Shown here one piece after another: positions 1-64,000 of a stretch of 64,000 bases of DNA (position 1 is the stretch's first letter; every line of letters starts with the position of its first letter). This stretch comes from Caulobacter sp. Root655 (GTDB lineage Bacteria; Pseudomonadota; Alphaproteobacteria; Caulobacterales; Caulobacteraceae). The stretch spans positions 172,150 through 236,149 of the forward strand of contig NZ_LMHC01000027.1 of the NCBI RefSeq assembly GCF_001427665.1, given 5' to 3'. The notes under the pieces are model-generated. The model was not told the DNA's origin and ran no database searches. It worked only from the letters and a program-made list of their open reading frames with translations. The translations under genes and the position numbers were made by a program.

Positions 1-232
1 AAAGCACCGCCGTCGGTCTACGTCCGAGGCGTTGCGGGGGTTGGGCTGGCGCGTGGCTGAACCGACGGCGCTCATTTTGCGCGTCTGGCGCTTTTTCCCC
101 GATGATCAAGGTTTTCAAGACCCGCCGCGCCGTCGGTGTGCCCTGGCGTATTTTGGGGGGCCGGCCGGCGTGGAAGGGCCAGCCGTTCGCCAGGCCCTCA
201 AGGGCGGCTTCGCCGTCGCCTGCGGCGATGGC
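1..232. other. window edge, no gene supported
   Basis: The first 232 bases lie downstream of the leftmost minus-strand gene. A plus-strand frame at 32-313 is open, but its product resembles no family I know and it runs antisense into the sigma-like gene. I see no RNA gene, repeat or terminator here. Confidence 0.4.
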
Positions 233-625
233 CTAGCGGCCCCCCTTGACCGCCTGTCGCCCGGCCGGCTGTGGCTCGGCGTGCGGCTTAAGCCGCGAGA
301 GGTCACCAAGTGACCTACGGCTGTCCGGTTGAACTTGGCGCGCCAGATCAATGGTCCGGGTGATCATGCCGAGCGCCGCCGCGAGGTGCGCCTCGACGGC
401 GGCGGGTTCGATCTTCAGGCGGCGTGCGATGTCGCTGTAAGTCAGGCCCCTGAAGCGGCTCAGCACGAAGACGTCACGTTCCCTCTCGGGTAGACGCAGG
501 ATCGCATATCGGCACAGGTCAATCTCGTCATCAGGGTCGAAGCTGGGTCCAGCCCACAGAGACGGATGACGAAGGCGCCAGAGTTGCGCCGGCTCCAACG
601 GCCAGAGATTCAAAGTCCCGTACAT
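233..625 (-). CDS. stand-alone sigma-70 region 4-like HTH protein
   Basis: A 130-residue protein. Its middle carries an L-P-E-R-E-R-D-V-F segment followed by a helix-turn-helix (G-L-T-Y-S-D-I-A-R-R-L), typical of region 4 of ECF sigma factors. There is no region 2, so it probably cannot act as a complete sigma factor; a DNA-binding regulator or anti-sigma partner is more likely. The ATG at 625 is chosen because a perfect GGGAGG ribosome binding site (634-639) sits 8 nt upstream; an in-frame ATG at 664 has no such spacing. The gene overlaps the end of the preceding HEPN-like gene by 16 nt, which indicates translational coupling. It is third in a three-gene operon. Role unknown. Confidence 0.65.
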   Translation of the reverse strand: MYGTLNLWPLEPAQLWRLRHPSLWAGPSFDPDDEIDLCRYAILRLPERERDVFVLSRFRGLTYSDIARRLKIEPAAVEAHLAAALGMITRTIDLARQVQPDSRRSLGDLSRLKPHAEPQPAGRQAVKGGR

Positions 626-1101
626 CCGCCATGCCTCCCGGTCCGCAAGGCTGCGTCGCCCCATCCCTGATCGCCAGTCGCGCGGGTGACGGCAGCGATT
701 AGCGCTCGAACCGTTTCGCAGGCTTCGGGCCAGGATGCCGACGCTATCGCATCCGGGGGCATCACCGCGATGGCGTGGACCTGATAGTAAGGGCTGAGAA
801 GCGCAGCAAGCGCTGGAAGCTCAGCGGGCGCGCCGTCAAAACCGGCTCGCCGGGCGCACCTCAGCGCCCTGGCCAGATCGTGGCGGATGTGAACCCGGTT
901 CCAGTCGTCGCTGATCCCGCGATGGAGCAGATAGGCCTTGAGCGCCAGTTCGATCGCTATCGCCAGGAAGTAGCGGGTCGCCTCTGGGTGACGGTCCAGC
1001 GCCGCCACGGCCGCCTCGTGGAAGCCCGCAGCATTCCGGCGGAAGGTGTGCGCCAACGGGCGATCGGCGCCGTCGCGCCGCCTGGGAGCGCGGCGGATCA
1101 T
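610..1101 (-). CDS. HEPN-like domain protein
   Basis: A 163-residue, largely helical protein. The segment around residues 43-61 (E-L-A-L-K-A-Y-L-L) followed by an R-H-D-L-A-R-A-L segment near residues 70-80 matches the HEPN-like proteins whose hallmark is an E-L-x-L-K helix and an H-D-L helix. An R-x4-H string is present in the second segment, but it lies before the last helix, so nuclease activity cannot be assumed. Its start overlaps the stop of the upstream coiled-coil gene in an ATGA (1098-1101), and its 3' end overlaps the sigma-like gene. HEPN domains are common in toxin-antitoxin and defence operons, which is the reason for interest; function here is unproven. Confidence 0.6.
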   Translation of the reverse strand: MIRRAPRRRDGADRPLAHTFRRNAAGFHEAAVAALDRHPEATRYFLAIAIELALKAYLLHRGISDDWNRVHIRHDLARALRCARRAGFDGAPAELPALAALLSPYYQVHAIAVMPPDAIASASWPEACETVRALIAAVTRATGDQGWGDAALRTGRHGGCTGL

Positions 1102-1595
1102 AGCCGACCGGAAAGAACCGCAAGGTCACGAACGGCTCGGACGATCAGTCCATGGGCCTCCGGGTGATCCTCCTCGAAGATCAGGCCGCCCGCTACCGAC
1201 AGGTTGGCGACAACCGCCTCGACACTCTTAGCCGGAGCCGGCCGCATCGCCTTGAGAAGGGTTTGGTTCTCTTCCTCCAGCACATCCAACCGCGCGTCGA
1301 TCTCGGCGAGTCTGGCGCCCTCGGGGATGGCGGCCCGTTCATCGCCTGACAGGCGATACCACCTGCGCTTTTTGATCAGCCAACCTTCAAGGTTGCCCCA
1401 CTCGGTTTGAAGGCGCTTGCGCTCGTCATCCACGGCGAGCCAACGCTGACAAATGGCAAGGGCGGGATCACCCTGCGCGCTGGCCGACGCGAGACCGGCG
1501 ACCAACGGCGTCGCAGACCCGCCGGCCAGCACGGTACGCCTTGACGGTTCAAACAGGCGCGCAGGCGCGCTTCCCGCCTTTCGACGTGAGCTCAT
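1098..1595 (-). CDS. hypothetical protein with Tat-like N-terminus and coiled coil
   Basis: A 165-residue protein, first gene of the minus-strand operon. The N-terminus has S-R-R-T-V-L-A-G-G followed by a short Ala/Gly-rich segment and A-S-A, which resembles a twin-arginine signal, though the hydrophobic stretch is weak. Residues about 50-130 are charged and heptad-like (an E-I-D-A-R-L-D-V-L-E-E-E-N run), suggesting a coiled coil. The C-terminal E-D-H-P-E-A-H-G-L motif is conserved-looking, but I cannot assign a family. Transcribed divergently from the XRE regulator across a 67-bp gap, so the two probably share a control region. Confidence 0.55.
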   Translation of the reverse strand: MSSRRKAGSAPARLFEPSRRTVLAGGSATPLVAGLASASAQGDPALAICQRWLAVDDERKRLQTEWGNLEGWLIKKRRWYRLSGDERAAIPEGARLAEIDARLDVLEEENQTLLKAMRPAPAKSVEAVVANLSVAGGLIFEEDHPEAHGLIVRAVRDLAVLSGRL

Positions 1596-1646
1596 GGCGA
1601 TAACCTTGTATGTTGATTGCTTAGCTTCTGTGAATCATCTCATACA

Positions 1647-1680
1647 AGTCGAAACGTATCACATGAGTCGTAACGTATCA
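1647..1680 (+). promoter_or_regulatory. direct repeat across XRE start codon, candidate operator
   Basis: AGTCGAAACGTATCA (1647-1661) and AGTCGTAACGTATCA (1666-1680) are 15-bp direct repeats with one mismatch, 19 bp start to start. The first lies just before the ATG at 1663 and the second begins at its last base pair plus one. The position between divergent genes fits autoregulation by the XRE protein; this is inference. Confidence 0.4.
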
Positions 1681-1914
1681 ATTAGCGCCGCGCAAATTCG
1701 AGCGGCACGGGCGCTTGTTGATTGGAGTGGTCCGAAATTGGCCCAGGCGTCGGGCGTTTCGATTCCAACCATTCGTCGCATGGAAAGCGCGGTCGGACCT
1801 GAACGTAGCTCGGTGGTCAACGTTGAGGCCGTGCGGCGCGCTCTTGAAGAAGCTGGGGTAGTGTTTCAAGCGGCGGATGACGTCGCTGGCGCAGGTGTAC
1901 GGTTGAAGAAGTAA
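1663..1914 (+). CDS. small XRE-family transcriptional regulator
   Basis: An 83-residue protein that is essentially one Cro/C1-type helix-turn-helix: a Q-I-R-A-A-R-A-L-V-D-W-S entry helix, then K-L-A-Q-A-S-G-V-S-I-P-T-I-R-R-M-E, which is the recognition region. The C-terminus (A-L-E-E-A-G-V-V-F) is typical of small alphaproteobacterial XRE proteins that control neighbouring operons. The frame is open back to 1453, but the ATG at 1663 starts immediately before the domain and is preferred. Divergent from the coiled-coil/HEPN/sigma-like operon, which it probably regulates. No effector or protease domain is present. Confidence 0.8.
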   Translation: MSRNVSISAAQIRAARALVDWSGPKLAQASGVSIPTIRRMESAVGPERSSVVNVEAVRRALEEAGVVFQAADDVAGAGVRLKK

Positions 1915-2143
1915 GGGTACCACCCAGCACACTCAGCACACCGGCCTTCGCGCGCAGCGGCTAGGACCTAAGCGACCTATTGGGGTCAGGTCGGCGGCTC
2001 AGCTTGCTTCCGGATTTGCCGATTCCACGAAATTTCACGCCAAAATAGCCGTATATCGTGCTTCCGTATTGCTTCCGGGCAGCTGAAAATCGTCCGCCAT
2101 CAGACGGTATAAAATATCAACTTATTGATTTTATTGAGGTTTT

Positions 2144-2220
2144 TGGCGCACCCGACACGATTCGAACGTGTGACCTTTGCCTTCGGAGGGCAACGCTCTA
2201 TCCAGCTGAGCTACGGGTGC
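2144..2220 (-). tRNA. tRNA-Arg (anticodon CCG)
   Basis: Read on the minus strand, a complete cloverleaf starts GCACCCG at 2220 and ends CGGGTGC-G, with the CCA tail encoded at 2144-2146. The anticodon arm is TTGCC-CTCCGAA-GGCAA, giving anticodon CCG for the arginine codon CGG. The T arm contains GTTCGAATC. Its 3' end faces the accessory genes at 1-1914, the usual position of an island attachment site. Antisense frames across it are shadows. Confidence 0.95.
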
Positions 2221-2279
2221 TTCCGCCTTGCGGAAGCGCGGTCTTAGCCGAAAGGCCGCGCCGGCGCAAACGGGTCTTG

Positions 2280-3596
2280 TCAGCCTTTCGCCAGATAAAC
2301 GAAGCGCAGGATGAACAGGGCCGCCAGGACCAGTAGCAGCCAGTCGCCCTTGCCGATCTTGCCGGTCAGCAGCCGCAGCGCCGCGTAGCTGGTGATGCCG
2401 AACGCCAGGCCGTTGGCGATCGAGAAGGTCAGCGGGATGGTGATCAGGGTCAGGAAGGCCGGGATCGCCACCGTCGGATCGGCCCAGTCGATGTCGGTCA
2501 GGCTGCCGACCATCATCGCGCCGACCAGGATCAGGGCCGGGGCGGTGGCGGCGGCCGGGATGGCCTGGACCAGGGGGGCGAAGAACAGGGTGGCCAGGAA
2601 CAGCAGGCCGACGACGACGGCCGTCAGGCCGGTGCGGCCGCCGGCCGTGACCCCCGAAGCGCTCTCGATATAGCTGACCACCGTGCTGGTGCCGGCCGCG
2701 GCCCCGACCATGGTCGCCGCCGAATCGGCCAGCAGGATGCGGTTGAGGCGGGGGATCGAGCCGTCCGGCGCTTGCAGGCCGGCCTTCTTGGTCACCGCCA
2801 CCAGGGTGCCGACATTGTCGAACAGGTCGACGAACAGGAAGACGAAGATGATCTCGAGCATGGCCAGTCCAAGGCCACCCTTGAGGTTGAACGCGCCCAT
2901 GACGTCCATCTTGAAGGCCGTGGCGGTCAGGTCGGCGAGGCTGGAGGTGGCCGGGACGATCTTGGCCAGGCCCAGGGCCCAGCCGGCCGCGGTGGCCAGC
3001 AGGATGCCGATCAGGATCGCGCCCTTGACCCGCCAGGCCTGCAGTACGGCGATCAGGACCAGGCCCATGATGGCGACGGCGGCGGTCGGGGTGGTCAGGT
3101 CGCCCAGGGCCACGGTGGTGGCGGGACTGGCGACGATGATTCCCGCCTCCTTCAGACCGATGAAGGCGATGAACAGCCCAACTCCGGCGGCGACGGCCGA
3201 GAACAGCGGCTTGGGGATCGCTCCGACGATCATCTGGCGCACCCCGGCCAGGGTGAGGATCAGGAAGGCGACGCCCGACAGGAAGACGCAGCCCAGCGCC
3301 ACCTCCCACGGCACGCCCATGCCCTTGACCACCGTGTAGGTGAAATAGGCGTTCAGCCCCATGCCCGGGGCCAGGGCCAGCGGGTAGTTGGCGATCAGCC
3401 CCATCAGGATCGAGCCGAAGCCGGCCGCCAGGCAGGTGGCGGCGGCCACGGCGGCCACCGGCATGCCGGCCTCGCCGAGGATCGCCGGGTTGACCACCAC
3501 GATATAGGCCATGGTCATGAAGGTGGTGACGCCGGCCAGCACCTCGGTGCGGACGTCGGTGCCCTGGGCCTTGAGGCCGAAGAAGCGATCGAGCAT
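2280..3596 (-). CDS. NCS2-family purine base permease (AzgA-like)
   Basis: A 438-residue, highly hydrophobic protein with about 12-14 predicted membrane segments, the normal length for bacterial hypoxanthine/adenine/guanine permeases. Signatures seen: V-N-P-A-I-L at about 35-40, P-G-M-G-L-N-A-Y-F at 77-85, a D-L-F-D-N-V-G-T segment, and G-T-S-T-V-V-S-Y-I-E-S-A-S-G-V, typical of the AzgA/GhxP branch of NCS2. It probably imports purine bases by proton symport across the inner membrane. The start is the ATG two bases after the stop of the exported purine-nucleoside protein, so the two form one operon. Confidence 0.9.
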   Translation of the reverse strand: MLDRFFGLKAQGTDVRTEVLAGVTTFMTMAYIVVVNPAILGEAGMPVAAVAAATCLAAGFGSILMGLIANYPLALAPGMGLNAYFTYTVVKGMGVPWEVALGCVFLSGVAFLILTLAGVRQMIVGAIPKPLFSAVAAGVGLFIAFIGLKEAGIIVASPATTVALGDLTTPTAAVAIMGLVLIAVLQAWRVKGAILIGILLATAAGWALGLAKIVPATSSLADLTATAFKMDVMGAFNLKGGLGLAMLEIIFVFLFVDLFDNVGTLVAVTKKAGLQAPDGSIPRLNRILLADSAATMVGAAAGTSTVVSYIESASGVTAGGRTGLTAVVVGLLFLATLFFAPLVQAIPAAATAPALILVGAMMVGSLTDIDWADPTVAIPAFLTLITIPLTFSIANGLAFGITSYAALRLLTGKIGKGDWLLLVLAALFILRFVYLAKG

Positions 3597-3598
3597 GG

Positions 3599-4675
3599 CT
3601 ATTGGCTCCGGCCGGGGGCTTGGGTGTTGGTGGAAGCGGGGGCGGTGGGAAGGGCGATCGCGTAGCGGTCCCAGTGGGTGATCAGTTCGTGCGCCACCAC
3701 GCCGCCGACCCGGAAGGTGGCGGCAAAGGCCGCGGCCGCGCCCTCGTCGTGGAACACGCGCGGGAAGGTCGGCTGGTCGAGCGGCGGGCGCGAATAGTTG
3801 CTGGCCGTGCGCAGCACCAGCACGCGGCGTCGGTCGATCCGGCCGCCGGCGGCATGGGCGTCGAGCACGTCGAGGATCCCCTGGTCTTCGCAGTCGGTCA
3901 TGGTGAAGGTTCCCGCCCCGTCGGTCCACAGCTTGACCCAGTCGCGGGCCCACTGGGTGCGGCGGGCGCCGTGCCAGAACCGCACCGTGCCCAGGGCGTC
4001 GCCCACCAGCACGAACGGCGGCCGTTGCGCCAGGGGCTCGCCCGCATAGCCGCCGCGCAGGCCTTGCAGCGCAGCGGAATCGGGCAGCTTGACGTCGCGG
4101 GTCAGGCCGTAGGCCCAGTCGACCAGGCCGGCGTCCAGCGTCCAGACCATGGCGCTGGAGCCCTCGGCCTTGCCCTTGACGTTCGGGCGCTCGGCGTCGT
4201 TCGCATAGAGGCCGTAGGGCCAGTCGGCCGGAATCTCGCGGTCGTCGACCTCGTAGATCGGATCGGCGTCGACCACGTATTTCGCCCAGGCGGCGCTGCC
4301 GACCGAGGCGGCGGCGGGATCGACCCCGGCGATGCCGCTGACGATCCAGTAGGCCTTCGACAGGTCGAACTGGTCCGAGAGGATCAGGGCGGCGACACTC
4401 TCGCGAGTCCGGCCGCGCATGTCGCTGACGATGGCCAGCACGCCGTCGTCGGAATAGCGGGCGAGGTGGCGAACGCCGGGAATGGCGATCTCATGTTTCA
4501 GCGGCCAGCCCTCGACCCAGGGCTGGAACTCGCCGGCGAAGTCGCCGGTGTCGGCTCCGATCTCGAAGGTGGTGACGATCACCACCTTGATCGGCAGCGG
4601 CTTGGCCTGGGCGACGACGCCCAGGCCCAATGCGACGGCCAGGGCCATGAGAAGCGAAAACCACCGTGCGCGCAT
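3599..4675 (-). CDS. exported purine nucleoside permease (NUP) family protein
   Basis: A 358-residue protein with a clear signal peptide (residues 1-24, ending A-Q-A). The mature part starts P-I-K-V-V-I-V-T-T-F-E-I-G and contains A-Y-W-I-V-S-G-I-A-G-V and N-Y-S-R-P-P segments characteristic of the NUP family, named for the Candida nucleoside permease. The fold resembles nucleoside phosphorylases, and bacterial members are exported. It likely binds or cleaves purine nucleosides in the periplasm. First gene of an operon with the NCS2 base permease two bases downstream, and divergent from an exported nucleosidase-like gene. The biochemical activity of bacterial members is uncertain. Confidence 0.8.
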   Translation of the reverse strand: MRARWFSLLMALAVALGLGVVAQAKPLPIKVVIVTTFEIGADTGDFAGEFQPWVEGWPLKHEIAIPGVRHLARYSDDGVLAIVSDMRGRTRESVAALILSDQFDLSKAYWIVSGIAGVDPAAASVGSAAWAKYVVDADPIYEVDDREIPADWPYGLYANDAERPNVKGKAEGSSAMVWTLDAGLVDWAYGLTRDVKLPDSAALQGLRGGYAGEPLAQRPPFVLVGDALGTVRFWHGARRTQWARDWVKLWTDGAGTFTMTDCEDQGILDVLDAHAAGGRIDRRRVLVLRTASNYSRPPLDQPTFPRVFHDEGAAAAFAATFRVGGVVAHELITHWDRYAIALPTAPASTNTQAPGRSQ

Positions 4676-4885
4676 GCCGACCCCAACTCGAAAACCGGCG
4701 GAGAAAATTGACCGGCGCGGCGCGCGGCGCAATCGGCAAACTTGACCGACGCCTGGACGGGGCCTCGCGGCGCCCGATCCCGGGCGTTCCGGCGGGGTCT
4801 GACGGGGAAAGGCGCAGCGGGCTCGCCTCGACGCCCGGGTCGCCGCTAGGGTGGCGGCGAATCGCCACCGCTTCGAAAGTCCGCC

Positions 4886-5782
4886 ATGCGCCTGTTCCTG
4901 ACGCTCCTGCTGCTGGCGCTCGCGCCCGCCCCCGTCCAGGCCGCCGAACTGCTGGACCCGTCGCCGCGCACGGCGGTGATCAGCGCCTTCCCGCCCGAGA
5001 TGGCGGCCCTGGAGGCGGCGACCACCGACAAGCAGGAATTCACCGCCGGCGGTACGCGCTTCGTGACCGGCGCGCTGGAGGGCAAGCCGGTGGTGCTGTT
5101 CCTCAGCGGCATCAGCATGGTCAACGCCGCCATGACCACCCAGGCAGGCCTGGACCGCTTCAGGATCGAGCGCATCGTGTTCTCTGGCGTGGCCGGCGGG
5201 GCCGATCCCGAACTGGAGGTCGGCGATGTGGTGGCGCCCGACAGCTGGGTGCAGTCGTCGGAGATGGCCTATGCCCGCGAGGTCCCCGGCGGCTTCGCCC
5301 CGACGCCTGGCCTGACGGATGGAAGGCAAAGCTTCGGCATGATGTATCCGCGCGAGGTCACGGTGCATCGCGACCCGGCCACGCCCGAGCACCTGAAGAT
5401 CTTTCCGGTCGACGCGGCGATGCTGGAGGTGGCGCGGACGAGCGTCGCCGGGCTGAAGCTGCGACGCTGCGCCGCCGACCAGTGTCTGACCAAGCCGCCC
5501 AAGGTGGTGGTCGGCGGTGTGGGCGGCTCGGGCCCGGTGTTCGTCGACAACGCCGCCTTCCGCCAATACGCCCACGAGGTGTTCGGGGCCCGGGTGCTGG
5601 ACATGGAAAGCGCCGCCGTGGCCCAGGTGGCCTATGTCAACAAGACGCCGTTCATCGCCTTCCGCAGCCTGTCGGACCTAGCCGGCGGCGACCCGGCGGG
5701 AAACCAGTTCCCGATCTTCCTGCGCTTCGCGGCGGACAACAGCGCCACCGTCGTCAGAGCGTTCGTGAAGGCTTTGCCTTAG
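4886..5782 (+). CDS. exported MTA/SAH nucleosidase-like (PNP/UDP family) protein
   Basis: A 298-residue protein with a signal peptide (residues 1-20, V-Q-A-A). The mature region begins with A-V-I-S-A-F-P-P-E-M, like cytosolic methylthioadenosine/S-adenosylhomocysteine nucleosidases, then G-V-A-G-G-A-D-P-E-L-E-V-G-D-V-V-A-P. The catalytic-type M-E-S-A-A (E241) and S-D (D264) positions are present. About 60 residues longer than cytosolic MTAN, mainly from the signal peptide and an insert near residues 185-205 containing two cysteines (R-R-C-A-A-D-Q-C). It would release purine bases from nucleosides outside the inner membrane, supplying the neighbouring permease. Substrate not determined. Confidence 0.75.
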   Translation: MRLFLTLLLLALAPAPVQAAELLDPSPRTAVISAFPPEMAALEAATTDKQEFTAGGTRFVTGALEGKPVVLFLSGISMVNAAMTTQAGLDRFRIERIVFSGVAGGADPELEVGDVVAPDSWVQSSEMAYAREVPGGFAPTPGLTDGRQSFGMMYPREVTVHRDPATPEHLKIFPVDAAMLEVARTSVAGLKLRRCAADQCLTKPPKVVVGGVGGSGPVFVDNAAFRQYAHEVFGARVLDMESAAVAQVAYVNKTPFIAFRSLSDLAGGDPAGNQFPIFLRFAADNSATVVRAFVKALP

Positions 5783-5790
5783 CGGCTAGG

Positions 5791-5903
5791 TCCTCCCCCT
5801 CTGGGGGAGGTGTCGGCGAAGCCGACGGAGGGGGGAAGTGATCCGCCGCCCGACGTCTCCCCCCACCGGCCCATTCGGGCCGCCTCCCCCACAGGGGGAG
5901 GGC
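5791..5903. repeat. CTCCCCC-type palindromic intergenic repeat (copy 1 of 5)
   Basis: Left hairpin TCCTCCCCCTCTGGGGGAGG, then a GTCGGCGAAGCCGAC hairpin, a short centre, a second GC-rich block, and a right hairpin CCTCCCCCACAGGGGGAGG. The two ends are inverted relative to each other. It lies between the convergent ends of the nucleosidase-like gene and the ABC ATPase gene. The same architecture recurs at 11651, 32637 and 45255; a single hairpin is at 11350. Confidence 0.85.
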
Positions 5904-5913
5904 TTTCGCGCCT

Positions 5914-6876
5914 CTAGGTCTTCAGCGGATCCTTGGCGTTCGGATCGCCATAGGTCAGCGACACGAACACGTCCTCCAGATCCGGGTCCTCGGTCGCGAT
6001 GTCCTTGATCTTCAGCCCCTCGGCGCGCACCGCCGCCAGCACCTGCTCGACGCTGGACTGGCCCGTGCGGTAGGACACGGAGAACGCTCCAGCCCCGCGC
6101 AGCCTGGTCTCGAAGCCCGGCAGCAGCGGGGCGGCGGTCACCGGCTCTTCCGGCGTCACCACCACGTTGCGGATGTCCATGCGCTTGAGCAGGGTCGCCG
6201 TCGGCTCGTTGACCACCACCTCGCCGCGATTGACGATGGCGATCTGGTCGCACAGCTCCTGGGCTTCCTCCAGGTAGTGAGTGGTCAGGACGATGGTCAC
6301 GCCCAGCTGGTTGAGGCCGGTGACATAGCTCCACAGCTGGCGGCGCAGCTCGACGTCGACCCCGGCGGTCGGCTCGTCGAGGATCAGCACCGGCGGCATG
6401 TGGACCATGGCCTTGGCCACCATCAGCCGGCGCTTCATGCCGCCCGACAGCTGGCGGACATAGGCGTCGGCCTTGTCGCCCAGGCCCAGGGCGTTGAGCA
6501 GCTCGTCGGTGCGGCGCTCGTTCTTGGGCACGCCGTAGAAGCCGGCCTGGACCTCCAGCGACTCTCGGGGGGTGAAGAACACGTCGGCGGCCAGTTCCTG
6601 CGGCACCACGCCGATCGCGGCGCGGGCGTCGCGCGGGCGCTCGTCGATGTCGCGGCCCCAGATCCGGACCGTGCCGCTGCTCTTGCGGGTCAGGCCGGCC
6701 AGGATGTTGATGAAGGTCGACTTGCCCGCGCCGTTCGGGCCCAGCAGGCCGAAGATCGAGCCGCGCGGCACCTTCAGGTCGATGCCGTTCAGCGCCAGCT
6801 TTTGCGGCGCGGTCTTGCTGGCCGGGTAGGTCTTGAACAGGCCTTCGGCCTCGATCGCGTAGGCGGGCAGGTCCAT
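5914..6876 (-). CDS. ABC transporter ATP-binding protein
   Basis: A 320-residue ATPase. Walker A G-P-N-G-A-G-K-S is at about residues 46-53, followed by a Q-loop, the signature L-S-G-G-M-K-R-R, Walker B L-I-L-D-E-P-T-A-G-V-D and the H-loop T-T-H-Y-L-E-E-A. The C-terminal 80 residues are the extra domain of CcmA/DrrA-type exporters, ending E-D-P-D-L-E-D-V-F-V-S-L. The partner permease is not adjacent within the window, so the substrate cannot be named; drug, lipid or O-antigen export types share this architecture. The ATG at 6876 is the first that begins the conserved domain; the frame is open further upstream but only as noise. Confidence 0.9.
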   Translation of the reverse strand: MDLPAYAIEAEGLFKTYPASKTAPQKLALNGIDLKVPRGSIFGLLGPNGAGKSTFINILAGLTRKSSGTVRIWGRDIDERPRDARAAIGVVPQELAADVFFTPRESLEVQAGFYGVPKNERRTDELLNALGLGDKADAYVRQLSGGMKRRLMVAKAMVHMPPVLILDEPTAGVDVELRRQLWSYVTGLNQLGVTIVLTTHYLEEAQELCDQIAIVNRGEVVVNEPTATLLKRMDIRNVVVTPEEPVTAAPLLPGFETRLRGAGAFSVSYRTGQSSVEQVLAAVRAEGLKIKDIATEDPDLEDVFVSLTYGDPNAKDPLKT

Positions 6877-7029
6877 GGAACGTCCAGATGGGTCCCCCAA
6901 CGCAGGGATGGCGGGACAATAGAGAAAGGAACGCGCGGCGTGAATTGACGGCGGCGCGACAGGTCGCATAGGTATGCCTGCATCGCCGCCACGCCAAGGC
7001 CGCGTCTGGAATTCAAGGGTTTTACCAAC

Positions 7030-7323
7030 ATGGCGCGCAAGGCCAAGACCGCGGTGTCCACCGCTCCCACCGCCATGGAACCCGTCGTCACGGAGGTTGG
7101 CGCCGGTCCCGCGCTCGAGACCATCATGGTCCGCTCGCACCGCATCGCCTGCGACGGCGTCGGCGGGGCCCTGGGCCATCCGCGCGTCTGGCTGGAGATG
7201 GGCGCGGCCGGTTTCGTCGACTGCCCCTATTGCGACCGCCGCTTCGTCGCCACCACCGCCGCCGGTCACGACGAGAGCGAACGGTTGGCCCCGGGGGTCT
7301 ACGAAGGCTCCGGCGGCCACTAG
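7030..7323 (+). CDS. CHCC-type zinc-finger domain protein
   Basis: A 97-residue protein. The C-terminal half has R-I-A-C-D-G-x3-A-L-G-H-P-R-V-W-L followed by D-C-P-Y-C-D-R-R-F, i.e. C, H and C-x2-C ligands matching the small zf-CHCC family, which includes the complex I-associated mitochondrial NDUFS6 type. The N-terminal 30 residues are Ala/Thr/Val rich and probably disordered. The next gene starts at the base after its stop codon, so the two are co-transcribed. In alphaproteobacteria such proteins are linked to NADH dehydrogenase, but nothing local confirms this. Confidence 0.8.
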   Translation: MARKAKTAVSTAPTAMEPVVTEVGAGPALETIMVRSHRIACDGVGGALGHPRVWLEMGAAGFVDCPYCDRRFVATTAAGHDESERLAPGVYEGSGGH

Positions 7324-7755
7324 ATGGGCGACGAGCTCTCGCCCCTGCAACGCGCCGAATCCCTGGCCAAGGCCTGGGAAGCCGCCGAATGGCCGCACGA
7401 GGCCCCGGTGCTGCGGGCCATCGCCATGCCGTCCGACACCAATCCCGAGGGCGACATCTTCGGCGGCTGGCTGCTGTCGCAGATGGACCTGGCGGCGGCG
7501 TCGATCGCCTTCCACCGCGCGGCCGGCCGCTGCGCCACCATCGCCGTCGACGGCATGACCTTCATCAGCCCGGTGTTCGTCGGCGACGAGGTCAGCCTGT
7601 TCGCCCGCGTCGTCCATGTCGGCCGCACCTCGCTGAAGGTCGAGGTCGAGGCCTGGCGCCGCCGCCGCGACGGCGAGCAGGCCCACAAGGTGACCCAGGG
7701 CGTCTTCACCTTCGTGGCGATCGGCGAGGACCGGAAGCCCCGGCCGCTGCCTTAG
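7324..7755 (+). CDS. acyl-CoA thioesterase, YciA-like hotdog fold
   Basis: A 143-residue single hotdog domain. The core N-P-x-G-D-I-F-G-G-W-L-L-S-Q-M-D motif (about residues 38-53) holds the Asp and the helix of the YciA/BACH acyl-CoA hydrolase family; the later D-G-M-T-F and F-V-G-D-E-V strands follow as expected. It hydrolyses acyl-CoA thioesters in the cytoplasm. The ATG immediately follows the stop of the zinc-finger gene. A GACCGC-GAA-GCGGTC hairpin (7784-7798) lies downstream without a T tract. Confidence 0.85.
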   Translation: MGDELSPLQRAESLAKAWEAAEWPHEAPVLRAIAMPSDTNPEGDIFGGWLLSQMDLAAASIAFHRAAGRCATIAVDGMTFISPVFVGDEVSLFARVVHVGRTSLKVEVEAWRRRRDGEQAHKVTQGVFTFVAIGEDRKPRPLP

Positions 7756-8649
7756 GCGACGCCTCCGCCCCCTCGCCGCGACAGACCGCGAAGCGGTCAG
7801 GTGGGGGCAAGTGTTCGCGGGCACGATGTTGGCGGACATGACTCTACGACCTCGGGCTTTCGCGACGAGCGGATGGGGAGGCGCGGAGCGGTCCGGGCCG
7901 AGCCCGGATGACCGTGGGTTTGTGTATGCGTTTCGGCTAGACCTGACCGCTCCGCCGAACCGTTGTTCTCAAGGGACGGCGACTGAGGGCTTGTTTCATC
8001 CCGGTCGACGTTCCCCCTCGGACGGGCAGGATCAAAGTCGCCCGGAAGGGGCCGTCAGCGACTCCGACAGATCCTGGAACAGGCCGGTTCGCCCGCCCCA
8101 GGCCTTGGATCCTTCTGAGACCCGCCGCCCAAGCCGATCCGCCCGCCAGGCCAGCCAGGCCCCGCTCGGTTCGATCCCCATCGCCTGCTTGGGCCGGTAC
8201 CAAGAGCCCTCCCCCGCGATGGGGACAGCCATGATTGTGCGGGAGGTTTGAGCGCCGAGGACTTGTGACGCTGATTATTTTTCAGGAGGCTGGAAAGGTT
8301 GGAGTTCTTCGTGGCGCCGGCGGGGATGGACGCTGCTGGATCCCCGCCGGGGACATGCTCTCACGGCAAGGTCTCGACCAATCAACCACGAACCATGGGG
8401 TGAGTGCGTGTCCCCAATGACATCCACGGCGTTGCAATGACGGCCCGATACCAAGCTCAACGGATCGGTTGGGGACACGCACTCACCCTGACCGCCCCGC
8501 GAACCGGGCCGGCGTCCGACCGTGAGAGCGCGTCCCCGGCCACGTACGGCCACCACCCCTGACGTTATCCGCCAGCGGCGAGGCCGCGCCTTGAAACCTT
8601 GATGGCGAGCCTGCTCCGGCGTCTGGCTATGAGGAATGTGTCCTGAGCC
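7756..8649. other. 894-bp intergenic region without a supported gene
   Basis: No frame here has coding character on either strand. It holds a GACCGC/GCGGTC hairpin at 7784-7798 and a 20-bp perfect inverted repeat at 8398-8417/8469-8488. A minus-strand frame at 8032-8232 (66 codons) contains a W-Y-R-P-K segment that could be a decayed remnant of a small membrane protein, but the similarity is too weak to call. No RNase P, SRP RNA, tmRNA or 6S signature was recognised. Confidence 0.6.
8398..8488. repeat. 20-bp perfect inverted repeat with GGGGACACGCAC core
   Basis: Arms GGGTGAGTGCGTGTCCCCAA (8398-8417) and its exact reverse complement (8469-8488) are separated by 51 bp. Neither arm is followed by a T run, so a simple terminator is unlikely. 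The GGGGACA-x-GCAC core resembles the palindrome at 57019-57044. Such sequences often belong to REP-type element families handled by RAYT transposases, but no RAYT gene is in the window. Confidence 0.75.
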
Positions 8650-9918
8650 CTAAGGGGCGTCATGAACCCCCAGCAGGGTGGAGGCAGACAGTTCCGGCGC
8701 CACAACGGCGAGGTCGTAGCCGCGGATGAGCGCGCGCCATTCAGGCGTCAGGGCTTCCAGATCGGCGCTGCGCAAACGGCGCAGATCCACCAGGAACCAA
8801 TCGCCCGGCGGCGTGCCCGACGGGCGGGCCAGCATCACATCCTTGGACCAGTCGCTGTCCTTGCCCGTGGTCGCATCGAAGTTGTGCACGGCCACTTGGC
8901 GGCCGACCCCGTTGTATCCGGCTTCCACGCCTCTCGCGCCGGCGACGATGAGGTTGAGGGACTTCACGCCCTCTCCGTCGGCATGTTCAGCGACGAAATT
9001 GCCCAGGTCGCGCTGGCCGAGTGGATTGTAGCCCTTGTAGAGATGGTAGGCGCCGAACTTCATCAGTAGGCGTGCCCGCGGCGCCTCGGCAAAATGCGTC
9101 ACCAGCGTCCGCTTCATCAGCCGCGCCCTGCGCCCGTTCGGATCGCCACTGCGGGACTGCGAGGCCTGATAGATGGCGCGTGTTTCGCGCAAGGCGGCGA
9201 ACAGCGCCTTGGCCCGGTCGCCGCCGTCCTGGTCGATGGCTGTCCCCGCCTGATCTAGCGTCGCATCGGTGGCCTTGAGCAGGAACAGGTCCATGGGTGA
9301 ACCGGAGGTGAGCGCGGCCTGCATCGCCGTCCGCTCCTGTTCGGCCAGCGCTTCGATCTGGGCGCGGGCGAGCGGTCCTGGACCGGCCGCCAGCATCTGT
9401 TCGAACAGATAGCCGCTCGTGCCGAGGAACTCCTGGTCCAGCCCCCACAGCTTGAAGTCCGGCCCGGCGAAACCCGCGCAATCGGCCGCCGTCTGACCCT
9501 CGTCGCGGCTGTTGAGGAAGGCCATGGCGTCGGGATGGGAGCTCATGAAGTCAGAAATCTGCTGTTCCCGGTTCGGCGCTCTCAGCCGTGCGTTGACCAC
9601 TCCGGCGGCCTCCGGCCCGATCTCGACGACCATGGCCGTCAGGCCGCCGGGCGCCATCAATCGACAGACGTTCGTGGTGAAGGCGGGGATCTCGCGCGAA
9701 AAATGGCTCTCGCCGACGAGGACGTACCGGCTGGCGTCTATAGCCTCCGATAGTATCGCGGCTCCCGGACCCGAGAAGCCCTCCGGCCGGACGGTTAGCG
9801 GCGACCCTGCCTGCGCCAGCCGGTCCGCGAACGAGAGCGACGCAACGGGTTCGGCGTGGGCGGAAGCCGCGCACAGGGTTGCGAGCGCCAAGGCCGCCGC
9901 AATCGATTTCAGCTTCAT
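8650..9918 (-). CDS. exported erythromycin esterase-like protein
   Basis: A 422-residue protein with a signal peptide (residues 1-22, A-H-A-E). The R-Y-V-L-V-G-E-S-H-F motif (G-E-S-H at 69-72) is the first metal/catalytic motif of the EreA/ChaN-like superfamily. Further motifs V-V-E-I-G-P-E, L-W-G-L-D-Q-E-F and K-F-G-A-Y-H-L-Y-K-G are in the expected order. Real macrolide esterases are a minority of this family; many members have unknown substrates. The start is the ATG at 9918 directly before the signal peptide, not the upstream in-frame codon. It stands alone, divergent from the UbiH-like gene, with a 0.9-kb gene-free stretch behind it. Confidence 0.75.
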   Translation of the reverse strand: MKLKSIAAALALATLCAASAHAEPVASLSFADRLAQAGSPLTVRPEGFSGPGAAILSEAIDASRYVLVGESHFSREIPAFTTNVCRLMAPGGLTAMVVEIGPEAAGVVNARLRAPNREQQISDFMSSHPDAMAFLNSRDEGQTAADCAGFAGPDFKLWGLDQEFLGTSGYLFEQMLAAGPGPLARAQIEALAEQERTAMQAALTSGSPMDLFLLKATDATLDQAGTAIDQDGGDRAKALFAALRETRAIYQASQSRSGDPNGRRARLMKRTLVTHFAEAPRARLLMKFGAYHLYKGYNPLGQRDLGNFVAEHADGEGVKSLNLIVAGARGVEAGYNGVGRQVAVHNFDATTGKDSDWSKDVMLARPSGTPPGDWFLVDLRRLRSADLEALTPEWRALIRGYDLAVVAPELSASTLLGVHDAP

Positions 9919-10095
9919 ATCAATCACCCCTGTTATGTGAAGCTTCCTTGCGGCGGTCTCTGAAAACCACAAGTGAAATCGTGGTCACAAGTCTCCTCGC
10001 GGCCTGAAATCGGGCGCGCACCGAATGAGTGCGAAGGGCCGGAGCAGTCTTCGACCGGACTAGACACCGCCCCCTCGCCAGCGCCATATCCGCCC

Positions 10096-11346
10096 ATGCG
10101 CGACCACGACGCCGACGTCATCATCGCCGGAGCCGGCATGGCCGGAACCACCCTGGCGCTCGCCCTGGCCTCGGCCGGGGTCCGGCCGCTGCTGGTCGAT
10201 CCGCAGCCGTTCGACGCCCAGCTGGCCGAGACCTTCGACGGGCGGTCCTCGGCCATCGCCTATTCGTCGTTCCGCCAGTGGCGGACGATCGGGGCCGGCG
10301 AGGCCTTGGCGCCGCACGCCCAGCGCATCGAGCAGATCCTGGTCACCGACGGCAAGGCGCCGGGCCCGAGCACCGGCGGGCCGTCGCCGTTCTTCCTGCG
10401 CTTCGACAGCGCCGAGATCGCCGACCGTTCGGACGGCGAGCCGCTGGGCTATCTGATCGAGAACCACCAGATCCGCGCCGCCCTGGCCCGGACCGTGCTC
10501 GACAAGAACATCACCGTGCTGGCCCCGGCCGGCGCCACGGGGCTGGAGGTCACCGCCGCCGGCGCGACCCTGGCCCTGACCGACGGTCGCACGCTGTCGG
10601 CCCCGCTGGTGGTCAGCGCCGAGGGCCGCAACGGCGTGCTGCGCAAGGCCGCGGGCATCGGCGACATCGGCTGGAGCTATGGCCAGAGCGGGGTGGTGGC
10701 CACGGTGCGCATGCAGCACCCGCACCAGGGCGTGGCCCACGAATATTTCCTGCCCGGCGGTCCGTTCGCTATCCTTCCGCTGACGGACAATCGCGCCAGC
10801 CTGGTGTGGACCGAGAGCACCGACCGGGCCGAGGCGCTGCGCAACGCCTCGCCGGAGGCCTTCCACGCCCATCTGATGCGGCGGTTCGGCGAGTTCCTGG
10901 GGACGGTCGAGATGGCCGGCCCGACCTTCGTCTACCCACTGTCGCTGTCGCTGGCCGAGCGGCTGGTCGCCCCGCGCCTGGCCCTGATCGGCGACGCCGC
11001 CCACGGCGTGCACCCGATCGCCGGCCAGGGCTTGAACCTGGGCCTCAAGGACGCCGCCGCCCTGGCCGAGGTGGTGGTGGAAGCCCTGCGCAACGGCGAG
11101 GACATCGGGGCCGAGGCGACCCTGGAGCGCTACGCCCGCTGGCGGCGGTTCGACAACGTCTCCAACGCCCTGGCCTTCGACGGCTTCGTGCGCCTGTTTT
11201 CCAACGACAACCCGTTGCTGCGCCTGGCGCGTGGCGTCGGCATGGCGGCGGTCAACCGCATCGCCCCGGCCCGCCGGTTCTTCATGCACGAGGCCGGCGG
11301 CGGAGTAGGCGACCTGCCCAAGCTGCTGCGCGGCGTGGCGATTTAA
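10096..11346 (+). CDS. UbiH/UbiF/VisC-family FAD-dependent hydroxylase
   Basis: A 416-residue flavoprotein monooxygenase. The dinucleotide-binding G-A-G-M-A-G (G12-x-G14-x2-G17) opens the protein, and G-D-A-A-H-G-V-H-P-I-A-G-Q-G-L-N-L-G (G299, D300) is the second FAD motif with the ubiquinone-hydroxylase consensus. It probably hydroxylates a ring position in ubiquinone biosynthesis; which carbon cannot be decided from sequence, since alphaproteobacteria use UbiL/UbiM variants with overlapping regiospecificity. The ATG at 10096 begins the domain. A short CCTCCCCC hairpin follows at 11350-11370. Confidence 0.85.
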   Translation: MRDHDADVIIAGAGMAGTTLALALASAGVRPLLVDPQPFDAQLAETFDGRSSAIAYSSFRQWRTIGAGEALAPHAQRIEQILVTDGKAPGPSTGGPSPFFLRFDSAEIADRSDGEPLGYLIENHQIRAALARTVLDKNITVLAPAGATGLEVTAAGATLALTDGRTLSAPLVVSAEGRNGVLRKAAGIGDIGWSYGQSGVVATVRMQHPHQGVAHEYFLPGGPFAILPLTDNRASLVWTESTDRAEALRNASPEAFHAHLMRRFGEFLGTVEMAGPTFVYPLSLSLAERLVAPRLALIGDAAHGVHPIAGQGLNLGLKDAAALAEVVVEALRNGEDIGAEATLERYARWRRFDNVSNALAFDGFVRLFSNDNPLLRLARGVGMAAVNRIAPARRFFMHEAGGGVGDLPKLLRGVAI

Positions 11347-11349
11347 CAG

Positions 11350-11370
11350 TCCTCCCCCTGTGGGGGAGGA
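11350..11370. repeat. single CCTCCCCC hairpin (half copy of the intergenic repeat family)
   Basis: TCCTCCCCC-TGT-GGGGGAGGA, directly after the UbiH-like stop codon and before the convergent Trm112 gene. It matches the end hairpins of the longer repeats at 5791, 11651, 32637 and 45255. Confidence 0.7.
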
Positions 11371-11412
11371 CCTGCGTCAAACCTTCACCACCCTTGGACG
11401 CGGATCCATCGG

Positions 11413-11613
11413 CTAGTCTTCCAGGCTGCGGGCTTCCTCGGGCAGCATGATCGGCACGCCGTCGCGGATCGGATAGGCCAGCTTGGCGGCGTTGCTGATC
11501 AGTTCGCCCCGGGCGCGGTCATAGAACAGCGGCGCGCGGGTGACGGGACAGACCAGCACCTCCAGCAGACGCGGGTCGAGATCGGCGGGCGGGGGCGGGG
11601 GAGCGGCGGTCAT
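11413..11613 (-). CDS. Trm112/YcaR-family small zinc-ribbon-like protein
   Basis: A 66-residue protein with [13 protein letters not shown] near residue 20 and the closing [12 protein letters not shown] motif that defines the Trm112/UPF0434 family. Family members act as partner subunits of methyltransferases or have unknown roles in bacteria. The usual C-P-x-C is C-P-V-T here, so metal binding may be lost, as in several bacterial YcaR proteins. Downstream of the LON-domain gene on the same strand, separated by a palindromic repeat. Confidence 0.85.
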
Positions 11614-11650
11614 GGCGGCAGTTGTAGGCGGTTTTCCGGCTGATGAGAAC

Positions 11651-11766
11651 TCCCTCCCCTTCATGGGGAGGGTGGCGGCGAAGCCGACGGGTGGGGCTTG
11701 ATGAGTCAGCAGACCCCACCCACCAGCTTCGCTGGTCCCCCCTTCCCCGCAAGGGGGAGGGAAAGG
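11651..11766. repeat. CTCCCCC-type palindromic intergenic repeat (copy 3 of 5)
   Basis: Left hairpin TCCCTCCCCTTCATGGGGAGGG, GGCGGCGAAGCCGACGGGTGGGG linker, centre, then the inverted CCCCACCCACCAGCTTCGC linker and the right hairpin CTTCCCCGCAAGGGGGAGGG. It separates the LON-domain and Trm112 genes, which are otherwise in operon orientation, so the operon is probably split or attenuated here. Confidence 0.85.
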
Positions 11767-11771
11767 GGTTT

Positions 11772-12437
11772 TCACTGCAGCATCGTTGGGTCTTCGTCGT
11801 CGCCCTTCGCCGCGTCGATCTCCAGCAGGGCCACCAGGGTCTCTCGGCGATCCGTCAGGGTCGGCGCTTCCAGCAGGGCCTGTTTCTCGACCGGTTCGAA
11901 CGGCAGGGCCATGGCCAGGCTGTTGATCAGGGCGTCGGAGGGGGCGGCCTCGGCGCTGCTCCAGTCGATGGCCAGGCCGCGGTGGTCGAGGTAGCGGCGC
12001 AGGGCCCCGAGCAGGGCCTCCCCGTCGCCGCCCGAGGTCGCGCCTTCGGCCCCCTCGCGCAGGTCGGCCTCGAAGGGCGTGAAGTCGGCGCGCACCTGGC
12101 GATAGGGCCCGCGGCTGGGCAGCTCGGCCCCGACCCGGAACCGGCAGACCCCGGTCAGGGTGACCAGATAGCGGCCGTCGCTGGTCTCGGCGAAGCTGGT
12201 CACCCGACCGGCGCACCCGACCGGCGCCAGGTTGGGCCGTTCGGGATCGCCGCCCGTCCGGGTCTGGACCATGCCGATGACCCGTTCGCCCGACATGGCG
12301 TCGTCGAACATGTTGAGGTAGCGCGGTTCGAAGATGTTGAGCGGCAGCTGGCCGCCGGGCAGCAGCAGGGCGCCGTCCAGCGGGAACACCGGGATCACCA
12401 GCGGCAGGTCGTCGGCCTTTCGATAGACGCCCGGCAT
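11772..12437 (-). CDS. LON peptidase substrate-binding domain protein
   Basis: A 221-residue protein consisting of the Lon N-terminal (LAN/PUA-like) domain only: [10 protein letters not shown][20 protein letters not shown] near residues 9-40, then G-V-G-C-A-G-R-V style strands. No AAA ATPase or Ser-Lys protease domain follows. Stand-alone LON domains probably bind unfolded proteins or peptides. It starts 22 nt after the stop of the CnoX-like gene and is almost certainly co-transcribed with it, which fits a shared protein-quality role. Confidence 0.85.
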
Positions 12438-12459
12438 GGGCAGGCTCCTTGGCTGCGGC

Positions 12460-13374
12460 CTAGCTAAACAGGATAGACGACAATCGCTTACGACCCGACT
12501 TCGCCACTTCCGAGGCGTAGCCGGCGGCTTCGAACACGGTCAGCAGCTGCTTGCGCGCCGCTTCATCGCTCCAGGTCCGGTCGCGCTCGATGATGGTCAG
12601 CAGGTGGTCGGAAGCCTCCTGCAGGCGGCCGACGCCCGCCAGGGCCTTGGCCAGTTCGAAGCGGGCCTCGTGGTCGCCGTCGTCGGCGGCCAGGCGCTTC
12701 TCGAACGGCGCGGTCTCGGACGGCGCGTCCTGGGCCAGGGTCAGGGCCGCGCGGACGATCTCCAGGTCTGGATCCTTGGCGCCGGCCGGGGCGGTGGCCG
12801 CGACCTCGGCCGCGCCCTCCAGGTCGCCGCCGTCCAGGTAGCAGCGGGCCAGGCCGCCGATCGCCTTCACGTTGGTGGGATCCATCTGCAGGGCCTGGGC
12901 GAAGGCCTGGGCCGCGCCACCGAGATCGCCCAGGTCCAGCGACTCCTTGGCCATGGCCAGCAGGGCGTCGATGTCGCTCTCCGGCGGCGGGCCGGCCAGG
13001 CGCTCGATGAATTGCTTGATCTGGCTTTCAGGAACGGCGCCCTGGAAGGCGTCGACCGGCTGGCCATCGACGAAGGCGTAGACGGAGGGGATCGACTGCA
13101 CCCGAAGTTGGCCCGAATAGCCGGGGTTCTTGTCGACGTCGATCTTGACCAGCTTGACCGCGCCGCCGGCAGCCGCGACCGCCTTTTCCAGGGCCGGGGT
13201 CAGCTGGCGGCACGGGCCGCACCAAGTGGCCCAGAAGTCGACGATCACCGGCTGGACCTTGGAGGCCTCGATCACGTCGGCCAGGAAGCTGGCGTCCGTG
13301 CCGTCCTTGATGTGCTCGCTCTTGGCCGCGCCGCCGGCGGGGATGGGAGCGGGTTTTTCGCCGATCAGGGTCAT
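12460..13374 (-). CDS. cnoX: CnoX/YbbN-like thioredoxin-TPR chaperedoxin
   Basis: A 304-residue protein: a thioredoxin domain (residues about 25-125) with V-D-F-W-A-T-W-C-G-P-C (C52, C55), then tetratricopeptide-like helices to the end. This is the YbbN/CnoX architecture of holdases that protect proteins from oxidative aggregation and pass them to GroEL and DnaK. An intact C-G-P-C is present, unlike the redox-dead E. coli motif, so reducing activity is expected. ATG 13374 is preferred over ATG 13389 because a purine-rich GAGAGACGAG precedes it and the conserved start M-T-L-I-G-E follows. Leads the LON-domain gene. Confidence 0.85.
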   Translation of the reverse strand: MTLIGEKPAPIPAGGAAKSEHIKDGTDASFLADVIEASKVQPVIVDFWATWCGPCRQLTPALEKAVAAAGGAVKLVKIDVDKNPGYSGQLRVQSIPSVYAFVDGQPVDAFQGAVPESQIKQFIERLAGPPPESDIDALLAMAKESLDLGDLGGAAQAFAQALQMDPTNVKAIGGLARCYLDGGDLEGAAEVAATAPAGAKDPDLEIVRAALTLAQDAPSETAPFEKRLAADDGDHEARFELAKALAGVGRLQEASDHLLTIIERDRTWSDEAARKQLLTVFEAAGYASEVAKSGRKRLSSILFS

Positions 13375-13506
13375 CTCGTCTCTCGTCACGTGGGGTCTTC
13401 AACGCATGGGGCGGCGATTGGATCGGACCGGGCGCCCGTCTTGTGCGTCAGTCCCAGGCGGCCAAGATGGTCTTTCGGACGCGGCTTCGCAATCGGCGCG
13501 GGCCGC

Positions 13507-14013
13507 TTATTGGACCACGCTCATGGCCGCGAAGTCCACGACCAGGGGCTCGATCCCCAGCGCCGCCAGGAACCGCCGGAAGCCGTCCTGCGAGACGGTC
13601 GTGGTGGCGTCGTTGTTCAAGGGGTGGAAGTTGACCGGATCGGCCTTGGCCAGGGCGGCGTCGAGCACGAAGCGCACGCGGCGTCCCGTGTCGTTGATCA
13701 GGCCGAAGGCCGTGACCGAACCCGGCGTCACGCCCAGGGTCTCCTCCATCAACCCGGCGGCGCCGAACGACAGCCGGGCCGAGCCGATCACCGTGTGCAG
13801 GCGCTTGAGGTCGATCATCGTCTCGCCCAGGGCCGAGATCAGCCACAGCTGGCCCTTGGCGTCCTTGAGGAACAGGTTCTTGGTGTGGCCGCCGGGCAGG
13901 GCCGCCTTGATCTCCAACCCCTCCTCCACCCGGAACACCGGCGGATGATCGAGGGTGGAATGGGCGACGCCGTAGGCGTCGAGGAAGGCGAAGAGGTCGG
14001 CGCGGGTCTTCAT
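13507..14013 (-). CDS. ProX-like (YbaK/PrdX family) trans-editing deacylase
   Basis: A 168-residue single domain. The order [24 protein letters not shown] and [13 protein letters not shown] matches free-standing ProXp-ala/PrdX deacylases, which hydrolyse Ala mischarged on tRNA-Pro in the cytoplasm. The K-N-L-F-L-K-D string is the family hallmark. It begins 9 nt after the stop of the NTPase gene on the same strand, so they are likely co-transcribed. The exact amino acid cleared cannot be fixed by sequence alone. Confidence 0.85.
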
Positions 14014-14022
14014 GCGGGCCTT

Positions 14023-14577
14023 TTAGGATAGGCCGAAGATGCGTTCGAGCACGAAATCCACGCGGTCCTCGACACGGGCGCGGGGCAGATCGACCAGGGT
14101 GTAGCCCAGCTCCGCATAGACCTGGGCCATGACGGCGTGGGTCCGCACCGCCTCGGCGAAATCTTGCTTGCGCTCGGCGTCGTTGGTGAAGATCTCCGGC
14201 CAGGGCGGGGCGATGAACACCAGCGGGTCATAGCGCAAGGTCAGGGCCGCGGCGGCGAGATCCTCCGGGATCGACAGGCCGCACAGTCGCAGATAGCCGA
14301 CGATGTCCGGCACGCCTCGGTCGAAGAACACCGGCCCGGCGAGCAGCGCGGCATGGTCATGGACGCGGCTGTCCAGCGACAGCATCAGGCGGGCATAGGC
14401 CTTTCGGTCGGCCCACGGCAGCGCCGTCCCGCCGGTTTGCACCTGGTCCTGGATGATGGCCCTCCCGGCTTCGAAGGCGCGAGGAAGGCCTCGTCGCTCG
14501 AGGCCGTCGATCAGCGAGGTCTTGCCCGCCCCCGGTCCTCCGGTGACGACAATGCGGCGGGTTGGCGAAGGTTTCAT
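14023..14577 (-). CDS. AAA-type NTPase, P-loop kinase-like
   Basis: A 184-residue protein with a strong Walker A G-G-P-G-A-G-K-T (13-20) near the N-terminus, then E-A-G-R-A-I-I near 40 and F-F-D-R-G-V-P-D-I-V-G-Y in the Walker B region, typical of the small AAA_28 NTPase/kinase-like family. The substrate is unknown. The ATG at 14577 is directly before the P-loop; upstream sequence in frame looks non-coding. It leads the ProX-like deacylase gene and is divergent from the DUF6065 gene 91 bp away. Confidence 0.8.
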   Translation of the reverse strand: MKPSPTRRIVVTGGPGAGKTSLIDGLERRGLPRAFEAGRAIIQDQVQTGGTALPWADRKAYARLMLSLDSRVHDHAALLAGPVFFDRGVPDIVGYLRLCGLSIPEDLAAAALTLRYDPLVFIAPPWPEIFTNDAERKQDFAEAVRTHAVMAQVYAELGYTLVDLPRARVEDRVDFVLERIFGLS

Positions 14578-14668
14578 GGGAACGCCTTTCGGTCGTGATG
14601 GGATCGGCGTGCTGGACGGGCTCGCCCCTGGGGCGCTAGAGCAGAAGCAACAGGGAGAACAGACGGGC

Positions 14669-15415
14669 ATGGAACTGGAGTGCTACCCCACCGAGAACCG
14701 CCCGCCCGAGATCGTGCCGGGTCGGCCGCAGCGGGCCTGGATGGACCATTTCGCCGACCGTCATCCCTATCGCTGCCTGCCGCTGACCATGGCCAACACC
14801 ACCGGCTGGGAAATTCTCTGTCCGGTCGGCTTCTCCGCCACCTGGGACGGCGGCGCGCACCAGAACTGCATCACCTTCAAGGCCGACCACCCGCATCCGG
14901 GGTTCAATGACTTCGTCAAGTCGCACTTCTCGCGCGGCACCGTCACCTTCCACACCGGCTACCTGTTCCGCACCCCGCCGGGCTGGTCGATCTGGACCAT
15001 GGGTCCGCCCAACCACATCAAGGACGGCATCCAGCCGCTGGCCGGGCTGGTCGAGACCGACTGGCTGCCCTTTCCCTTCACGATGAACTGGCTGTTCACC
15101 CGCCCGGGCACGGTCCGCTTCGAGAAGGGCGAGCCGTTCTGCTTCTTCATGATGATCCAGGACAAGCCCCTGGAGCAGGTGCAGCCGGTGATCCGGTCGA
15201 TGAACTCCAACGTCGACCTGCGCAAGCAGTACGACGCCTGGGCCGCGCAACGCGGCGAGTTCAACGCCCGGATCTTCAAGCGCGAGCCCGAGGCCATGAA
15301 GGAAGCCTGGCAGCGCTTCTACTTCAAGGGCGAATATCCCGAGGAGGTCGAGGCTCCGGCCCCGCAGGCCCACGTCAACAAGCGCCGGCTGAAGGCCCCG
15401 AAACTGGGCAGCTGA
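14669..15415 (+). CDS. DUF6065 family protein
   Basis: A 248-residue soluble protein rich in Trp, Phe and Pro. I recognise the DUF6065 pattern: an M-E-x-x-C-Y-P start, R-A-W-M-D with the C-L-P-L-T-M-A-N-x-x-G-W segment, G-Y-L-F-R-T-P-P-G-W, and T-D-W-L-P-F-P-F-T-M-N-W. No signal or membrane segment, and no assigned function. Some DUF6065 genes are associated with secondary metabolism; nothing local supports that. ATG 14669 has an AGGGAGAAC site 8 nt upstream. A strong hairpin followed by T residues lies just after the stop. Confidence 0.8.
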   Translation: MELECYPTENRPPEIVPGRPQRAWMDHFADRHPYRCLPLTMANTTGWEILCPVGFSATWDGGAHQNCITFKADHPHPGFNDFVKSHFSRGTVTFHTGYLFRTPPGWSIWTMGPPNHIKDGIQPLAGLVETDWLPFPFTMNWLFTRPGTVRFEKGEPFCFFMMIQDKPLEQVQPVIRSMNSNVDLRKQYDAWAAQRGEFNARIFKREPEAMKEAWQRFYFKGEYPEEVEAPAPQAHVNKRRLKAPKLGS

Positions 15416-15419
15416 AGCC

Positions 15420-15470
15420 CTAGAGCGCCCGGCCTGATGGCATCAGGCCGGGCGCTCTAGCCTTTTTCTT
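15420..15470 (+). terminator. strong hairpin plus T tract after the DUF6065 gene
   Basis: Twenty-base perfect arms (15420-15439 and 15441-15460) around one base form a 41-bp near-palindrome, CTAGAGCGCCCGGCCTGATG and its complement, followed by CCTTTTTCTT. Read as RNA this is a good intrinsic terminator for the plus-strand gene. Its last CTAG is also the left edge of the 66-bp repeat at 15457. Confidence 0.7.
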
Positions 15471-15522
15471 GGCGCGTTTTCTTCACGCGAACCGGTATCC
15501 ACTTCGCTTGAAAACGCTCTAG
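15457..15522. repeat. CTAG-bounded repeat with 44-bp stem core, copy 1
   Basis: CTAG, a T-rich spacer, a 44-bp core (15474-15517) beginning GCGTTTTC and ending GAAAACGC, then TCTAG. Inside the core GCGAA and TTCGC form a second pair around CCGGTATCCAC. The terminal CTAG provides the TAG stop of the minus-strand gene at 15519. Confidence 0.85.
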
Positions 15523-15947
15523 CGTCCCGTCGGCGAGGGCGGCGGGCGCGGCGAGGACCTCGCCGGTCCGCCCTGCCGGTACAGCGACACCCGAACGGTC
15601 TCGTCGGGCTGGCGCCAGACGCCGTCGATGCGGCCGGAATTGGTCAGCCGTCCCTCGAACACGCCAGAGATCTGGCGGAACTCGATGTGGACGGTGTCGC
15701 CCTCGACGCGCAGGGCGCTGGGCTTGAGCCGTTCGCCGCCGAGGGCCTGGTTGACGGGGCGGGTTTTCACCCGGGCGCGCGGGCCCGGCTCGAACACCAG
15801 CTCCACCCAGACGGGTTCGGCGGTTTCGAGCACGCCGGTCCAGGCTCCGGCGAAGGCGGACTGCGACTGCGACCAGGCGGCCGGGGCGACGGCCAGGGTC
15901 GTCACGGTCAGGCCGGCGGCCAGCCAGGGGCGGATCGTCATGAGCAC
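15519..15947 (-). CDS. small exported hypothetical protein
   Basis: A 142-residue protein (140 from the alternative ATG at 15941) with a convincing signal peptide ending A-W-S-Q at about residue 27. The mature part begins F-A-G-A-W-T-G-V-L-E and is predicted beta-rich (F-E-G-R-L-T-N-S-G-R-I-D-G-V-W), like small lipocalin-type or DUF proteins that measure a scaffold of F-x-G-x-W motifs. No enzyme motif is seen. The C-terminal 15 residues are Pro/Arg/Ser rich, and the stop codon lies inside a dispersed repeat, so the tail may be a late addition. Confidence 0.65.
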   Translation of the reverse strand: MLMTIRPWLAAGLTVTTLAVAPAAWSQSQSAFAGAWTGVLETAEPVWVELVFEPGPRARVKTRPVNQALGGERLKPSALRVEGDTVHIEFRQISGVFEGRLTNSGRIDGVWRQPDETVRVSLYRQGGPARSSPRPPPSPTGR

Positions 15948-16048
15948 TCTCTTTAAGGTGTCGATGGGGAGACGTCGATGGCCGCGACACGCGCGGCCGT
16001 CGCGCGCGGACCTGGAGCCTCCGACCTGATTGCATCAGGCCGGGGGCT

Positions 16049-16115
16049 CTAGCCTTCTGTTTTGGCGCGCTTTCTTCACGCGAACCGGTGTCCACTTCGC
16101 TTGAAAACGCTCTAG
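16049..16115. repeat. CTAG-bounded repeat with 44-bp stem core, copy 2
   Basis: The same unit as at 15457: core 16067-16110 with ends GCGCTTTC and GAAAACGC (one mismatched pair). A degenerate version of the copy 1 palindrome (about 16010-16052) precedes it. Its final CTAG supplies the TAG stop at 16112 of the outer-membrane protein gene. Confidence 0.85.
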
Positions 16116-16735
16116 AAGTGGACGACGCCGCCGATCGACAGGCGGGTTTCCTTGGAGTCGATCTTCAGCTTGTCGCCACCCTTGAAGGTCGCGGTCTTGT
16201 CGCCGTAGCTCACCCGGGTGAGTTCGCCGCGCAGGCCGAAGGTTTCGCTGAGCTTCTGCTCGTAACCGACGCCGTAGACCATGCCCTGCTGGGTCAGGGT
16301 CTTCTTCGAGCCCGGAACCGAGGCTTCCAGCTTGCGGCGCTCCAGTCCGACCTTGCCGTAGAGCAGGCCGCTCTCGCCGAGCGCCATGCCGACCCGCGCG
16401 GCGCCGCTGTAGCGGAACTTGGGGTCCAGATGGACCTTGGTCGCGCCGAAGGTCTTCGAGGACTCACCGCCGCCGCCGCTCAGCGCGCCCTCGGCGCCCA
16501 GATAGAGGTTGCCGCCCAGAACCGTGCCGTAGCCCGCGAAGCCGCCGAAGTTGAAGCCGGTCTTGTCGGACGAGCCCTTCAGGGCCGGGCCGGTGGTCGG
16601 GGTGTAGATCAGTTCGTTCTTGGGCTTGGCGTAGCCGACTTCGCCGCCGACGTAGAAGCCGCCCTGGTCCTGGGCCAGGGCCGGGGTGATCGCGACCGCG
16701 GCGAGGGCGGCGGCGAGGCAGAGGGTCTTCATCAT
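16112..16735 (-). CDS. outer-membrane beta-barrel protein
   Basis: A 207-residue protein with a signal peptide (A-L-A-Q near 21-22) and a mature part of alternating amphipathic strands: G-G-F-Y-V-G-G-E-V-G-Y-A, F-N-F-G-G-F-A-G-Y-G, L-Y-L-G-A-E-G-A, ending V-V-H-F, i.e. a terminal Phe as required for BAM recognition. This is the OmpA/OmpW-like eight-strand small barrel type. ATG 16735 is chosen because GGAG lies 6 nt upstream; the earlier in-frame ATG (16747) overlaps that site. The function (porin, adhesin or structural) is not determined. The stop codon comes from the repeat at 16049-16115. Confidence 0.8.
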   Translation of the reverse strand: MMKTLCLAAALAAVAITPALAQDQGGFYVGGEVGYAKPKNELIYTPTTGPALKGSSDKTGFNFGGFAGYGTVLGGNLYLGAEGALSGGGGESSKTFGATKVHLDPKFRYSGAARVGMALGESGLLYGKVGLERRKLEASVPGSKKTLTQQGMVYGVGYEQKLSETFGLRGELTRVSYGDKTATFKGGDKLKIDSKETRLSIGGVVHF

Positions 16736-17055
16736 TTGAAACTCCATGCATTTGCGGAGGCCGACGACACCGCCAACCCGAAGCCAGGCCTTGGTGAAGG
16801 CTGCGCGTGGAGGGATTGCGCGCGAAGCGTGGAGATCGCGTGGGGATGACCTTAAGAGTTATTCATTTGCCAGAGGGGCGCTCGGAGGGCCTGCATCCCC
16901 CCTTGCCCGCGGTGTTTCACCGAGCCTCGGCGCGATCTCCACGATCTCTCGACACTCGCGGCCTAGAACTTCTTGTTTTTACGCATTTTCTTCACGCGGA
17001 CCGGTAGCCGCTTCGCTCGAAAATGCTCTAGCCGCCCCTGTTTCAGGAACCGACG
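16736..17055. other. 320-bp divergent intergenic region
   Basis: Between the outer-membrane protein gene (minus) and the response-regulator gene (plus). It should hold both promoters. The only structured element seen is the third CTAG-bounded repeat at 16963-17031, ending 24 bp before the regulator's ATG. No coding frame is convincing. Confidence 0.6.
16963..17031. repeat. CTAG-bounded repeat with 44-bp stem core, copy 3
   Basis: CTAG, spacer, core 16983-17026 with ends GCATTTTC and GAAAATGC, then CTAG. Compared with copy 1 the third base pair of the outer stem has changed from G-C to A-T on both sides, keeping pairing. It lies in the 5' region of the response-regulator gene. Confidence 0.85.
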
Positions 17056-17751
17056 ATGGAAAACGCCCTGATCTGCGTGGTCGAGGACGACCCCGATATC
17101 GCCCACATCCTGCAGACCTATCTCGAGCGCGAGGGCTTGCGCGTGGTCTGCGCCGCCGATGGCGAGGCCGCCCTGCTGCAGCACCGCAGCCTGAGCCCAG
17201 CCCTGATGCTGCTGGACGTCAACATCCCCAAGAAGGACGGCTTCGCGGTGATGAACGAGGTGCGCCGGCGCGGCGACACGCCGGTGATCTTCACCACCGC
17301 CATGGCCGAGGACATCGACAAGCTGACGGCCCTGCGCATGGGGGCCGACGACTATGTGGTCAAGCCGTTCAACCCGGCCGAGGTGGTGGCCCGGGTCAAG
17401 GCGGTGCTGCGCCGGGCCAATGGCGGCGGGCGCTCGGGCCTGCTGCGCCAGGGCGTGGTCGAGGCGGACCTGGCGGCCCACGTGGCGCGGGTCATCGACG
17501 GGGAAGGCGGCCATACCGTCCTGACCCTGACGCTGAGCGAGTTCCGCATCCTGGTCCAGTTCCTGAACGCCCCGATGCGGGTCTGCAGCCGCGGCGAGAT
17601 CCTCGACGCCTGCCTGCCCGACAGCGAGGCCCTGGAGCGCACGGTCGACAGCCACGTCAGCAACCTGCGCCGCAAGCTCGAGGCGGCCGGCGCCGTGGGC
17701 TACATCATCAACGTGCGCGGCGTCGGCTATCGCCTGGCGGTCCCGCAATGA
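17056..17751 (+). CDS. OmpR-family response regulator
   Basis: A 231-residue protein: receiver domain (residues 1-120) with the acidic pair E-D-D at 10-12, phosphoacceptor D54 in L-L-D-V-N, and V-K-P-F; then a winged-helix DNA-binding domain ending V-R-G-V-G-Y-R-L. Sequence resembles the BaeR/AdeR branch. It overlaps its kinase by ATGA (17748-17751), so the two are translated together. The divergent outer-membrane protein gene is a plausible target, by analogy with OmpR systems; that is inference. Confidence 0.9.
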   Translation: MENALICVVEDDPDIAHILQTYLEREGLRVVCAADGEAALLQHRSLSPALMLLDVNIPKKDGFAVMNEVRRRGDTPVIFTTAMAEDIDKLTALRMGADDYVVKPFNPAEVVARVKAVLRRANGGGRSGLLRQGVVEADLAAHVARVIDGEGGHTVLTLTLSEFRILVQFLNAPMRVCSRGEILDACLPDSEALERTVDSHVSNLRRKLEAAGAVGYIINVRGVGYRLAVPQ

Positions 17752-18989
17752 AGCCGGCTCCGACCCTGGCCCGCCAGCTGGGCTTCGCCATCGGCGGCAT
17801 GCTGACCTGCGCCGTGATCTTCATCGCCAGCGCTTCGGCGGGCGTCGACTACTTGATCGAGCTCGAGCTGAAGAGCCGCCAGCCGGCGAACCTGCTCCGG
17901 GCCATCGAGGCTCTGGACCAGAACCGCCTGCCGGCCAACGAGGACATGCTGGCCCTGATCAAGCTGACGTCCGAAGAGGGGCCACGGGTCGTCGCACTCA
18001 GCTACACCGGGGTCGCCCTGCTGACGCTGGTCTGCATCGCTCTGAGCGTGTTCATCGCCCGCCACATCGCCCGCCGGCTGGCCGCCTCGGTCAATCTGGT
18101 CGCCGACGGGGCCCAGCGGATCGCGGCCGGCGATTTCGCCCACCGCATCGTCGCCCCACCCAAGCTGACCCGCGAACTGCGGAGCCTGATCGACAGCTTC
18201 AACACCCAGGCCGAGGCCCTGGAGCGTTCCGAACGCCAGATGCGGTTCAGCACCGCCTCGGTCGCCCACGAACTGCGCACGCCGTTGACCGTGTTGAGCG
18301 GCTACATCCACGGCGCCCTGGATGGGGTGTTTCCGCGCGACGACAACCACATGCGCGCTCTGCTGACCCAGGTGGAGGACCTGTCGCGGATCATCGACGA
18401 CCTGCGCACGGTCAGCCTGGCCTCGTCGGGCGCCCTGGTCCTGGAGATCGGGTCCTGCGACCTGGCGGCCGAGGCGCGCTCGGTGCTGGAGATGACCCGG
18501 CCGCAGTTCCTGGTCGCCGACATGGTCGTCGACGCGGCGCTGCCCGAGACCTGGGTCCGCGCCGATCCGGCCCGGGTGCGGCAGATGCTGCTGGCCGTGC
18601 TCGACAACGCCCGGCGCTACGCCGCCGACGGGCGATCGCTGAGCCTGCGCGTCCAGCGCCAGGGCGAAACCGGCGTCCTACTGATCGCCGACCGCGGGCC
18701 GGGGTTCCCGCCGGACGGCGAGCAGCGGGCCTTCGAATGGTTCTGGCGGGCCGACCTGTCGCGCACCCGCGCCACAGGCGGATCAGGGCTGGGCCTGGCG
18801 GTGGTCAAGGCCCTGGCCGACGCCCATGGCGGCAGCGTCGGGGTCGGCAACCGGTCGAGCGGCGGGGCGGTGATCGAGCTGCGCTTCCCGCTCGATCCCG
18901 CCGCTTTGGACGGGTGCGAGGACGGCCCCGACGGACATGGCGTCCTCGAACTGGCCTCGACCCCTCACTTGATCGCGCCCCTCACTTGA
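17748..18989 (+). CDS. sensor histidine kinase of the adjacent two-component system
   Basis: A 413-residue membrane kinase: TM1 about 14-33, a short periplasmic loop, TM2 about 83-105, HAMP, then HisKA with V-A-H-E-L-R-T-P-L (H174) and HATPase_c with N-box (L-D-N-A-R-R), D-R-G-P-G-F and G-S-G-L-G-L-A-V-V. The loop of about 50 residues suggests sensing of membrane or small-molecule signals. The last residues (P-H-L-I-A-P-L-T) are encoded by a 17-bp tandem repeat shared with the 3' end of the convergent PQQ-dehydrogenase gene, so the native C-terminus has been replaced. Confidence 0.9.
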   Translation: MKPAPTLARQLGFAIGGMLTCAVIFIASASAGVDYLIELELKSRQPANLLRAIEALDQNRLPANEDMLALIKLTSEEGPRVVALSYTGVALLTLVCIALSVFIARHIARRLAASVNLVADGAQRIAAGDFAHRIVAPPKLTRELRSLIDSFNTQAEALERSERQMRFSTASVAHELRTPLTVLSGYIHGALDGVFPRDDNHMRALLTQVEDLSRIIDDLRTVSLASSGALVLEIGSCDLAAEARSVLEMTRPQFLVADMVVDAALPETWVRADPARVRQMLLAVLDNARRYAADGRSLSLRVQRQGETGVLLIADRGPGFPPDGEQRAFEWFWRADLSRTRATGGSGLGLAVVKALADAHGGSVGVGNRSSGGAVIELRFPLDPAALDGCEDGPDGHGVLELASTPHLIAPLT

Positions 18990-19011
18990 TCGCGCCCCTC
19001 ACTTGATCGCG
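18961..19011. repeat. 17-bp unit repeated three times across two convergent gene ends
   Basis: CCCCTCACTTGATCGCG occurs three times head to tail with no mismatch. The stop codon of the kinase (18987-18989) falls in unit 2, and the stop of the PQQ dehydrogenase (18999-19001, minus strand) falls in unit 3. Seventeen is not a multiple of three, so each unit change shifts the kinase frame. Confidence 0.95.
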
Positions 19012-21410
19012 TAAGCGATTACCTGGTCGCCGATCGGCGTTCCCATGAAGTGATGGCCGCCGGTCATGATCACCACGTACTGCTTGCCGCCGACCGCGTA
19101 GGTCATCGGGGTGGCCTGGCCACCGGCCGGCAGCACGTCCTGCCAGACGGTCCGGCCGGTCTTCAGGTCGATGGCCCGGATCAGGTTGTCGGTGGCGGCC
19201 GCCACGAACACCAGGCCGCCGGCCGTGACCACCGCCCCGCCGTTGTTGGGCGTGCCGATGGTCAGCGGCAGGCGCGAGGGCACGCCGAACGGGCCGTTGG
19301 TGCGGGCCGTGCCGAATGGGCGGTCCCACAGGGTCTTGCCGGTCCGCAGGTCGATGGCCCGGATGCCGCCATAAGGGGGCTCCTTGCACAGCAGGCCGGT
19401 CAGCGGCAGGCGCCAGCCGGCGTTGACGTCGATGGCGTAGGGCGTGCCGACCTGCGGGTCGCCCGCACCCTCGGCGCCCGTCTTCATCGAGCCGCCGCGA
19501 GCCTCGCCGCGCGGGGCCCAGCCCTTGGCGTCGGCCTCCTTGCGAGGGACCAGGCGGTTGTAGTTGGGCATGTCGTTGTAGTTGGCGACGATCACGCCGC
19601 GGCTGGAATCGATGGCGATCCCGCCCCAGTCCGAACCGCCGTTGTAGCCGGGATACTGGATGTAGCGCCGGTCGGCGACGGGCGGGGTGTAGAAGCCGTC
19701 ATACTTGGCGCGCTTGAACTGGATGCGGCAGACCATCTGGTCGATCGGCGACATACCCCACATCTGGCGCTCGGTCAGGTCGGGCTTGCGCAGGGTGTGA
19801 TAGGTCGAGAACGGCTGGGTCGGCGAGCGTTGCTCGGGCTCCAGCCCGCCCTGCGGCACGGCCCGCTCCTCCACCGGAACCAGCGGCTGGCCGGTGCGGC
19901 GGTCGAGCACATAGATGTCGCCCTTCTTGCTGGGCAGCACCACGGCCGGGACCGGGCCGGCCGCGGTCGGGAAGTCGACCAGGGAGCCTTGCGAGCCGAG
20001 GTCATAGTCCCAGACGTCGTTGTGCACGGTCTGAAAGCTCCAGCGCGGCTTGCCGGTGGTCACGTCCAGGGCGACCAGCGAGGTCGAATATTGCTTCTCC
20101 AGCGGCGAGCGGCCGCTGCTCCAGTAATCGGCGGCCGAGACGCCCAGTGGCAGGTAGACCAGGCCCAGGGCCTCGTCGCCGGTCGCCGTGGTCCACATGT
20201 TGGGCGTGCCCTTGGTGTAGGTCTCGCCAGGCGGCGGCCGGTCGGGGCGGTCGGGGCGGGCCATGTCCCAGGCCCAGCGCAGGGCGCCGGTCGTGGCGTC
20301 GAAGCCCTGGATCACGCCGGACGGCGCGTCGCGCCGCTGGCCGTCCAGCACCTGGTGGCCGACGACGATCACTCCGCGCACGATGGTCGGGGCCGAGGTG
20401 ATCGACAGCATGCCGGGCGCGCTGGGGCCGATGCCGTCGGCGGTCAGGATCTGGCCGTCCTGGCCGAAGTCGGCGCAAGGGACGCCGGTGCGGGCGTCGA
20501 CGGCGATCAGCCGGGCGTCCAGCGTGCCCTCGATGATCCGCGTCGCGCAGGCCTGGCCGGGCTTGGCGTCGGGCGCGGCGTAGTAGCTCACGCCCCGGCA
20601 GGCGGCGGTATAGGGGATGGCTTCGTCCTGGACCTTGGGGTCGTGGCGCCAGCGGGTCTGGCCGGTGGCCGCGTCGATGGCGATCATGATGTTCTTGGGC
20701 GTGCAGACATAGAGGGTGTCGCCGACCTTCAGCGGGGTGTTCTCGGCCCCGTACTTGCCGTCGGCGGCGGCGCTGGGCATGTCGCCGGTGCGGATCATCC
20801 ACAGCCGCTCCAGCTTGCGGACATTGATCGGGTTGAGCTGGCCGAGCGGCGAATAGCGCTGGCCGGCATAGGTGCCGCCATAGGCCGGCCAGTCGACGCC
20901 GACCCGCAGCAGGGAGGGGTCGTTGTCGGTCATGGCGGCGACGGCCGGCAGGGGGCCGTCGACCTTGGCCTGGTTGGCCTTGGCCACCACCACGCCGCCA
21001 ACGACCAGGAACACCACAAGGCCCGCGAGGCCGACCAGGGCCTTGCGTCGTCCGGGCGGGCCGGGGTCGAGCACCGGCAGGGCGGCCAGCACCAGGACCA
21101 GCAGCACGGTGGGGGCGACGACCCGCGGCGCCAGGGCCCAGCCGTTCAGCCCGACCTCCCACAGCGCCCACGCCACCGTGGCGACATAGACGCCGACATA
21201 GATCCAGGCGCCCAGCGCCCTGCGCCGCACCAGCATCGCCCCGGAAGCCAACAGGCCCAGACCCGCCAGGACATAGTAGGGCGAGCCGCCCAGCACCGCC
21301 AGCCAGGCGCCGCCGATCGTCAGGGTCAGGCCGATCAGGGCCAGTACGACGCCCAGGAGCCCGACGACCCAGCCGCCCGCCCCCCTTCTGGGTGATGCCA
21401 CGGACGCCAT
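18999..21410 (-). CDS. membrane-bound PQQ-dependent dehydrogenase, glucose/quinate/shikimate family
   Basis: An 803-residue protein, the usual length of Gcd/QuiA enzymes. Residues about 12-155 hold five membrane segments that anchor it and contain the quinone site; the rest is an eight-bladed PQQ propeller with repeated W-type motifs, C-R-G-V-S-Y-Y, H-N-D-V-W-D-Y-D, G-G-S-D-W-G-G and C-K-E-P-P-Y-G-G. It oxidises sugars or polyols in the periplasm and passes electrons to ubiquinone. Glucose versus quinate cannot be separated here. The start is the ATG at 21410. Divergent from a membrane-protein/regulator pair with twin operators; no pqq biosynthesis genes are in the window. Confidence 0.9.
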   Translation of the reverse strand: MASVASPRRGAGGWVVGLLGVVLALIGLTLTIGGAWLAVLGGSPYYVLAGLGLLASGAMLVRRRALGAWIYVGVYVATVAWALWEVGLNGWALAPRVVAPTVLLVLVLAALPVLDPGPPGRRKALVGLAGLVVFLVVGGVVVAKANQAKVDGPLPAVAAMTDNDPSLLRVGVDWPAYGGTYAGQRYSPLGQLNPINVRKLERLWMIRTGDMPSAAADGKYGAENTPLKVGDTLYVCTPKNIMIAIDAATGQTRWRHDPKVQDEAIPYTAACRGVSYYAAPDAKPGQACATRIIEGTLDARLIAVDARTGVPCADFGQDGQILTADGIGPSAPGMLSITSAPTIVRGVIVVGHQVLDGQRRDAPSGVIQGFDATTGALRWAWDMARPDRPDRPPPGETYTKGTPNMWTTATGDEALGLVYLPLGVSAADYWSSGRSPLEKQYSTSLVALDVTTGKPRWSFQTVHNDVWDYDLGSQGSLVDFPTAAGPVPAVVLPSKKGDIYVLDRRTGQPLVPVEERAVPQGGLEPEQRSPTQPFSTYHTLRKPDLTERQMWGMSPIDQMVCRIQFKRAKYDGFYTPPVADRRYIQYPGYNGGSDWGGIAIDSSRGVIVANYNDMPNYNRLVPRKEADAKGWAPRGEARGGSMKTGAEGAGDPQVGTPYAIDVNAGWRLPLTGLLCKEPPYGGIRAIDLRTGKTLWDRPFGTARTNGPFGVPSRLPLTIGTPNNGGAVVTAGGLVFVAAATDNLIRAIDLKTGRTVWQDVLPAGGQATPMTYAVGGKQYVVIMTGGHHFMGTPIGDQVIAYAIK

Positions 21411-21506
21411 GCGGTGCTCCAAGCTGAACAGTCTTGTGAGGCACAACAGTGCGTTCGCCGCGATGGTTCCGTGGGTGGTGATCCGGAAGCTGGATCTCTG
21501 CAGAAT

Positions 21507-21553
21507 ACTCTGCTTGACAGAGTGAATGATCCGGAACACTCTGTGCTACAGAG
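21507..21553. promoter_or_regulatory. twin 16-bp inverted-repeat operators ACTCTG-N4-ACAGAG
   Basis: Site 1 (21507-21522) is ACTCTGCTTGACAGAG and site 2 (21538-21553) is ACTCTGTGCTACAGAG, 31 bp apart, about three helical turns. Site 1 includes TTGACA (21514-21519), a consensus -35 box. Located 97 bp upstream of the PQQ dehydrogenase start and 31 bp upstream of the membrane protein start. The winged-helix protein encoded at 22144 is the natural candidate to bind. Confidence 0.6.
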
Positions 21554-21583
21554 CGGCTCACCGCTCCTGCCATGGAGGCCCCG

Positions 21584-22147
21584 ATGGGCATTTCGAGAAC
21601 CGAGGCGGCGTCGGCCCTGACCGACATCGAACGCACCGCCGGCCGCAGTCGCGAACTGAGAGGCTATCAGATCGCCGGGCCGATCCTGATGGTCTGGGGC
21701 GTGGTCTGGGCGATCGGCTACAGCGCCATGGGCCTGCTGCCGGTCGAACGGTGGGGCCTGGTCTGGCTGCCGCTCGACGTGGTCGGCCTGACGGCCACCG
21801 TCCTGCTGTCGCGGCGGCCCCGGACGAACGGCCAGGCCGGCAAGACCGGCATGGGTTGGCGCATCGGCGTCGGCTCGATGGCCGTCGCGGCCTTCTTCGT
21901 CGGCACTTATACGGTTTTCCAACCGACCACGATCGAGCCCGCCATCGTCTATCCCGGACTGGTCACCGGCCTCGTCTATACGATGGTTGGCGTCGCCTTC
22001 ATGCCGCGCTTCTTGTGGATCGGCGCCGCGGTGTTCGTGGCCAGCCTCGTCGGACACTTCTTGTTTCAGCCGTGGCTGGCCTTCTGGATGGCGGCGGTGG
22101 GCGGCGGGGGCCTGATCCTGGCCGGCCTGTGGCTGCGGAGGGCGTGA
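21584..22147 (+). CDS. multi-pass membrane protein of unknown function
   Basis: A 187-residue protein. After about 30 polar residues (I-E-R-T-A-G-R-S-R-E-L) come five to six hydrophobic segments (I-A-G-P-I-L-M-V-W-G-V-V-W-A-I-G-Y, G-L-V-W-L-P-L-D-V-V-G-L-T, and later ones), ending in positively charged L-R-R-A. No motif known to me. ATG 21584 has GGAGG 5 nt upstream (21574-21578), which favours it over ATG 21572. It overlaps the winged-helix regulator in GTGA (22144-22147), suggesting that the regulator controls or senses through this protein, a common layout of membrane protein plus MarR/HTH pairs. Confidence 0.7.
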   Translation: MGISRTEAASALTDIERTAGRSRELRGYQIAGPILMVWGVVWAIGYSAMGLLPVERWGLVWLPLDVVGLTATVLLSRRPRTNGQAGKTGMGWRIGVGSMAVAAFFVGTYTVFQPTTIEPAIVYPGLVTGLVYTMVGVAFMPRFLWIGAAVFVASLVGHFLFQPWLAFWMAAVGGGGLILAGLWLRRA

Positions 22148-22449
22148 GCGTGGCGGAACTGGACGAGCTGATCCACCAGCCCCTGCGGCTGAAGATCATG
22201 GCCGCTCTGCATGCCGAACACGGCGAGCCGCTGGAGTTCTCGCGGCTGAAGGCCATCACCCTGGCCACCGACGGCAACCTGGGCAGCCACCTGACCACCC
22301 TGGAAAAGGCCGGCTATGTCGAGATCGCCAAGGATTTCGTCGGCAAGAAGCCCCGCACGCGGGTGGCGATGACCCCGGCGGGGCGCCAGGCGTTTCGCCG
22401 CCATGTCGACTATCTGCGCGAGGTGGTCGAAGGGGTGAGCGGGGACTAG
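22144..22449 (+). CDS. winged-helix transcriptional regulator (HTH_34 type)
   Basis: A 101-residue single winged-helix domain: a H-Q-P-L-R-L-K-I-M-A-A-L entry helix, F-S-R-L-K-A-I-T-L-A-T-D-G-N-L-G-S-H-L-T-T-L-E-K-A-G-Y-V recognition part, and the wing F-V-G-K-K-P-R-T-R-V-A-M-T. This is the MarR/ArsR-like subgroup that typically dimerises and represses its own operon. GTG 22144 overlaps the stop of the membrane protein; GTG 22150 is an alternative. No cysteine or His cluster for metal sensing is visible. The twin operators at 21507-21553 are the likely target. Confidence 0.8.
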   Translation: MSVAELDELIHQPLRLKIMAALHAEHGEPLEFSRLKAITLATDGNLGSHLTTLEKAGYVEIAKDFVGKKPRTRVAMTPAGRQAFRRHVDYLREVVEGVSGD

Positions 22450-22476
22450 GTTTCCGCCCAGTCATCCCCTCACGTC

Positions 22477-22579
22477 TGTCATCCCGGAAACGGCGAAGCC
22501 GTTATCCGGGACCGCCGGAAGCGCTTGCGTTCACGCGTCGGTCCCGGATCTTCGCGCTGCGCGCTCGTCCGGGATGACA
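22477..22579. repeat. TGTCATCCCGGA-bounded intergenic repeat, copy A
   Basis: Ends TGTCATCCCGGA (22477-22488) and TCCGGGATGACA (22568-22579) are perfect inverted repeats. The internal 61 bp (22504-22564) match copy B (39891-39951) with a single mismatch. It lies between the convergent winged-helix and glmM genes. Confidence 0.9.
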
Positions 22580-22586
22580 GCTGAGA

Positions 22587-23933
22587 TCAAACCGCCTTCA
22601 CCGCCGAGACGATCGACTTCACCACCTTCTTGACCAGGGCCAGGTCGTCGCCCTCGGCCATGATGCGGATCAGCGGCTCGGTGCCCGACGGGCGCACCAC
22701 GATGCGGCCCGTGCCGTTCAGCTGGGCCTCGCCGTCGGCGATGGCTTCCTTGACCGTCTTGGCCTCCAGCGGCTTGCCGCCGGCGAAGCGGACATTTTCC
22801 AGCAACTGCGGCAGGGGCTCGAACTGGCGGCCCAGGGCGCTCATCGGCTTGCCGGACTGGATCATCACCGCCAGCACCTGCAGGGCCGCGATCAGGCCGT
22901 CGCCCGTGGTCGAGAAGTCCGACAGGATGACGTGGCCCGACTGTTCGCCGCCCAGGTTGAAGCCGCCTTCGCGCATGCGGGCCATCACGTAGCGATCGCC
23001 GACGCTGGTGCGCTCCAGCTTCAGGCCGTTATCGGCCATCAACCGCTCGAGGCCGAGGTTGGACATCACCGTGGCCACCACGCCGCCGGCGTTCAGCCTG
23101 CCGGCCTTGGCGAAGGCCAGGGCGATGATCGCCATGATCTGGTCGCCGTCGACCACCACGCCCTTCTCGTCGCAGATCACCAGCCGGTCGGCGTCGCCGT
23201 CCAGGGCGATGCCGATGTCGGCGCGGTACTCGCGCACCAGCTTGGCCATCGCCTCGGGATGGGTGGAGCCGCATTCGGCGTTGATGTTGGTCCCGTCCGG
23301 CGAGACGCCGATCTCGATCACCTCGGCGCCCAGTTCGTAGAGGGCCGTGGGGGCCACCTTGTAGGCCGCGCCGTGCGCGCAATCGATGACGATGCGCAGG
23401 CCGGCCAGGCTCATCTGGCGCGGGAAGGTGGCCTTGACGATCTCGACATAGCGGGCCTGGGCGTCGTCGATGCGCTTGACGCGCCCGAGGCCGCGCGGCG
23501 GCGCCAGGCCCTCCTGCAGGCCCTCGTCCATCAGGGCCTCGATCTTCAGTTCCTGGTCGTCCGACAGCTTGTAGCCGTCGGGGCCGAACAGCTTGATGCC
23601 GTTGTCGGCGAAATCGTTGTGCGAGGCGCTGATCATCACGCCCAGGTCGGCGCGCATCGAGCGGGTCATCATCGCCACGGCCGGGGTTGGCAGGGGACCA
23701 AACAGCCGCACGTCCATGCCGACGCTGGCGAAGCCGGCGACCAGGGCCGGCTCGATCATGTAGCCCGACAGCCGGGTGTCCTTGCCGATCACCACCAGGT
23801 GGCGGCGGTCGTCCTGCGAGCGGAACAGCTTGCCGGCCGCCAGGCCGACCCGCAGGGCGACCTCGGCGGTCATCGGATGCTTGTTGGCCTGGCCGCGGAT
23901 GCCGTCGGTGCCGAAATAGGCGCGCTTGCTCAT
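22587..23933 (-). CDS. glmM: phosphoglucosamine mutase
   Basis: A 448-residue protein of full family length. It opens [12 protein letters not shown]; the phosphoserine loop is M-I-S-A-S-H-N; the metal loop is D-G-D-A-D-R; and the C-terminal phosphate-binding loop is [10 protein letters not shown]. It converts glucosamine-6-phosphate to glucosamine-1-phosphate in the cytoplasm, on the way to UDP-GlcNAc for peptidoglycan and LPS. Divergent from glmS, which makes its substrate, with 163 bp between. Confidence 0.97.
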
Positions 23934-24096
23934 GGTCGTCTTCCGGATCGCTCGGTTAGGCCGTCTTCGGAGCGCGAAACGATCCGAAATGCAGATTTAT
24001 GAGGGCAGGGTCTGCACGAATGCTAAAGCCCGGCCATGAAATATCCGCTTCGACAGCAATAGTCTGGTCGACGCGTTCTACAAAGGATCATGGCCC

Positions 24097-25917
<1,821 letters not shown>

Positions 25918-25932
25918 TCCTTGGAGCCGCTC

Positions 25933-25961
25933 ATCCCCGCGAAAGCGGGGACCCAAGCTGA
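25933..25961. repeat. 29-bp repeat ATCCCCGCGAAAGCGGGGACCC..., left copy
   Basis: A hairpin (CCCCGC-GAAA-GCGGGG) plus ACCCAAGCTGA, identical over 29 bp to 26346-26374 and in the same orientation. The two copies flank the GIY-YIG gene. Confidence 0.9.
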
Positions 25962-25991
25962 GTGTCCGTCTGATCGCAAGACGACTGCCGA

Positions 25992-26285
25992 TCAGCAGTT
26001 CAAGGTTTCGTAGAGGTCAGCCCACGTCGGATTGACCGCCTCGATCATCTGGATTTTCCAGGCGCGATTCCATTTCTTGATCTGCCGTTCGCGGATGAGC
26101 ACGCCTTCGCGCGTCTCGCACAGCTCGTACCAGACCAGTCGGCCGACGCCGTACTTGGACGTGAAGCCCTTGCGGACCTTTTCCCGATGCTCCCAGATCC
26201 GCCGCGCGAGGTCGTCGGTGTGACCGCAATAGAGGGTGCCGTAGGGCTTGCTGGCGAGCAGGTAGACGGCAAACATTCTGTCCAT
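25992..26285 (-). CDS. stand-alone GIY-YIG nuclease family protein
   Basis: A 97-residue protein consisting of one GIY-YIG domain: F-A-V-Y-L-L and G-T-L-Y-C-G-H-T-D-D-L-A-R-R-I-W-E-H in the GIY/YIG positions, then G-R-L-V-W-Y-E and R-E-R-Q-I-K-K-W-N-R with the catalytic-type Arg and Glu. This is the UPF0213/YhbQ-like group with unknown targets. The frame is open up to 26387, but that extension is a translation of a palindromic repeat, so ATG 26285 (or 26276) is chosen. The gene is bracketed by identical 29-bp repeats, suggesting a functional or historical link. Confidence 0.85.
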   Translation of the reverse strand: MDRMFAVYLLASKPYGTLYCGHTDDLARRIWEHREKVRKGFTSKYGVGRLVWYELCETREGVLIRERQIKKWNRAWKIQMIEAVNPTWADLYETLNC

Positions 26286-26345
26286 AATGCGCTTCCCGAG
26301 TAGGAACATATCATGAACAATACTCAACTCCACCACAACCCGACT

Positions 26346-26450
26346 ATCCCCGCGAAAGCGGGGACCCAAGCTGAATTGGCCGGGCAACTCCTGTCCGCAG
26401 ATGTTCTTGAGGCTGAAGGTCCGCTTGGATCCCCGCTTTCGCGGGGATGA
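26346..26450. repeat. 29-bp repeat, right copy, with an inverted third copy
   Basis: 26346-26374 repeats the left copy exactly. After about 50 bp an inverted copy (GCTTGGATCCCCGCTTTCGCGGGGAT, ending near 26450) follows, so the whole stretch is a larger palindromic element between the GIY-YIG and permease genes. Confidence 0.85.
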
Positions 26451-26477
26451 TCGGATTTGGGGTGCGTCTAGCTGGCG

Positions 26478-27887
26478 CTACGCCAGCTTCGAGTTCCGCG
26501 CCGAATAGCCGAAGTACAGCACGCACGCCGCCGCCACCCAGACGCCGAACAGGATCCAGGTGTCGAGCGGCAGTCCCACGATCAGGTAGCCGCAGAACGC
26601 CACGCTGAGCGCCGGGACCACGGGATAGAACGGCACGCGGTAGCCGCGCGGCAGGTCCGGCTGGGTGCGGCGCAGGATGATCACCCCCAGCGAGACGATG
26701 GCGAAGGCGATCAGCGTGCCCATGCTGGTCAGGTTGACCAGGGTGTCGAGCGGCACGAAGGCGGCCAGCACGGCGATGAAGGCCGCGACGATATAGGTGT
26801 TGAGGTCCGGCGTCTGGGTCCTGGGGTTGACCCGCTGGAACAGCTTCGGCAGCAGGCCGTCGCGGCTCATGGCGTAAAGGATGCGGGTCTGGCCGTACAT
26901 CACCACCAGGGTGATGCTGAAGATCGAGACGATGGCCCCGACGCAGAGGATCAGTGAGGTCCAGGCCTGGCCGGTCAGGTTGCGCAGGATCACCGCCAGC
27001 CCGGCCTCCTGGCCGGCGAAGGCGGTCCAGGGTTGGGCCCCGACGGCGGCCAGGGCGACCAGGATATAGACCGCCGTGACGATCAACAGGCTGAGGATGA
27101 TGCCCAGCGGCAGGGTGCGGCGCGGGTCCTTGACCTCGTCGCCGGCCGTCGAGACGGCGTCGATGCCGATGTAGGAGAAGAAGATCGACGAGGCCGCCGC
27201 CCCGATCCCGGCCACGCCCATCGGCGCGAACGGCTTGAGGTTCTCGGCGTGGAAGCCGCTGAAGGCGATGACCACGAAGAACAGCAGCACCAGCAGCTTG
27301 AGCACCACCAGCACGGCGTTGACCGTCACCGACTCCTTCACTCCGCGCAGCAGCAGCACCAGGCAGGCCCCGACCAGCACCACGGCCGGCAGGTTGAACA
27401 CCCCGCCCGCCCCCGGGGCCTTGGCGATGGCGTCGGGCATCCGCCAGCCGATCAGGTCGGAGAACATCTCGTTCAGGTATTGCCCCCAGCCTACGGCGAT
27501 CGCCGAGGCCGACACCGCGTATTCCAGCAGCAGGCAGGCCCCGACGATGAAGGCCACGAACTCGCCCAGGGTGGCGTAGGCGTAGGAATAGGACGAGCCC
27601 GACACCGGGATTGTCGAGGCCAGCTCGGCGTAGCACAGGGCGGTCAGGGCCGCGGTGATCCCGGCGATCACGAACGACACCACCACCGCCGGGCCGGCGG
27701 CGGGCACGGCGGTGGTCAGGGCCACGAAGATGCCGGTGCCGATGGTGGCCCCGACCCCGAGCATGGTCAGCTGGAACAGGCCGATCGAACGGTGCAGGCC
27801 TTCCTCGGGCAAATGTTCGCCGCCCTCGGCGATGACCCGCCCGACCGGTTTGCGCCGAAACAGGTCGGCGGCGCGAAACTGACCCAT
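26478..27887 (-). CDS. APC-family amino acid permease (cationic amino acid transporter-like)
   Basis: A 469-residue protein with about 12 membrane segments. The substrate-binding G-V-G-A-T-I-G-T-G-I-F-V motif is near residue 45, then C-Y-A-E-L-A-S-T-I-P-V-S-G-S-S-Y-S-Y-A-Y, F-F-S-Y-I-G-I-D-A-V-S-T-A-G-D-E and the Y-R-V-P-F-Y-P-V-V-P region, all typical of the CAT/YfnA-like branch. It imports amino acids across the inner membrane; the substrate cannot be specified. A monocistronic unit by spacing. Confidence 0.9.
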   Translation of the reverse strand: MGQFRAADLFRRKPVGRVIAEGGEHLPEEGLHRSIGLFQLTMLGVGATIGTGIFVALTTAVPAAGPAVVVSFVIAGITAALTALCYAELASTIPVSGSSYSYAYATLGEFVAFIVGACLLLEYAVSASAIAVGWGQYLNEMFSDLIGWRMPDAIAKAPGAGGVFNLPAVVLVGACLVLLLRGVKESVTVNAVLVVLKLLVLLFFVVIAFSGFHAENLKPFAPMGVAGIGAAASSIFFSYIGIDAVSTAGDEVKDPRRTLPLGIILSLLIVTAVYILVALAAVGAQPWTAFAGQEAGLAVILRNLTGQAWTSLILCVGAIVSIFSITLVVMYGQTRILYAMSRDGLLPKLFQRVNPRTQTPDLNTYIVAAFIAVLAAFVPLDTLVNLTSMGTLIAFAIVSLGVIILRRTQPDLPRGYRVPFYPVVPALSVAFCGYLIVGLPLDTWILFGVWVAAACVLYFGYSARNSKLA

Positions 27888-27965
27888 GGATACCGGCCCC
27901 AGCCTTGGGGTCCCAGGATGCGACCGCCTTTGCGGCGGCTAACTACCCTCGGGCGGCGTCGAACA

Positions 27966-29339
27966 TCAACCGTGCAGACCGTCCTTGATCGCCTGCTTGA
28001 CCCTCAGGCCAGGAACCTCGGTGAACACCAGGTCGTCGCGGCCGAAATAGCCCTTCTGCCGCCTGGCGCACCAGTCGGTGGTGACGATCACGTAGTGGTC
28101 CTTGGCGGGCGGCCGCGTCGGGGCGCCGTAGACGAAGTCGCCGGTGCGGCGTGCCAGCGGCAGGTCGCCGTCCTGATTGGCGCGCGACAGGATGTCGGCC
28201 AGCACGGCGGCGCTGACCTGCGCCTTCATCATCGCGCCGTCGAAACGGACCACGGCGTCGTAAGCGTACTGGGTCAGGTCGCCGGCCGGCAGGCCCGTGC
28301 CCAGCGTGGTGTGGCCCATGAAGCCGACGTCGGCTCCGGCCGCCCCGGCCATGAGCGTCGCCACCGTCCGGCCGGTGTCGCCCAGCGACAGGGCCTTGGG
28401 GATATGGGCGACCACCGCCGTCTCGGCCGGGGTCAGCTGAGCCTTCAGGGTCGCGGCGACCAGGGCGGCCAGGGCCGGGTCGGCGGGTCCGGCCGGATCG
28501 ACATGGACGCGCTCGATGCGGATCGGCGCGGCCCTGTCCGCCAGGTCGATCGTCGCCACGCTCAGCGGCTCGCCCCAGGCGCCGGTGTGGACATAGCGGG
28601 TGCGGCCCTGGGCGTGGTCGAAGGCCAGGTGGTCGTGGCCGCCCAGGACCAGGGTCCCGTCCGGAATGGCCGGCAGGATCAGTTTGTCGGCCGGCAGGCC
28701 CGCATGGCTCATGACGATCAGGAAGCCATCGTCGGGCGCGGCCTTGGGCAGGTTGGCCGCCGCCCAGGCGGTCGGGTCCTGAACGGACAGGGTCGGGCGG
28801 ATGTCCTTGGGATAGGTGTCGAGCGAGTTGGTGGCGATGCCGACCAGGTGGACCGGGAAACCGAGGTCGAGGGTGGCCCGCGACGTGGCGGCCGGCCGGC
28901 CGGTGCGGGCGTCGACGATGTTGCTCAGCACGGTAATGCCCAGGGCCCGGGCCCGGTCGATGGTCTTGGCCTGGTCGTCCACCAGGTCTGCGTCGTGGTT
29001 GCCCAGGTTGATGACCACCGGCGCCAGTTGGGTCAGGGCCTCCAGGAACGCCCAGTCCAGCGCGCCGCCGGTGCGCTGGGCCACGACGTTGCCGTGCTCG
29101 AACAGGTCGCCGTCCAGCAGGATCAGGCTGGGCGCGCGGTCGCGGTGGACCACCCGGCGCATGGTCTCCAGCAGCGGCGCCAGGCGGCCATAGGCCGAGT
29201 GCAGGTCCGACAGCATCAGGATGCGGGCCTTGCCGCGCTGTCCCGCCGCCAGGGCCGGTCCGCCGGCCAGGCTCGCCAGCCCGACACCGGCCAGGACCCG
29301 CAGGAGAAGTCGCCGCGAGGCCGCGTTCGAACCGGTCAT
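27966..29339 (-). CDS. Tat-exported metallophosphatase/5'-nucleotidase family protein
   Basis: A 457-residue protein. The N-terminus S-R-R-L-L-L-R-V-L-A-G-V-G-L-A...A-L-A is a twin-arginine-type signal. The calcineurin-like domain has D-L-H (L-M-L-S-D-L-H-S-A-Y-G), G-D-L-F-E-H-G-N, N-L-G-N-H-D-A, S-H-A-G and G-G-H-D-H-L in order, and a 5'-nucleotidase C-terminal domain follows. It probably removes phosphate from nucleotides or similar esters in the periplasm. Start overlaps the stop of the cfa-like gene by ATGA (29336-29339), so the two are translationally coupled, an unusual pairing. Confidence 0.85.
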   Translation of the reverse strand: MTGSNAASRRLLLRVLAGVGLASLAGGPALAAGQRGKARILMLSDLHSAYGRLAPLLETMRRVVHRDRAPSLILLDGDLFEHGNVVAQRTGGALDWAFLEALTQLAPVVINLGNHDADLVDDQAKTIDRARALGITVLSNIVDARTGRPAATSRATLDLGFPVHLVGIATNSLDTYPKDIRPTLSVQDPTAWAAANLPKAAPDDGFLIVMSHAGLPADKLILPAIPDGTLVLGGHDHLAFDHAQGRTRYVHTGAWGEPLSVATIDLADRAAPIRIERVHVDPAGPADPALAALVAATLKAQLTPAETAVVAHIPKALSLGDTGRTVATLMAGAAGADVGFMGHTTLGTGLPAGDLTQYAYDAVVRFDGAMMKAQVSAAVLADILSRANQDGDLPLARRTGDFVYGAPTRPPAKDHYVIVTTDWCARRQKGYFGRDDLVFTEVPGLRVKQAIKDGLHG

Positions 29340-30529
29340 GCCAGCCGTCGCTCGCCGTCGACCATGTAGTCGCGCGTCACCGGCAGGGCGCCGACCTTCT
29401 TGGCCACCTGGATCTGGAAGACCATGTGGCCGCCGTAGCGGAAGCCCAGCTCGGCCCCGCACAGGTAGAATTCCCACATCCGCCGGAACCGCGCGTCGAA
29501 CATCGCCGGGATGTCCGGATCGGCCAGGAACCGCATCCGCCAGTGCTTGCAGGTCTCGGCGTAGTGCAGGCGCAGGATCTCGATGTCGGTGATCCACAGG
29601 CCGGCCTCCTCGACCGCCTTGACGATCTCCGACAGGCCCGGGATGTAGCCGCCGGGGAAGATGTATTTCTGGGTGAAGGCGTTGGTCGCGCCGGGGCCCG
29701 ACATCCGGCCGATCGAGTGGATCACCGCGCTGCCGTCGTCGGCCAGCAGCTTTTTCACCGTCTCGAAATAGGTGCGGAAATTGGGGGCGCCGACGTGCTC
29801 CAGCATGCCGACCGAGACGATGCGGTCGAAGGTCTCGTCGAGGTCGCGATAGTCGGTCAGCCGAAACTCGACCTGGTCGGACAGCCCGGCCTGCTCGGCC
29901 CGCTCCCGGGCCAGGGCCAGTTGCTCGGTCGACAGGGTGACCCCGGTCATCTTCGCCCCATGGTCGGCCGCCAGGGTCAGGGCCATGCCGCCCCAGCCCG
30001 AGCCGATGTCGAGCACCTTCATGCCGGGCGTGATGTTCAGCTTGGCGCCGATATGGGCCTTCTTGGCGACCTGCGCCTCCTCCAGCGTCATGTCGGGACG
30101 GGCGAAATAGGCGCAGCTGTACTGCATGTCGGTGTCGAGGAAGCGGCGGTAGAGTTCGTTCGACACGTCGTAGTGGTGGGCGACGTTGCGGCGCGAGGCG
30201 ATGCGGTCGTTGATAGACTGCACGCTGCGCTTGAACGCCTTTCGCGTGCGGGTCAGCCACGAGCCGCGCTTGGGCGTGCGGCCGCCGCTCTTGCCGACGA
30301 TCTCCAGCAGGTCCCACAGCGTGCCCTGGTCCAGCGTCAGGTCGCCGTCCATATAGGCCTCGCCGAGGCCCAGGCTGGGATTGGAGACCAGGCGGCGCAG
30401 GCCCTTGCCGGTGATGCGCATGACCACCGGAGGGCCCGAGCCGTCGCCGGCCGTCTTCACGGAACCGCCGGGGAGGTGGACGGTCAGGTTGCCCACCTTG
30501 ACCATTTTGTTCAGCAGAGCTTCGATCAT
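29336..30529 (-). CDS. cfa: cyclopropane-fatty-acyl-phospholipid synthase family protein
   Basis: A 397-residue SAM-dependent methyltransferase of the Cfa/CMAS family: an N-terminal lipid-binding domain (G-E-A-Y-M-D-G-D near 60), then N-V-A-H-H-Y-D-V-S-N-E-L-Y, the SAM loop V-L-D-I-G-S-G-W-G-G, V-G-M-L-E-H-V-G and F-P-G-G-Y-I-P. It adds a methylene bridge to unsaturated fatty acyl chains of membrane phospholipids. First gene of the two-gene unit with the metallophosphatase. Confidence 0.92.
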   Translation of the reverse strand: MIEALLNKMVKVGNLTVHLPGGSVKTAGDGSGPPVVMRITGKGLRRLVSNPSLGLGEAYMDGDLTLDQGTLWDLLEIVGKSGGRTPKRGSWLTRTRKAFKRSVQSINDRIASRRNVAHHYDVSNELYRRFLDTDMQYSCAYFARPDMTLEEAQVAKKAHIGAKLNITPGMKVLDIGSGWGGMALTLAADHGAKMTGVTLSTEQLALARERAEQAGLSDQVEFRLTDYRDLDETFDRIVSVGMLEHVGAPNFRTYFETVKKLLADDGSAVIHSIGRMSGPGATNAFTQKYIFPGGYIPGLSEIVKAVEEAGLWITDIEILRLHYAETCKHWRMRFLADPDIPAMFDARFRRMWEFYLCGAELGFRYGGHMVFQIQVAKKVGALPVTRDYMVDGERRLA

Positions 30530-30616
30530 GGCCGCGACCCTAGCGCGAGGGTCGCGGGCAAGAACAGATCGAAATTTTCGTCCGTCTCCCCTTGCGAAAC
30601 GACGCCCGCGAACCGG

Positions 30617-31612
30617 TCAGCGCTCGCTGTCGAGGTGGGCCATCTGGGCTTCGGCGTAGCGCGTGCCGGCCGCCGCGTCCCTGGGCACGGCCCGTTCGAT
30701 GGCGGCCAGGTCGTCGGCCGACAGGGCGACGTGCAGCGCGCCGAGCGACTCCGTCAGGCGCGTGCGGGTGCGCGCCCCGACCAGCGGGATGATGTCGTCG
30801 CCCTGGGCGGCGACCCAGGCGATGGCGATCTGGGCGATGCTGGCGCCCTTGGCTTCGGCGATCGTTCGCAGCGCCTCGACCAGGGCCAGGTTCCTGTCGA
30901 CGTTGTCGCCCTGGAAGCGCGGCGAGAAGGCGCGGAAGTCGCCCTTCTCCTGCCCCTGGTTCCTGTCCCAATGGCCGCTGATCAGGCCGCGCGACAGCAC
31001 GCCATAGGCCGTCATGCCGATGCCCAGCTCGCGCAGGACCGGCAGGATCTTGTCCTCGAGGCTCCGCGAGATCAGCGAATACTCGATCTGCAGGTCGACG
31101 ATCGGATGGACGGCGGCGGCCTTGCGGATGGTCTCGGCCCCGACCTCGGACAGGCCGATGTGGCGCACATAACCGGCCTTGACCAGGTCGGCGATGGCGC
31201 CGACCGTGTCCTCGATCGGCACGTCGGGATCCAGGCGGGCCGGGCGATAGATGTCGACATGGTCGACGCCCAGGCGCTGCAGCGTATAGGCCAGCGACGT
31301 CTTCACCGCCGCCGGACGGCCGTCGAAGCCGATCCAGCCGCCCGCCGGGTCGCGCTGGGCGCCGAACTTGACGCTGAGGATCGCCTGGTCGCGCTTGTGG
31401 CCCTTCAGCGCCTCGCCGATCAGCATCTCGTTGTGGCCCATGCCGTAGAAGTCGCCGGTGTCGATCAGGGTGATCCCGGCCTCGAGGGCGGCGTCGATCG
31501 TCGCCAGGCTCTCGGCGCGGTCCGAGGGGCCGTACATGCCCGACATGCCCATGGCGCCCAGGCCCAGGGCCGAGACGACGGGGCCGGTCTTGCCGAGTTG
31601 ACGCGTTTGCAT
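30617..31612 (-). CDS. aldo/keto reductase
   Basis: A 331-residue (beta/alpha)8 NADPH-dependent oxidoreductase opening M-Q-T-R-Q-L-G-K-T-G-P-V-V-S-A-L-G-L-G. The catalytic D (D-T-G-D-F-Y-G), Y and K (S-V-K-F-G) positions are present. The usual Y-Y-Q-H-R-x-D-P is here Y-R-P-A-R-L-D-P, so the tetrad histidine is Ala. The C-terminal G-A-R-T-R-T-R-L cofactor motif is intact. Physiological substrate unknown. Divergent from a LysR gene with a palindromic site between them, which argues that LysR controls it. Confidence 0.88.
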   Translation of the reverse strand: MQTRQLGKTGPVVSALGLGAMGMSGMYGPSDRAESLATIDAALEAGITLIDTGDFYGMGHNEMLIGEALKGHKRDQAILSVKFGAQRDPAGGWIGFDGRPAAVKTSLAYTLQRLGVDHVDIYRPARLDPDVPIEDTVGAIADLVKAGYVRHIGLSEVGAETIRKAAAVHPIVDLQIEYSLISRSLEDKILPVLRELGIGMTAYGVLSRGLISGHWDRNQGQEKGDFRAFSPRFQGDNVDRNLALVEALRTIAEAKGASIAQIAIAWVAAQGDDIIPLVGARTRTRLTESLGALHVALSADDLAAIERAVPRDAAAGTRYAEAQMAHLDSER

Positions 31613-31684
31613 GGTGAGGTCTCCGTGAAAGGGCGCGGGGGAGCACGCCGAGTTCGATGGAGCGGACTATGCAGCGCCGCCTCG

Positions 31685-31712
31685 CGTGCGATAATCCGTT
31701 CATTATTGCACG
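31685..31712. promoter_or_regulatory. palindrome in the LysR/aldo-keto reductase intergenic region
   Basis: CGTGCGATAAT-CCGTTC-ATTATTGCACG: 11-bp arms with one mismatch and a 6-bp centre, an AT-rich island in GC-rich DNA, containing the T-N11-A spacing of LysR boxes. It is 22 bp upstream of the LysR start and 73 bp upstream of the reductase start. Confidence 0.65.
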
Positions 31713-31733
31713 AGCTGTTCGGAAATTCGCACA

Positions 31734-32627
31734 ATGGCCCAGCCCGACCTCGCCGATCTCGACGCCTTCACCGCGGTGGCGCGGGTCCGCAGCTTCCGCG
31801 GCGCGGCGGCCCTGCGTGGCGTGTCGCCCTCGTCGCTGTCGGAAGCCCTGCGCCGGCTGGAGGCGGCCCTGGGCGTGCGGCTGCTCAACCGCACCACCCG
31901 CAGCGTCACCCCCACCGAGGCCGGCGAGCGGCTGCTGGCCCGCCTGACCCCGGCCCTGGCCGATGTCGGCCTGGCCCTGGACGAGGTCAACGCCTTCCGC
32001 GACAGCCCGACCGGGGTGCTGAAGCTCAACGTGCCGGGCGCGGTGGCCCGCATCGTCTTTCCCGACCTGATCCCGCGCTTCCTGGCCGCCCATCCCGGCA
32101 TCCGCGTCGAGGTCACCGCCGAGGACAGCTTCGTCGACGTGCTGGCCGCCGGCTTCGACGCCGGGGCCCGCTACGACGAGCGGCTGGAGAAGGACATGAT
32201 CGCCATACCCCTGGCGGGGCCGCAGCGCTTCGTGGTGGTCGGCTCGCCGACCTATTTCGCCGAGCACGGGCGGCCCACCCACCCGCGCGAGGTGCTGAGC
32301 CACCCCTGCATTCGCCACCGCTTCGCCAGTGGGGCCAGCTACGCCTGGGAGTTCGAGAAGGAAGGCGAGGTGATCCGCGTCCAGCCCGAAGGCCCGCTGA
32401 TCACCACCAGCGGCGACCTGGAACTGGCCGCCGCCGTGGCGGGCGTCGGCCTGCTGGCCACCTTCGAGGGCTTCGCGGCCGAGCTGATCGCGGCGGGCAA
32501 GCTGGAGACCGTGCTCGACGACTGGCTGCCGCCGTTCAGCGGGCCGTATCTCTATTATCCCAGCCGTCGGCACATGCCCGCGCCGCTACGGGCGTTCGTG
32601 GATTTCGTGAAGGCGGAGAAGAAATAA
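31734..32627 (+). CDS. LysR-family transcriptional regulator
   Basis: A 297-residue protein: N-terminal winged HTH (F-T-A-V-A-R-V-R-S-F-R-G-A-A-A-L-R-G-V-S-P-S-S-L-S-E-A-L-R-R-L-E, residues about 9-40), then L-N-R-T-T-R-S-V-T-P-T-E-A-G, and a periplasmic-binding-protein-like effector domain. It resembles the CrgA/DsdC-like group that regulates adjacent oxidoreductases. Probably activates or represses the divergent aldo/keto reductase through the palindrome at 31685-31712. Confidence 0.92.
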   Translation: MAQPDLADLDAFTAVARVRSFRGAAALRGVSPSSLSEALRRLEAALGVRLLNRTTRSVTPTEAGERLLARLTPALADVGLALDEVNAFRDSPTGVLKLNVPGAVARIVFPDLIPRFLAAHPGIRVEVTAEDSFVDVLAAGFDAGARYDERLEKDMIAIPLAGPQRFVVVGSPTYFAEHGRPTHPREVLSHPCIRHRFASGASYAWEFEKEGEVIRVQPEGPLITTSGDLELAAAVAGVGLLATFEGFAAELIAAGKLETVLDDWLPPFSGPYLYYPSRRHMPAPLRAFVDFVKAEKK

Positions 32628-32935
32628 GAAATTCTGTCCCTCCCCCTTGCGGGGAGGGGGGCGGCGAAGCCGACGGGTGGGGCAGGTGCAGGGCGCCCAT
32701 TCCTTAGGCTCAATGCGGCGGCTCCCCCACCCGACCCCTTCGGGGCCACCCTCCCCGCAAGGGGGAGGGAAGGGCTTGGGATGCAGAACCCGTCCAGAGC
32801 GGGTGAAATCTCCCCCCAACCCGCTACGCTGAGCGCCGTGTTAGAAACCCTGTTCTTGCTTCCGCGCGCCCCTGGGCGTAACGGGTCCGCTCCCGCCGCC
32901 GCTGGCGGGCTCAGATACAGAAATTGGAGGCTGCG
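32628..32935. other. 308-bp intergenic region: repeat plus asd leader
   Basis: Holds the palindromic repeat at 32637-32771 and then about 160 bp that should contain the asd promoter. A CCCGCC-N6-GGCGGG hairpin lies about 25 bp before the asd ribosome binding site. No gene is supported. Confidence 0.6.
32637..32771. repeat. CTCCCCC-type palindromic intergenic repeat (copy 4 of 5)
   Basis: Left hairpin TCCCTCCCCCTTGCGGGGAGGG, GCGGCGAAGCCGACGGGTGGGG linker, centre, inverted linker with CCGACCCCTTCGGGG, and right hairpin CCCTCCCCGCAAGGGGGAGGG. Sits directly after the LysR stop. Confidence 0.85.
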
Positions 32936-33964
32936 ATGGGTTACCGGGTCGCCGTGGTCGGCGCCACGGGCAATGTGGGCCGTGAGATGTTCAATATCCT
33001 CGAGGAACTGAAGTTCCCCGTCGAGAAAATGCATGCCATCGCCTCGCGTAAATCCATCGGCGTGGAAGTCTCGTTCGGCAGCCAGATTCTGCACTGCGAG
33101 GACCTGGAGCAGTTCGACTTCTCCAAGGTCGACATCGTGCTGATGAGCGCCGGCGGGTCGATTTCCAAGGCCTGGGGCGAGAAGATCGGCGCGGCCGGTC
33201 CGATCGTCATCGACAATTCCAGCCACTTCCGGATGGATCCGGACGTGCCGCTGGTGGTGCCGGAAGTGAACCCCGACGCCGTCAACCACCTGCCCAAGAA
33301 CATCATCGCCAACCCCAACTGCTCGACCGCGCAGCTAGTGGTGGTGCTGGCCCCCCTGCACGCCGAAGCCAAGATCAAGCGCGTCGTCGTCTCGACCTAC
33401 CAGTCGGTGTCGGGCGCGGGCAAGGAAGGCATGGACGAGCTGTGGGAACAGACCAAGGGCGTGTTCGTCCTGGGCGCCCCGGCTCCGAAGAAGTTCACCA
33501 AGCAGATCGCCTTCAACGTCATCCCCCACATCGACTCCTTCATGGAGGACGGCTTCACCAAGGAAGAGTGGAAGATGATGATGGAGACCAAGAAGATCTT
33601 GGATCCGTCGATCAAGCTGGTCGCCACCTGCGTGCGGGTGCCGGTCATGGTCGGCCACGCCGAGGCGGTCAACATCGAGTTCGAGACCCCGTTGGACGAG
33701 GACGACGTCCGCGAGATCCTGCGCGACGCCGACGGCGTGTCCGTCGTCGATAAGCGCGAGGACGGCGGCTATATGACGCCCAAGGAAAGCGCCGGCGAGT
33801 TCCCGGTCTATGTCTCGCGCATCCGCACCGACCCCACGGTCGAGAACGGCATCGTACTCTGGTGCGTGGCCGACAACCTGCGCAAGGGCGCGGCGCTGAA
33901 CGCCGTGCAGATCGCCCAGCTCCTGCATGAGCGCGGCCTGATCAAGCAGAAGACGCCGGCTTAA
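32936..33964 (+). CDS. asd: aspartate-semialdehyde dehydrogenase
   Basis: A 342-residue protein. NADP loop G-A-T-G-N-V-G at the N-terminus, active-site N-P-N-C-S-T-A (C129), Q-S-V-S-G-A-G-K-E-G and H-A-E-A-V-N-I-E-F as in the bacterial Asd family. It reduces aspartyl phosphate to the semialdehyde, the branch point to lysine/diaminopimelate, threonine and methionine. ATG 32936 has GGAGG 5 nt upstream (32926-32930); the upstream in-frame TTG overlaps that site. Confidence 0.95.
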   Translation: MGYRVAVVGATGNVGREMFNILEELKFPVEKMHAIASRKSIGVEVSFGSQILHCEDLEQFDFSKVDIVLMSAGGSISKAWGEKIGAAGPIVIDNSSHFRMDPDVPLVVPEVNPDAVNHLPKNIIANPNCSTAQLVVVLAPLHAEAKIKRVVVSTYQSVSGAGKEGMDELWEQTKGVFVLGAPAPKKFTKQIAFNVIPHIDSFMEDGFTKEEWKMMMETKKILDPSIKLVATCVRVPVMVGHAEAVNIEFETPLDEDDVREILRDADGVSVVDKREDGGYMTPKESAGEFPVYVSRIRTDPTVENGIVLWCVADNLRKGAALNAVQIAQLLHERGLIKQKTPA

Positions 33965-33973
33965 GACGACCCT

Positions 33974-34002
33974 CGTCGTCCCCGCCCGCGGCGGGGACGA
34001 CG
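33974..34002. repeat. 13-bp perfect inverted repeat after asd
   Basis: CGTCGTCCCCGCC-CGC-GGCGGGGACGACG, 10 bp after the asd stop, with no T tract. A related hairpin follows rarD (35010-35037). Confidence 0.8.
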
Positions 34003-34098
34003 ATGGACCAGCCTTCGGGACCGGACATCGCGCCCCTCGCAAGAAGCGGGCGGACGACAGGGGATCTCCCTGTCAGATCCTTCCGAAAGGCTTTTCCC

Positions 34099-35001
34099 AT
34101 GGTTTCCAGCACTGCCCCGGACACCAAGCCGGCCTATATCGCCGGCGTGGCCTGCTATGGCCTCTGGGGCTTCCTGCCGCTCTATTTCCACCTGCTGCAC
34201 CAGTTGGGCGTCGGCTCGTGGGAGATGATCGCCCACCGCACGATGTGGTCGGTGCTGTGGGCCGGCGGCCTGGTGCTGCTGGCCAAGCAGGGCGGCCAGG
34301 TGGCGGCGGTGCTGCGCCAGCCCAAGACCCTGGCCATGCTGGCTCTGTCGACCCTGGCGATCTTCGGCAACTGGACGATCTACGTGTTCGCGGTCAACGC
34401 CGGCCACGTGATCGAGGCCAGCCTCGGCTACTACATCAACCCGCTGATGAACATGGCGGCCGGGGCGCTGCTGTTCCGTGAGCGGATGAGTCTGGAAGGC
34501 AAGGTCGCCATCGGCCTGGCCGCGGTCGGCGTCGCCATCCAGACCCTGGCCCTGGGTCACCTGCCGATCGTCTCGCTGGGCCTGGCCCTGACCTTCTGCG
34601 TCTACGCCATCCTGCGCAAACAGGTGAAGGCCGACGCCCAGACAGGGCTGTTCATCGAGTGCGCCTATCTGGCCCTGCCGGGGCTGGCCTATGTCTGGTA
34701 CCTGCAATCGAGCGGCGCCGGGCACTTCGGTTCGGGCGTTCCGGTGTCGAGCCTGCTGATGCTGGCCGGCCCGGCCACCGTCGTGCCGCTGGCGCTGTTC
34801 GCCTGGTCGGCCCGCCGCCTGCCGCTCAGCGCCGTCGGCTTCCTGCAGTTCATCGCCCCGACCATCCAGTTCCTGCTCGGTGTCGCCCTGGGCGAGGCCT
34901 TCACGCCGCTGCGGGCCTTGTCGTTCGTGTTCATCTGGCTGGGCGTGGCGGTGTTCGCCTATGGGGCGTGGAAGCGGACTCGGGTGGTGGCGGCGGTGTG
35001 A
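34099..35001 (+). CDS. rarD: EamA-family transporter RarD
   Basis: A 300-residue protein with ten membrane segments. G-V-A-C-Y-G-L-W-G-F-L-P-L-Y-F near residue 15, W-E-M-I-A-H-R-T-M-W-S, N-W-x-I-Y-V-F-A-V-N and E-A-S-L-G-Y-Y-I-N-P-L are the RarD hallmarks. A drug/metabolite-superfamily permease; physiological substrate not known. ATG 34099 follows a GAAAGG site; the frame upstream is a translated repeat. Confidence 0.9.
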   Translation: MVSSTAPDTKPAYIAGVACYGLWGFLPLYFHLLHQLGVGSWEMIAHRTMWSVLWAGGLVLLAKQGGQVAAVLRQPKTLAMLALSTLAIFGNWTIYVFAVNAGHVIEASLGYYINPLMNMAAGALLFRERMSLEGKVAIGLAAVGVAIQTLALGHLPIVSLGLALTFCVYAILRKQVKADAQTGLFIECAYLALPGLAYVWYLQSSGAGHFGSGVPVSSLLMLAGPATVVPLALFAWSARRLPLSAVGFLQFIAPTIQFLLGVALGEAFTPLRALSFVFIWLGVAVFAYGAWKRTRVVAAV

Positions 35002-35009
35002 TCAAAGCG

Positions 35010-35037
35010 CGTCATCCCCGCACATGCGGGGATGACG
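35010..35037. repeat. 13-bp perfect inverted repeat after rarD
   Basis: CGTCATCCCCGCA-CA-TGCGGGGATGACG, 8 bp after the rarD stop. Same TCATCCCC start as the repeats around the GIY-YIG gene. No T tract follows. Confidence 0.8.
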
Positions 35038-35081
35038 GCGTTATGTGAGGGGCTAGGCTGGCGCTTCACGTGAGCCGCCGC

Positions 35082-36395
35082 ATGCCGACCCGACGATCCC
35101 TGCTCGCCACCGCCGGCGCCCTGGCCATGACCGGCGGCGCGGACGACGACTTCGCCGCCCTGCTGAACGGCGACGGCGACCCGCAAGCCGCCGTCCCGGC
35201 CCTGGCCGGCGTCGCCTTCCGCGGTCCGACCCGCCCGGCCGTGCTGACCGTGGCCCGTGGCCTGGCGCGGGTATCCGCCGACCGGGCGATGACGCCGGAC
35301 TCTCCGGCCCGCATCGCCTCGATCTCCAAGCTGGTCACGGCCATCGGCTTCATGACCCTGGTCGAGGCCGGCAAGGTCGGGCTGGACGACGACGTGTCCG
35401 ACATCCTCGGCTGGGCGCTGCGCCATCCGCGCTTTCCAAAGGCGGTGATCACCCCGCGCCGCCTGCTGTCGCACACCAGCGGCCTGCGCAACGGGCCCAG
35501 CTATCCCGTCGCCTTCGGCCGTCCGCTGGGCGCCGCCCTGACGCCGGGCGGCGCCCAGTGGGACGACGGGGCCTGGTTCGGTCCGGCCAGCGAGCCGCCC
35601 GGCGACTGGTTCGCCTATGGCGACGTCAATTACGCGGTGGTCGCCCAGCTGATCGAGCGGCGGTCGGGCCAGCGCTTCGACCGGTTCATGGCGTCGCGCG
35701 TCTTCCAGCCCCTGGGGCTGAGCTGTGGTTTCAACTGGAGCGGCGTTCCCCAGGCGGCGCGCGACCGGCGCGCCGTTCTCTATCGCAAGGCCCCGTCGGA
35801 CGACGGCCCGTGGAACGCCGCCGGGCCGTGGGTCGCCCAGCTGGACGAAACCCTGCCGCCGGCGCCCCAGGCCGCCGTCCGGGTCGCGCCCGAGGCGGCC
35901 GGCCGCGCGCTCGACGGCTATGTTCCCGGCGAGAACGGCTTCGTCTTCGCGCCGCAGGGCGGCCTGCGGGCCTCGGTTCGCGACCTGGAGGCGCTGGGTC
36001 GGGTGCTGGCGCGACGCGGCGCGCCGATCCTCAAGGCCGCGACCTTCGCGACCATGGCCGCGCCCGCTTGGCGCTTCGATCCCGCGCGTCCGAACGGCGA
36101 GGGCTATGGCGGCCTGATCCGCGCCTACGGTCTGGGCGTCCAGACCCTGACCGGCGGCAAGGGCGGCGATGGGGGCGGCGACGGGGGCGACAACCCCTTC
36201 GACGGCTGCGAAGGCTGGATCGGCCACGCCGGCGACGCCTACGGCCTGACCTCCGGCCTGTGGGTCGACCCCGGGAGCGGCCGGGGCATGGCCTATCTGC
36301 TCACCGGCCAGGCCGCGCCGCTGAAGCACAACCGGGGGCGCTCGATGCTCACGCGCCAGGAGGAAGCCATGGCCGCGCGGCTGGCCAGGGCCTGA
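35082..36395 (+). CDS. serine hydrolase, beta-lactamase/class C-like fold
   Basis: A 437-residue protein. T-R-R-S-L-L-A-T-A-G-A-L-A at residues 3-15 is Tat-like. The catalytic S-x-x-K is S80-I-S-K83; the second motif is Y-G-D-V-N-Y where most relatives have Y-S-N. The C-terminal G-H-A-G-D-A-Y-G-L replaces K-T-G. A Gly/Asp-rich insert (G-G-D-G-G-G-D-G-G-D) precedes it near residue 370. Likely an exported esterase or peptidase rather than an antibiotic resistance enzyme. GTG 35070 is an alternative start. Confidence 0.8.
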   Translation: MPTRRSLLATAGALAMTGGADDDFAALLNGDGDPQAAVPALAGVAFRGPTRPAVLTVARGLARVSADRAMTPDSPARIASISKLVTAIGFMTLVEAGKVGLDDDVSDILGWALRHPRFPKAVITPRRLLSHTSGLRNGPSYPVAFGRPLGAALTPGGAQWDDGAWFGPASEPPGDWFAYGDVNYAVVAQLIERRSGQRFDRFMASRVFQPLGLSCGFNWSGVPQAARDRRAVLYRKAPSDDGPWNAAGPWVAQLDETLPPAPQAAVRVAPEAAGRALDGYVPGENGFVFAPQGGLRASVRDLEALGRVLARRGAPILKAATFATMAAPAWRFDPARPNGEGYGGLIRAYGLGVQTLTGGKGGDGGGDGGDNPFDGCEGWIGHAGDAYGLTSGLWVDPGSGRGMAYLLTGQAAPLKHNRGRSMLTRQEEAMAARLARA

Positions 36396-36441
36396 AGTGC
36401 GCGGGCTGGGCAAGCCGCCTTGGCTGATCCATGCTCGGCCC

Positions 36442-37863
36442 ATGACCAGCGCCCTGCATCCCCCGTGCGACGAAGGCGTCATTCGCGCCAGCCCTTGCCC
36501 CGACCAGCCCGCGCCGCACAAGCGCCTGGCCCTGGCGGCCACCGTGCTGGGCTCGAGCATGGCCTTCATCGACGGTTCGGTGGTCAATGTCGCCCTGCCG
36601 GCCATGCGGACCGCCCTGAAGGCCGACGCCGGGGAGGTGCAATGGATCGTCAACGCCTACCTGCTGCTGCTGGGGGCGCTGGTCCTGATCGGTGGTTCGG
36701 CTGGCGACCGCTATGGGCGGCGCAGGGTGTTCGTCCTCGGCGTCGTGCTGTTCGGCCTCGCCTCGCTGGGCTGCGCCCTGGCCCCGGACGCCGGCTGGCT
36801 GATCGCCGCCCGGGCCGGGCAGGGGATCGCCGCGGCCCTGCTGGTGCCGGCCAGCCTGGCCATCCTCGGCGCGACGTTCAGCGACGCCGAGCGCGGCGGG
36901 GCGATCGGGGCCTGGGCCGGGTTCGGGGCGGTGACCGCGGCGGTCGGCCCGGTGCTGGGCGGCTGGCTGGTCGACCACGTGTCGTGGCGGGCGATCTTCC
37001 TGATCAACCTGCCGCTGGCGGCCGCCACCGTCTGGCTGGCGCTGGCCGCCGTGCGCGAGAGCCGCGACCCGGACGTCGACCGCCTGGACTGGCTGGGCGC
37101 GGGCCTGGCCGCCACCGGCCTGGGCGCGGTGACCTGGGGCCTGACGGCGGTCGGCGAACGCGGCTGGGGCAGCGTGGCGGTCTGGGCCGCCCTGGCGGCC
37201 GGCGCGGCCCTGCTGGCCGCCTTCGTGGTCAGCCAGGCGCGCCAGAAGCACCCGATGATGCCGCTGTCGCTCTATCGTTCCCGGACTTTCAGCGGCGCCA
37301 ACCTGCTGACCCTGGCGCTGTATTTCGGCCTGACCGGCGCGCTATTCTTCCTGCCGTTCGAACTGATCGCCCGTCATGGCTATTCGGCGGCCGGGGCCGG
37401 CGCGACCCTGCTGCCGCTCTCGCTGGTGATGGGCGCGCTGTCGGGCGTGGCCGGCAAGGCAGCCGACCGGTTCGGGGCCCGGCCGATGCTGACGGTCGGC
37501 CCGATCCTGGCGGGCGTCGGCTTCGCCCTGCTCGGCGCGCCGTGGCTGGGCGGCGGCTACTGGACCGGCGTCCTGCCGGCGATGCTGGTGCTGGCGGTCG
37601 GCATGACCATCAGCGTCGCGCCGTTGACCAGCACGGTGATGGGGGCGGTCGCCGCCAGCCACGCCGGCGTCGCCTCGGGCGTCAACAACGCGGTGGCGCG
37701 GATCGCAGGCCTGCTGGCCGTGGCGGTGCTGGGGCTGGTCTATTTCGCGCCCGGACCCCAGGGCTATCCGTGGGTCATGGGGATCAGCGCGGTGGCGGCC
37801 GTGGCGGCGGGGATCGTCGGCGCGCTGATGATCGAGGCCAAGCCGGCGCCCAAGGCCGTCTAG
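36442..37863 (+). CDS. MFS drug/multidrug efflux transporter (DHA2, 14-TM)
   Basis: A 473-residue protein with about 14 membrane segments. Motifs seen: M-A-F-I-D-G-S-V-V-N-V-A-L-P (motif D1 of DHA2), G-D-R-Y-G-R-R-R (motif A) and G-P-V-L-G-G-W (motif C, antiporter). It exports drugs or metabolites by proton antiport. The stop codon overlaps the stop of the convergent barrel-protein gene by 4 bp. No TetR or MarR regulator lies next to it. Confidence 0.9.
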   Translation: MTSALHPPCDEGVIRASPCPDQPAPHKRLALAATVLGSSMAFIDGSVVNVALPAMRTALKADAGEVQWIVNAYLLLLGALVLIGGSAGDRYGRRRVFVLGVVLFGLASLGCALAPDAGWLIAARAGQGIAAALLVPASLAILGATFSDAERGGAIGAWAGFGAVTAAVGPVLGGWLVDHVSWRAIFLINLPLAAATVWLALAAVRESRDPDVDRLDWLGAGLAATGLGAVTWGLTAVGERGWGSVAVWAALAAGAALLAAFVVSQARQKHPMMPLSLYRSRTFSGANLLTLALYFGLTGALFFLPFELIARHGYSAAGAGATLLPLSLVMGALSGVAGKAADRFGARPMLTVGPILAGVGFALLGAPWLGGGYWTGVLPAMLVLAVGMTISVAPLTSTVMGAVAASHAGVASGVNNAVARIAGLLAVAVLGLVYFAPGPQGYPWVMGISAVAAVAAGIVGALMIEAKPAPKAV

Positions 37864-38678
37864 AACCGCTTGGCCACGCCCACCACCAGTTCCAGGTCCG
37901 GCGTGTCGCGGTTGAGGCCCAGATAGGCCGAGGCGTCCAGTTGCAGGTCCGGGACCGAGGCCGGGGTCCAGCCGGCGGTCAGGTCGAAGCTGGCCGAAGT
38001 GACCCGGCCGGCGGGGTCGTCGTCGACGTCGGCCCACAGCTCGACGCCCAGCGACACCGGACCGAACGACCGGCCGACGCCGACGGCCCCCGCCAAGCCC
38101 GCATGGCGTCCCGAACCGTCGGCGTCGGGGCGCACGTCCAGCTCCGGCGACAGGGCCAGCGACCAGTCGCCGTTCAGCGGCATGGAGATCGGCGCGATCA
38201 CCCCGCCCTGCCACTTGCCGCCGCCGATCCCGTCGGCCCCGGTCGGCGCGGTCACGAACGGCTGCAGCGCGACGGAAAGGCCGTCGCCGCCGGGATTGCG
38301 CAGCGACCAGCGCAGGGCCAGCCCCAGGTCACCCGTGCCGTCGATGGTGGATGTCGCGCCCGTGGCCCGGTCCTTCTGGCGCACCCGTTCGTGGGCGGTC
38401 CAGCTGAGCTGGCCCTCGACGGTCGGCGTCAGGCCCAGGCGCAGTTCCAGCGACCCGAAGGCGGTGTCGTCGGTCGAGGTCCCGCCGCCCCGGCTATAGG
38501 CGGCGTCGGCCAGGCCGAGCTCGGCCTGGAAGCGGCCGACGTCCAGCACGCAGGGCGGCGAGCCCTTGCCAGGTCGGTCTGGGCAGAAATCACGCGGGGC
38601 GCTCTGGGCCAAGGCCGCGCCGCCCGCCGGCAGGGTCATCGCGGCCGCCAGTCCCATGATCGTCAGAAGCCCGCGCAT
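37860..38678 (-). CDS. outer-membrane transporter-like beta-barrel (Phenol_MetA_deg type)
   Basis: A 272-residue protein with a signal peptide ending A-L-A-Q near 25, then a mature part of repeated amphipathic strands (F-Q-A-E-L-G-L-A, L-E-L-R-L-G-L, V-G-V-G-R-S-F, L-D-A-S-A-Y-L-G-L-N) and terminal R-F. It fits the MetA-pathway-of-phenol-degradation family of outer-membrane proteins. The N-terminal mature part carries two Cys (D-F-C-P-D, P-P-C-V-L) that could form a disulfide. ATG 38678 is preferred over GTG 38684 by spacing to AGGGGGA. Function not known. Confidence 0.7.
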   Translation of the reverse strand: MRGLLTIMGLAAAMTLPAGGAALAQSAPRDFCPDRPGKGSPPCVLDVGRFQAELGLADAAYSRGGGTSTDDTAFGSLELRLGLTPTVEGQLSWTAHERVRQKDRATGATSTIDGTGDLGLALRWSLRNPGGDGLSVALQPFVTAPTGADGIGGGKWQGGVIAPISMPLNGDWSLALSPELDVRPDADGSGRHAGLAGAVGVGRSFGPVSLGVELWADVDDDPAGRVTSASFDLTAGWTPASVPDLQLDASAYLGLNRDTPDLELVVGVAKRF

Positions 38679-38701
38679 CGTCACCGTCCCCCTGGGTCGT
38701 G

Positions 38702-39829
38702 TTACAATGCGCCGTTGGCCGCCTGGATCAACCGCACCGCGCGCGCGTCGCCGATCAACTCGCTGCCCTGTTTATTCATGACATAGGCCCCCGACACCCC
38801 GCGCGACGGATCGGCGAAGGCGCAGGAGCCGCCCCAGCCGCTGTGGCCGAAGGCCTCGGGCGTCGGGCCGTAGAACAGGTTGGGCGTGTTGCGCATGAAG
38901 CCCGCGCCCCAGCTGATCACATAGGGCAGGACCAGGTCCTGGCCGACGATCCGTTCGGCGCTGGCGAGGGCGATCGCGGCCGGCGACAGCACCGGCATGC
39001 CGTCCAGTTCGCCGCCGGAGGCCAGGGCGCCCATCAGCCGGGCCAGGGCCGGGGCGGTGGCGTGGCCGTTGGCCGACGGGATCTCGGCCCGCCGCCACTC
39101 GGCCGTGCCGCGTCCGCCCGGCGCCGCCCACTTGGTCATGAAGGCGGCCTTCACCGCCGCGTTCATCGCGCCGAACTTTGGCAGGGCCGTGGGGCGCATC
39201 AGCTCGGCGCAGCGGGCGTGTTCGCTGTCGGGCAAGCCGATCCACAGGTCCAGGCCCAGGGGGACGGCCAGGTCCTCGCGCAGCGCCGTCCCCATGGTCC
39301 GGCCGTCGACGCGGCGGAAAATTTCGCCGGCGATGAAGCCGAAGGTCACGGGGTGGTAGCCGCTGGCCGAGCCGATCGGCCACAGCGGGGCCATGGCCGC
39401 CAGCTTGGCGCAGGTGGCGTCCCAATCGAACCAGATGGCCGGGTCCTCTTCCTCGGGGAAGCCCGACAACCCGTCCTGGTGCGACATCGCCTGGCCGACC
39501 GTGACGTCCTGCTTGCCGGCCTGGGCGAATTCCGGCCACACCGAGGCGACGGTCTGGTCGTAGGTCAGTCGGCCCTGGTCGACGAGGCGGGCGATCAGCA
39601 GGGCGGCGACCGCCTTGGTGGTCGAGAACAGCGGGGTCAGGGTGTCGGGACCGAAGGCGACCTCGCGCTTGCGGTCCGCGTGGCCGCCCATCAGGTCGAC
39701 GACGACCTCGCCGTGGATGGCCAGCGAGAACCGCGCGCCCAGTTCGCCGCCTCCCTCGAAATTGGCGGCGAAGGCGTCGCGCACGGCGGAAAAGCGGTCG
39801 GGGCAGAAGCCTGTGATGTCGACGGTCAT
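38702..39829 (-). CDS. serine hydrolase, EstB-like family VIII esterase
   Basis: A 375-residue protein of beta-lactamase fold. S-T-T-K (S69-K72) is the nucleophile motif; Y-H-P-V-T-F-G supplies the tyrosine; G-H-S-G-W-G-G-S is the third motif, with W as in EstB esterases. No signal peptide, so cytosolic. It probably hydrolyses short-chain esters. A separate transcription unit from the barrel protein downstream (23 bp gap on the same strand), though co-transcription is possible. Confidence 0.85.
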   Translation of the reverse strand: MTVDITGFCPDRFSAVRDAFAANFEGGGELGARFSLAIHGEVVVDLMGGHADRKREVAFGPDTLTPLFSTTKAVAALLIARLVDQGRLTYDQTVASVWPEFAQAGKQDVTVGQAMSHQDGLSGFPEEEDPAIWFDWDATCAKLAAMAPLWPIGSASGYHPVTFGFIAGEIFRRVDGRTMGTALREDLAVPLGLDLWIGLPDSEHARCAELMRPTALPKFGAMNAAVKAAFMTKWAAPGGRGTAEWRRAEIPSANGHATAPALARLMGALASGGELDGMPVLSPAAIALASAERIVGQDLVLPYVISWGAGFMRNTPNLFYGPTPEAFGHSGWGGSCAFADPSRGVSGAYVMNKQGSELIGDARAVRLIQAANGAL

Positions 39830-39858
39830 GGGGAGGGTCTAACCCGACCGCCCATACC

Positions 39859-40000
39859 TGTCATCCCGGACAAGGCCCGCAGGGCCGCCGATCCGGGACC
39901 GCCGGAAGCGCTGGCGTTCACGCGTCGGTCCCGGATCTTCGCGCTGCGCGCCAGCCCGCCGTCAGGCGGGCCGCTTACGCGGCCCGAGGCCGGGATGACA
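39859..40000. repeat. TGTCATCCCGGA-bounded intergenic repeat, copy B
   Basis: Same family as 22477-22579. The shared 61-bp core is 39891-39951; copy B has about 38 extra bp on the right with CCCGCC-GTCA-GGCGGG and GGCCGC hairpins. It lies in the 5' region of the EstB-like gene and downstream of pdxY. Confidence 0.88.
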
Positions 40001-40010
40001 ACCGTGGTGG

Positions 40011-40871
40011 CTAGGCCAGCCGCTCGATCCGCACGGTCGGCGAGGTCTGCTTGATCCGCGCCGCCATGGCCACGATCGGCAGTTCCGGCGCGTTCCAGAT
40101 ATTGGCCGCCGTCACCGTTTCGGCGACGCCGCCCACCGCCCGGGCCAGGCCGTAGGAGATGGTCTGGCCTTCGAGGATCGAGGCGGCGTAGAGGGCGGTC
40201 AGCAGGTCGCCGGCCCCGTTGGGCGCGCGCACCGCCTTGGCGTGGGCGGCCAGCCAGGCCTCCTTGCGGTCGGCATAGACGACGCCGATCTCATTTCCTC
40301 TTTGTACGGACGACACCAGGGTCGGTTTGTTCAGCAGGCGGGCGGCGCGGACGGCGGCCTGGGGTTCGCGGGCGTCGGTCCCGGTCAGGTGCTGCAGCTC
40401 CCAGGCGTTGCAGGCCACCACGTCGGCGCGCGGGATCAGTTCGGCGGCGATGGCCTCGGCCACCTCGGCGGGCACATAGAGGCCCTTGCCGGCGTCGCCC
40501 ATGGTGGGGTCGACGACGATCGTCGGCTTGCGCGCCGGAGCCTGGGGCGCGCCGCCCTCGCGTGGCGCGGCGCGTACGGCGTCGATGCTCCGGGCGGCGG
40601 CCCGCACCTGGGCGGCGGTGGCGAAATAGCCGGTGATGACCATGTCGGTCTGGCTGAACAGGCCGTTGGCCTCGATGCCATCGAGCATGCTCTCGATCAG
40701 CTCGATCGGCACGGGCGCGCCGCCCGGAATGCCCCAGCCGGGATGGCGGCCATACAGCACGGTCGGCACGATCATCGAATCGATGCGGAACTGCACAAGG
40801 GCGGCGGCCTGGGCCGACGCGCCGACCCGGCTGCCCGCGACATGGCTGGAAATGATCAAGGCTAACGGCAT
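40011..40871 (-). CDS. pdxY: pyridoxal kinase (PdxY type)
   Basis: A 286-residue ribokinase-fold protein. I-S-S-H-V-A-G-S-R-V-G at the N-terminus, H-P-G-W-G substrate loop, D-P-T-M-G-D-A-G-K-G-L-Y-V and the anion-hole/catalytic N-G-A-G-D-L-L region (Asp base) are all present. It phosphorylates pyridoxal to PLP in salvage. The frame extends a little upstream of ATG 40871 without support. Confidence 0.9.
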   Translation of the reverse strand: MPLALIISSHVAGSRVGASAQAAALVQFRIDSMIVPTVLYGRHPGWGIPGGAPVPIELIESMLDGIEANGLFSQTDMVITGYFATAAQVRAAARSIDAVRAAPREGGAPQAPARKPTIVVDPTMGDAGKGLYVPAEVAEAIAAELIPRADVVACNAWELQHLTGTDAREPQAAVRAARLLNKPTLVSSVQRGNEIGVVYADRKEAWLAAHAKAVRAPNGAGDLLTALYAASILEGQTISYGLARAVGGVAETVTAANIWNAPELPIVAMAARIKQTSPTVRIERLA

Positions 40872-40992
40872 GACAAGCGGCTTAGCCGAGCAATGAGGCC
40901 TTGAATAGGGTGGTCGCGATTGACGCGACGGCAAGTTGGCGGAACGGCGTTATCGATTTATTCGAACCCTGCAACCTGCCCGATTGCCCACG

Positions 40993-41023
40993 AAAAAGGC
41001 CCGCCGCGTTTCCGCGGCGGGCC
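40993..41023 (-). terminator. intrinsic terminator of ahcY
   Basis: On the minus strand GGCCCGCCGCG-GAAA-CGCGGCGGGCC (40998-41023) is followed by TTTTT (40993-40997). The 11-bp GC-rich stem with a tetraloop and T run, 28 bp after the ahcY stop, is a classical rho-independent terminator. Confidence 0.92.
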
Positions 41024-41050
41024 CTTCCTCGTTCACCGTGAGGCGAACGC

Positions 41051-42442
41051 CTAGTAGCGGTAGTGGTCCGGCTTGAACGGGCCGTTTTCCGGCACGTTGA
41101 TGTACTCGGCCTGGTCGGGACGCAGCTTGCTCAGCTTGGCGCCCAGCTTGGCCAGGTGGAGAAGGGCGACCTTCTCGTCCAGGTGCTTGGGCAGGGTGTA
41201 GACGTCGTTCTTGTAGGCCGTCTTGTTGGTCCACAGTTCGATCTGGGCCAGGGTCTGGTTGGTGAACGAGGCCGACATCACGAACGAGGGGTGGCCGGTG
41301 GCGTTGCCCAGGTTCACCAGGCGGCCTTCCGACAGCAGGATGATCTTCTTGCCGTCCGGGAACTCGATGTGGTGGACCTGCGGCTTGATCTCGTCCCACT
41401 TGAAGTTCTTCAGGCCGGCGACCTGAATTTCCGAGTCGAAGTGGCCGATGTTGCAGACGATGGCGTTGTTGCGCATCGCCCGCATGTGCTCGACGGTGAT
41501 GACGTCCTTGTTGCCCGTGGCGGTGACGAAGATGTCGGCGCGGCCGGCCACGTCGTCCAGGGTCTGGACCTCATAGCCTTCCATCGCCGCCTGCAGGGCG
41601 CAGATCGGGTCGATCTCGGTGACGATCACCCGGGCGCCGCCTTGGCGCAGCGAGGCGGCCGAGCCCTTGCCGACGTCGCCGTAACCGCAGACCACCGCGA
41701 CCTTGCCCGACAGCATGACGTCGGTGCCGCGACGGATGGCGTCGACCAGCGATTCCCGGCAGCCGTACAGGTTGTCGAACTTGGACTTGGTGACGCTGTC
41801 GTTGACGTTGATGGCCGGGAACGGCAGTTCGCCCTTGGCGGCCATCTGGTACAGGCGGTGGACGCCCGTGGTGGTTTCTTCCGACACGCCGCCGATGGCT
41901 TCGCGGATGGCGGTGTAGAAGCCCGGCTTCTCGGCCAGATAGCGCTTCATGACGGTGTAGAGGGCTTCTTCTTCCTCGTTGGTCGGGTTGTTGAGGATCG
42001 TGGGATCCTTCTCGGCCTTGGGGCCCAGCACGCAGAGCAGGGTCGCGTCGCCGCCGTCGTCGAGGATCAGGTTCGGATAGCCGCCGTCGGCCCATTCGAA
42101 GATCTTGTGGGCGTATTCCCAGTACTCGACCAGGTTCTCGCCCTTGAACGCGAACACCGGCACGCCCGAGGCGGCGATGGCGGCGGCGGCGTGGTCCTGG
42201 GTCGAGAAGATGTTGCACGAGGCCCAGCGGACGTCGGCGCCCAGCGCGGTCAGCGTCTCGATCAGCACGGCGGTCTGGATGGTCATGTGCAGGCTGCCGG
42301 CGATGCGGGCGCCCTTCAGCACCTGGCCCGGGCCGTATTCGGCGCGGGTGGCCATCAGACCGGGCATTTCGGTCTCGGCGATGGCGATTTCCTTGCGGCC
42401 GAAATCGGCGAGCGAGATGTCCTTGACGATGTAGTCGGCCAC
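41051..42442 (-). CDS. ahcY: adenosylhomocysteinase
   Basis: A 463-residue protein of exact family length, ending [11 protein letters not shown] loop [21 protein letters not shown] active-site region and the S-x-x-H-M-T-I-Q-T-A motif are intact. It hydrolyses S-adenosylhomocysteine to adenosine and homocysteine. The start is GTG 42442 with AGGAG 9 nt upstream; the protein then begins V/M-A-D-Y-I-V-K-D. An imperfect palindrome upstream (42515-42534) may be an operator. Confidence 0.96.
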
Positions 42443-42514
42443 GGTCGGCTCCTGCGGTCGGGGGATGTGTCTTGCGCGGTCTATAGCGCGACGCGACCCT
42501 TCTCGCAATTAAGG

Positions 42515-42534
42515 CATAAGGATTTCTTTATATG
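42515..42534. promoter_or_regulatory. AT-rich imperfect palindrome upstream of ahcY
   Basis: CATAAGGATTTCTTTATATG, an imperfect CATA(T)AAAGA / TCCTTATG palindrome in an otherwise GC-rich leader, 73 bp upstream of the GTG. ArsR-type SAH/SAM regulators of methionine metabolism bind palindromes of this general kind in proteobacteria; the assignment is tentative. Confidence 0.4.
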
Positions 42535-42556
42535 AGTCGCCCGCCCGGCGGGTGTG

Positions 42557-44107
42557 TCACCAGAATCGCTTGGCCTCGGCGAAGGTGACATAGGCGCCTT
42601 GGGCGTCGGCGAGCAGCGCCGCCTCGCGTTCGGGCCCGCCCGCCGTCAGCCGACCGGCGGCGAAGGCGGCTTCGGGATCGTCGCAGGACAAGGCCACCTC
42701 GTGGGCCAAGGCCTCGCGGACGGCCAGGTCGTTGAGCACGCCGAGACTGTCCTGCAGGACCTTGGTCGCCTCGACGAAGCGGGCCACGCGCTTGGGATGG
42801 TCGGGAAACAGGCTCGCCAGGTCCTCGACCGCGTAGCGCAGCTTCTTGCCGCGGATGCGAAGATGGTGACGGTCCTCGGGACTCAGGGCGGCCAGGTCGC
42901 GGCCATCCTTGAGGATCCGCCGACGGCTCTTGTCGAGGACCTGGACGGCGAAGTCGGCGGCGGAGCGGTCGCGGCGCTTTCCGAGGCGCTTGTCGGTGGT
43001 CCAGGCGCCGGCCTCCAGCCAGGCGGCGGCGTCGATGGCCAGGGCGCGGAAGCGGACGCTGTCGACGGCGACGGCGGCCCGGTCGTAGGCCTGGGTCTGA
43101 GCCGTCAGCAGGGCCTTGCCGAAGGCGGCGAGGGCGCGGGCGCCGTTCTCGGCCGTTCCGTTCGCCTCACCTTCGGCCTGGTCCTGAGCGGCCTGACTTT
43201 CGATCGCCTGGTCCTCGGCGGCCGGCCGCCAGACGTCGGCGATGAACACGTCGAGTTCGCGGGCCGCGCCCAGTTCGTCGGCCAGCCATTTCAGTTCGGT
43301 CTTGACGTGGCGCGCCGCCGGGTCGCCGGCCAGGAGCTTGAAGGTCGAGAGCAGGGCGCGGAACCGTCGGGCCGCCACCCGCAGCTTGTGGACCCGCTCG
43401 GGACCGGGCCGGGTCCGCAGGGTCTCGGCGGCGGCGCACAGGCGGTCCAGCGCCGCGCGGCCCAGGGCCTGCAACGCCTCGCCGGTGGTCGCCTCGGGGT
43501 CCAGCGTCGCCTCGGCGCGCGGCCCCTCGGCCTCGTTCAGCGCCAGGGCGTAGCCGCGCTCGGCCTTGCTGACCAGCGACAGGCGCAGCGGCGCGTGGGC
43601 GGCCAGGTCGCGGGCCAGGTCGAACAGCACCCGCGCGGGACCGGCCTTCAGCTCCAGCTCCAGCTCGCTGACCCCGGCCCGGCGGTCGTCGGCCAGCAGT
43701 TCGCCCAGGTCCAGCGCCGCCTCGATGGTCGCCCCGTCTCGCTCGATCAGCCGGGTCACGCGGCGGACATTGGTGGCGAACACCGGGGTCAGGGCGTCGC
43801 CGTTGATGACCTTGGCGGCCGGGGTCTTGGCCAGCAGGTCGCGGTCCGGCTCGGGGCCGACCACCGCGCTCTCCCATTCGCCGCGCGCGAAGACGCCGCC
43901 GGACGAGGCCGATTTCAGGGTCTGCTTGCGGCCGTTCTCGCCGTCGCGAATCCGCAGGCCGTAGCCCGCCTTGCGCAGGGCATGGTCGGCGGTGTCGAAA
44001 TAGGTGGCGTCCAGCTGCCGAACCGCCTCCCGTCCCTCCAGACGGGCCAGGATCTCGGACGAAGCCTCCGGGGCGATCAGGAACTTCAGTTCGATTTCGT
44101 GATCCAT
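42557..44107 (-). CDS. CYTH and CHAD domain protein
   Basis: A 516-residue protein. CYTH domain (residues 1-200) opens with E-I-E-L-K (E4-x-E6-x-K8), then R-I-R and L-E-L-E-L-K signatures; a CHAD domain (about 215-510) follows with repeated H-K-L-R-V-A-A-R-R-F-R-A and H-H-L-R-I-R-G-K-K-L-R-Y motifs. CYTH enzymes cleave triphosphates such as inorganic tripolyphosphate; CHAD helices bind polyphosphate. A role in polyphosphate metabolism is likely. The middle has a Glu/Ala/Gln-rich linker (A-E-D-Q-A-I-E-S-Q-A-A). Divergent from bioB. Confidence 0.92.
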   Translation of the reverse strand: MDHEIELKFLIAPEASSEILARLEGREAVRQLDATYFDTADHALRKAGYGLRIRDGENGRKQTLKSASSGGVFARGEWESAVVGPEPDRDLLAKTPAAKVINGDALTPVFATNVRRVTRLIERDGATIEAALDLGELLADDRRAGVSELELELKAGPARVLFDLARDLAAHAPLRLSLVSKAERGYALALNEAEGPRAEATLDPEATTGEALQALGRAALDRLCAAAETLRTRPGPERVHKLRVAARRFRALLSTFKLLAGDPAARHVKTELKWLADELGAARELDVFIADVWRPAAEDQAIESQAAQDQAEGEANGTAENGARALAAFGKALLTAQTQAYDRAAVAVDSVRFRALAIDAAAWLEAGAWTTDKRLGKRRDRSAADFAVQVLDKSRRRILKDGRDLAALSPEDRHHLRIRGKKLRYAVEDLASLFPDHPKRVARFVEATKVLQDSLGVLNDLAVREALAHEVALSCDDPEAAFAAGRLTAGGPEREAALLADAQGAYVTFAEAKRFW

Positions 44108-44220
44108 GCGCGGACTATAACTCGGGCTGGCCGGTTTTGCTCCAACCGGGGATGGCCGAAGGGCCCTCGCACGCTGGCCGTGCTTGCCAATCGTGATGAC
44201 CGAGTCCAAACCTGCGCGCC

Positions 44221-45234
44221 ATGACGCAGATCAATCCCGCCGAGCCCCGCCACGACTGGACGCTTCCCCAGGTGGAAGCCCTGTTCGACCTGCCCTTCAT
44301 GGAACTGGTGTTCCAGGCCGCCACCGTGCATCGGGCCGGGTTCGATCCCTCCGAGGTGCAGCTGTCGCAGCTGCTGTCGGTCAAGACCGGCGGCTGCGCC
44401 GAGAACTGCGGCTATTGCAGCCAGTCGGCCCACTTCAAGACCGGCCTCAAGGCCGAGAAGCTGATGGACGCCGACGTCGTCATCGCCAAGGCCCGCGAGG
44501 CCCGCGACGGTGGAGCCCAGCGCTTCTGCATGGGCGCGGCCTGGCGCGAGCTGAAGGACCGCGACCTGCCCAAGCTGGCGGCGATGATCGGCGGGGTGAA
44601 GGCCCTGGGCCTGGAGACCTGCGCGACCTTGGGCATGCTGACGCCGGAGCAGGCCAGGCAGCTGAAGGACGCCGGGCTCGACTACTACAACCACAACCTC
44701 GACACCGGCCCGGAATATTACGGCGACGTGGTCACCACCCGCACCTACCAGGAGCGGCTCGACACCCTGGCGCACGTCCGCGACGCCGGCATGAGCACCT
44801 GCTGCGGCGGCATCGTCGGCATGGGCGAGGCGCGGCGCGACCGTGCCAGCCTGCTGCACCAACTGGCGAGCCTGCCCAGCCACCCCGACAGCCTGCCGGT
44901 CAACGCGCTGGTGCCGGTGGCCGGCACGCCGCTGGGCGACAAGGTCAAGCGAGAGGGCGAGATCGACGGGCTGGAGTTCGTGCGCACGGTGGCCGTGGCC
45001 CGGATCGTCTGCCCCAAATCGATGGTCCGCCTGTCGGCCGGCCGCGACGACATGAGCCGCGAGCTGCAGGCCCTGTGCTTCATGGCCGGCGCCAATTCGA
45101 TCTTCGTCGGCGGCAAGCTGCTGACCACCCCGCTGCCGGGCCAGGACGAGGACAGCGCGCTGTTCCAGGACCTGGACCTGCGACCGATGGGGTCGGCCAA
45201 GGCCGTGGCGCCGGAAAGCGTGGCGGCGGAATAA
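44221..45234 (+). CDS. bioB: biotin synthase
   Basis: A 337-residue radical SAM enzyme. The [4Fe-4S] motif is C59-A-E-N-C63-G-Y-C66, followed by the M-G-A-A-W-R and Y-N-H-N-L-D-T motifs, and R-L-S-A-G-R-D that provides the [2Fe-2S] arginine. It inserts sulfur into dethiobiotin. No other bio genes are adjacent, and no BioR (TTATCTATAA-like) site was found in the 113-bp divergent region, so control is by another means. Confidence 0.95.
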
Positions 45235-45254
45235 TCCGAGGCGATTTCGCAAGA

Positions 45255-45389
45255 CCCTCCCCCTGTGGGGGAGGCGATCGCGTAGCGATCGGTGGGGGGA
45301 GTCTTAGGATCGTCGATCTAGGTTCCGGCGTCGCCCGACTACGCCCCCCTCCGTCGGCTTCGCCGACACCTCCCCCACGGGGGGAGGAC
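45255..45389. repeat. CTCCCCC-type palindromic intergenic repeat (copy 5 of 5)
   Basis: Left hairpin CCCTCCCCCTGTGGGGGAGG, GCGATCGCGTAGCGATCGGTGGGGGG linker, centre, inverted CCCCCCTCCGTCGGCTTCGCCGAC linker, right hairpin CCTCCCCCACGGGGGGAGG. Between the convergent ends of bioB and the HPr gene. Confidence 0.85.
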
Positions 45390-45397
45390 CTGAAGAA

Positions 45398-45679
45398 CTA
45401 CCGTTCCTCGTCGAACCTGTTCGCCACCAGCTCCGTCAGCGCCTCGACCGCCGCGTGGGCTTCGGGCCCCTCGGCGGCGATGTCGATGGTCGAGCCGATG
45501 CCGGCGGCCAGCATCATCAGGCCCATGATCGAGCGGGCGTCGACGCTGGAGCCGTCGCGGGCCACCGTCACCTCGGCGTCGAAGCCGGAGGCCAGCTTGA
45601 CGAACTTGGCCGAGGCGCGGGCGTGAAGCCCCCGTTCATTGACGATTTCGACCGTGCGCGTCGCCATCATCCCGCTCAT
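45398..45679 (-). CDS. phosphocarrier protein HPr
   Basis: A 93-residue protein. The phosphohistidine site is N-E-R-G-L-H-A-R-A-S (H19), followed by the A-R-S-I-M-G-L-M-M-L serine-kinase site region with the regulatory Ser. It accepts phosphate from enzyme I/PtsP (not in the window) and passes it to EIIA. ATG 45679 overlaps the stop of the EIIA gene (ATGA), so translation is coupled; last gene of the chvI-chvG-hprK-EIIA-HPr cluster. Confidence 0.93.
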   Translation of the reverse strand: MSGMMATRTVEIVNERGLHARASAKFVKLASGFDAEVTVARDGSSVDARSIMGLMMLAAGIGSTIDIAAEGPEAHAAVEALTELVANRFDEER

Positions 45680-46080
45680 TTTTCTCCCGCGAGCACGTAG
45701 GAGGCCACGGAGATGTACTTGCGTCCAGCTTCCTGGGCATGGGCGACGCAGGCCGGCAGGGCCTCGCGCTGGCGCACGCTGGCCAGTTTGATCAGCATCG
45801 GCAGGTTCAGGCCGGCGATCACCTCGGCCTTGGTCTGCTCCATCACCGAGATGGCCAGGTTGCTGGGCGTGCCGCCGAACATGTCGGTCAGCAGAATCAC
45901 CCCGCCGCCGTCGTCGACCGCGGCGCACGCCTTCAGAATGTCGGACCGGCGACGTTCCATGTCGTCTTCCGGACCGATGCAGATGGCCTTCACCGCGCCT
46001 TGCGGTCCGACCACGTGCTCCATGGCGGAGACGAACTCCTCCGCCAGACGCCCGTGCGTGACTATCACGAGCCCGATCAT
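45676..46080 (-). CDS. PTS EIIA component, mannose family
   Basis: A 134-residue EIIA(Man)-type domain: M-I-G-L-V-I-V-T-H-G with phosphoacceptor H9, then L-L-T-D-M-F-G-G-T-P-S-N and N-L-P-M-L. No EIIB, EIIC or EIID is adjacent, so this is a regulatory, incomplete PTS as in other alphaproteobacteria. Overlaps HPr. Confidence 0.92.
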   Translation of the reverse strand: MIGLVIVTHGRLAEEFVSAMEHVVGPQGAVKAICIGPEDDMERRRSDILKACAAVDDGGGVILLTDMFGGTPSNLAISVMEQTKAEVIAGLNLPMLIKLASVRQREALPACVAHAQEAGRKYISVASYVLAGEK

Positions 46081-46155
46081 GCCTGATCTCTCAAACGGGA
46101 TCCCCTAACCCGTGGCGGCTAGGGAGGCGCCGCGCGGGCCGTCTTGATACGCTTG

Positions 46156-46590
46156 TTAGTCGGTGACTCCAAGATGCTCAAACATCCGTCCGATTTTCCC
46201 CGGCGCGGCGGGTTCCAAAGGCCACAGGTCGAGCACCGGGACGGAAACGCCCTCGATGGTTTCGAATATGGGCTCGGGCATGCGCTCCACCGCCTGCGGC
46301 CGAATCGCGCATCGCACGAGCAGACGCACGCGGCACAACGACAGGTGCGCCTGCGGCAGGACGCCCAGGCCCCGCACCTCGATCAGCCCGGCCAGGGCGT
46401 CCGGCGCGCGGCCGAACAGCTTGCCGTTCGAGGCGAACACCAGGGCGTAGTCGTCGGACACCAGGCGGAAGCCCTCGGCCAGGGCGCGGAAGGCCAGGTC
46501 GCTCTTGCCGACCCCCGACGGCCCCTCGATCAGCGCGCCGCACCAGTGGCCGGCCACGCGACGCGCGATCATTCCAGCGTGGCGGATCAT
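46156..46590 (-). CDS. hprK: HPr kinase/phosphorylase, short alphaproteobacterial form
   Basis: A 144-residue protein: only the C-terminal catalytic domain of HprK is present. Walker A is E-G-P-S-G-V-G-K-S (K29), then L-V-S-D-D-Y and I-E-V-R-G-L-G-V-L, the HprK signature. It phosphorylates the regulatory serine of HPr. ATG 46590 overlaps the stop of chvG (ATGA, 46587-46590), placing it under ChvI-ChvG transcription; a 75-bp gap separates it from the EIIA gene. Confidence 0.92.
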   Translation of the reverse strand: MIRHAGMIARRVAGHWCGALIEGPSGVGKSDLAFRALAEGFRLVSDDYALVFASNGKLFGRAPDALAGLIEVRGLGVLPQAHLSLCRVRLLVRCAIRPQAVERMPEPIFETIEGVSVPVLDLWPLEPAAPGKIGRMFEHLGVTD

Positions 46591-48275
46591 TCGCGGGCGC
46601 CTCCCGGATGGTGGCCGTGATGGTGGTTTCCGGCCTCGGGCAGCTCGACCCGGAACCGGGCCCCGACCACCTGGCCGGCGGCGTTCTTGCGGTTCTCGGC
46701 CCGCATCGCGCCGCCATGGGCCTCGACGATCTGGCGGGCGATCGACAGGCCCAGGCCCGAATTGCCGCCGAACGCCTTGCCCTTGGGCCGCGAGGTGTAG
46801 AAGCGCTCGAAGATGGTCTCGAGGTTTTCCTTGGGGATGCCCGGACCGTCGTCGTCGACCGTGACGATCAGCCGGCCGTGGTCGCGGACCAGGGCGACGC
46901 GCACCTCGCCGTCGGCGGCGCTGAACGAGCGGGCGTTGTCGACCAGGTTGCGGAACACCTGGCCCATCGGGGTTTCGCGGGCCATCACCCGGGCGTGCTG
47001 CGGAGCGACCTTCTCGTCGAAGGTCACCCGCACGCTGCCGGGCGCCTCGCCGGGCCGCCACTGGGCCTCGTAGAGGTGGATGACCTCATGCAGCAGCAGG
47101 TTCAGCTCGAACGGCCGCGGCGCTTCGCGCGACAACTCGGCGTCCAGTCGCGAGGCGTTGGAGATGTCGGTGACCAGGCGGTCCAGGCGGCTGACGTCCT
47201 GTTGCAGGATGCCCAGCAGCCGGGCGCGGGCGGCGGGGTCCGACACCAGGTCCAGGGTCTCGATCGCCGAGCGGATCGAGGTCAGTGGGTTCTTGATCTC
47301 GTGGGCCACGTCGGCGGCGAAGCGCTCGATGGCGTCCATCCGCTCCGACATCGAGTCGGTCATCTCCTCCAGGGCCCGCGACAGGTCGCCCAGTTCGTCC
47401 TTGCGGCCGGAGATGTCGGGCAGGGAGATGGCGCGCGCGCCCTCCAGCCGCACATGGTCGGCGGCCCTGGCCATGCGCAGCACCGGCTGGGCGATCAGGC
47501 GGTTGAGCAGGAAGGACGAGATCAGGGTGGTGGCCACCGCGATCAGGGCGAAGGGCAGCAGCGCCTTGCGCTCGGCGGAGATGATCTGGTCGACGTCCCC
47601 GGCCTCGAGGGTCAGGACGCCCAGGACGGCCCGGACATGCTGAATGGGGATCGACACCGACACCACCCGCTCGCCGTTCTCGGCCCGGCGGGTGCCGGCC
47701 ACCGGCTCGCCCAGGCGGGCCTGGGCGATCTCTGCGGCCAGCGCTTCGCGCGCCGCTTCCACGGCCTTGGGTTTGGCGTCGGGGTCGCGGGTCGGCAGCC
47801 CGAACTCCGGCTGGCCCGGCTTGCGGGCCGGCGGCAGCTCGCGGGACTCCACCCGGTCGGCGACGACGTAGGAGTCGGCCAATTGGTTGCCCTGGGCGTC
47901 GAACAGCCGGGCCCGCTGCGAGCGTGGGATGAACAGGCCCTGCAGGATGTCGCTGGCCCGGTCGGCCTCCAGCTTGGGCTCGGGGTCGCCCACCGTCGCG
48001 GCCAGGTCGATGACGTTGGCGATCAGCTCGCCCTGGGTGGTCAGGCTGTCGATGCGGGTCTTGATCAGCCCGCTGCGCAGCTCGTTGAGCACCAGCGCCC
48101 CGCCCAGCAGGATGGCCAGGGCCAGGACGTTGAGCCCGATGATCAACCGGCCCAGGCGCGAGCCCCTGGGCCAGGTGAAATTGGGCCAGCTGAAATTGGG
48201 CCAAGCCAATTGCGGCCAGGTCAGCCGGCGTTTCGGCCGGCCGTGCTCGCGGTCCTGGTCCTTGGCCGATCCCAT
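46587..48275 (-). CDS. chvG: sensor histidine kinase ChvG
   Basis: A 562-residue membrane kinase: cytoplasmic N-terminus (1-43), TM1 about 44-64, a periplasmic stimulus-sensing domain of about 180 residues, TM2 near 240-260, HAMP, HisKA with D-V-A-H-E-I-K-N-P-L (H325), and HATPase_c with V-D-N-A-R-S, D-D-G-P-G-I-P and N-S-G-L-G-L-S. It senses envelope or pH/osmotic stress and phosphorylates ChvI. The N-terminus has four W-P steps every five residues (W20, W25, W30, W35). The start is ATG 48275, 7 nt after the chvI stop. Confidence 0.93.
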   Translation of the reverse strand: MGSAKDQDREHGRPKRRLTWPQLAWPNFSWPNFTWPRGSRLGRLIIGLNVLALAILLGGALVLNELRSGLIKTRIDSLTTQGELIANVIDLAATVGDPEPKLEADRASDILQGLFIPRSQRARLFDAQGNQLADSYVVADRVESRELPPARKPGQPEFGLPTRDPDAKPKAVEAAREALAAEIAQARLGEPVAGTRRAENGERVVSVSIPIQHVRAVLGVLTLEAGDVDQIISAERKALLPFALIAVATTLISSFLLNRLIAQPVLRMARAADHVRLEGARAISLPDISGRKDELGDLSRALEEMTDSMSERMDAIERFAADVAHEIKNPLTSIRSAIETLDLVSDPAARARLLGILQQDVSRLDRLVTDISNASRLDAELSREAPRPFELNLLLHEVIHLYEAQWRPGEAPGSVRVTFDEKVAPQHARVMARETPMGQVFRNLVDNARSFSAADGEVRVALVRDHGRLIVTVDDDGPGIPKENLETIFERFYTSRPKGKAFGGNSGLGLSIARQIVEAHGGAMRAENRKNAAGQVVGARFRVELPEAGNHHHGHHPGGARE

Positions 48276-48282
48276 GGCGGGA

Positions 48283-48990
48283 TCAGGATTCGCGATAGCG
48301 GTAGCCGACGCCATACAGGGTTTCGATGGAGTCGAACTCCGGATCGACCTGGCGGAACTTCTTGCGCATCCGCTTGATGTGGCTGTCGATCGTGCGGTCG
48401 TCGACATAGACTTGATCGTCGTAGGCGGCGTCCATCAGGTTGTCGCGGCTCTTCACGAAGCCCGGGCGCTGAGCCAGGGATTGCAGCAGCAGGAACTCGG
48501 TGACCGTCAGGCGCACCGGCTTGCCGTCCCACAGGCTGTCGTGCCGCGCCGAATCCAGCGTCAGCTTGCCGCGCTTCATGATCTTGGAATTGGCCGAGCC
48601 GGGAACCACGCCCGGTTCGTCTTCCTCGGGCCGGGCCCGCCGCAGCACGGCCTTGACCCGCTCCAGCAGCAGGCGCTGGCTGAACGGCTTGTGGATGTAG
48701 TCGTCGGCCCCGAGGTTGAAGCCGAGGATCTCGTCGATCTCGTCGTCCTTGGAGGTCAGCATGATCACCGGGATCTCGGTGGTCTGGCGCAGGCGCCGCA
48801 GCACTTCCATGCCGTCCATGCGGGGCATCTTGACGTCGAGGATCACCAGGTCGGGCGCCTGGCTCTCGACCGCGTCGAGCCCCGAGGCGCCGTCATAGTA
48901 CGCCTTCACCACGTGACCATGGCTTTCCAAGGCCAGTGAAACCGAAGCGACGATGTTCTCGTCGTCGTCGATGAGAGTAATATCGGCCAT
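48283..48990 (-). CDS. chvI: response regulator ChvI
   Basis: A 235-residue OmpR-family regulator: receiver with D-D-D at 8-10, phosphoacceptor D52 (V-I-L-D-V-K-M-P), K-P-F-S, and a winged-helix domain ending Y-G-V-G-Y-R-Y-R. Conserved gene order chvI-chvG-hprK identifies it. It controls envelope and outer-membrane gene expression in alphaproteobacteria. First gene of the cluster; divergent from the large unknown gene at 49191. Confidence 0.95.
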
Positions 48991-49190
48991 CGAGCCTTAT
49001 CGGTCCTTTCGCTTTCCGCCGATACTAACGACCGGCGAGCCCCCCTACAACGCATGGGGCGGCTAAGCTTTCCCCGCCTTTTGCGGTTGCAGCATGGCGT
49101 CATTGCGGCCGGACGGCCCGATACACCGGTCCGGCAACCTCGCCTTAAGGTCTCATATCCCATAACGGACGCTCGGGGAGCCCTTAGCCC

Positions 49191-50903
49191 ATGAGCGATC
49201 AAGTCCATTACGAGCTGTTCGTGCGCCGCAAGCCCGGCGCGCAATGGACGCTCGACATGGCGACCGAAATCCGCACCCACGCCCTGGCCACCGCCGAGGA
49301 GGCCCTGGAGCAGGGCCGGGCGATCGCCGTGCGGGTGAGCAAGGAAACCCTCGACCCCGAGAGCCGCGAATACAAGTCGATCTCGATCTTCACCAAGGGC
49401 CAGGTCGACGGCGGCAAGCCCAAGAAGGTGCAGGAGGACCTCGACCCCCTCTGCGTCCAGCCCTCCGACCTCTACACCGCCCACGCGCGCGACCGCATCG
49501 GCCGTCTTTTGGAAGCCTGGCTGGCGCGGCATAACGCCACGCCGTTCGAGCTGCTGCACCGTCCCGACCTGGTCGAAAAGCTGGAAGCCTCCGGCACCGA
49601 CCTCCAGCACGCCCTGCAGAAGATCGCCATTCCCGAGGCCGAGGCCCGGGGCATGTCGGTCCATGAGCTGATCCGCACCTTCCAGGGCCTGGTCGAGCGC
49701 ACCGTCGCCAACCTGATGAAGGCCTTCAAGAAGGGCGCTCTGCCCGACCTCGACAAGGAAGGCTTCGCCCGCGCCGCCGAGCGCCTGGCCACCGATCCCG
49801 ACCGCGCCTTCCTGCTGGGGGCCGGCGTCGCCGCCTCGATCGCGCCCGGCAAGAACTGGTCCGAGAAGATCGCCCGGCTGCTCGACCTGGCCGACGCCGC
49901 CCCGACCGACCCCAAGGCTCGGGCCGCCGCCCTGGCCGCCATCGAGACGCCCCTGGCCGAGATCATCGGCTCCAAGGCCGGCATGGCCGACCTGCTGGGC
50001 GCTAACGACGCCGACCTCGGCACGACCCTGGCGGCCATGACCCGCCTGGCGGGCGGCGCCCAGGTCGAGGCCCTGATCCGCGTCGAGGCCGGGGTGCGCC
50101 ACTGCATGCCCGAGCTGTCGGGCACCGCCAAGCGCCTCAGCCAATGGCTGACCGGCGACGACTTCCCCGCCGTCCGCTCGTCGATCGCCCACCGGGTGCT
50201 CAAGGAACTAAACGGCGTGCGGCGCCTGCGGCCCGCCGACGCCGAGTCCGAGATCGAACACCTGCGGGCCCTGGCCATGAGCCTGACCGCGGCCGCCGGG
50301 CGCATCCTGCCGCCCGAAGACATCACCAGCGCCTTCACCACCCGCTCCAAGACCCTGCTGAACGGCGAGTTCATCGAGGCCCTGCTCGGCCGCGACCGCT
50401 CGTCGCGCGAGGAGGTGCAGATGCTGATCCGCCTGGCCGAGAACGTCATGGGCGCGGTCAACAAGCGCATGGCGGCCCGTTGGCTGTCGGCCAACATCCA
50501 GGCCCTGCGCTTCGAGCGCGAGCTGCGCCAGGGGCCCGACTCGGCGGCTTCGAAGCTGGCCTCGCTGGCCGGCCTGCAAAAATCCCTGATCCGTTCGGGC
50601 TTGGTGATCGAGGACTACGAGCCGCTGTGCGCCAAGCTGGGCGACCTGGGCGGCCTGGTCGAGACCGACGCCCGGCTGCTGACCATGCTGGTCCGCGCCC
50701 CCGCCCCCCTGCCGCAGAAACTGGCCCTGCTGATCAAGCTGGCCATGGGCGAAGCCGGCCCCACCGGCCCGGTCGCCGACAAGGCCCGCCTCGAGGCGAT
50801 GAAACTGGCCCGCGCGCCCGAGGTCCGCGAGGAACTGGCGGGCTCGCCGGAGACCATGGACCTGCTCAAGGGCCTGGTGCAGCAGCAGAAGGCGGCGGCT
50901 TAG
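49191..50903 (+). CDS. large conserved hypothetical protein
   Basis: A 570-residue soluble, mostly helical protein with no signal or membrane segment. The first 100 residues (Y-E-L-F-V-R-R-K-P-G-A-Q-W-T-L-D-M-A) look like a small alpha/beta module with a T-A-E-E-A helix; the rest is Ala/Leu-rich helices. I recognise no catalytic motif. It is divergent from chvI across 200 bp, so shared control with ChvI-ChvG is possible. ATG 49191 follows a GGGGAGCCC site. Confidence 0.8.
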   Translation: MSDQVHYELFVRRKPGAQWTLDMATEIRTHALATAEEALEQGRAIAVRVSKETLDPESREYKSISIFTKGQVDGGKPKKVQEDLDPLCVQPSDLYTAHARDRIGRLLEAWLARHNATPFELLHRPDLVEKLEASGTDLQHALQKIAIPEAEARGMSVHELIRTFQGLVERTVANLMKAFKKGALPDLDKEGFARAAERLATDPDRAFLLGAGVAASIAPGKNWSEKIARLLDLADAAPTDPKARAAALAAIETPLAEIIGSKAGMADLLGANDADLGTTLAAMTRLAGGAQVEALIRVEAGVRHCMPELSGTAKRLSQWLTGDDFPAVRSSIAHRVLKELNGVRRLRPADAESEIEHLRALAMSLTAAAGRILPPEDITSAFTTRSKTLLNGEFIEALLGRDRSSREEVQMLIRLAENVMGAVNKRMAARWLSANIQALRFERELRQGPDSAASKLASLAGLQKSLIRSGLVIEDYEPLCAKLGDLGGLVETDARLLTMLVRAPAPLPQKLALLIKLAMGEAGPTGPVADKARLEAMKLARAPEVREELAGSPETMDLLKGLVQQQKAAA

Positions 50904-51055
50904 CGGCTCATCGGCATTCCGCGCTGGGCCACCTAACCCGTCTCCGAACCCTCCTTTCGTCCGTCATTCCCGTTATTATTTAGCGAACAAGCCTGTCCCC
51001 AAAGCGGCTGGATCGGTGATGGACTGTGATTGGGGCGTGGGTACTGTCGGCGGTG

Positions 51056-52075
51056 TTAGGTGGCCTCGCTGCCCACGGCGCAAGCGGTGAAGCCCTTTGT
51101 GGGAAGGTTATAAAATGAGCACATTGTGGTCGTGTGGCGACGTCCGCTTACGTCAGAGTAGTCAACGCGAACGCGCACGACAAAAATCTTAACTCCGCTC
51201 TTGAGGCCTTCCACCTCGGATTGGGTCAAAGCCGATCCTAAGATTTTCGGCTCTATGGTTCGCATGGTCCCCGGAAAGACGGCCTCAGAAGCACAGGTCT
51301 CACATTCTTTGAGAGCTTCATAAGGCGACGTCCTCTCCATTATCTCCCACTTGGTAAACGACCTAACTTTGATAGCGGGGCTTTTTCCCGTATTGGATAT
51401 TTGTGTGTGCGCGACGAAGTCTTGGCCAACGACAAAATCGAAACTGTTGGGAACGGTGGCGGCGCTAATCCATGCGCGATCCGCATCCAGCAAAACCTTG
51501 ACTTGATCGCTGCTGGATTGCGCGAGCCTGCCAGTCGCGCCGCTAGCCGCCGACGCTGCGTGCGCCTGAGCGATGGCGGCGTCGGCGCTCGCCTTGATAG
51601 AGACCAGTTGGTCGGCGCTGCTGCGAGCCAAAGCAGCTGTGCTACTGGCCTGCTGGCCAGCAACGATGATAAGTTTATCCTGCCGGAGGTCGGATTGCGC
51701 GCCGTCAATGGCGTCCTGAGTCCGCTGCGCCTTCATTTCCTTGAGCTGGCCGTGGGAAATCGCAACGCCAGCGATGGCTGCTATTGCGGCAATGAGGCTG
51801 GCGACGAACCCGGCAATTTCGATTGGCTTCGATGGATCACGTTGCGACGGGTGGTTTGCTGGGGAGCCGTCATGCCATTCTAGTTCTGGTTTTTGAAGAG
51901 CCTTATCAGGTCCATCAACATCCACTTGATGCTGTTTAGGCGCATACTTCCTATTGCCCGCTGCTTGCCGGCCTTTGCCATCTTTGCCTGGCTGATCGGC
52001 GTCGGTCTGGGTTGCGCCTAGTCCAAGCGCAGGCTTGTCGCCCCTATCGCGGTCAGAGCCGCCAGTGGAAACCAT
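51056..52075 (-). CDS. hypothetical membrane-anchored protein of atypical composition
   Basis: A 339-residue protein encoded by clearly lower-GC DNA than its neighbours. About 85 polar residues are followed by one membrane segment (F-V-A-S-L-I-A-A-I-A-A-I-A-G-V-A, near 91-106), then an Ala/Ser/Gln-rich coiled region (about 110-190) and a beta-rich C-terminal domain with T-Q-I-S-N-T-G-K-S-P-A-I-K-V, a phrase seen in many phage- and island-borne proteins that contain a Big-like/N-T-G-K fold. The start codon is weakly supported, and an internal ATG is possible. Likely a recently acquired gene. Confidence 0.65.
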   Translation of the reverse strand: MVSTGGSDRDRGDKPALGLGATQTDADQPGKDGKGRQAAGNRKYAPKQHQVDVDGPDKALQKPELEWHDGSPANHPSQRDPSKPIEIAGFVASLIAAIAAIAGVAISHGQLKEMKAQRTQDAIDGAQSDLRQDKLIIVAGQQASSTAALARSSADQLVSIKASADAAIAQAHAASAASGATGRLAQSSSDQVKVLLDADRAWISAATVPNSFDFVVGQDFVAHTQISNTGKSPAIKVRSFTKWEIMERTSPYEALKECETCASEAVFPGTMRTIEPKILGSALTQSEVEGLKSGVKIFVVRVRVDYSDVSGRRHTTTMCSFYNLPTKGFTACAVGSEAT

Positions 52076-52150
52076 GCCGGAAACGCCCCCGATTTAATCT
52101 TCACCTGAACACCGGTCTCGGTCTCAGGCAAGCTCGCACGCGGGTACCGC

Positions 52151-53319
52151 CTACTGCCCCAACGCCCCCACCAGGGCTTCAACCACCCGGTCCACATCCC
52201 CATCCGCCATGGTCGGATACAGCGGCAGGGTCAGGCAGCGGGCGTACCAGGCGTCCGCGCCCGGCAGGTCCAGGGTGCCGTAGCGGGCCTGGTAGTAGGG
52301 CTGGCGGTGCACCGGGATGTAGTGGACCTGGCTGCCGATCCCTTGCGCCTTCAACGCCTCGACCACGGTGCGGCGGGTCGTGCCAGCGGCCTCGAAATCG
52401 ATCAGCACGGTCAGCAGGTGCAGGGCCGGCTCGGACCAGGCCGGGCTAGCCGCCAAGGTCACCGTCGGGGCCAGGGCGGCCAGGCGCTCGGCGTAGAGCG
52501 CGGTCAGCTCCCGCCGCCGGGCCACGAAGCGGTCGAGCTTGGCCAACTGGGAGATTCCCAGGGCGCAGAGCAGGTCGGGGATGCGGTAGTTGAAGCCCAG
52601 TTCCGGCATCTCGTAGACCCACGGCTCGGCCCCGGCCGGGCGGACCATGCCGTGGCTACGCAGGGACCGGGCCCGCGCTGCGAGCGCCGCATCGTTGGTG
52701 GTCAGCATGCCGCCCTCGCCGGTGGCCAGGGTCTTGACCGGATGGAACGAGAAGCTGGCGAAGGCCGAATAGGCCCCGTCGCCGACCGGGTGGCGGGCGC
52801 CGTCGAACGTGCTCGTCGAGCCCAGGGCGTGGGGCGCGTCCTCGACCAGCACCGCCCCGGCCGCGCTGGCCATGGCCTTCAGGGCCGGCAGGTCGCAGAC
52901 GTCGCCGCGCAGGTGGACCGGCAGCACCGCCTTCACCCGGCGGTCGCCCGCCCGGGTCAGCGCCTCGGCCAGGGTGTCGGGGGTCATCAGGCCGGAATTG
53001 GGATCGACGTCGGCGAACACCACCTCGGCCCCGACGTAGCGGGCGCAGTTGGCGGTGGCCAGGAAGGTGACCGAGGGGGCGATGCAGACGTCGCCCTCGT
53101 CGATCCCCAGGGCCAGCATGGCCAGGTGCAGGGTGGCGGTGCCGTTGGCCACGGCGACGGCGTGCTGGGCCCCGACCTTGGCCTTGAAGGCGGTCTCGAA
53201 CGCCTCGACCGTCGGGCCGGTGGTCAGGAAGTCGGCGCGCAGGGCCGCCGTGACCGCCGCCACGTCGTCGTCCTCGATGGTCTGACGGCCGTAGGGGAGG
53301 AACGGAAGCGCTTCGGCCA

Positions 53320-53320
<1 letters not shown>
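52151..53320 (-). CDS. pseC: UDP-4-amino-4,6-dideoxy-N-acetyl-beta-L-altrosamine transaminase
   Basis: A 389-residue DegT/DnrJ/EryC1 aminotransferase. N-G-T-A-T-L-H near 60, V-E-D-A-P-H-A-L-G, and the PLP lysine in S-F-H-P-V-K-T-L-A-T-G-E-G-G. It overlaps the stop of the dehydratase PseB at 53320, and this pair makes the second step of pseudaminic-acid synthesis, used for flagellin glycosylation (flmB in Caulobacter). Confidence 0.93.
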
Positions 53321-54444
<1,124 letters not shown>

Positions 54445-54470
54445 TCAACCACGTCGTGGCAAAAGGCGTC

Positions 54471-54881
54471 ATGCGCCGCGCCCTCACCCTCTCCGTCCTG
54501 TCGCTGCTGGCCGCCGCCAGCCTCGCCGCCCCTCCCGCCCTGGCCAGTGGCAACGAGGCGAAGAAGGCCGAAGCGCCCTCGACCTATTTCGCCCTGCAGC
54601 CGCTGACGGCGACCGCCATCCGCCGCGACGGCCGGCGCGGGGTCATGATCGTGGAAGCCGGGGTCGAGGCCGTGGATCCCAAGCTGATGGAACGGGCCCG
54701 GCAGTCGGAGCCGCGCCTGCGCGCCGCCTTCGCCCAGGTGCTGATGACCTATACCGCAGGCCTGCCGCGCGGCGCGGCGCCCAACCTGGACTATCTGGGC
54801 GGCCAGATGCAGGACGCCGCCGACAAGGTGCTGGGCCGCAAGGGCTCCAGGGTGCTGCTGGGTTCGGCGATGGTGAACTGA
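54471..54881 (+). CDS. small exported protein with FliL-like pattern
   Basis: A 136-residue protein with a signal peptide (A-L-A-S near 27). The mature part reads P-S-T-Y-F-A-L-Q-P-L-T-A-T-A-I, R-G-V-M-I-V-E-A-G-V, an R-L-R-A-A-F-A-Q-V-L helix, and L-G-G-Q-M-Q-D. The order of a Y-x-x-L-x-P-L strand, a long strand and two helices resembles FliL, but the match is weak and no membrane anchor other than the signal is present. ATG 54471 precedes the signal peptide; an upstream frame is not needed. The neighbour pseB gives a flagellar context. Confidence 0.55.
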   Translation: MRRALTLSVLSLLAAASLAAPPALASGNEAKKAEAPSTYFALQPLTATAIRRDGRRGVMIVEAGVEAVDPKLMERARQSEPRLRAAFAQVLMTYTAGLPRGAAPNLDYLGGQMQDAADKVLGRKGSRVLLGSAMVN

Positions 54882-54891
54882 CCCTCCAGTT

Positions 54892-54987
54892 CGTCATCCC
54901 CCGCTTTATGCGGGGGACCCAAGCGGCGTTTCAGGAGGGGATGCGGCCAACTCGGCTTGGGTCCCCCGAACAAGTCGGGGGATGACG
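54892..54987. repeat. CGTCATCCCCCG-bounded palindromic intergenic repeat
   Basis: Ends CGTCATCCCCCG (54892-54903) and CGGGGGATGACG (54976-54987) are 12-bp perfect inverted repeats, each inside its own hairpin, with GGACCCAAGC and GCTTGGGTCC as a second inverted pair. It sits between convergent genes and shares its ACCCAAGC motif with the repeats around the GIY-YIG gene. Confidence 0.85.
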
Positions 54988-55002
54988 GCGTAGGGGGGCA
55001 GT

Positions 55003-55482
55003 TCACTTCTTCCGCCGCGCCCTGAAGAACCCCCGCAACAGGTCGGCGCTCTGCTGGGCCATCACTCCGCCGGTGACCTCCGGCCGCCAATGACAGGTGG
55101 GCTGGGCGAAGAATTTCGGGCCGTGGATCACCGCCCCGCCCTTGGGGTCCTCGGCCCCGAACACCACCCGGCCGATCCGTGCGTGGCTGATCGCCCCGGC
55201 GCACATGGCGCAGGGCTCCAGGGTCACCACCAGGGTCAGGTCGGTCAGGCGGTAGTTGCGCAAGTGCGCGGCCGCCATGCGGATCGCGGCGATCTCGGCG
55301 TGGGCGGTCGGGTCGTGCGCCCCGATCGGCCCGTTGCCGGCCCGGGCCAGCACCTGGCCGGTAGCCGGATCGAGGATCACCGCCCCGACCGGCGTCTCGC
55401 CCCGCGCGGCGGCGGCCCGCGCCTCTTCGAGGGCCAGCGCCATGGCCTGGGCGTCTTGATCCTCGCCCGGATCGGTGCGCAT
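55003..55482 (-). CDS. tadA: tRNA-specific adenosine deaminase
   Basis: A 159-residue zinc deaminase: H61-A-E63 and P90-C91-A-M-C94 form the metal site, G-A-H-D-P-T-A-H-A-E is the TadA context. It converts A34 to inosine in tRNA-Arg(ACG). ATG 55482 is chosen; the frame is open further upstream, and ATG 55443 is another possibility. Confidence 0.93.
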   Translation of the reverse strand: MRTDPGEDQDAQAMALALEEARAAAARGETPVGAVILDPATGQVLARAGNGPIGAHDPTAHAEIAAIRMAAAHLRNYRLTDLTLVVTLEPCAMCAGAISHARIGRVVFGAEDPKGGAVIHGPKFFAQPTCHWRPEVTGGVMAQQSADLLRGFFRARRKK

Positions 55483-55533
55483 TAGGAAAACCGCCCATCG
55501 TGAGATGCGCCCAGCCCCTTGAAGGACCCGGCA

Positions 55534-56994
55534 ATGACCGACAAATACCAGCCCCACCTGCATGACAACGCCATTCCCGGTCAAGACGACGAGGGCGGCG
55601 ATCGCGTCGCCAAGGCCCTGGCGCGATCGGGCGTGGCCTCGCGCCGCGAGGTCGAGCGGCTGATCGAGGACGGCCGGGTTTCACTGAACGGCACGGTCCT
55701 GACCACCCCGGCCGTCAAGGTCCGGCCCGGCGACATCCTGACCGTCGACGGCAAGATGATCGACGAGCCCGAGGCGACGCGGGTATTCCGCTATCACAAG
55801 CCCACCGGGCTGATGACCACCCACAACGATCCCAAGCAGCGCCCGACGGTGTTCCAGGCTCTGCCGCGCGACCTGCCCCGGCTGATCTCGGTCGGGCGCC
55901 TGGACCTCAATTCCGAGGGCCTGCTGCTGCTGACCAACGACGGCGCGCTGTCGCGAGCCCTGGAGATGCCGCAGAACGCCTGGGTGCGCCGCTACCGGGC
56001 TCGCGCCTTCGGCGACACCACCCAGGCCAAGCTGGACCGGCTGAAGGACGGCATCACCGTCGAGGGCGTGCGCTACGGCGCGATCGAGGCCCGCCTCGAC
56101 AAGGCCCAGGAAAAGGCCGGCGGCGGCAAGAACATCTGGATCACCCTGACGCTGAGCGAGGGCAAGAACCGCGAAGTGCGGCGGGTGCTCGAGGCGCTGG
56201 GCCTGAAGGTCAACCGCCTGATCCGCCTGTCCTACGGCCCGTTCGCCCTGGGCACGCTGCTGCCGGGCCAGGTCGAGGAGGTCGGGCCCCGGGTGATCCG
56301 CGAGTTGCTGGAAGGCATCGTGGCGGAAGGCAACATGCCCAAGGGCGACAAGCCGCAGTTCGTCGGCGTGGCCGATCCGCTGAAGGCGGTGGGCACGGCC
56401 GGCGGCGGCGAGGCCCAGCGGCGCGGCGTGCCGCGGGCCGGCAAGCTGACCCAGTCGGCCCTCGTCCTGCCCGAGGAGGTGGTCGAGGAGACCAAGCTGG
56501 TGCGCAAGCCCGGCTGGGCCAAGCCCAAGAAGAAGCCGGTGATCGCCGGCCGCGAGAACCCGCCGCGCCACGCCAAGAAGTCGCTCGAGAGCAAGATGAT
56601 CGGCCCCAAGCCGCTGTCCTTCCGCGACGCGGCCGCCAAGCGCGTGCGCGACAAGGGCCTGGCCGACAAGAACGCGGCCGACAAGCGGGCGGCCAGCGGC
56701 AAGGAAGGCCGCCCGGCCAAGCCCAAGCTCGGCGCGCTGCGGGCCAACGGCTACAAGCCGTTGGAGGCCGAGGGTTTCGGCAAGCCCGGCGGGGCTCGCC
56801 CGGGCGCCAAGCCGAGCACGGTCAAGGCGGCGGGGCCCGCCAAGCCGGGTGAGCCCGGCAAGGTGTGGTCCAAGCCCGGCATGGCCAAGTCCGCCGGCGC
56901 CCGTCTCGATGGGCCGAAAGGCGCCCCGCGCCCCGGTGGCAAGCCGGGCGGGGCGCGTCCAGGCGGCTCGGCCCCGCCGCGCGGCAAGCGCTGA
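55534..56994 (+). CDS. rluB: 23S rRNA pseudouridine synthase, RluB-like with long C-terminal tail
   Basis: A 486-residue protein. S4 domain (about 25-80: R-V-A-K-A-L-A-R-S-G-V-A-S-R-R-E-V-E), then the RsuA/RluB core with G-R-L-D-L-N-S-E-G-L-L-L-L-T-N-D-G (catalytic D124) and G-K-N-R-E-V-R-R. The core ends near 285; the last 200 residues are Lys/Ala/Pro/Gly rich and low complexity (K-P-G-G-A-R-P-G units). ATG 55534 has GAAGGA upstream. Core modification is the universal pseudouridine at 2605. Confidence 0.92.
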   Translation: MTDKYQPHLHDNAIPGQDDEGGDRVAKALARSGVASRREVERLIEDGRVSLNGTVLTTPAVKVRPGDILTVDGKMIDEPEATRVFRYHKPTGLMTTHNDPKQRPTVFQALPRDLPRLISVGRLDLNSEGLLLLTNDGALSRALEMPQNAWVRRYRARAFGDTTQAKLDRLKDGITVEGVRYGAIEARLDKAQEKAGGGKNIWITLTLSEGKNREVRRVLEALGLKVNRLIRLSYGPFALGTLLPGQVEEVGPRVIRELLEGIVAEGNMPKGDKPQFVGVADPLKAVGTAGGGEAQRRGVPRAGKLTQSALVLPEEVVEETKLVRKPGWAKPKKKPVIAGRENPPRHAKKSLESKMIGPKPLSFRDAAAKRVRDKGLADKNAADKRAASGKEGRPAKPKLGALRANGYKPLEAEGFGKPGGARPGAKPSTVKAAGPAKPGEPGKVWSKPGMAKSAGARLDGPKGAPRPGGKPGGARPGGSAPPRGKR

Positions 56995-57018
56995 CCTCTT
57001 ACGGTTGGGACAACGATC

Positions 57019-57044
57019 GGGGACAGGCACATGTGCCTGTCCCC
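57019..57044. repeat. 26-bp perfect palindrome GGGGACAGGCACA/TGTGCCTGTCCCC
   Basis: GGGGACAGGCACATGTGCCTGTCCCC reads the same on both strands. It lies between the convergent ends of the rluB and CDP-alcohol transferase genes, with no T tract on either side. Core GGGGACA-x-GCAC is shared with the inverted repeat at 8398-8488. Confidence 0.95.
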
Positions 57045-57069
57045 ATCAGCATCCGGGATCCACTCGGGG

Positions 57070-57729
57070 TCAGCCCCGCAATCCCCGCACCAGATTCCGC
57101 GTCCGTCGGACCACCGTGATCAAGGTCCCGGCGCCGATCACCAGCAGCCCGACCAGGATCATCTGGCCCTTGCCGCCCCACAGCGGCTCGACGGCCGAGA
57201 CCGCGCAGGTCAAGGTCAGCGCCGCCATCCGGTGCTGCTTGGCCATCGGACCGGAGAAGTCGGCGGGCTGGCCCAGTCCCCGGCCCAGCTCGCGAACATA
57301 GGCGGTCAGCACCGCCAGCACGGCGGCGAACCAGCCCAGGGCGTCGCCGCCGTCCAGGCCGGACGTCCAGGCGCCGTAGCCGGCCCCTGCCAGCAGCAGC
57401 ACGTCGGCGACCCGGTCGGGCAACTCGTTCCATACCGGCCCGGCGGGCCCGGCCTGGCCATGCTCGACCGCCACCATGCCGTCCAGCAGGTTGCACAGCA
57501 GCCGCCCCTGGACGCACAGCGCCGCCAACACCAGGACCAGCGCGCGCATGACCCCTTCGAGCCCGCCCGACGTCATCAGCAATGCCCCGCCCAGCAGGGC
57601 GAAGGCGACGCTGGTCGCCGAGATCGCGTCGGGGCTGACCTTGGCGTCGGCGAGGCGACGCGCCAGTCGCCGGGCGAAGGCGGCGTCGCGGACCGCCAGC
57701 GGACGGCGGTTGTCGGGCTTGTCGGTCAT
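57070..57729 (-). CDS. CDP-alcohol phosphatidyltransferase family protein (YnbA-like)
   Basis: A 219-residue protein with about six membrane segments. The CDP-alcohol motif D-x2-D-G-x2-A-R-x8-G-x3-D-x3-D is here N80-L-L-D83-G84-M-V-A87-V88 ... G97-P-V-W-N101-E-L-P-D105: the first and third Asp are Asn and the Arg is Val, while spacing is intact. I know similar N-x2-D-G-M-V-A-V-E variants in other bacteria, so this is a subfamily rather than a mutation. Probably transfers a phosphatidyl (or related) group to an unknown alcohol. Divergent from the cdsA-like gene. Confidence 0.85.
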   Translation of the reverse strand: MTDKPDNRRPLAVRDAAFARRLARRLADAKVSPDAISATSVAFALLGGALLMTSGGLEGVMRALVLVLAALCVQGRLLCNLLDGMVAVEHGQAGPAGPVWNELPDRVADVLLLAGAGYGAWTSGLDGGDALGWFAAVLAVLTAYVRELGRGLGQPADFSGPMAKQHRMAALTLTCAVSAVEPLWGGKGQMILVGLLVIGAGTLITVVRRTRNLVRGLRG

Positions 57730-57800
57730 GCGGCGCTCCAGATCACTCGTCGGTCGCTAGAACTAGGCTATAGCTGAAAGGGTTCGCCGCCAGGAGTTGC

Positions 57801-58775
57801 ATGGCCATTCTCGATACCCTTCGCGCTTTCCTCGCCGCCCAGCCGCCCGCCCTGCTGGCGGGCCTGGCCGGCGTGGTGATCCTGCTGGGCGTCGCCGGCC
57901 TGGTCGCGACCGTGCTGACCGCCCTGCGGCCCGACAAGTCCTATCTGGAACTGCGCCAGCGGATCGCCAGTTGGTGGGTGATGGTCGCCCTGCTGGCCGG
58001 GGCGCTGCTGGCCGGCTGGCAGGCCACGGTCGCGGTCTTCGCCCTGATCTCGTTCATGGCCCTGCGCGAGTTCCTGTCCCTGGCCCCGATCCGCCGCGAG
58101 GACCGGCCGGCCATCCTGGCGGCCTATCTGGTCCTGATCGCCGCCTACGGCTTCATCGCCGCCGACCGCTACATGTTCTACCTGGTGTTCATCCCGGTCT
58201 GGGCGTTCCTGGGCCTGCCGTTCCTGATGGCCATGCTGGGCCAGACGCGCGGCTTCCTCACCACCGCCGCCACCTTCCACTGGGGCCTGGTGACCTGCGT
58301 CTACAACCTGGGTTTCGCCGCCTTCCTGATGCGCGCGCCCGACGCCGAGCGCCTGCCGGCCGGGGCGGCGGGGCTGGTGTTCTTCCTGCTGCTGGTCACC
58401 GAGTTCAACGACGTGGCCCAGTACGTGTTCGGCAAGCTGCTGGGTCGCCACAAGATCGCGCCCACCGTCAGTCCCAACAAGACCTGGGAGGGCTTTCTCG
58501 GCGGCTGGCTGGCCACCGGCCTGCTGATCTGGTTCCTGGGCCCGGTGTTCACGCCGCTGGCCGGCCTGGGCCTGGCGGTGGTCGCCGCGACCTTGCCGGT
58601 GGCCGGTTTCGCCGGCGACGTGACCATGAGCGCGGTCAAGCGCGACATCGGCGTCAAGGACACCTCCCACGCCATCCCCGGCCACGGCGGGGTGCTGGAC
58701 CGCGCCGACAGCCTGACCTTCACCGCCCCGCTCTATTTCCACCTGCTGGCGCTGTTCGCCCTGAACAAGTTCTGA
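57801..58775 (+). CDS. phosphatidate cytidylyltransferase-like protein (CdsA/YnbB type)
   Basis: A 324-residue protein with about eight membrane segments. The CDP-DAG synthase signature runs from S277 (S-A-V-K-R-D-I-G-V-K-D) to P293-G-H-G-G-V-L-D-R, with the D-R pair that coordinates metal. It makes CDP-activated lipid from phosphatidic acid and CTP. The start region (M-A-I-L-D-T-L-R) is short. It is followed 16 bp later by a PlsC-like gene and divergent from the CDP-alcohol transferase. The housekeeping CdsA may be elsewhere. Confidence 0.92.
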   Translation: MAILDTLRAFLAAQPPALLAGLAGVVILLGVAGLVATVLTALRPDKSYLELRQRIASWWVMVALLAGALLAGWQATVAVFALISFMALREFLSLAPIRREDRPAILAAYLVLIAAYGFIAADRYMFYLVFIPVWAFLGLPFLMAMLGQTRGFLTTAATFHWGLVTCVYNLGFAAFLMRAPDAERLPAGAAGLVFFLLLVTEFNDVAQYVFGKLLGRHKIAPTVSPNKTWEGFLGGWLATGLLIWFLGPVFTPLAGLGLAVVAATLPVAGFAGDVTMSAVKRDIGVKDTSHAIPGHGGVLDRADSLTFTAPLYFHLLALFALNKF

Positions 58776-58791
58776 TGTGTAAGTTCTGACC

Positions 58792-59451
58792 ATGCGCTGG
58801 CTTCGCTTCCTGCTGCTGATCCTGGTGGCCCGGCCGTTGGCCCTGTTCATGACCGGGGCCGACGTGACCGGTCGCGAGCGCCTGCCGCTGAAGGGGCCCG
58901 CGATCGTCGCGGCCAACCATTCCAGCCATGTCGACACCCTGCTGTTGCTGGCCATTTTCCCGTCGCGGGCCCTGGCGCGGGTGCGGCCGGCGGCGGCGGC
59001 CGACTATTTCCTCAAGGACCCGGTGATCGGCTGGTTCTCGCGCCATGTGATCGGCATCGTGCCGGTGGCGCGCCTGAAGGCCGGCCAAAAAGCAGATAGG
59101 GTCGGCGAGGACGTGCTGGCCCCGGCCCGCGCGGCCCTGGCGGCCGGCGACATCGTGGTGGTGTTTCCCGAAGGGACGCGCGGTGACGGAGAAGGCGACG
59201 GCATGGGCCAGCTGAAGAGCGGCGTCGCCCGGCTGGCCGAGGCCTTTCCCGACGCGCCGGTCATTCCCGTCTGGATCCAGGGCGCCGGCCGCGTCCTGCC
59301 CAAGGGCGAGACCATCCCCGTGCCGCTGAACTGCGCGGTGCTGGTCGGCGAGCCCCTGGCCTGGAGCGGCGAACGTCCCGCCTTCATGGCTAAGTTGCGC
59401 GCGGCGCTGCTGGCGTTGAAGGACCAGGCCCCGCCGCTGCGCTGGTCGTAG
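58792..59451 (+). CDS. 1-acyl-sn-glycerol-3-phosphate acyltransferase (PlsC-like)
   Basis: A 219-residue protein with an N-terminal hydrophobic segment, N-H43-S-S-H-V-D48 (H-x4-D) and F-P-E-G-T-R-G-D motifs, as in the LPAAT/PlsC family. It acylates lysophosphatidic acid or a related lysolipid. Sixteen bp after the CdsA-like gene, so they form an operon supplying phosphatidic acid for CDP activation. Confidence 0.9.
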   Translation: MRWLRFLLLILVARPLALFMTGADVTGRERLPLKGPAIVAANHSSHVDTLLLLAIFPSRALARVRPAAAADYFLKDPVIGWFSRHVIGIVPVARLKAGQKADRVGEDVLAPARAALAAGDIVVVFPEGTRGDGEGDGMGQLKSGVARLAEAFPDAPVIPVWIQGAGRVLPKGETIPVPLNCAVLVGEPLAWSGERPAFMAKLRAALLALKDQAPPLRWS

Positions 59452-59490
59452 AGAGCGTCTTCTTTGCCTGAAAGCGCGCTGTTTCCACGC

Positions 59491-59576
59491 CCGTTTTCCC
59501 GGCGAAGGCCGGGACCCAGATTCATCCTGAGCGGCTCGTGGGTTTCACCTGGGCCCCGGCCTTCGCCGGGGAAACG
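59491..59576. repeat. CCGTTTTCCCGGCGAAGGCC-type inverted intergenic repeat
   Basis: Left arm 59491-59516 (CCGTTTTCCCGGCGAAGGCCGGGACC) and right arm 59551-59576 are nearly exact inverted copies, each with an internal CCCGGC-GAAG-GCCGGG hairpin. Located between the convergent PlsC-like and CPBP genes. Confidence 0.85.
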
Positions 59577-59634
59577 GAGAAAGCTGGGATTCAGAGGCCC
59601 AAAATTACGCTCTGACGGGTCGGCGATATGGGCT

Positions 59635-60573
59635 TCAAGCCACCGCCACCCGGCCCCAGCGCCGCAGCGGCGCCCAGCGCGCGACGATCTCGGCCATGGC
59701 GACGTAGCCGGCCAGCATCAGCGGCGCGACGATCAGGGTCTCCGGCGGGAAGGCGTGCGACGCGTCCGGCTTCAGCGACATCGGCTGGATGAACAGCAGG
59801 ATCAGGATGTTGTTGGCCGCGTGGGCTCCGATGGCGAATTCGGTCCCGCCCAGCCGCAGCGTCATCCAGGCCAGGCCCATGCCCATGGCCAGCCGCATCA
59901 GGAAGGCGTCGAGGTTGGGGTCGAAATGGATCGCGGAGAACAGCACGCCGCTCAGCACCAGCACGACGCGCGGGTCGCGGACGAAGGCCCCGGTGACCTT
60001 CAGCAGCCAGCCGCGGAACACCAGCTCCTCGGCGGCGGCGGCGACCAGCAGCAGGGCCACCACGATCACCACATAGGCCAGCCGTCCGCCGAGGCCGTGG
60101 CTGACGGCCAGGATCGGCGCGCCGGGCGCCTTGGGGTCCAGCGCCGCCGAGGCCAGCAACAGCGGTCCGAGGATGGCGAAGAACAGTCCCAGGCCCAGCA
60201 GCAGCAGCCGCCAGCGGAAGCGCGGCGCGGCGGTGAAGTAGGAGCCCAGCTTGCGATGGTGCAGCAGCGCCGCGATGCCGGTGAAGGCCAGGGCCATGCC
60301 GCCGTTGGCGAAGGCCAGCAGGCACAGCACGAAGGCCGTCGCCGTCAGCCCGACCGGGACGGCGGCCTGGCCGACCATGGTCATCAGCCGTTCGGCCGCG
60401 TCGGCCCCGCCGCCGGCGATCGCGAAGGCCACGAACACCACGACGCCGCCGATCAGGGCCGCCAGCAGCGCCGCGATCACGCCGATCGGCAGGGTCAGCA
60501 GAATGCGGTCGACGCGCCGGTCGGCCGGCGTCAGGTCGTCCAGGAACGCTGACCGTTGAAGCTCTGCTAGCAC
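59635..60573 (-). CDS. CPBP-family intramembrane metalloprotease
   Basis: A 312-residue protein with about eight membrane segments. The glutamate motif A-E182-E183-L-V-F-R187-G, the F-S-A-I-H-F motif and H-A-A-N-N match the Abi/CAAX-protease (CPBP) family active site in the membrane. The substrate is unknown; family members process prenylated or bacteriocin peptides, or act as immunity proteins. Single gene. Confidence 0.88.
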   Translation of the reverse strand: MLAELQRSAFLDDLTPADRRVDRILLTLPIGVIAALLAALIGGVVVFVAFAIAGGGADAAERLMTMVGQAAVPVGLTATAFVLCLLAFANGGMALAFTGIAALLHHRKLGSYFTAAPRFRWRLLLLGLGLFFAILGPLLLASAALDPKAPGAPILAVSHGLGGRLAYVVIVVALLLVAAAAEELVFRGWLLKVTGAFVRDPRVVLVLSGVLFSAIHFDPNLDAFLMRLAMGMGLAWMTLRLGGTEFAIGAHAANNILILLFIQPMSLKPDASHAFPPETLIVAPLMLAGYVAMAEIVARWAPLRRWGRVAVA

Positions 60574-60700
60574 CGTCGTTCCCGATCCAGACCCTGGCTC
60601 AATCGCTAGGCGTTCGCCGCCCGGGACGCAAGCCGCTCAACAGGCGACTTGCCGCGATGGCCCGCGCACGGCACACATCGGGGCCAAACGCGGGGCGAAC

Positions 60701-61342
60701 ATGAGCACGATCACCACCAAGGAAGAGCAGCACCTCCATCGTCTGATCCTGTTCTCGGACGCGGTGTTCGCCATCGCCATCACCCTTCTGGCCATCGAGA
60801 TCCATCCGCCCGAGCACTGGACGGGCGTGGCCGACCTGTTCGCGCAGATGCAGACCAGGCTGATGGCCTACGCCGTCAGCTTCGGGGTGGTCGGCATCTA
60901 TTGGATCAGCCACCGCCGCACCTTCTCGCGCCTGCGCAAGGCCGACGGGACCCTGGACATCCTGAACCTGCTGATGCTGGGCCTCCTGGCGCTGCTGCCC
61001 CTGACCACCGAACTGCTGTGGGAGGCGGCCGGCGCGACCTCGGCGGTCGTGGTCTATGTCGGGCTGGTCGCCTCGATCGGCGTGGCCCACGCCGTCGCCT
61101 GGGCCTACGCGGCCTTCCCCGGCCAGCTGACCGAGCCCATGGGCACGGCCGAGAAGATCTACGTCCTGCTGCGGGTGGCTCTGTTGCCCGGACTGATGTG
61201 CGGCCTGACCTTCCTCAGCATCATGACCCGCACGCCCTGGGGCTGGCTGGGGATCGCCGTCATCGTCGCCGGCCTGACCACCGTCAACCGGCTGATGAGC
61301 CGAGGCGCCAGGCCGCTGATTCCCCAGACCGCCGAGGACTAG
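60701..61342 (+). CDS. TMEM175-family (DUF1211) potassium channel-like protein
   Basis: A 213-residue six-TM protein. R14-L-I-L-F18-S19-D20-A-V-F-A-I-A-I-T-L-L is the R-x3-F-S-D helix 1 that lines the pore in TMEM175 channels. It probably conducts potassium across the inner membrane as a tetramer. The rsmD gene starts 5 nt downstream. Confidence 0.9.
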   Translation: MSTITTKEEQHLHRLILFSDAVFAIAITLLAIEIHPPEHWTGVADLFAQMQTRLMAYAVSFGVVGIYWISHRRTFSRLRKADGTLDILNLLMLGLLALLPLTTELLWEAAGATSAVVVYVGLVASIGVAHAVAWAYAAFPGQLTEPMGTAEKIYVLLRVALLPGLMCGLTFLSIMTRTPWGWLGIAVIVAGLTTVNRLMSRGARPLIPQTAED

Positions 61343-61347
61343 ACAGC

Positions 61348-61911
61348 GTGCGCATCGTTTCCGGCCAGTATCGCGGCAAGGCCATCGTCACCCCGCCGGG
61401 CGACACCACCCGTCCGACCTCCGACCGCGCCCGCCAGGCGGTGTTCAACATCCTCGAGCACGCCGCCTGGGCGCCGCCGCTGCACGGCGCGCGGGTGATC
61501 GACCTGTTCGCCGGCTCCGGGGCCCTGGGCCTGGAGGCGATCTCGCGCGGCGCGGCCTTCTGCCTGTTCGTCGAGACCGACGACGCGGCGCGCGGCGCGA
61601 TCCGCGAGAACGTCGACGCCTTCGGCCTGTTCGGCCAGACCCGCGTGCACCGCCGCGACGCCACCGACCTGGGCCTCCCCCCGGCCAGCGCCGGCGGGCC
61701 GTTCAATCTCGCCTTCCTCGACCCGCCCTACGCCAGGGGCCTGGGCGAGAAGGCCCTGGCCCAGCTGATCGCCGGCGGCTGGCTGGCCCCCGGCGCGATC
61801 GTGATGCTGGAACGCGGCCGCGACGAGCCCGACCCGACGCCCGAAGGCTATGAGCGGCTCGACGCCCGCGACTACGGCGCGGCGCGGGTGTTCTTCTTCC
61901 GGCTGGGGTAG
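61348..61911 (+). CDS. rsmD: 16S rRNA (guanine(966)-N(2))-methyltransferase
   Basis: A 187-residue protein of the RsmD family: V/M-R-I-V-S-G-Q-Y-R-G-K start, R-P-T-S-D-R-A-R-Q-A-V-F-N, SAM loop V-I-D-L-F-A-G-S-G-A-L-G-L-E-A, and the catalytic L-D-P-P-Y. GTG 61348 is the start, 5 nt after the TMEM175 stop. Confidence 0.95.
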   Translation: MRIVSGQYRGKAIVTPPGDTTRPTSDRARQAVFNILEHAAWAPPLHGARVIDLFAGSGALGLEAISRGAAFCLFVETDDAARGAIRENVDAFGLFGQTRVHRRDATDLGLPPASAGGPFNLAFLDPPYARGLGEKALAQLIAGGWLAPGAIVMLERGRDEPDPTPEGYERLDARDYGAARVFFFRLG

Positions 61912-62002
61912 GGGCGGGAACGATCGCCGGGGCCAGTGCCGGAGTCCCGGCGGTCCGCCTGAAGTCTGGATTTTCCTGGGGCAATCCAATCCGCGAAGGG
62001 AT

Positions 62003-62078
62003 TGGTGGAGCCGAGGGGAATCGAACCCCTGACCTCCTCATTGCGAACGAGGCGCTCTACCATCTGAGCTACGGCCCC
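62003..62078 (-). tRNA. tRNA-Ala (anticodon CGC)
   Basis: Read on the minus strand from GGGGCCG (62078) to CGGCTCC-A with encoded CCA (62003-62005). Anticodon arm CCTCG-TTCGCAA-TGAGG gives CGC for the codon GCG. The G3-U70 wobble of alanine identity is present (GGG against CTCC). T arm GGTTCGATTCC is standard. Confidence 0.95.
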
Positions 62079-62202
62079 AAGGAAGCGCGGGAATACGGCG
62101 GGTCGGCGGCCGCGTCAAGCGGCGGAATCGAGCGCTGGGGCGGCTTTGCTTGCCAGGGCCGTCAAGGCGCGGCAAGAAGCGGGGGACTCGGACGGGAAAC
62201 CC

Positions 62203-62523
62203 ATGGCCGCCATCATTCACTTCGTTTTCTTCATCGTCGCCGCGCTGCTTAGCCTGCTGTGGTGGGCGATCATCATCTCGGCGATCCTCAGCTGGCTGGT
62301 GGCGTTCGACATCGTCAACCTGCGCAACCGGGCGGTCTATCAGATCAGCACCTTCCTCGACCGGGTGACTGGTCCGATCCTGCGGCCGTTCCAGCGGATC
62401 ATCCCGCCGCTCGGCGGCGTCGATCTCAGCGCTATCGTCGTGCTGCTGATCATCACCGGTATTCAGCGCTTCATCCTGCCGTCGCTGCAAATGAGCCTGC
62501 TGGGCCTGGTCGGCGGCTACTAG
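62203..62523 (+). CDS. YggT family membrane protein
   Basis: A 106-residue protein with two YggT hydrophobic blocks: I-I-S-A-I-L-S-W near 30 and the I-L-R-P-F-Q-R-I-I-P-P-L-G-G-V-D-L-S motif. YggT proteins are linked to cell division or osmotic protection; function not settled. Starts at ATG 62203 after an ACGGGAAAC site; the next gene (yggU-like) starts 5 nt after its stop, a conserved pairing. Confidence 0.9.
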   Translation: MAAIIHFVFFIVAALLSLLWWAIIISAILSWLVAFDIVNLRNRAVYQISTFLDRVTGPILRPFQRIIPPLGGVDLSAIVVLLIITGIQRFILPSLQMSLLGLVGGY

Positions 62524-62527
62524 GCGA

Positions 62528-62818
62528 ATGCGTCTGGCGGTCCGCCTCACCCCGCGCGGCGGGCGCGAGGCGATCGACGGCTGGGCGGTCGACGGCGGGG
62601 GCCGTCCCTATCTGAAGGTGCGGGTGGCCGCCCCGCCGGTCGAGGGCGCGGCCAACGCCGCCCTGCTGGCCTTCCTGGCCAAGACCCTGGGCCTGCCGAA
62701 ATCGGCCCTGACCCTGGCTTCCGGGGCCGGGGCTCGGCTCAAGCTGATCGACATCGCCGGCTGCGACCCGTCGTCGCTGGAGAAGGTCCTGGGCCCGCCG
62801 CCCGCGGCCGGCCGCTGA
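62528..62818 (+). CDS. DUF167/YggU family protein
   Basis: A 96-residue protein: V-R-L-T-P-R-G-G-R, L-K-V-R-V-A-A-P-P-V-E-G-A-A-N-A-A-L, and L-A-K-T-L-G-L-P-K-S-A-L-T-L-A-S-G-A are the UPF0235 core. Function unknown, commonly next to yggT. Confidence 0.9.
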   Translation: MRLAVRLTPRGGREAIDGWAVDGGGRPYLKVRVAAPPVEGAANAALLAFLAKTLGLPKSALTLASGAGARLKLIDIAGCDPSSLEKVLGPPPAAGR

Positions 62819-62931
62819 CACGGCTGAGCAAGGCGCGATCGAGAATCTCGCCCAGACTGGCGAGCGCGACCTGAATCTCCCACCTGGGGTGACGATCAAG
62901 GGCATGTCCTGTCTGATGGACGCCGATGGCG

Positions 62932-62956
62932 GGTGAAAGAATCACGTTCTTTCACC
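62932..62956. promoter_or_regulatory. 10-bp perfect inverted repeat upstream of the sensor kinase
   Basis: GGTGAAAGAA-TCACG-TTCTTTCACC, 26-50 bp before the kinase ATG at 62983 and 113 bp after yggU. No T tract follows, so an operator is more likely than a terminator. Confidence 0.5.
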
Positions 62957-62982
62957 ACCTCTTAGCCTAGTCGTTCCATGAT

Positions 62983-64000
62983 ATGGGCCATTTCCAGCGC
63001 GCCGCGAAGGCGGCGTGGTCACCCGGGGGCGGCGTGGACAGCAAGGAACATCGATCGGCGGAGATGCGGGTGGCGATCGCGCGTCGGGGCAATACCTTCC
63101 TGCGCGTCATGGCCGCGCTGATCATCGCGCTGATCCTGCATGTCTTCATCGATATGGGCTGGATCTGGATCTGGGCCGGCGTCTACGCGGCGAGCCAGAT
63201 GGTCGAGCTGTGGCTGGGCAGGGGACTGACCCAGCGGCTGGAGGCGGGCGTTCGCGACTGGCGGCGGACCGCGATGAGGGTGATGCCGGCCGTCACCTCG
63301 ACGATCTTCGGCTTCGTGTCGCTGCCGCTGTTCGCCTCGCACGAACGCTTCGCCCCCACCTTGGGCGGCTTGGTGCTGGCCGGGGCCCTGCTCAACGTCG
63401 TCGTCGTCAACGGCAGCCTGCGGTCGGCGACGATCTCGGCCGCCGCGCCGCACGTGGTCTATCTGCTGATCGTGCCGCTGGTGGCCCGGGCGGCCAATCC
63501 CCACGCCCCCCTGGCCTACGCCCTGTGGTTCGGCGTCATCCTGCTGATCGTCTCGGTGGCGGTGGCCAGCCGCACCCTGGAAAAGGCGCTGACGGCCGAG
63601 GCCGCCGCCAAGGACGAGGCCGAGCGCCGGCGCCATGAGGCCGAGGAGGCGGTGGCCGCCAAGTCGGCCTTCGTGGCGATGATCAGCCACGAGCTGCGCA
63701 CGCCGATCAGCGCCATCCTGGCCGGGGCCGCGCGGCTGCACAGCGACGTGCCCGACGTGAGCTCCAAGATTCACGCCCAGCTGATCGGCGACGCCGGGGC
63801 GATGATGCGCACCCTGCTCAACGACCTGCTGGACCTGTCACGCCTGGACGCCGGGCGGATGGCGGTCGAGAAGGCTCCGTTCGACCTGCGCCAGTCGATG
63901 GCCGACACCCTGCGCCTGTGGCGTCCCGACGCCCAGAGGAAGGGCCTGCGCCTGCGGGTCGAGGGCGCGGCGCATCTTCCGCGGTGGGTCGCGGGCGATT
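62983..64000 (+). CDS. membrane sensor histidine kinase, 3' end outside window
   Basis: 339 codons are visible, with no stop before the window end. An N-terminal region with about six membrane segments (residues about 38-175: L-I-I-A-L-I-L-H-V-F, G-W-I-W-I-W-A-G-V-Y, and later ones) is followed by a charged helix (A-A-A-K-D-E-A-E-R-R-R-H-E-A-E-E) and the HisKA motif M-I-S-H-E-L-R-T-P-I (H236), then D-L-L-D-L-S-R-L-D-A-G-R. The HATPase domain is cut off; a C-terminal receiver is possible as in Caulobacter hybrid kinases. GTG 63034 is an alternative start with a GGGGGC site upstream. Confidence 0.85.
   Translation, partial: MGHFQRAAKAAWSPGGGVDSKEHRSAEMRVAIARRGNTFLRVMAALIIALILHVFIDMGWIWIWAGVYAASQMVELWLGRGLTQRLEAGVRDWRRTAMRVMPAVTSTIFGFVSLPLFASHERFAPTLGGLVLAGALLNVVVVNGSLRSATISAAAPHVVYLLIVPLVARAANPHAPLAYALWFGVILLIVSVAVASRTLEKALTAEAAAKDEAERRRHEAEEAVAAKSAFVAMISHELRTPISAILAGAARLHSDVPDVSSKIHAQLIGDAGAMMRTLLNDLLDLSRLDAGRMAVEKAPFDLRQSMADTLRLWRPDAQRKGLRLRVEGAAHLPRWVAGD

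Follow-up and report, generated by a model that had tools for sequence, protein, structure and literature searches.

A TA-bounded two-hairpin repeat of Caulobacter sp. Root655, probably a non-autonomous MITE that inserts into existing stop codons

The 64,000-nt stretch of Caulobacter sp. Root655 DNA analysed here (the window; contig NZ_LMHC01000027.1, positions 172,150 to 236,149) was found to carry three copies of a repeat that is probably a non-autonomous MITE of the CIR/RIME-like kind, inserted at TA by a transposase acting in trans, with the adjacent stop codons as its target and the C-termini of the proteins unchanged. The TA target and its duplication, the exact abutment on stop codons, the unchanged position of the stops in a relative and the occurrence of the P2 hairpin across the class are directly supported. 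The mobilising enzyme would be a transposase of the IS630 family, now absent from the genome itself.

The three copies are present at the cores given in the initial annotation (15474-15517, 16067-16110 and 16983-17026) and all have the same orientation. The 44-bp core had been taken as the unit, and the cores are real, but in copies 1 and 2 they form only the right half of an element of about 100 bp, in which a palindrome (P1) is followed by a T-rich linker and a second palindrome (P2); the CTAG to the left of these two cores is the end of P1. Copy 3 consists of linker and P2 without P1. A 33-nt core probe allowing at most 3 mismatches found copies 1 and 2 (chance expectation 0.00), and copy 3 belongs with them to one 75-nt family, D1, at 76% identity. 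CTAG, described as rare, is indeed under-represented in the window (42 observed versus 68 expected). As had also been noted, the CTAG to the right of copy 1 and that of copy 2 each hold the stop codon of a minus-strand gene, and the edge of a CTAG-bounded, hairpin-forming repeat thus lies on two stop codons. The features are as follows.

15423 to 15519, plus strand: copy 1, whole element (P1, linker and P2); absent from Caulobacter sp. AP07
15421-15422 and 15520-15521: TA bounding copy 1, inside CTAG at 15420 and 15519
15420 to 15460, unstranded: P1 palindrome of copy 1, 20-bp arms, 100% complementary
15461 to 15473, plus strand: T-rich linker of copy 1; the CAAAACAA-type linker recurs across the class
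15474 to 15517, plus strand: P2 hairpin of copy 1, stem GCGTTTTC/GAAAACGC; the loop, conserved on the minus strand, is AAGTGGNNACCGGTT
15519 to 15521, minus strand: TAG stop of the exported-protein gene, at the right edge of the element; TAA at the same position in AP07
15519 to 15947, minus strand: gene for a small exported protein of 142 aa, without Pfam match
16015 to 16112, plus strand: copy 2, whole element; absent from AP07
16012-16015 and 16112-16115: edges of copy 2, the left CTAG decayed to CTGG, the right one CTAG
16012 to 16052, unstranded: P1 palindrome of copy 2
16067 to 16110, plus strand: P2 hairpin of copy 2
16112 to 16114, minus strand: TAG stop of the outer-membrane-protein gene, at the right edge of the element; TGA at the same position in AP07
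16112 to 16747, minus strand: gene for an outer-membrane beta-barrel protein of 211 aa (PF13505)
16966 to 17028, plus strand: copy 3 (linker and P2), bounded by CTAG at 16963 and 17028; the left boundary is uncertain, AP07 reading CCAG at that place
16983 to 17026, plus strand: P2 hairpin of copy 3, stem GCATTTTC/GAAAATGC

A separate perfect 13-bp inverted repeat, CGTGGAGATCGCG/CGCGATCTCCACG, is found at 16828-16840 and 16931-16943 of the window, 90 nt apart, between the outer-membrane gene and a divergent response-regulator gene, and is kept in AP07.

Copies were collected genome-wide, as the initial annotation had proposed, by pattern search and region fetches. In the 5.2-Mb genome a degenerate P2 pattern had 70 matches and its reversed control had 1; 66 distinct copies were extracted, about 40 of which carry P1. 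In two copies (L008 and L027) P1 is replaced by unrelated palindromes while linker and P2 are the same, which argues that the element is modular. There are 39 copies in Caulobacter sp. AP07, the nearest named relative (DNA blocks 89-96% identical over the region), and few or none in most other sampled members of the genus, a distribution indicating recent expansion of the subfamily. Rfam family RF02600 led to a second CIR-like subfamily in the same genome (L253-L257), in which the P2 stem reads GCATCGT/ACGATGC, the loop is closely related and three of the five copies (L254, L255 and L257) have GATTC at the P1 loop. Beyond the genus, the exact loop AAGTGGNNACCGGTT occurs in 43 of 385 genomes of the class, several of which hold 10 to 205 copies (0 to 1 in the reversed control); in the plasmid collection there were seven records, from Bradyrhizobium, Xanthobacter, Bosea and Sinorhizobium. 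The 205 exact loop copies belong to an alphaproteobacterial genome of 1.9 Mb (G432; L127-L134), which also has an IS630 element with TAGAGCATKATCC ends (L218). Tandem repeats of the P2 unit, spaced at about 60 bp, were seen in two further alphaproteobacterial genomes (L100 and L143).

The insertion site was defined by searching AP07 with the joined flanks of 36 copies and retrieving the matching sites. About twelve clean empty sites equal the filled site minus the element and minus one TA, as in GCGCTAGAAGG, CGCTTTAACGG, CCACTAAGGGG and GTTCTAGGGCC. The target is a pre-existing TA, mostly within CTAG; since CTAA and TTAA also serve, TA alone is duplicated, and the element itself supplies the G that follows the left TA. 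At two sites (L202 and L206) convergent genes end at one shared CTAG in AP07, and here each has its own TAG. Three sites (L214, L215 and L216) are filled in both genomes. At the sites of copy 2 and L186, AP07 has TGA where TAG or TAA was expected at the target, and at copies 1 and 3 and some other sites the differences from AP07 exceed the insertion. Gain of the element rather than its loss is the more parsimonious reading of the pairs. The AP07 orthologue of the L040 site (L200) shows TAGAGC-like ends around GCTCGAAAA with the remainder of P2 absent, and is possibly a deletion remnant or a partial element.

Stop codons were found very often at the edges of the element. Among genes pointing their 3' end into the P2 side, 28 of 41 stop exactly at the element edge (23 TAG, 3 TAA and 2 TGA), and the left-edge TAG is the stop of 13 left-hand genes on the P1 side; these counts are approximate, as the gene calls come from a purpose-written simple codon-usage caller. 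Of the noncoding CTAG sites of the window outside the elements, 10 of 28 are themselves stop codons, a proportion with which the 28 of 66 copies at stops agree (p = 0.25), so that a special preference for stops need not be invoked beyond targeting of CTAG.

In the proposed mechanism, the element would be a small non-autonomous MITE of one or two TA-bounded hairpins, which a trans-acting transposase would insert at TA, preferably in CTAG, with duplication of the TA. Here CTAG is rare within genes and frequent at their ends, so that surviving insertions are intergenic and very often lie within a stop codon. As both ends of the element start with G, the duplicated TA followed by this G gives TAG on either side, making insertion in a stop codon harmless, and convergent genes sharing one CTAG each keep a stop. 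The adjacent stop codons would then be the target and not the product of insertion, leaving the C-termini as they were.

The position at gene ends might instead reflect selection, the element being retained as a transcription terminator or as a stabiliser of mRNA 3' ends, which we consider unlikely. P1 of copy 1 with its T-tract (15461-15470) does score as a predicted plus-strand terminator, and only 7 of 67 copies lie between divergent genes, compared with 14 of 59 gene pairs of the window (p = 0.009), while many lie between convergent ones. Both observations fit terminator use, but the divergent deficit is equally explained by simple avoidance of promoters. Furthermore, abutment exact to a single base would not be expected from selection for function, P1 is missing from many copies, copy 3 itself sits between divergent genes, and stem pairs are lost without compensation in individual copies.

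This last point bears on the covariation that the initial annotation had seen in the stem. The paired change between subfamilies stands, pairing being kept: at the third pair of the stem, 43 of the 66 copies have A-T, 20 have G-C and 3 have something else. However, it is the single covarying pair of the window subfamily, and most remaining stem changes are single and uncompensated. The A-T and G-C subfamilies are therefore two founder lineages whose copies are decaying. A statistical test of covariation, also suggested in that annotation, was more telling when run across the class. A hairpin with at least 9 spanning pairs was found at 66 of 74 loop-bearing places, although a few of the folding ones match by chance within genes. 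With the true partner, stems of 7 bp or more were formed in 48 of the 74 places, compared with 78 of 1480 combinations when partners were swapped, and 33 distinct stems occur among the class P2 hairpins. As the loop AAGTGGNNACCGGTT is thus borne in other Alphaproteobacteria on unrelated yet self-pairing stems, P2 is a genuine covarying hairpin; it is real and old, and its loop is kept while the stems turn over. A loop found class-wide on free stems raises the question of what reads it.

Profile searches for the enzyme gave no match to the IS630 transposase (PF13358) in the genome itself (G000) or in G021. The ends of IS630 elements were screened elsewhere in the class, using all 256 tetramers X as TA-X...rc(X)-TA at 950-1250 bp around 31 IS630 genes. 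GAGC was the top TA-bounded terminal tetramer, found at 12 of the 31 loci (the next at 4); the twelve elements are all 1036-1060 bp long, and C precedes nearly all of their ends, giving CTAG. One of them (L250) ends in TAGAGCGTTTTCC, as does the P2 end here, and up to 10 bp are common, although the IS630 elements sharing GAGC ends come from other genomes and the shared terminus is short (4-10 bp). A generic search for inverted repeats at the ends of IS630 elements returned few pairs because these repeats are short. The ends, the target and the duplication agree with an alphaproteobacterial IS630 group, which suggests IS630-driven mobility and names an enzyme that can be tested. It is possible that the autonomous partner has been lost from this genome. 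The same sampling gave no IS630 for several of the loop-rich genomes, and nothing in the IS630 ends corresponds to the conserved P2 loop.

Two other enzymes were weighed as movers. An IS5-type transposase, which also targets YTAR, would be a rather improbable one. The argument for it is MITEPsy1 of Pseudomonas syringae, whose insertion sites are CTAG or YTAA and which has been attributed to an IS5-family element (PMC3189936); at 100 nt and with a CTAG target it resembles the present repeat, from which it differs in its 4-nt duplication, against TA only here, and in its 18-nt inverted repeats. In addition, the GAGC ends match the IS630 loci of the class, and neither DDE_Tnp_1 (PF01609) nor DUF4096 (PF13340) was found in G000 or G021. 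It is very unlikely that the repeat is a REP-like element whose hairpin is read by a Y1 (RAYT/IS200-type) transposase. The conservation of the loop on wholly replaced stems across the class, and an asymmetric internal loop that recurs in predicted folds, would suit such an enzyme, but no Y1 transposase (PF01797) was found in the genome itself or in the 205-copy genome G432, and duplication of TA does not fit this enzyme class.

The initial annotation had concluded that the repeat set the C-termini of two proteins, and proposed to compare orthologues lacking it. In AP07 all three window copies are absent. The AP07 outer-membrane protein ends in ...SIGGVVHF followed by TGA, at the position where TAG is found here, and the exported protein ends in ...SPTGQ and TAA, compared with ...SPTGR and TAG in the window, the stop being again in the same position. 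Less closely related outer-membrane orthologues (72% and 55% identity), which also lack the repeat, have F as their last residue in the corresponding position, as suits a beta-barrel protein (PF13505). As AP07 stops at the same codons without the element, the element did not set these C-termini, which is the outcome that the initial annotation had itself named as refuting its claim; at most, the spelling of the stop was changed, and the exported protein has Q in AP07 but R here as its final residue. Insertion into 3' coding regions with the supply of new stops and trimming of the proteins is thus hardly credible: it accounts for stop codons exactly at the element edge, but orthologues without the element stop at the identical codon, the stop is already present at the empty sites, and random coding insertion would lead two thirds of cases to read through the open frames of the element, deep read-through of which none was seen. 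For both window proteins it is refuted by AP07. Annotators should be wary of taking a stop codon within a repeat as evidence that the protein has been trimmed.

Among known systems, Br-REP1 and Br-REP2 of Bradyrhizobium (PMC5082802) were ruled out, their consensus sequences being different, and further Rfam matches (miRNA families, ctRNA_pGA1) were dismissed, as they match any perfect GC-rich hairpin. On IS630-type MITEs in Caulobacter or rhizobia the literature search found only the review PMC2229807. This describes RUP of Streptococcus pneumoniae, a non-autonomous element of about 107 bp with a TA target, for which an IS630 transposase has been proposed as mover; RUP and IS630-Spn1 differ from the present case in sequence and host, and here the arms fold separately and a resident IS630 is absent.

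Rfam RF02600 (BASRCI27, Brucella sRNA CI27) aligns end to end with the element, sharing the two-hairpin layout and an GGNNACCGG-like loop, at 38.5 bits, which is below its gathering score of 59.8. None of seven genomes was over the cut-off, and all seven gave sub-threshold matches to dispersed repeats (up to 40 in G432); of 14 named genomes used as controls, only Caulobacter vibrioides gave a match. BASRCI27 is catalogued as an sRNA rather than a mobile repeat, but probably belongs to the same group of repeats, and what RF02600 describes may be mobile. The Rhizobium intergenic mosaic element RIME1, reportedly described by Osteras in 1995, is about 108 bp long and intergenic, with two large palindromes; by this description it resembles the element in size, palindromes and location, and is likely to be related.

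The closest likeness is to CIR1-CIR4, the Caulobacter CcrM-associated intergenic repeats (Chen and Shapiro 2003, as reviewed in PMC2229807). Like the element, CIR are intergenic, about 100-110 bp long, built of two inverted-repeat arms and a linker with TA termini, and present in Caulobacter and other Alphaproteobacteria. Two arms and a linker over some 110 bp were found in copies 1 and 2 and in about 40 of the 66 copies, and TA is at the termini. In CIR, one arm is reported to have GANTC, the CcrM site, at its loop. In the window subfamily 38 of the 39 copies with a P1 lack this site, whereas the GCATCGT subfamily of the same genome has it in three of the five copies, and 9 of 16 P1 palindromes of the class contain it (12.5% expected by shuffling). 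The review marked the target duplication of CIR as unknown and left their mobility unresolved; the filled and empty pairs answer the question of duplication, the target being TA and TA being duplicated. We tentatively extend this to CIR/RIME-like repeats as a group, which may be IS630-driven MITEs, harmless in stop codons, with a P2 loop AAGTGGNNACCGGTT read in addition by some factor. The present element, set beside CIR by the description in the review, is most aptly described as a CIR-like variant that lacks the CcrM site.
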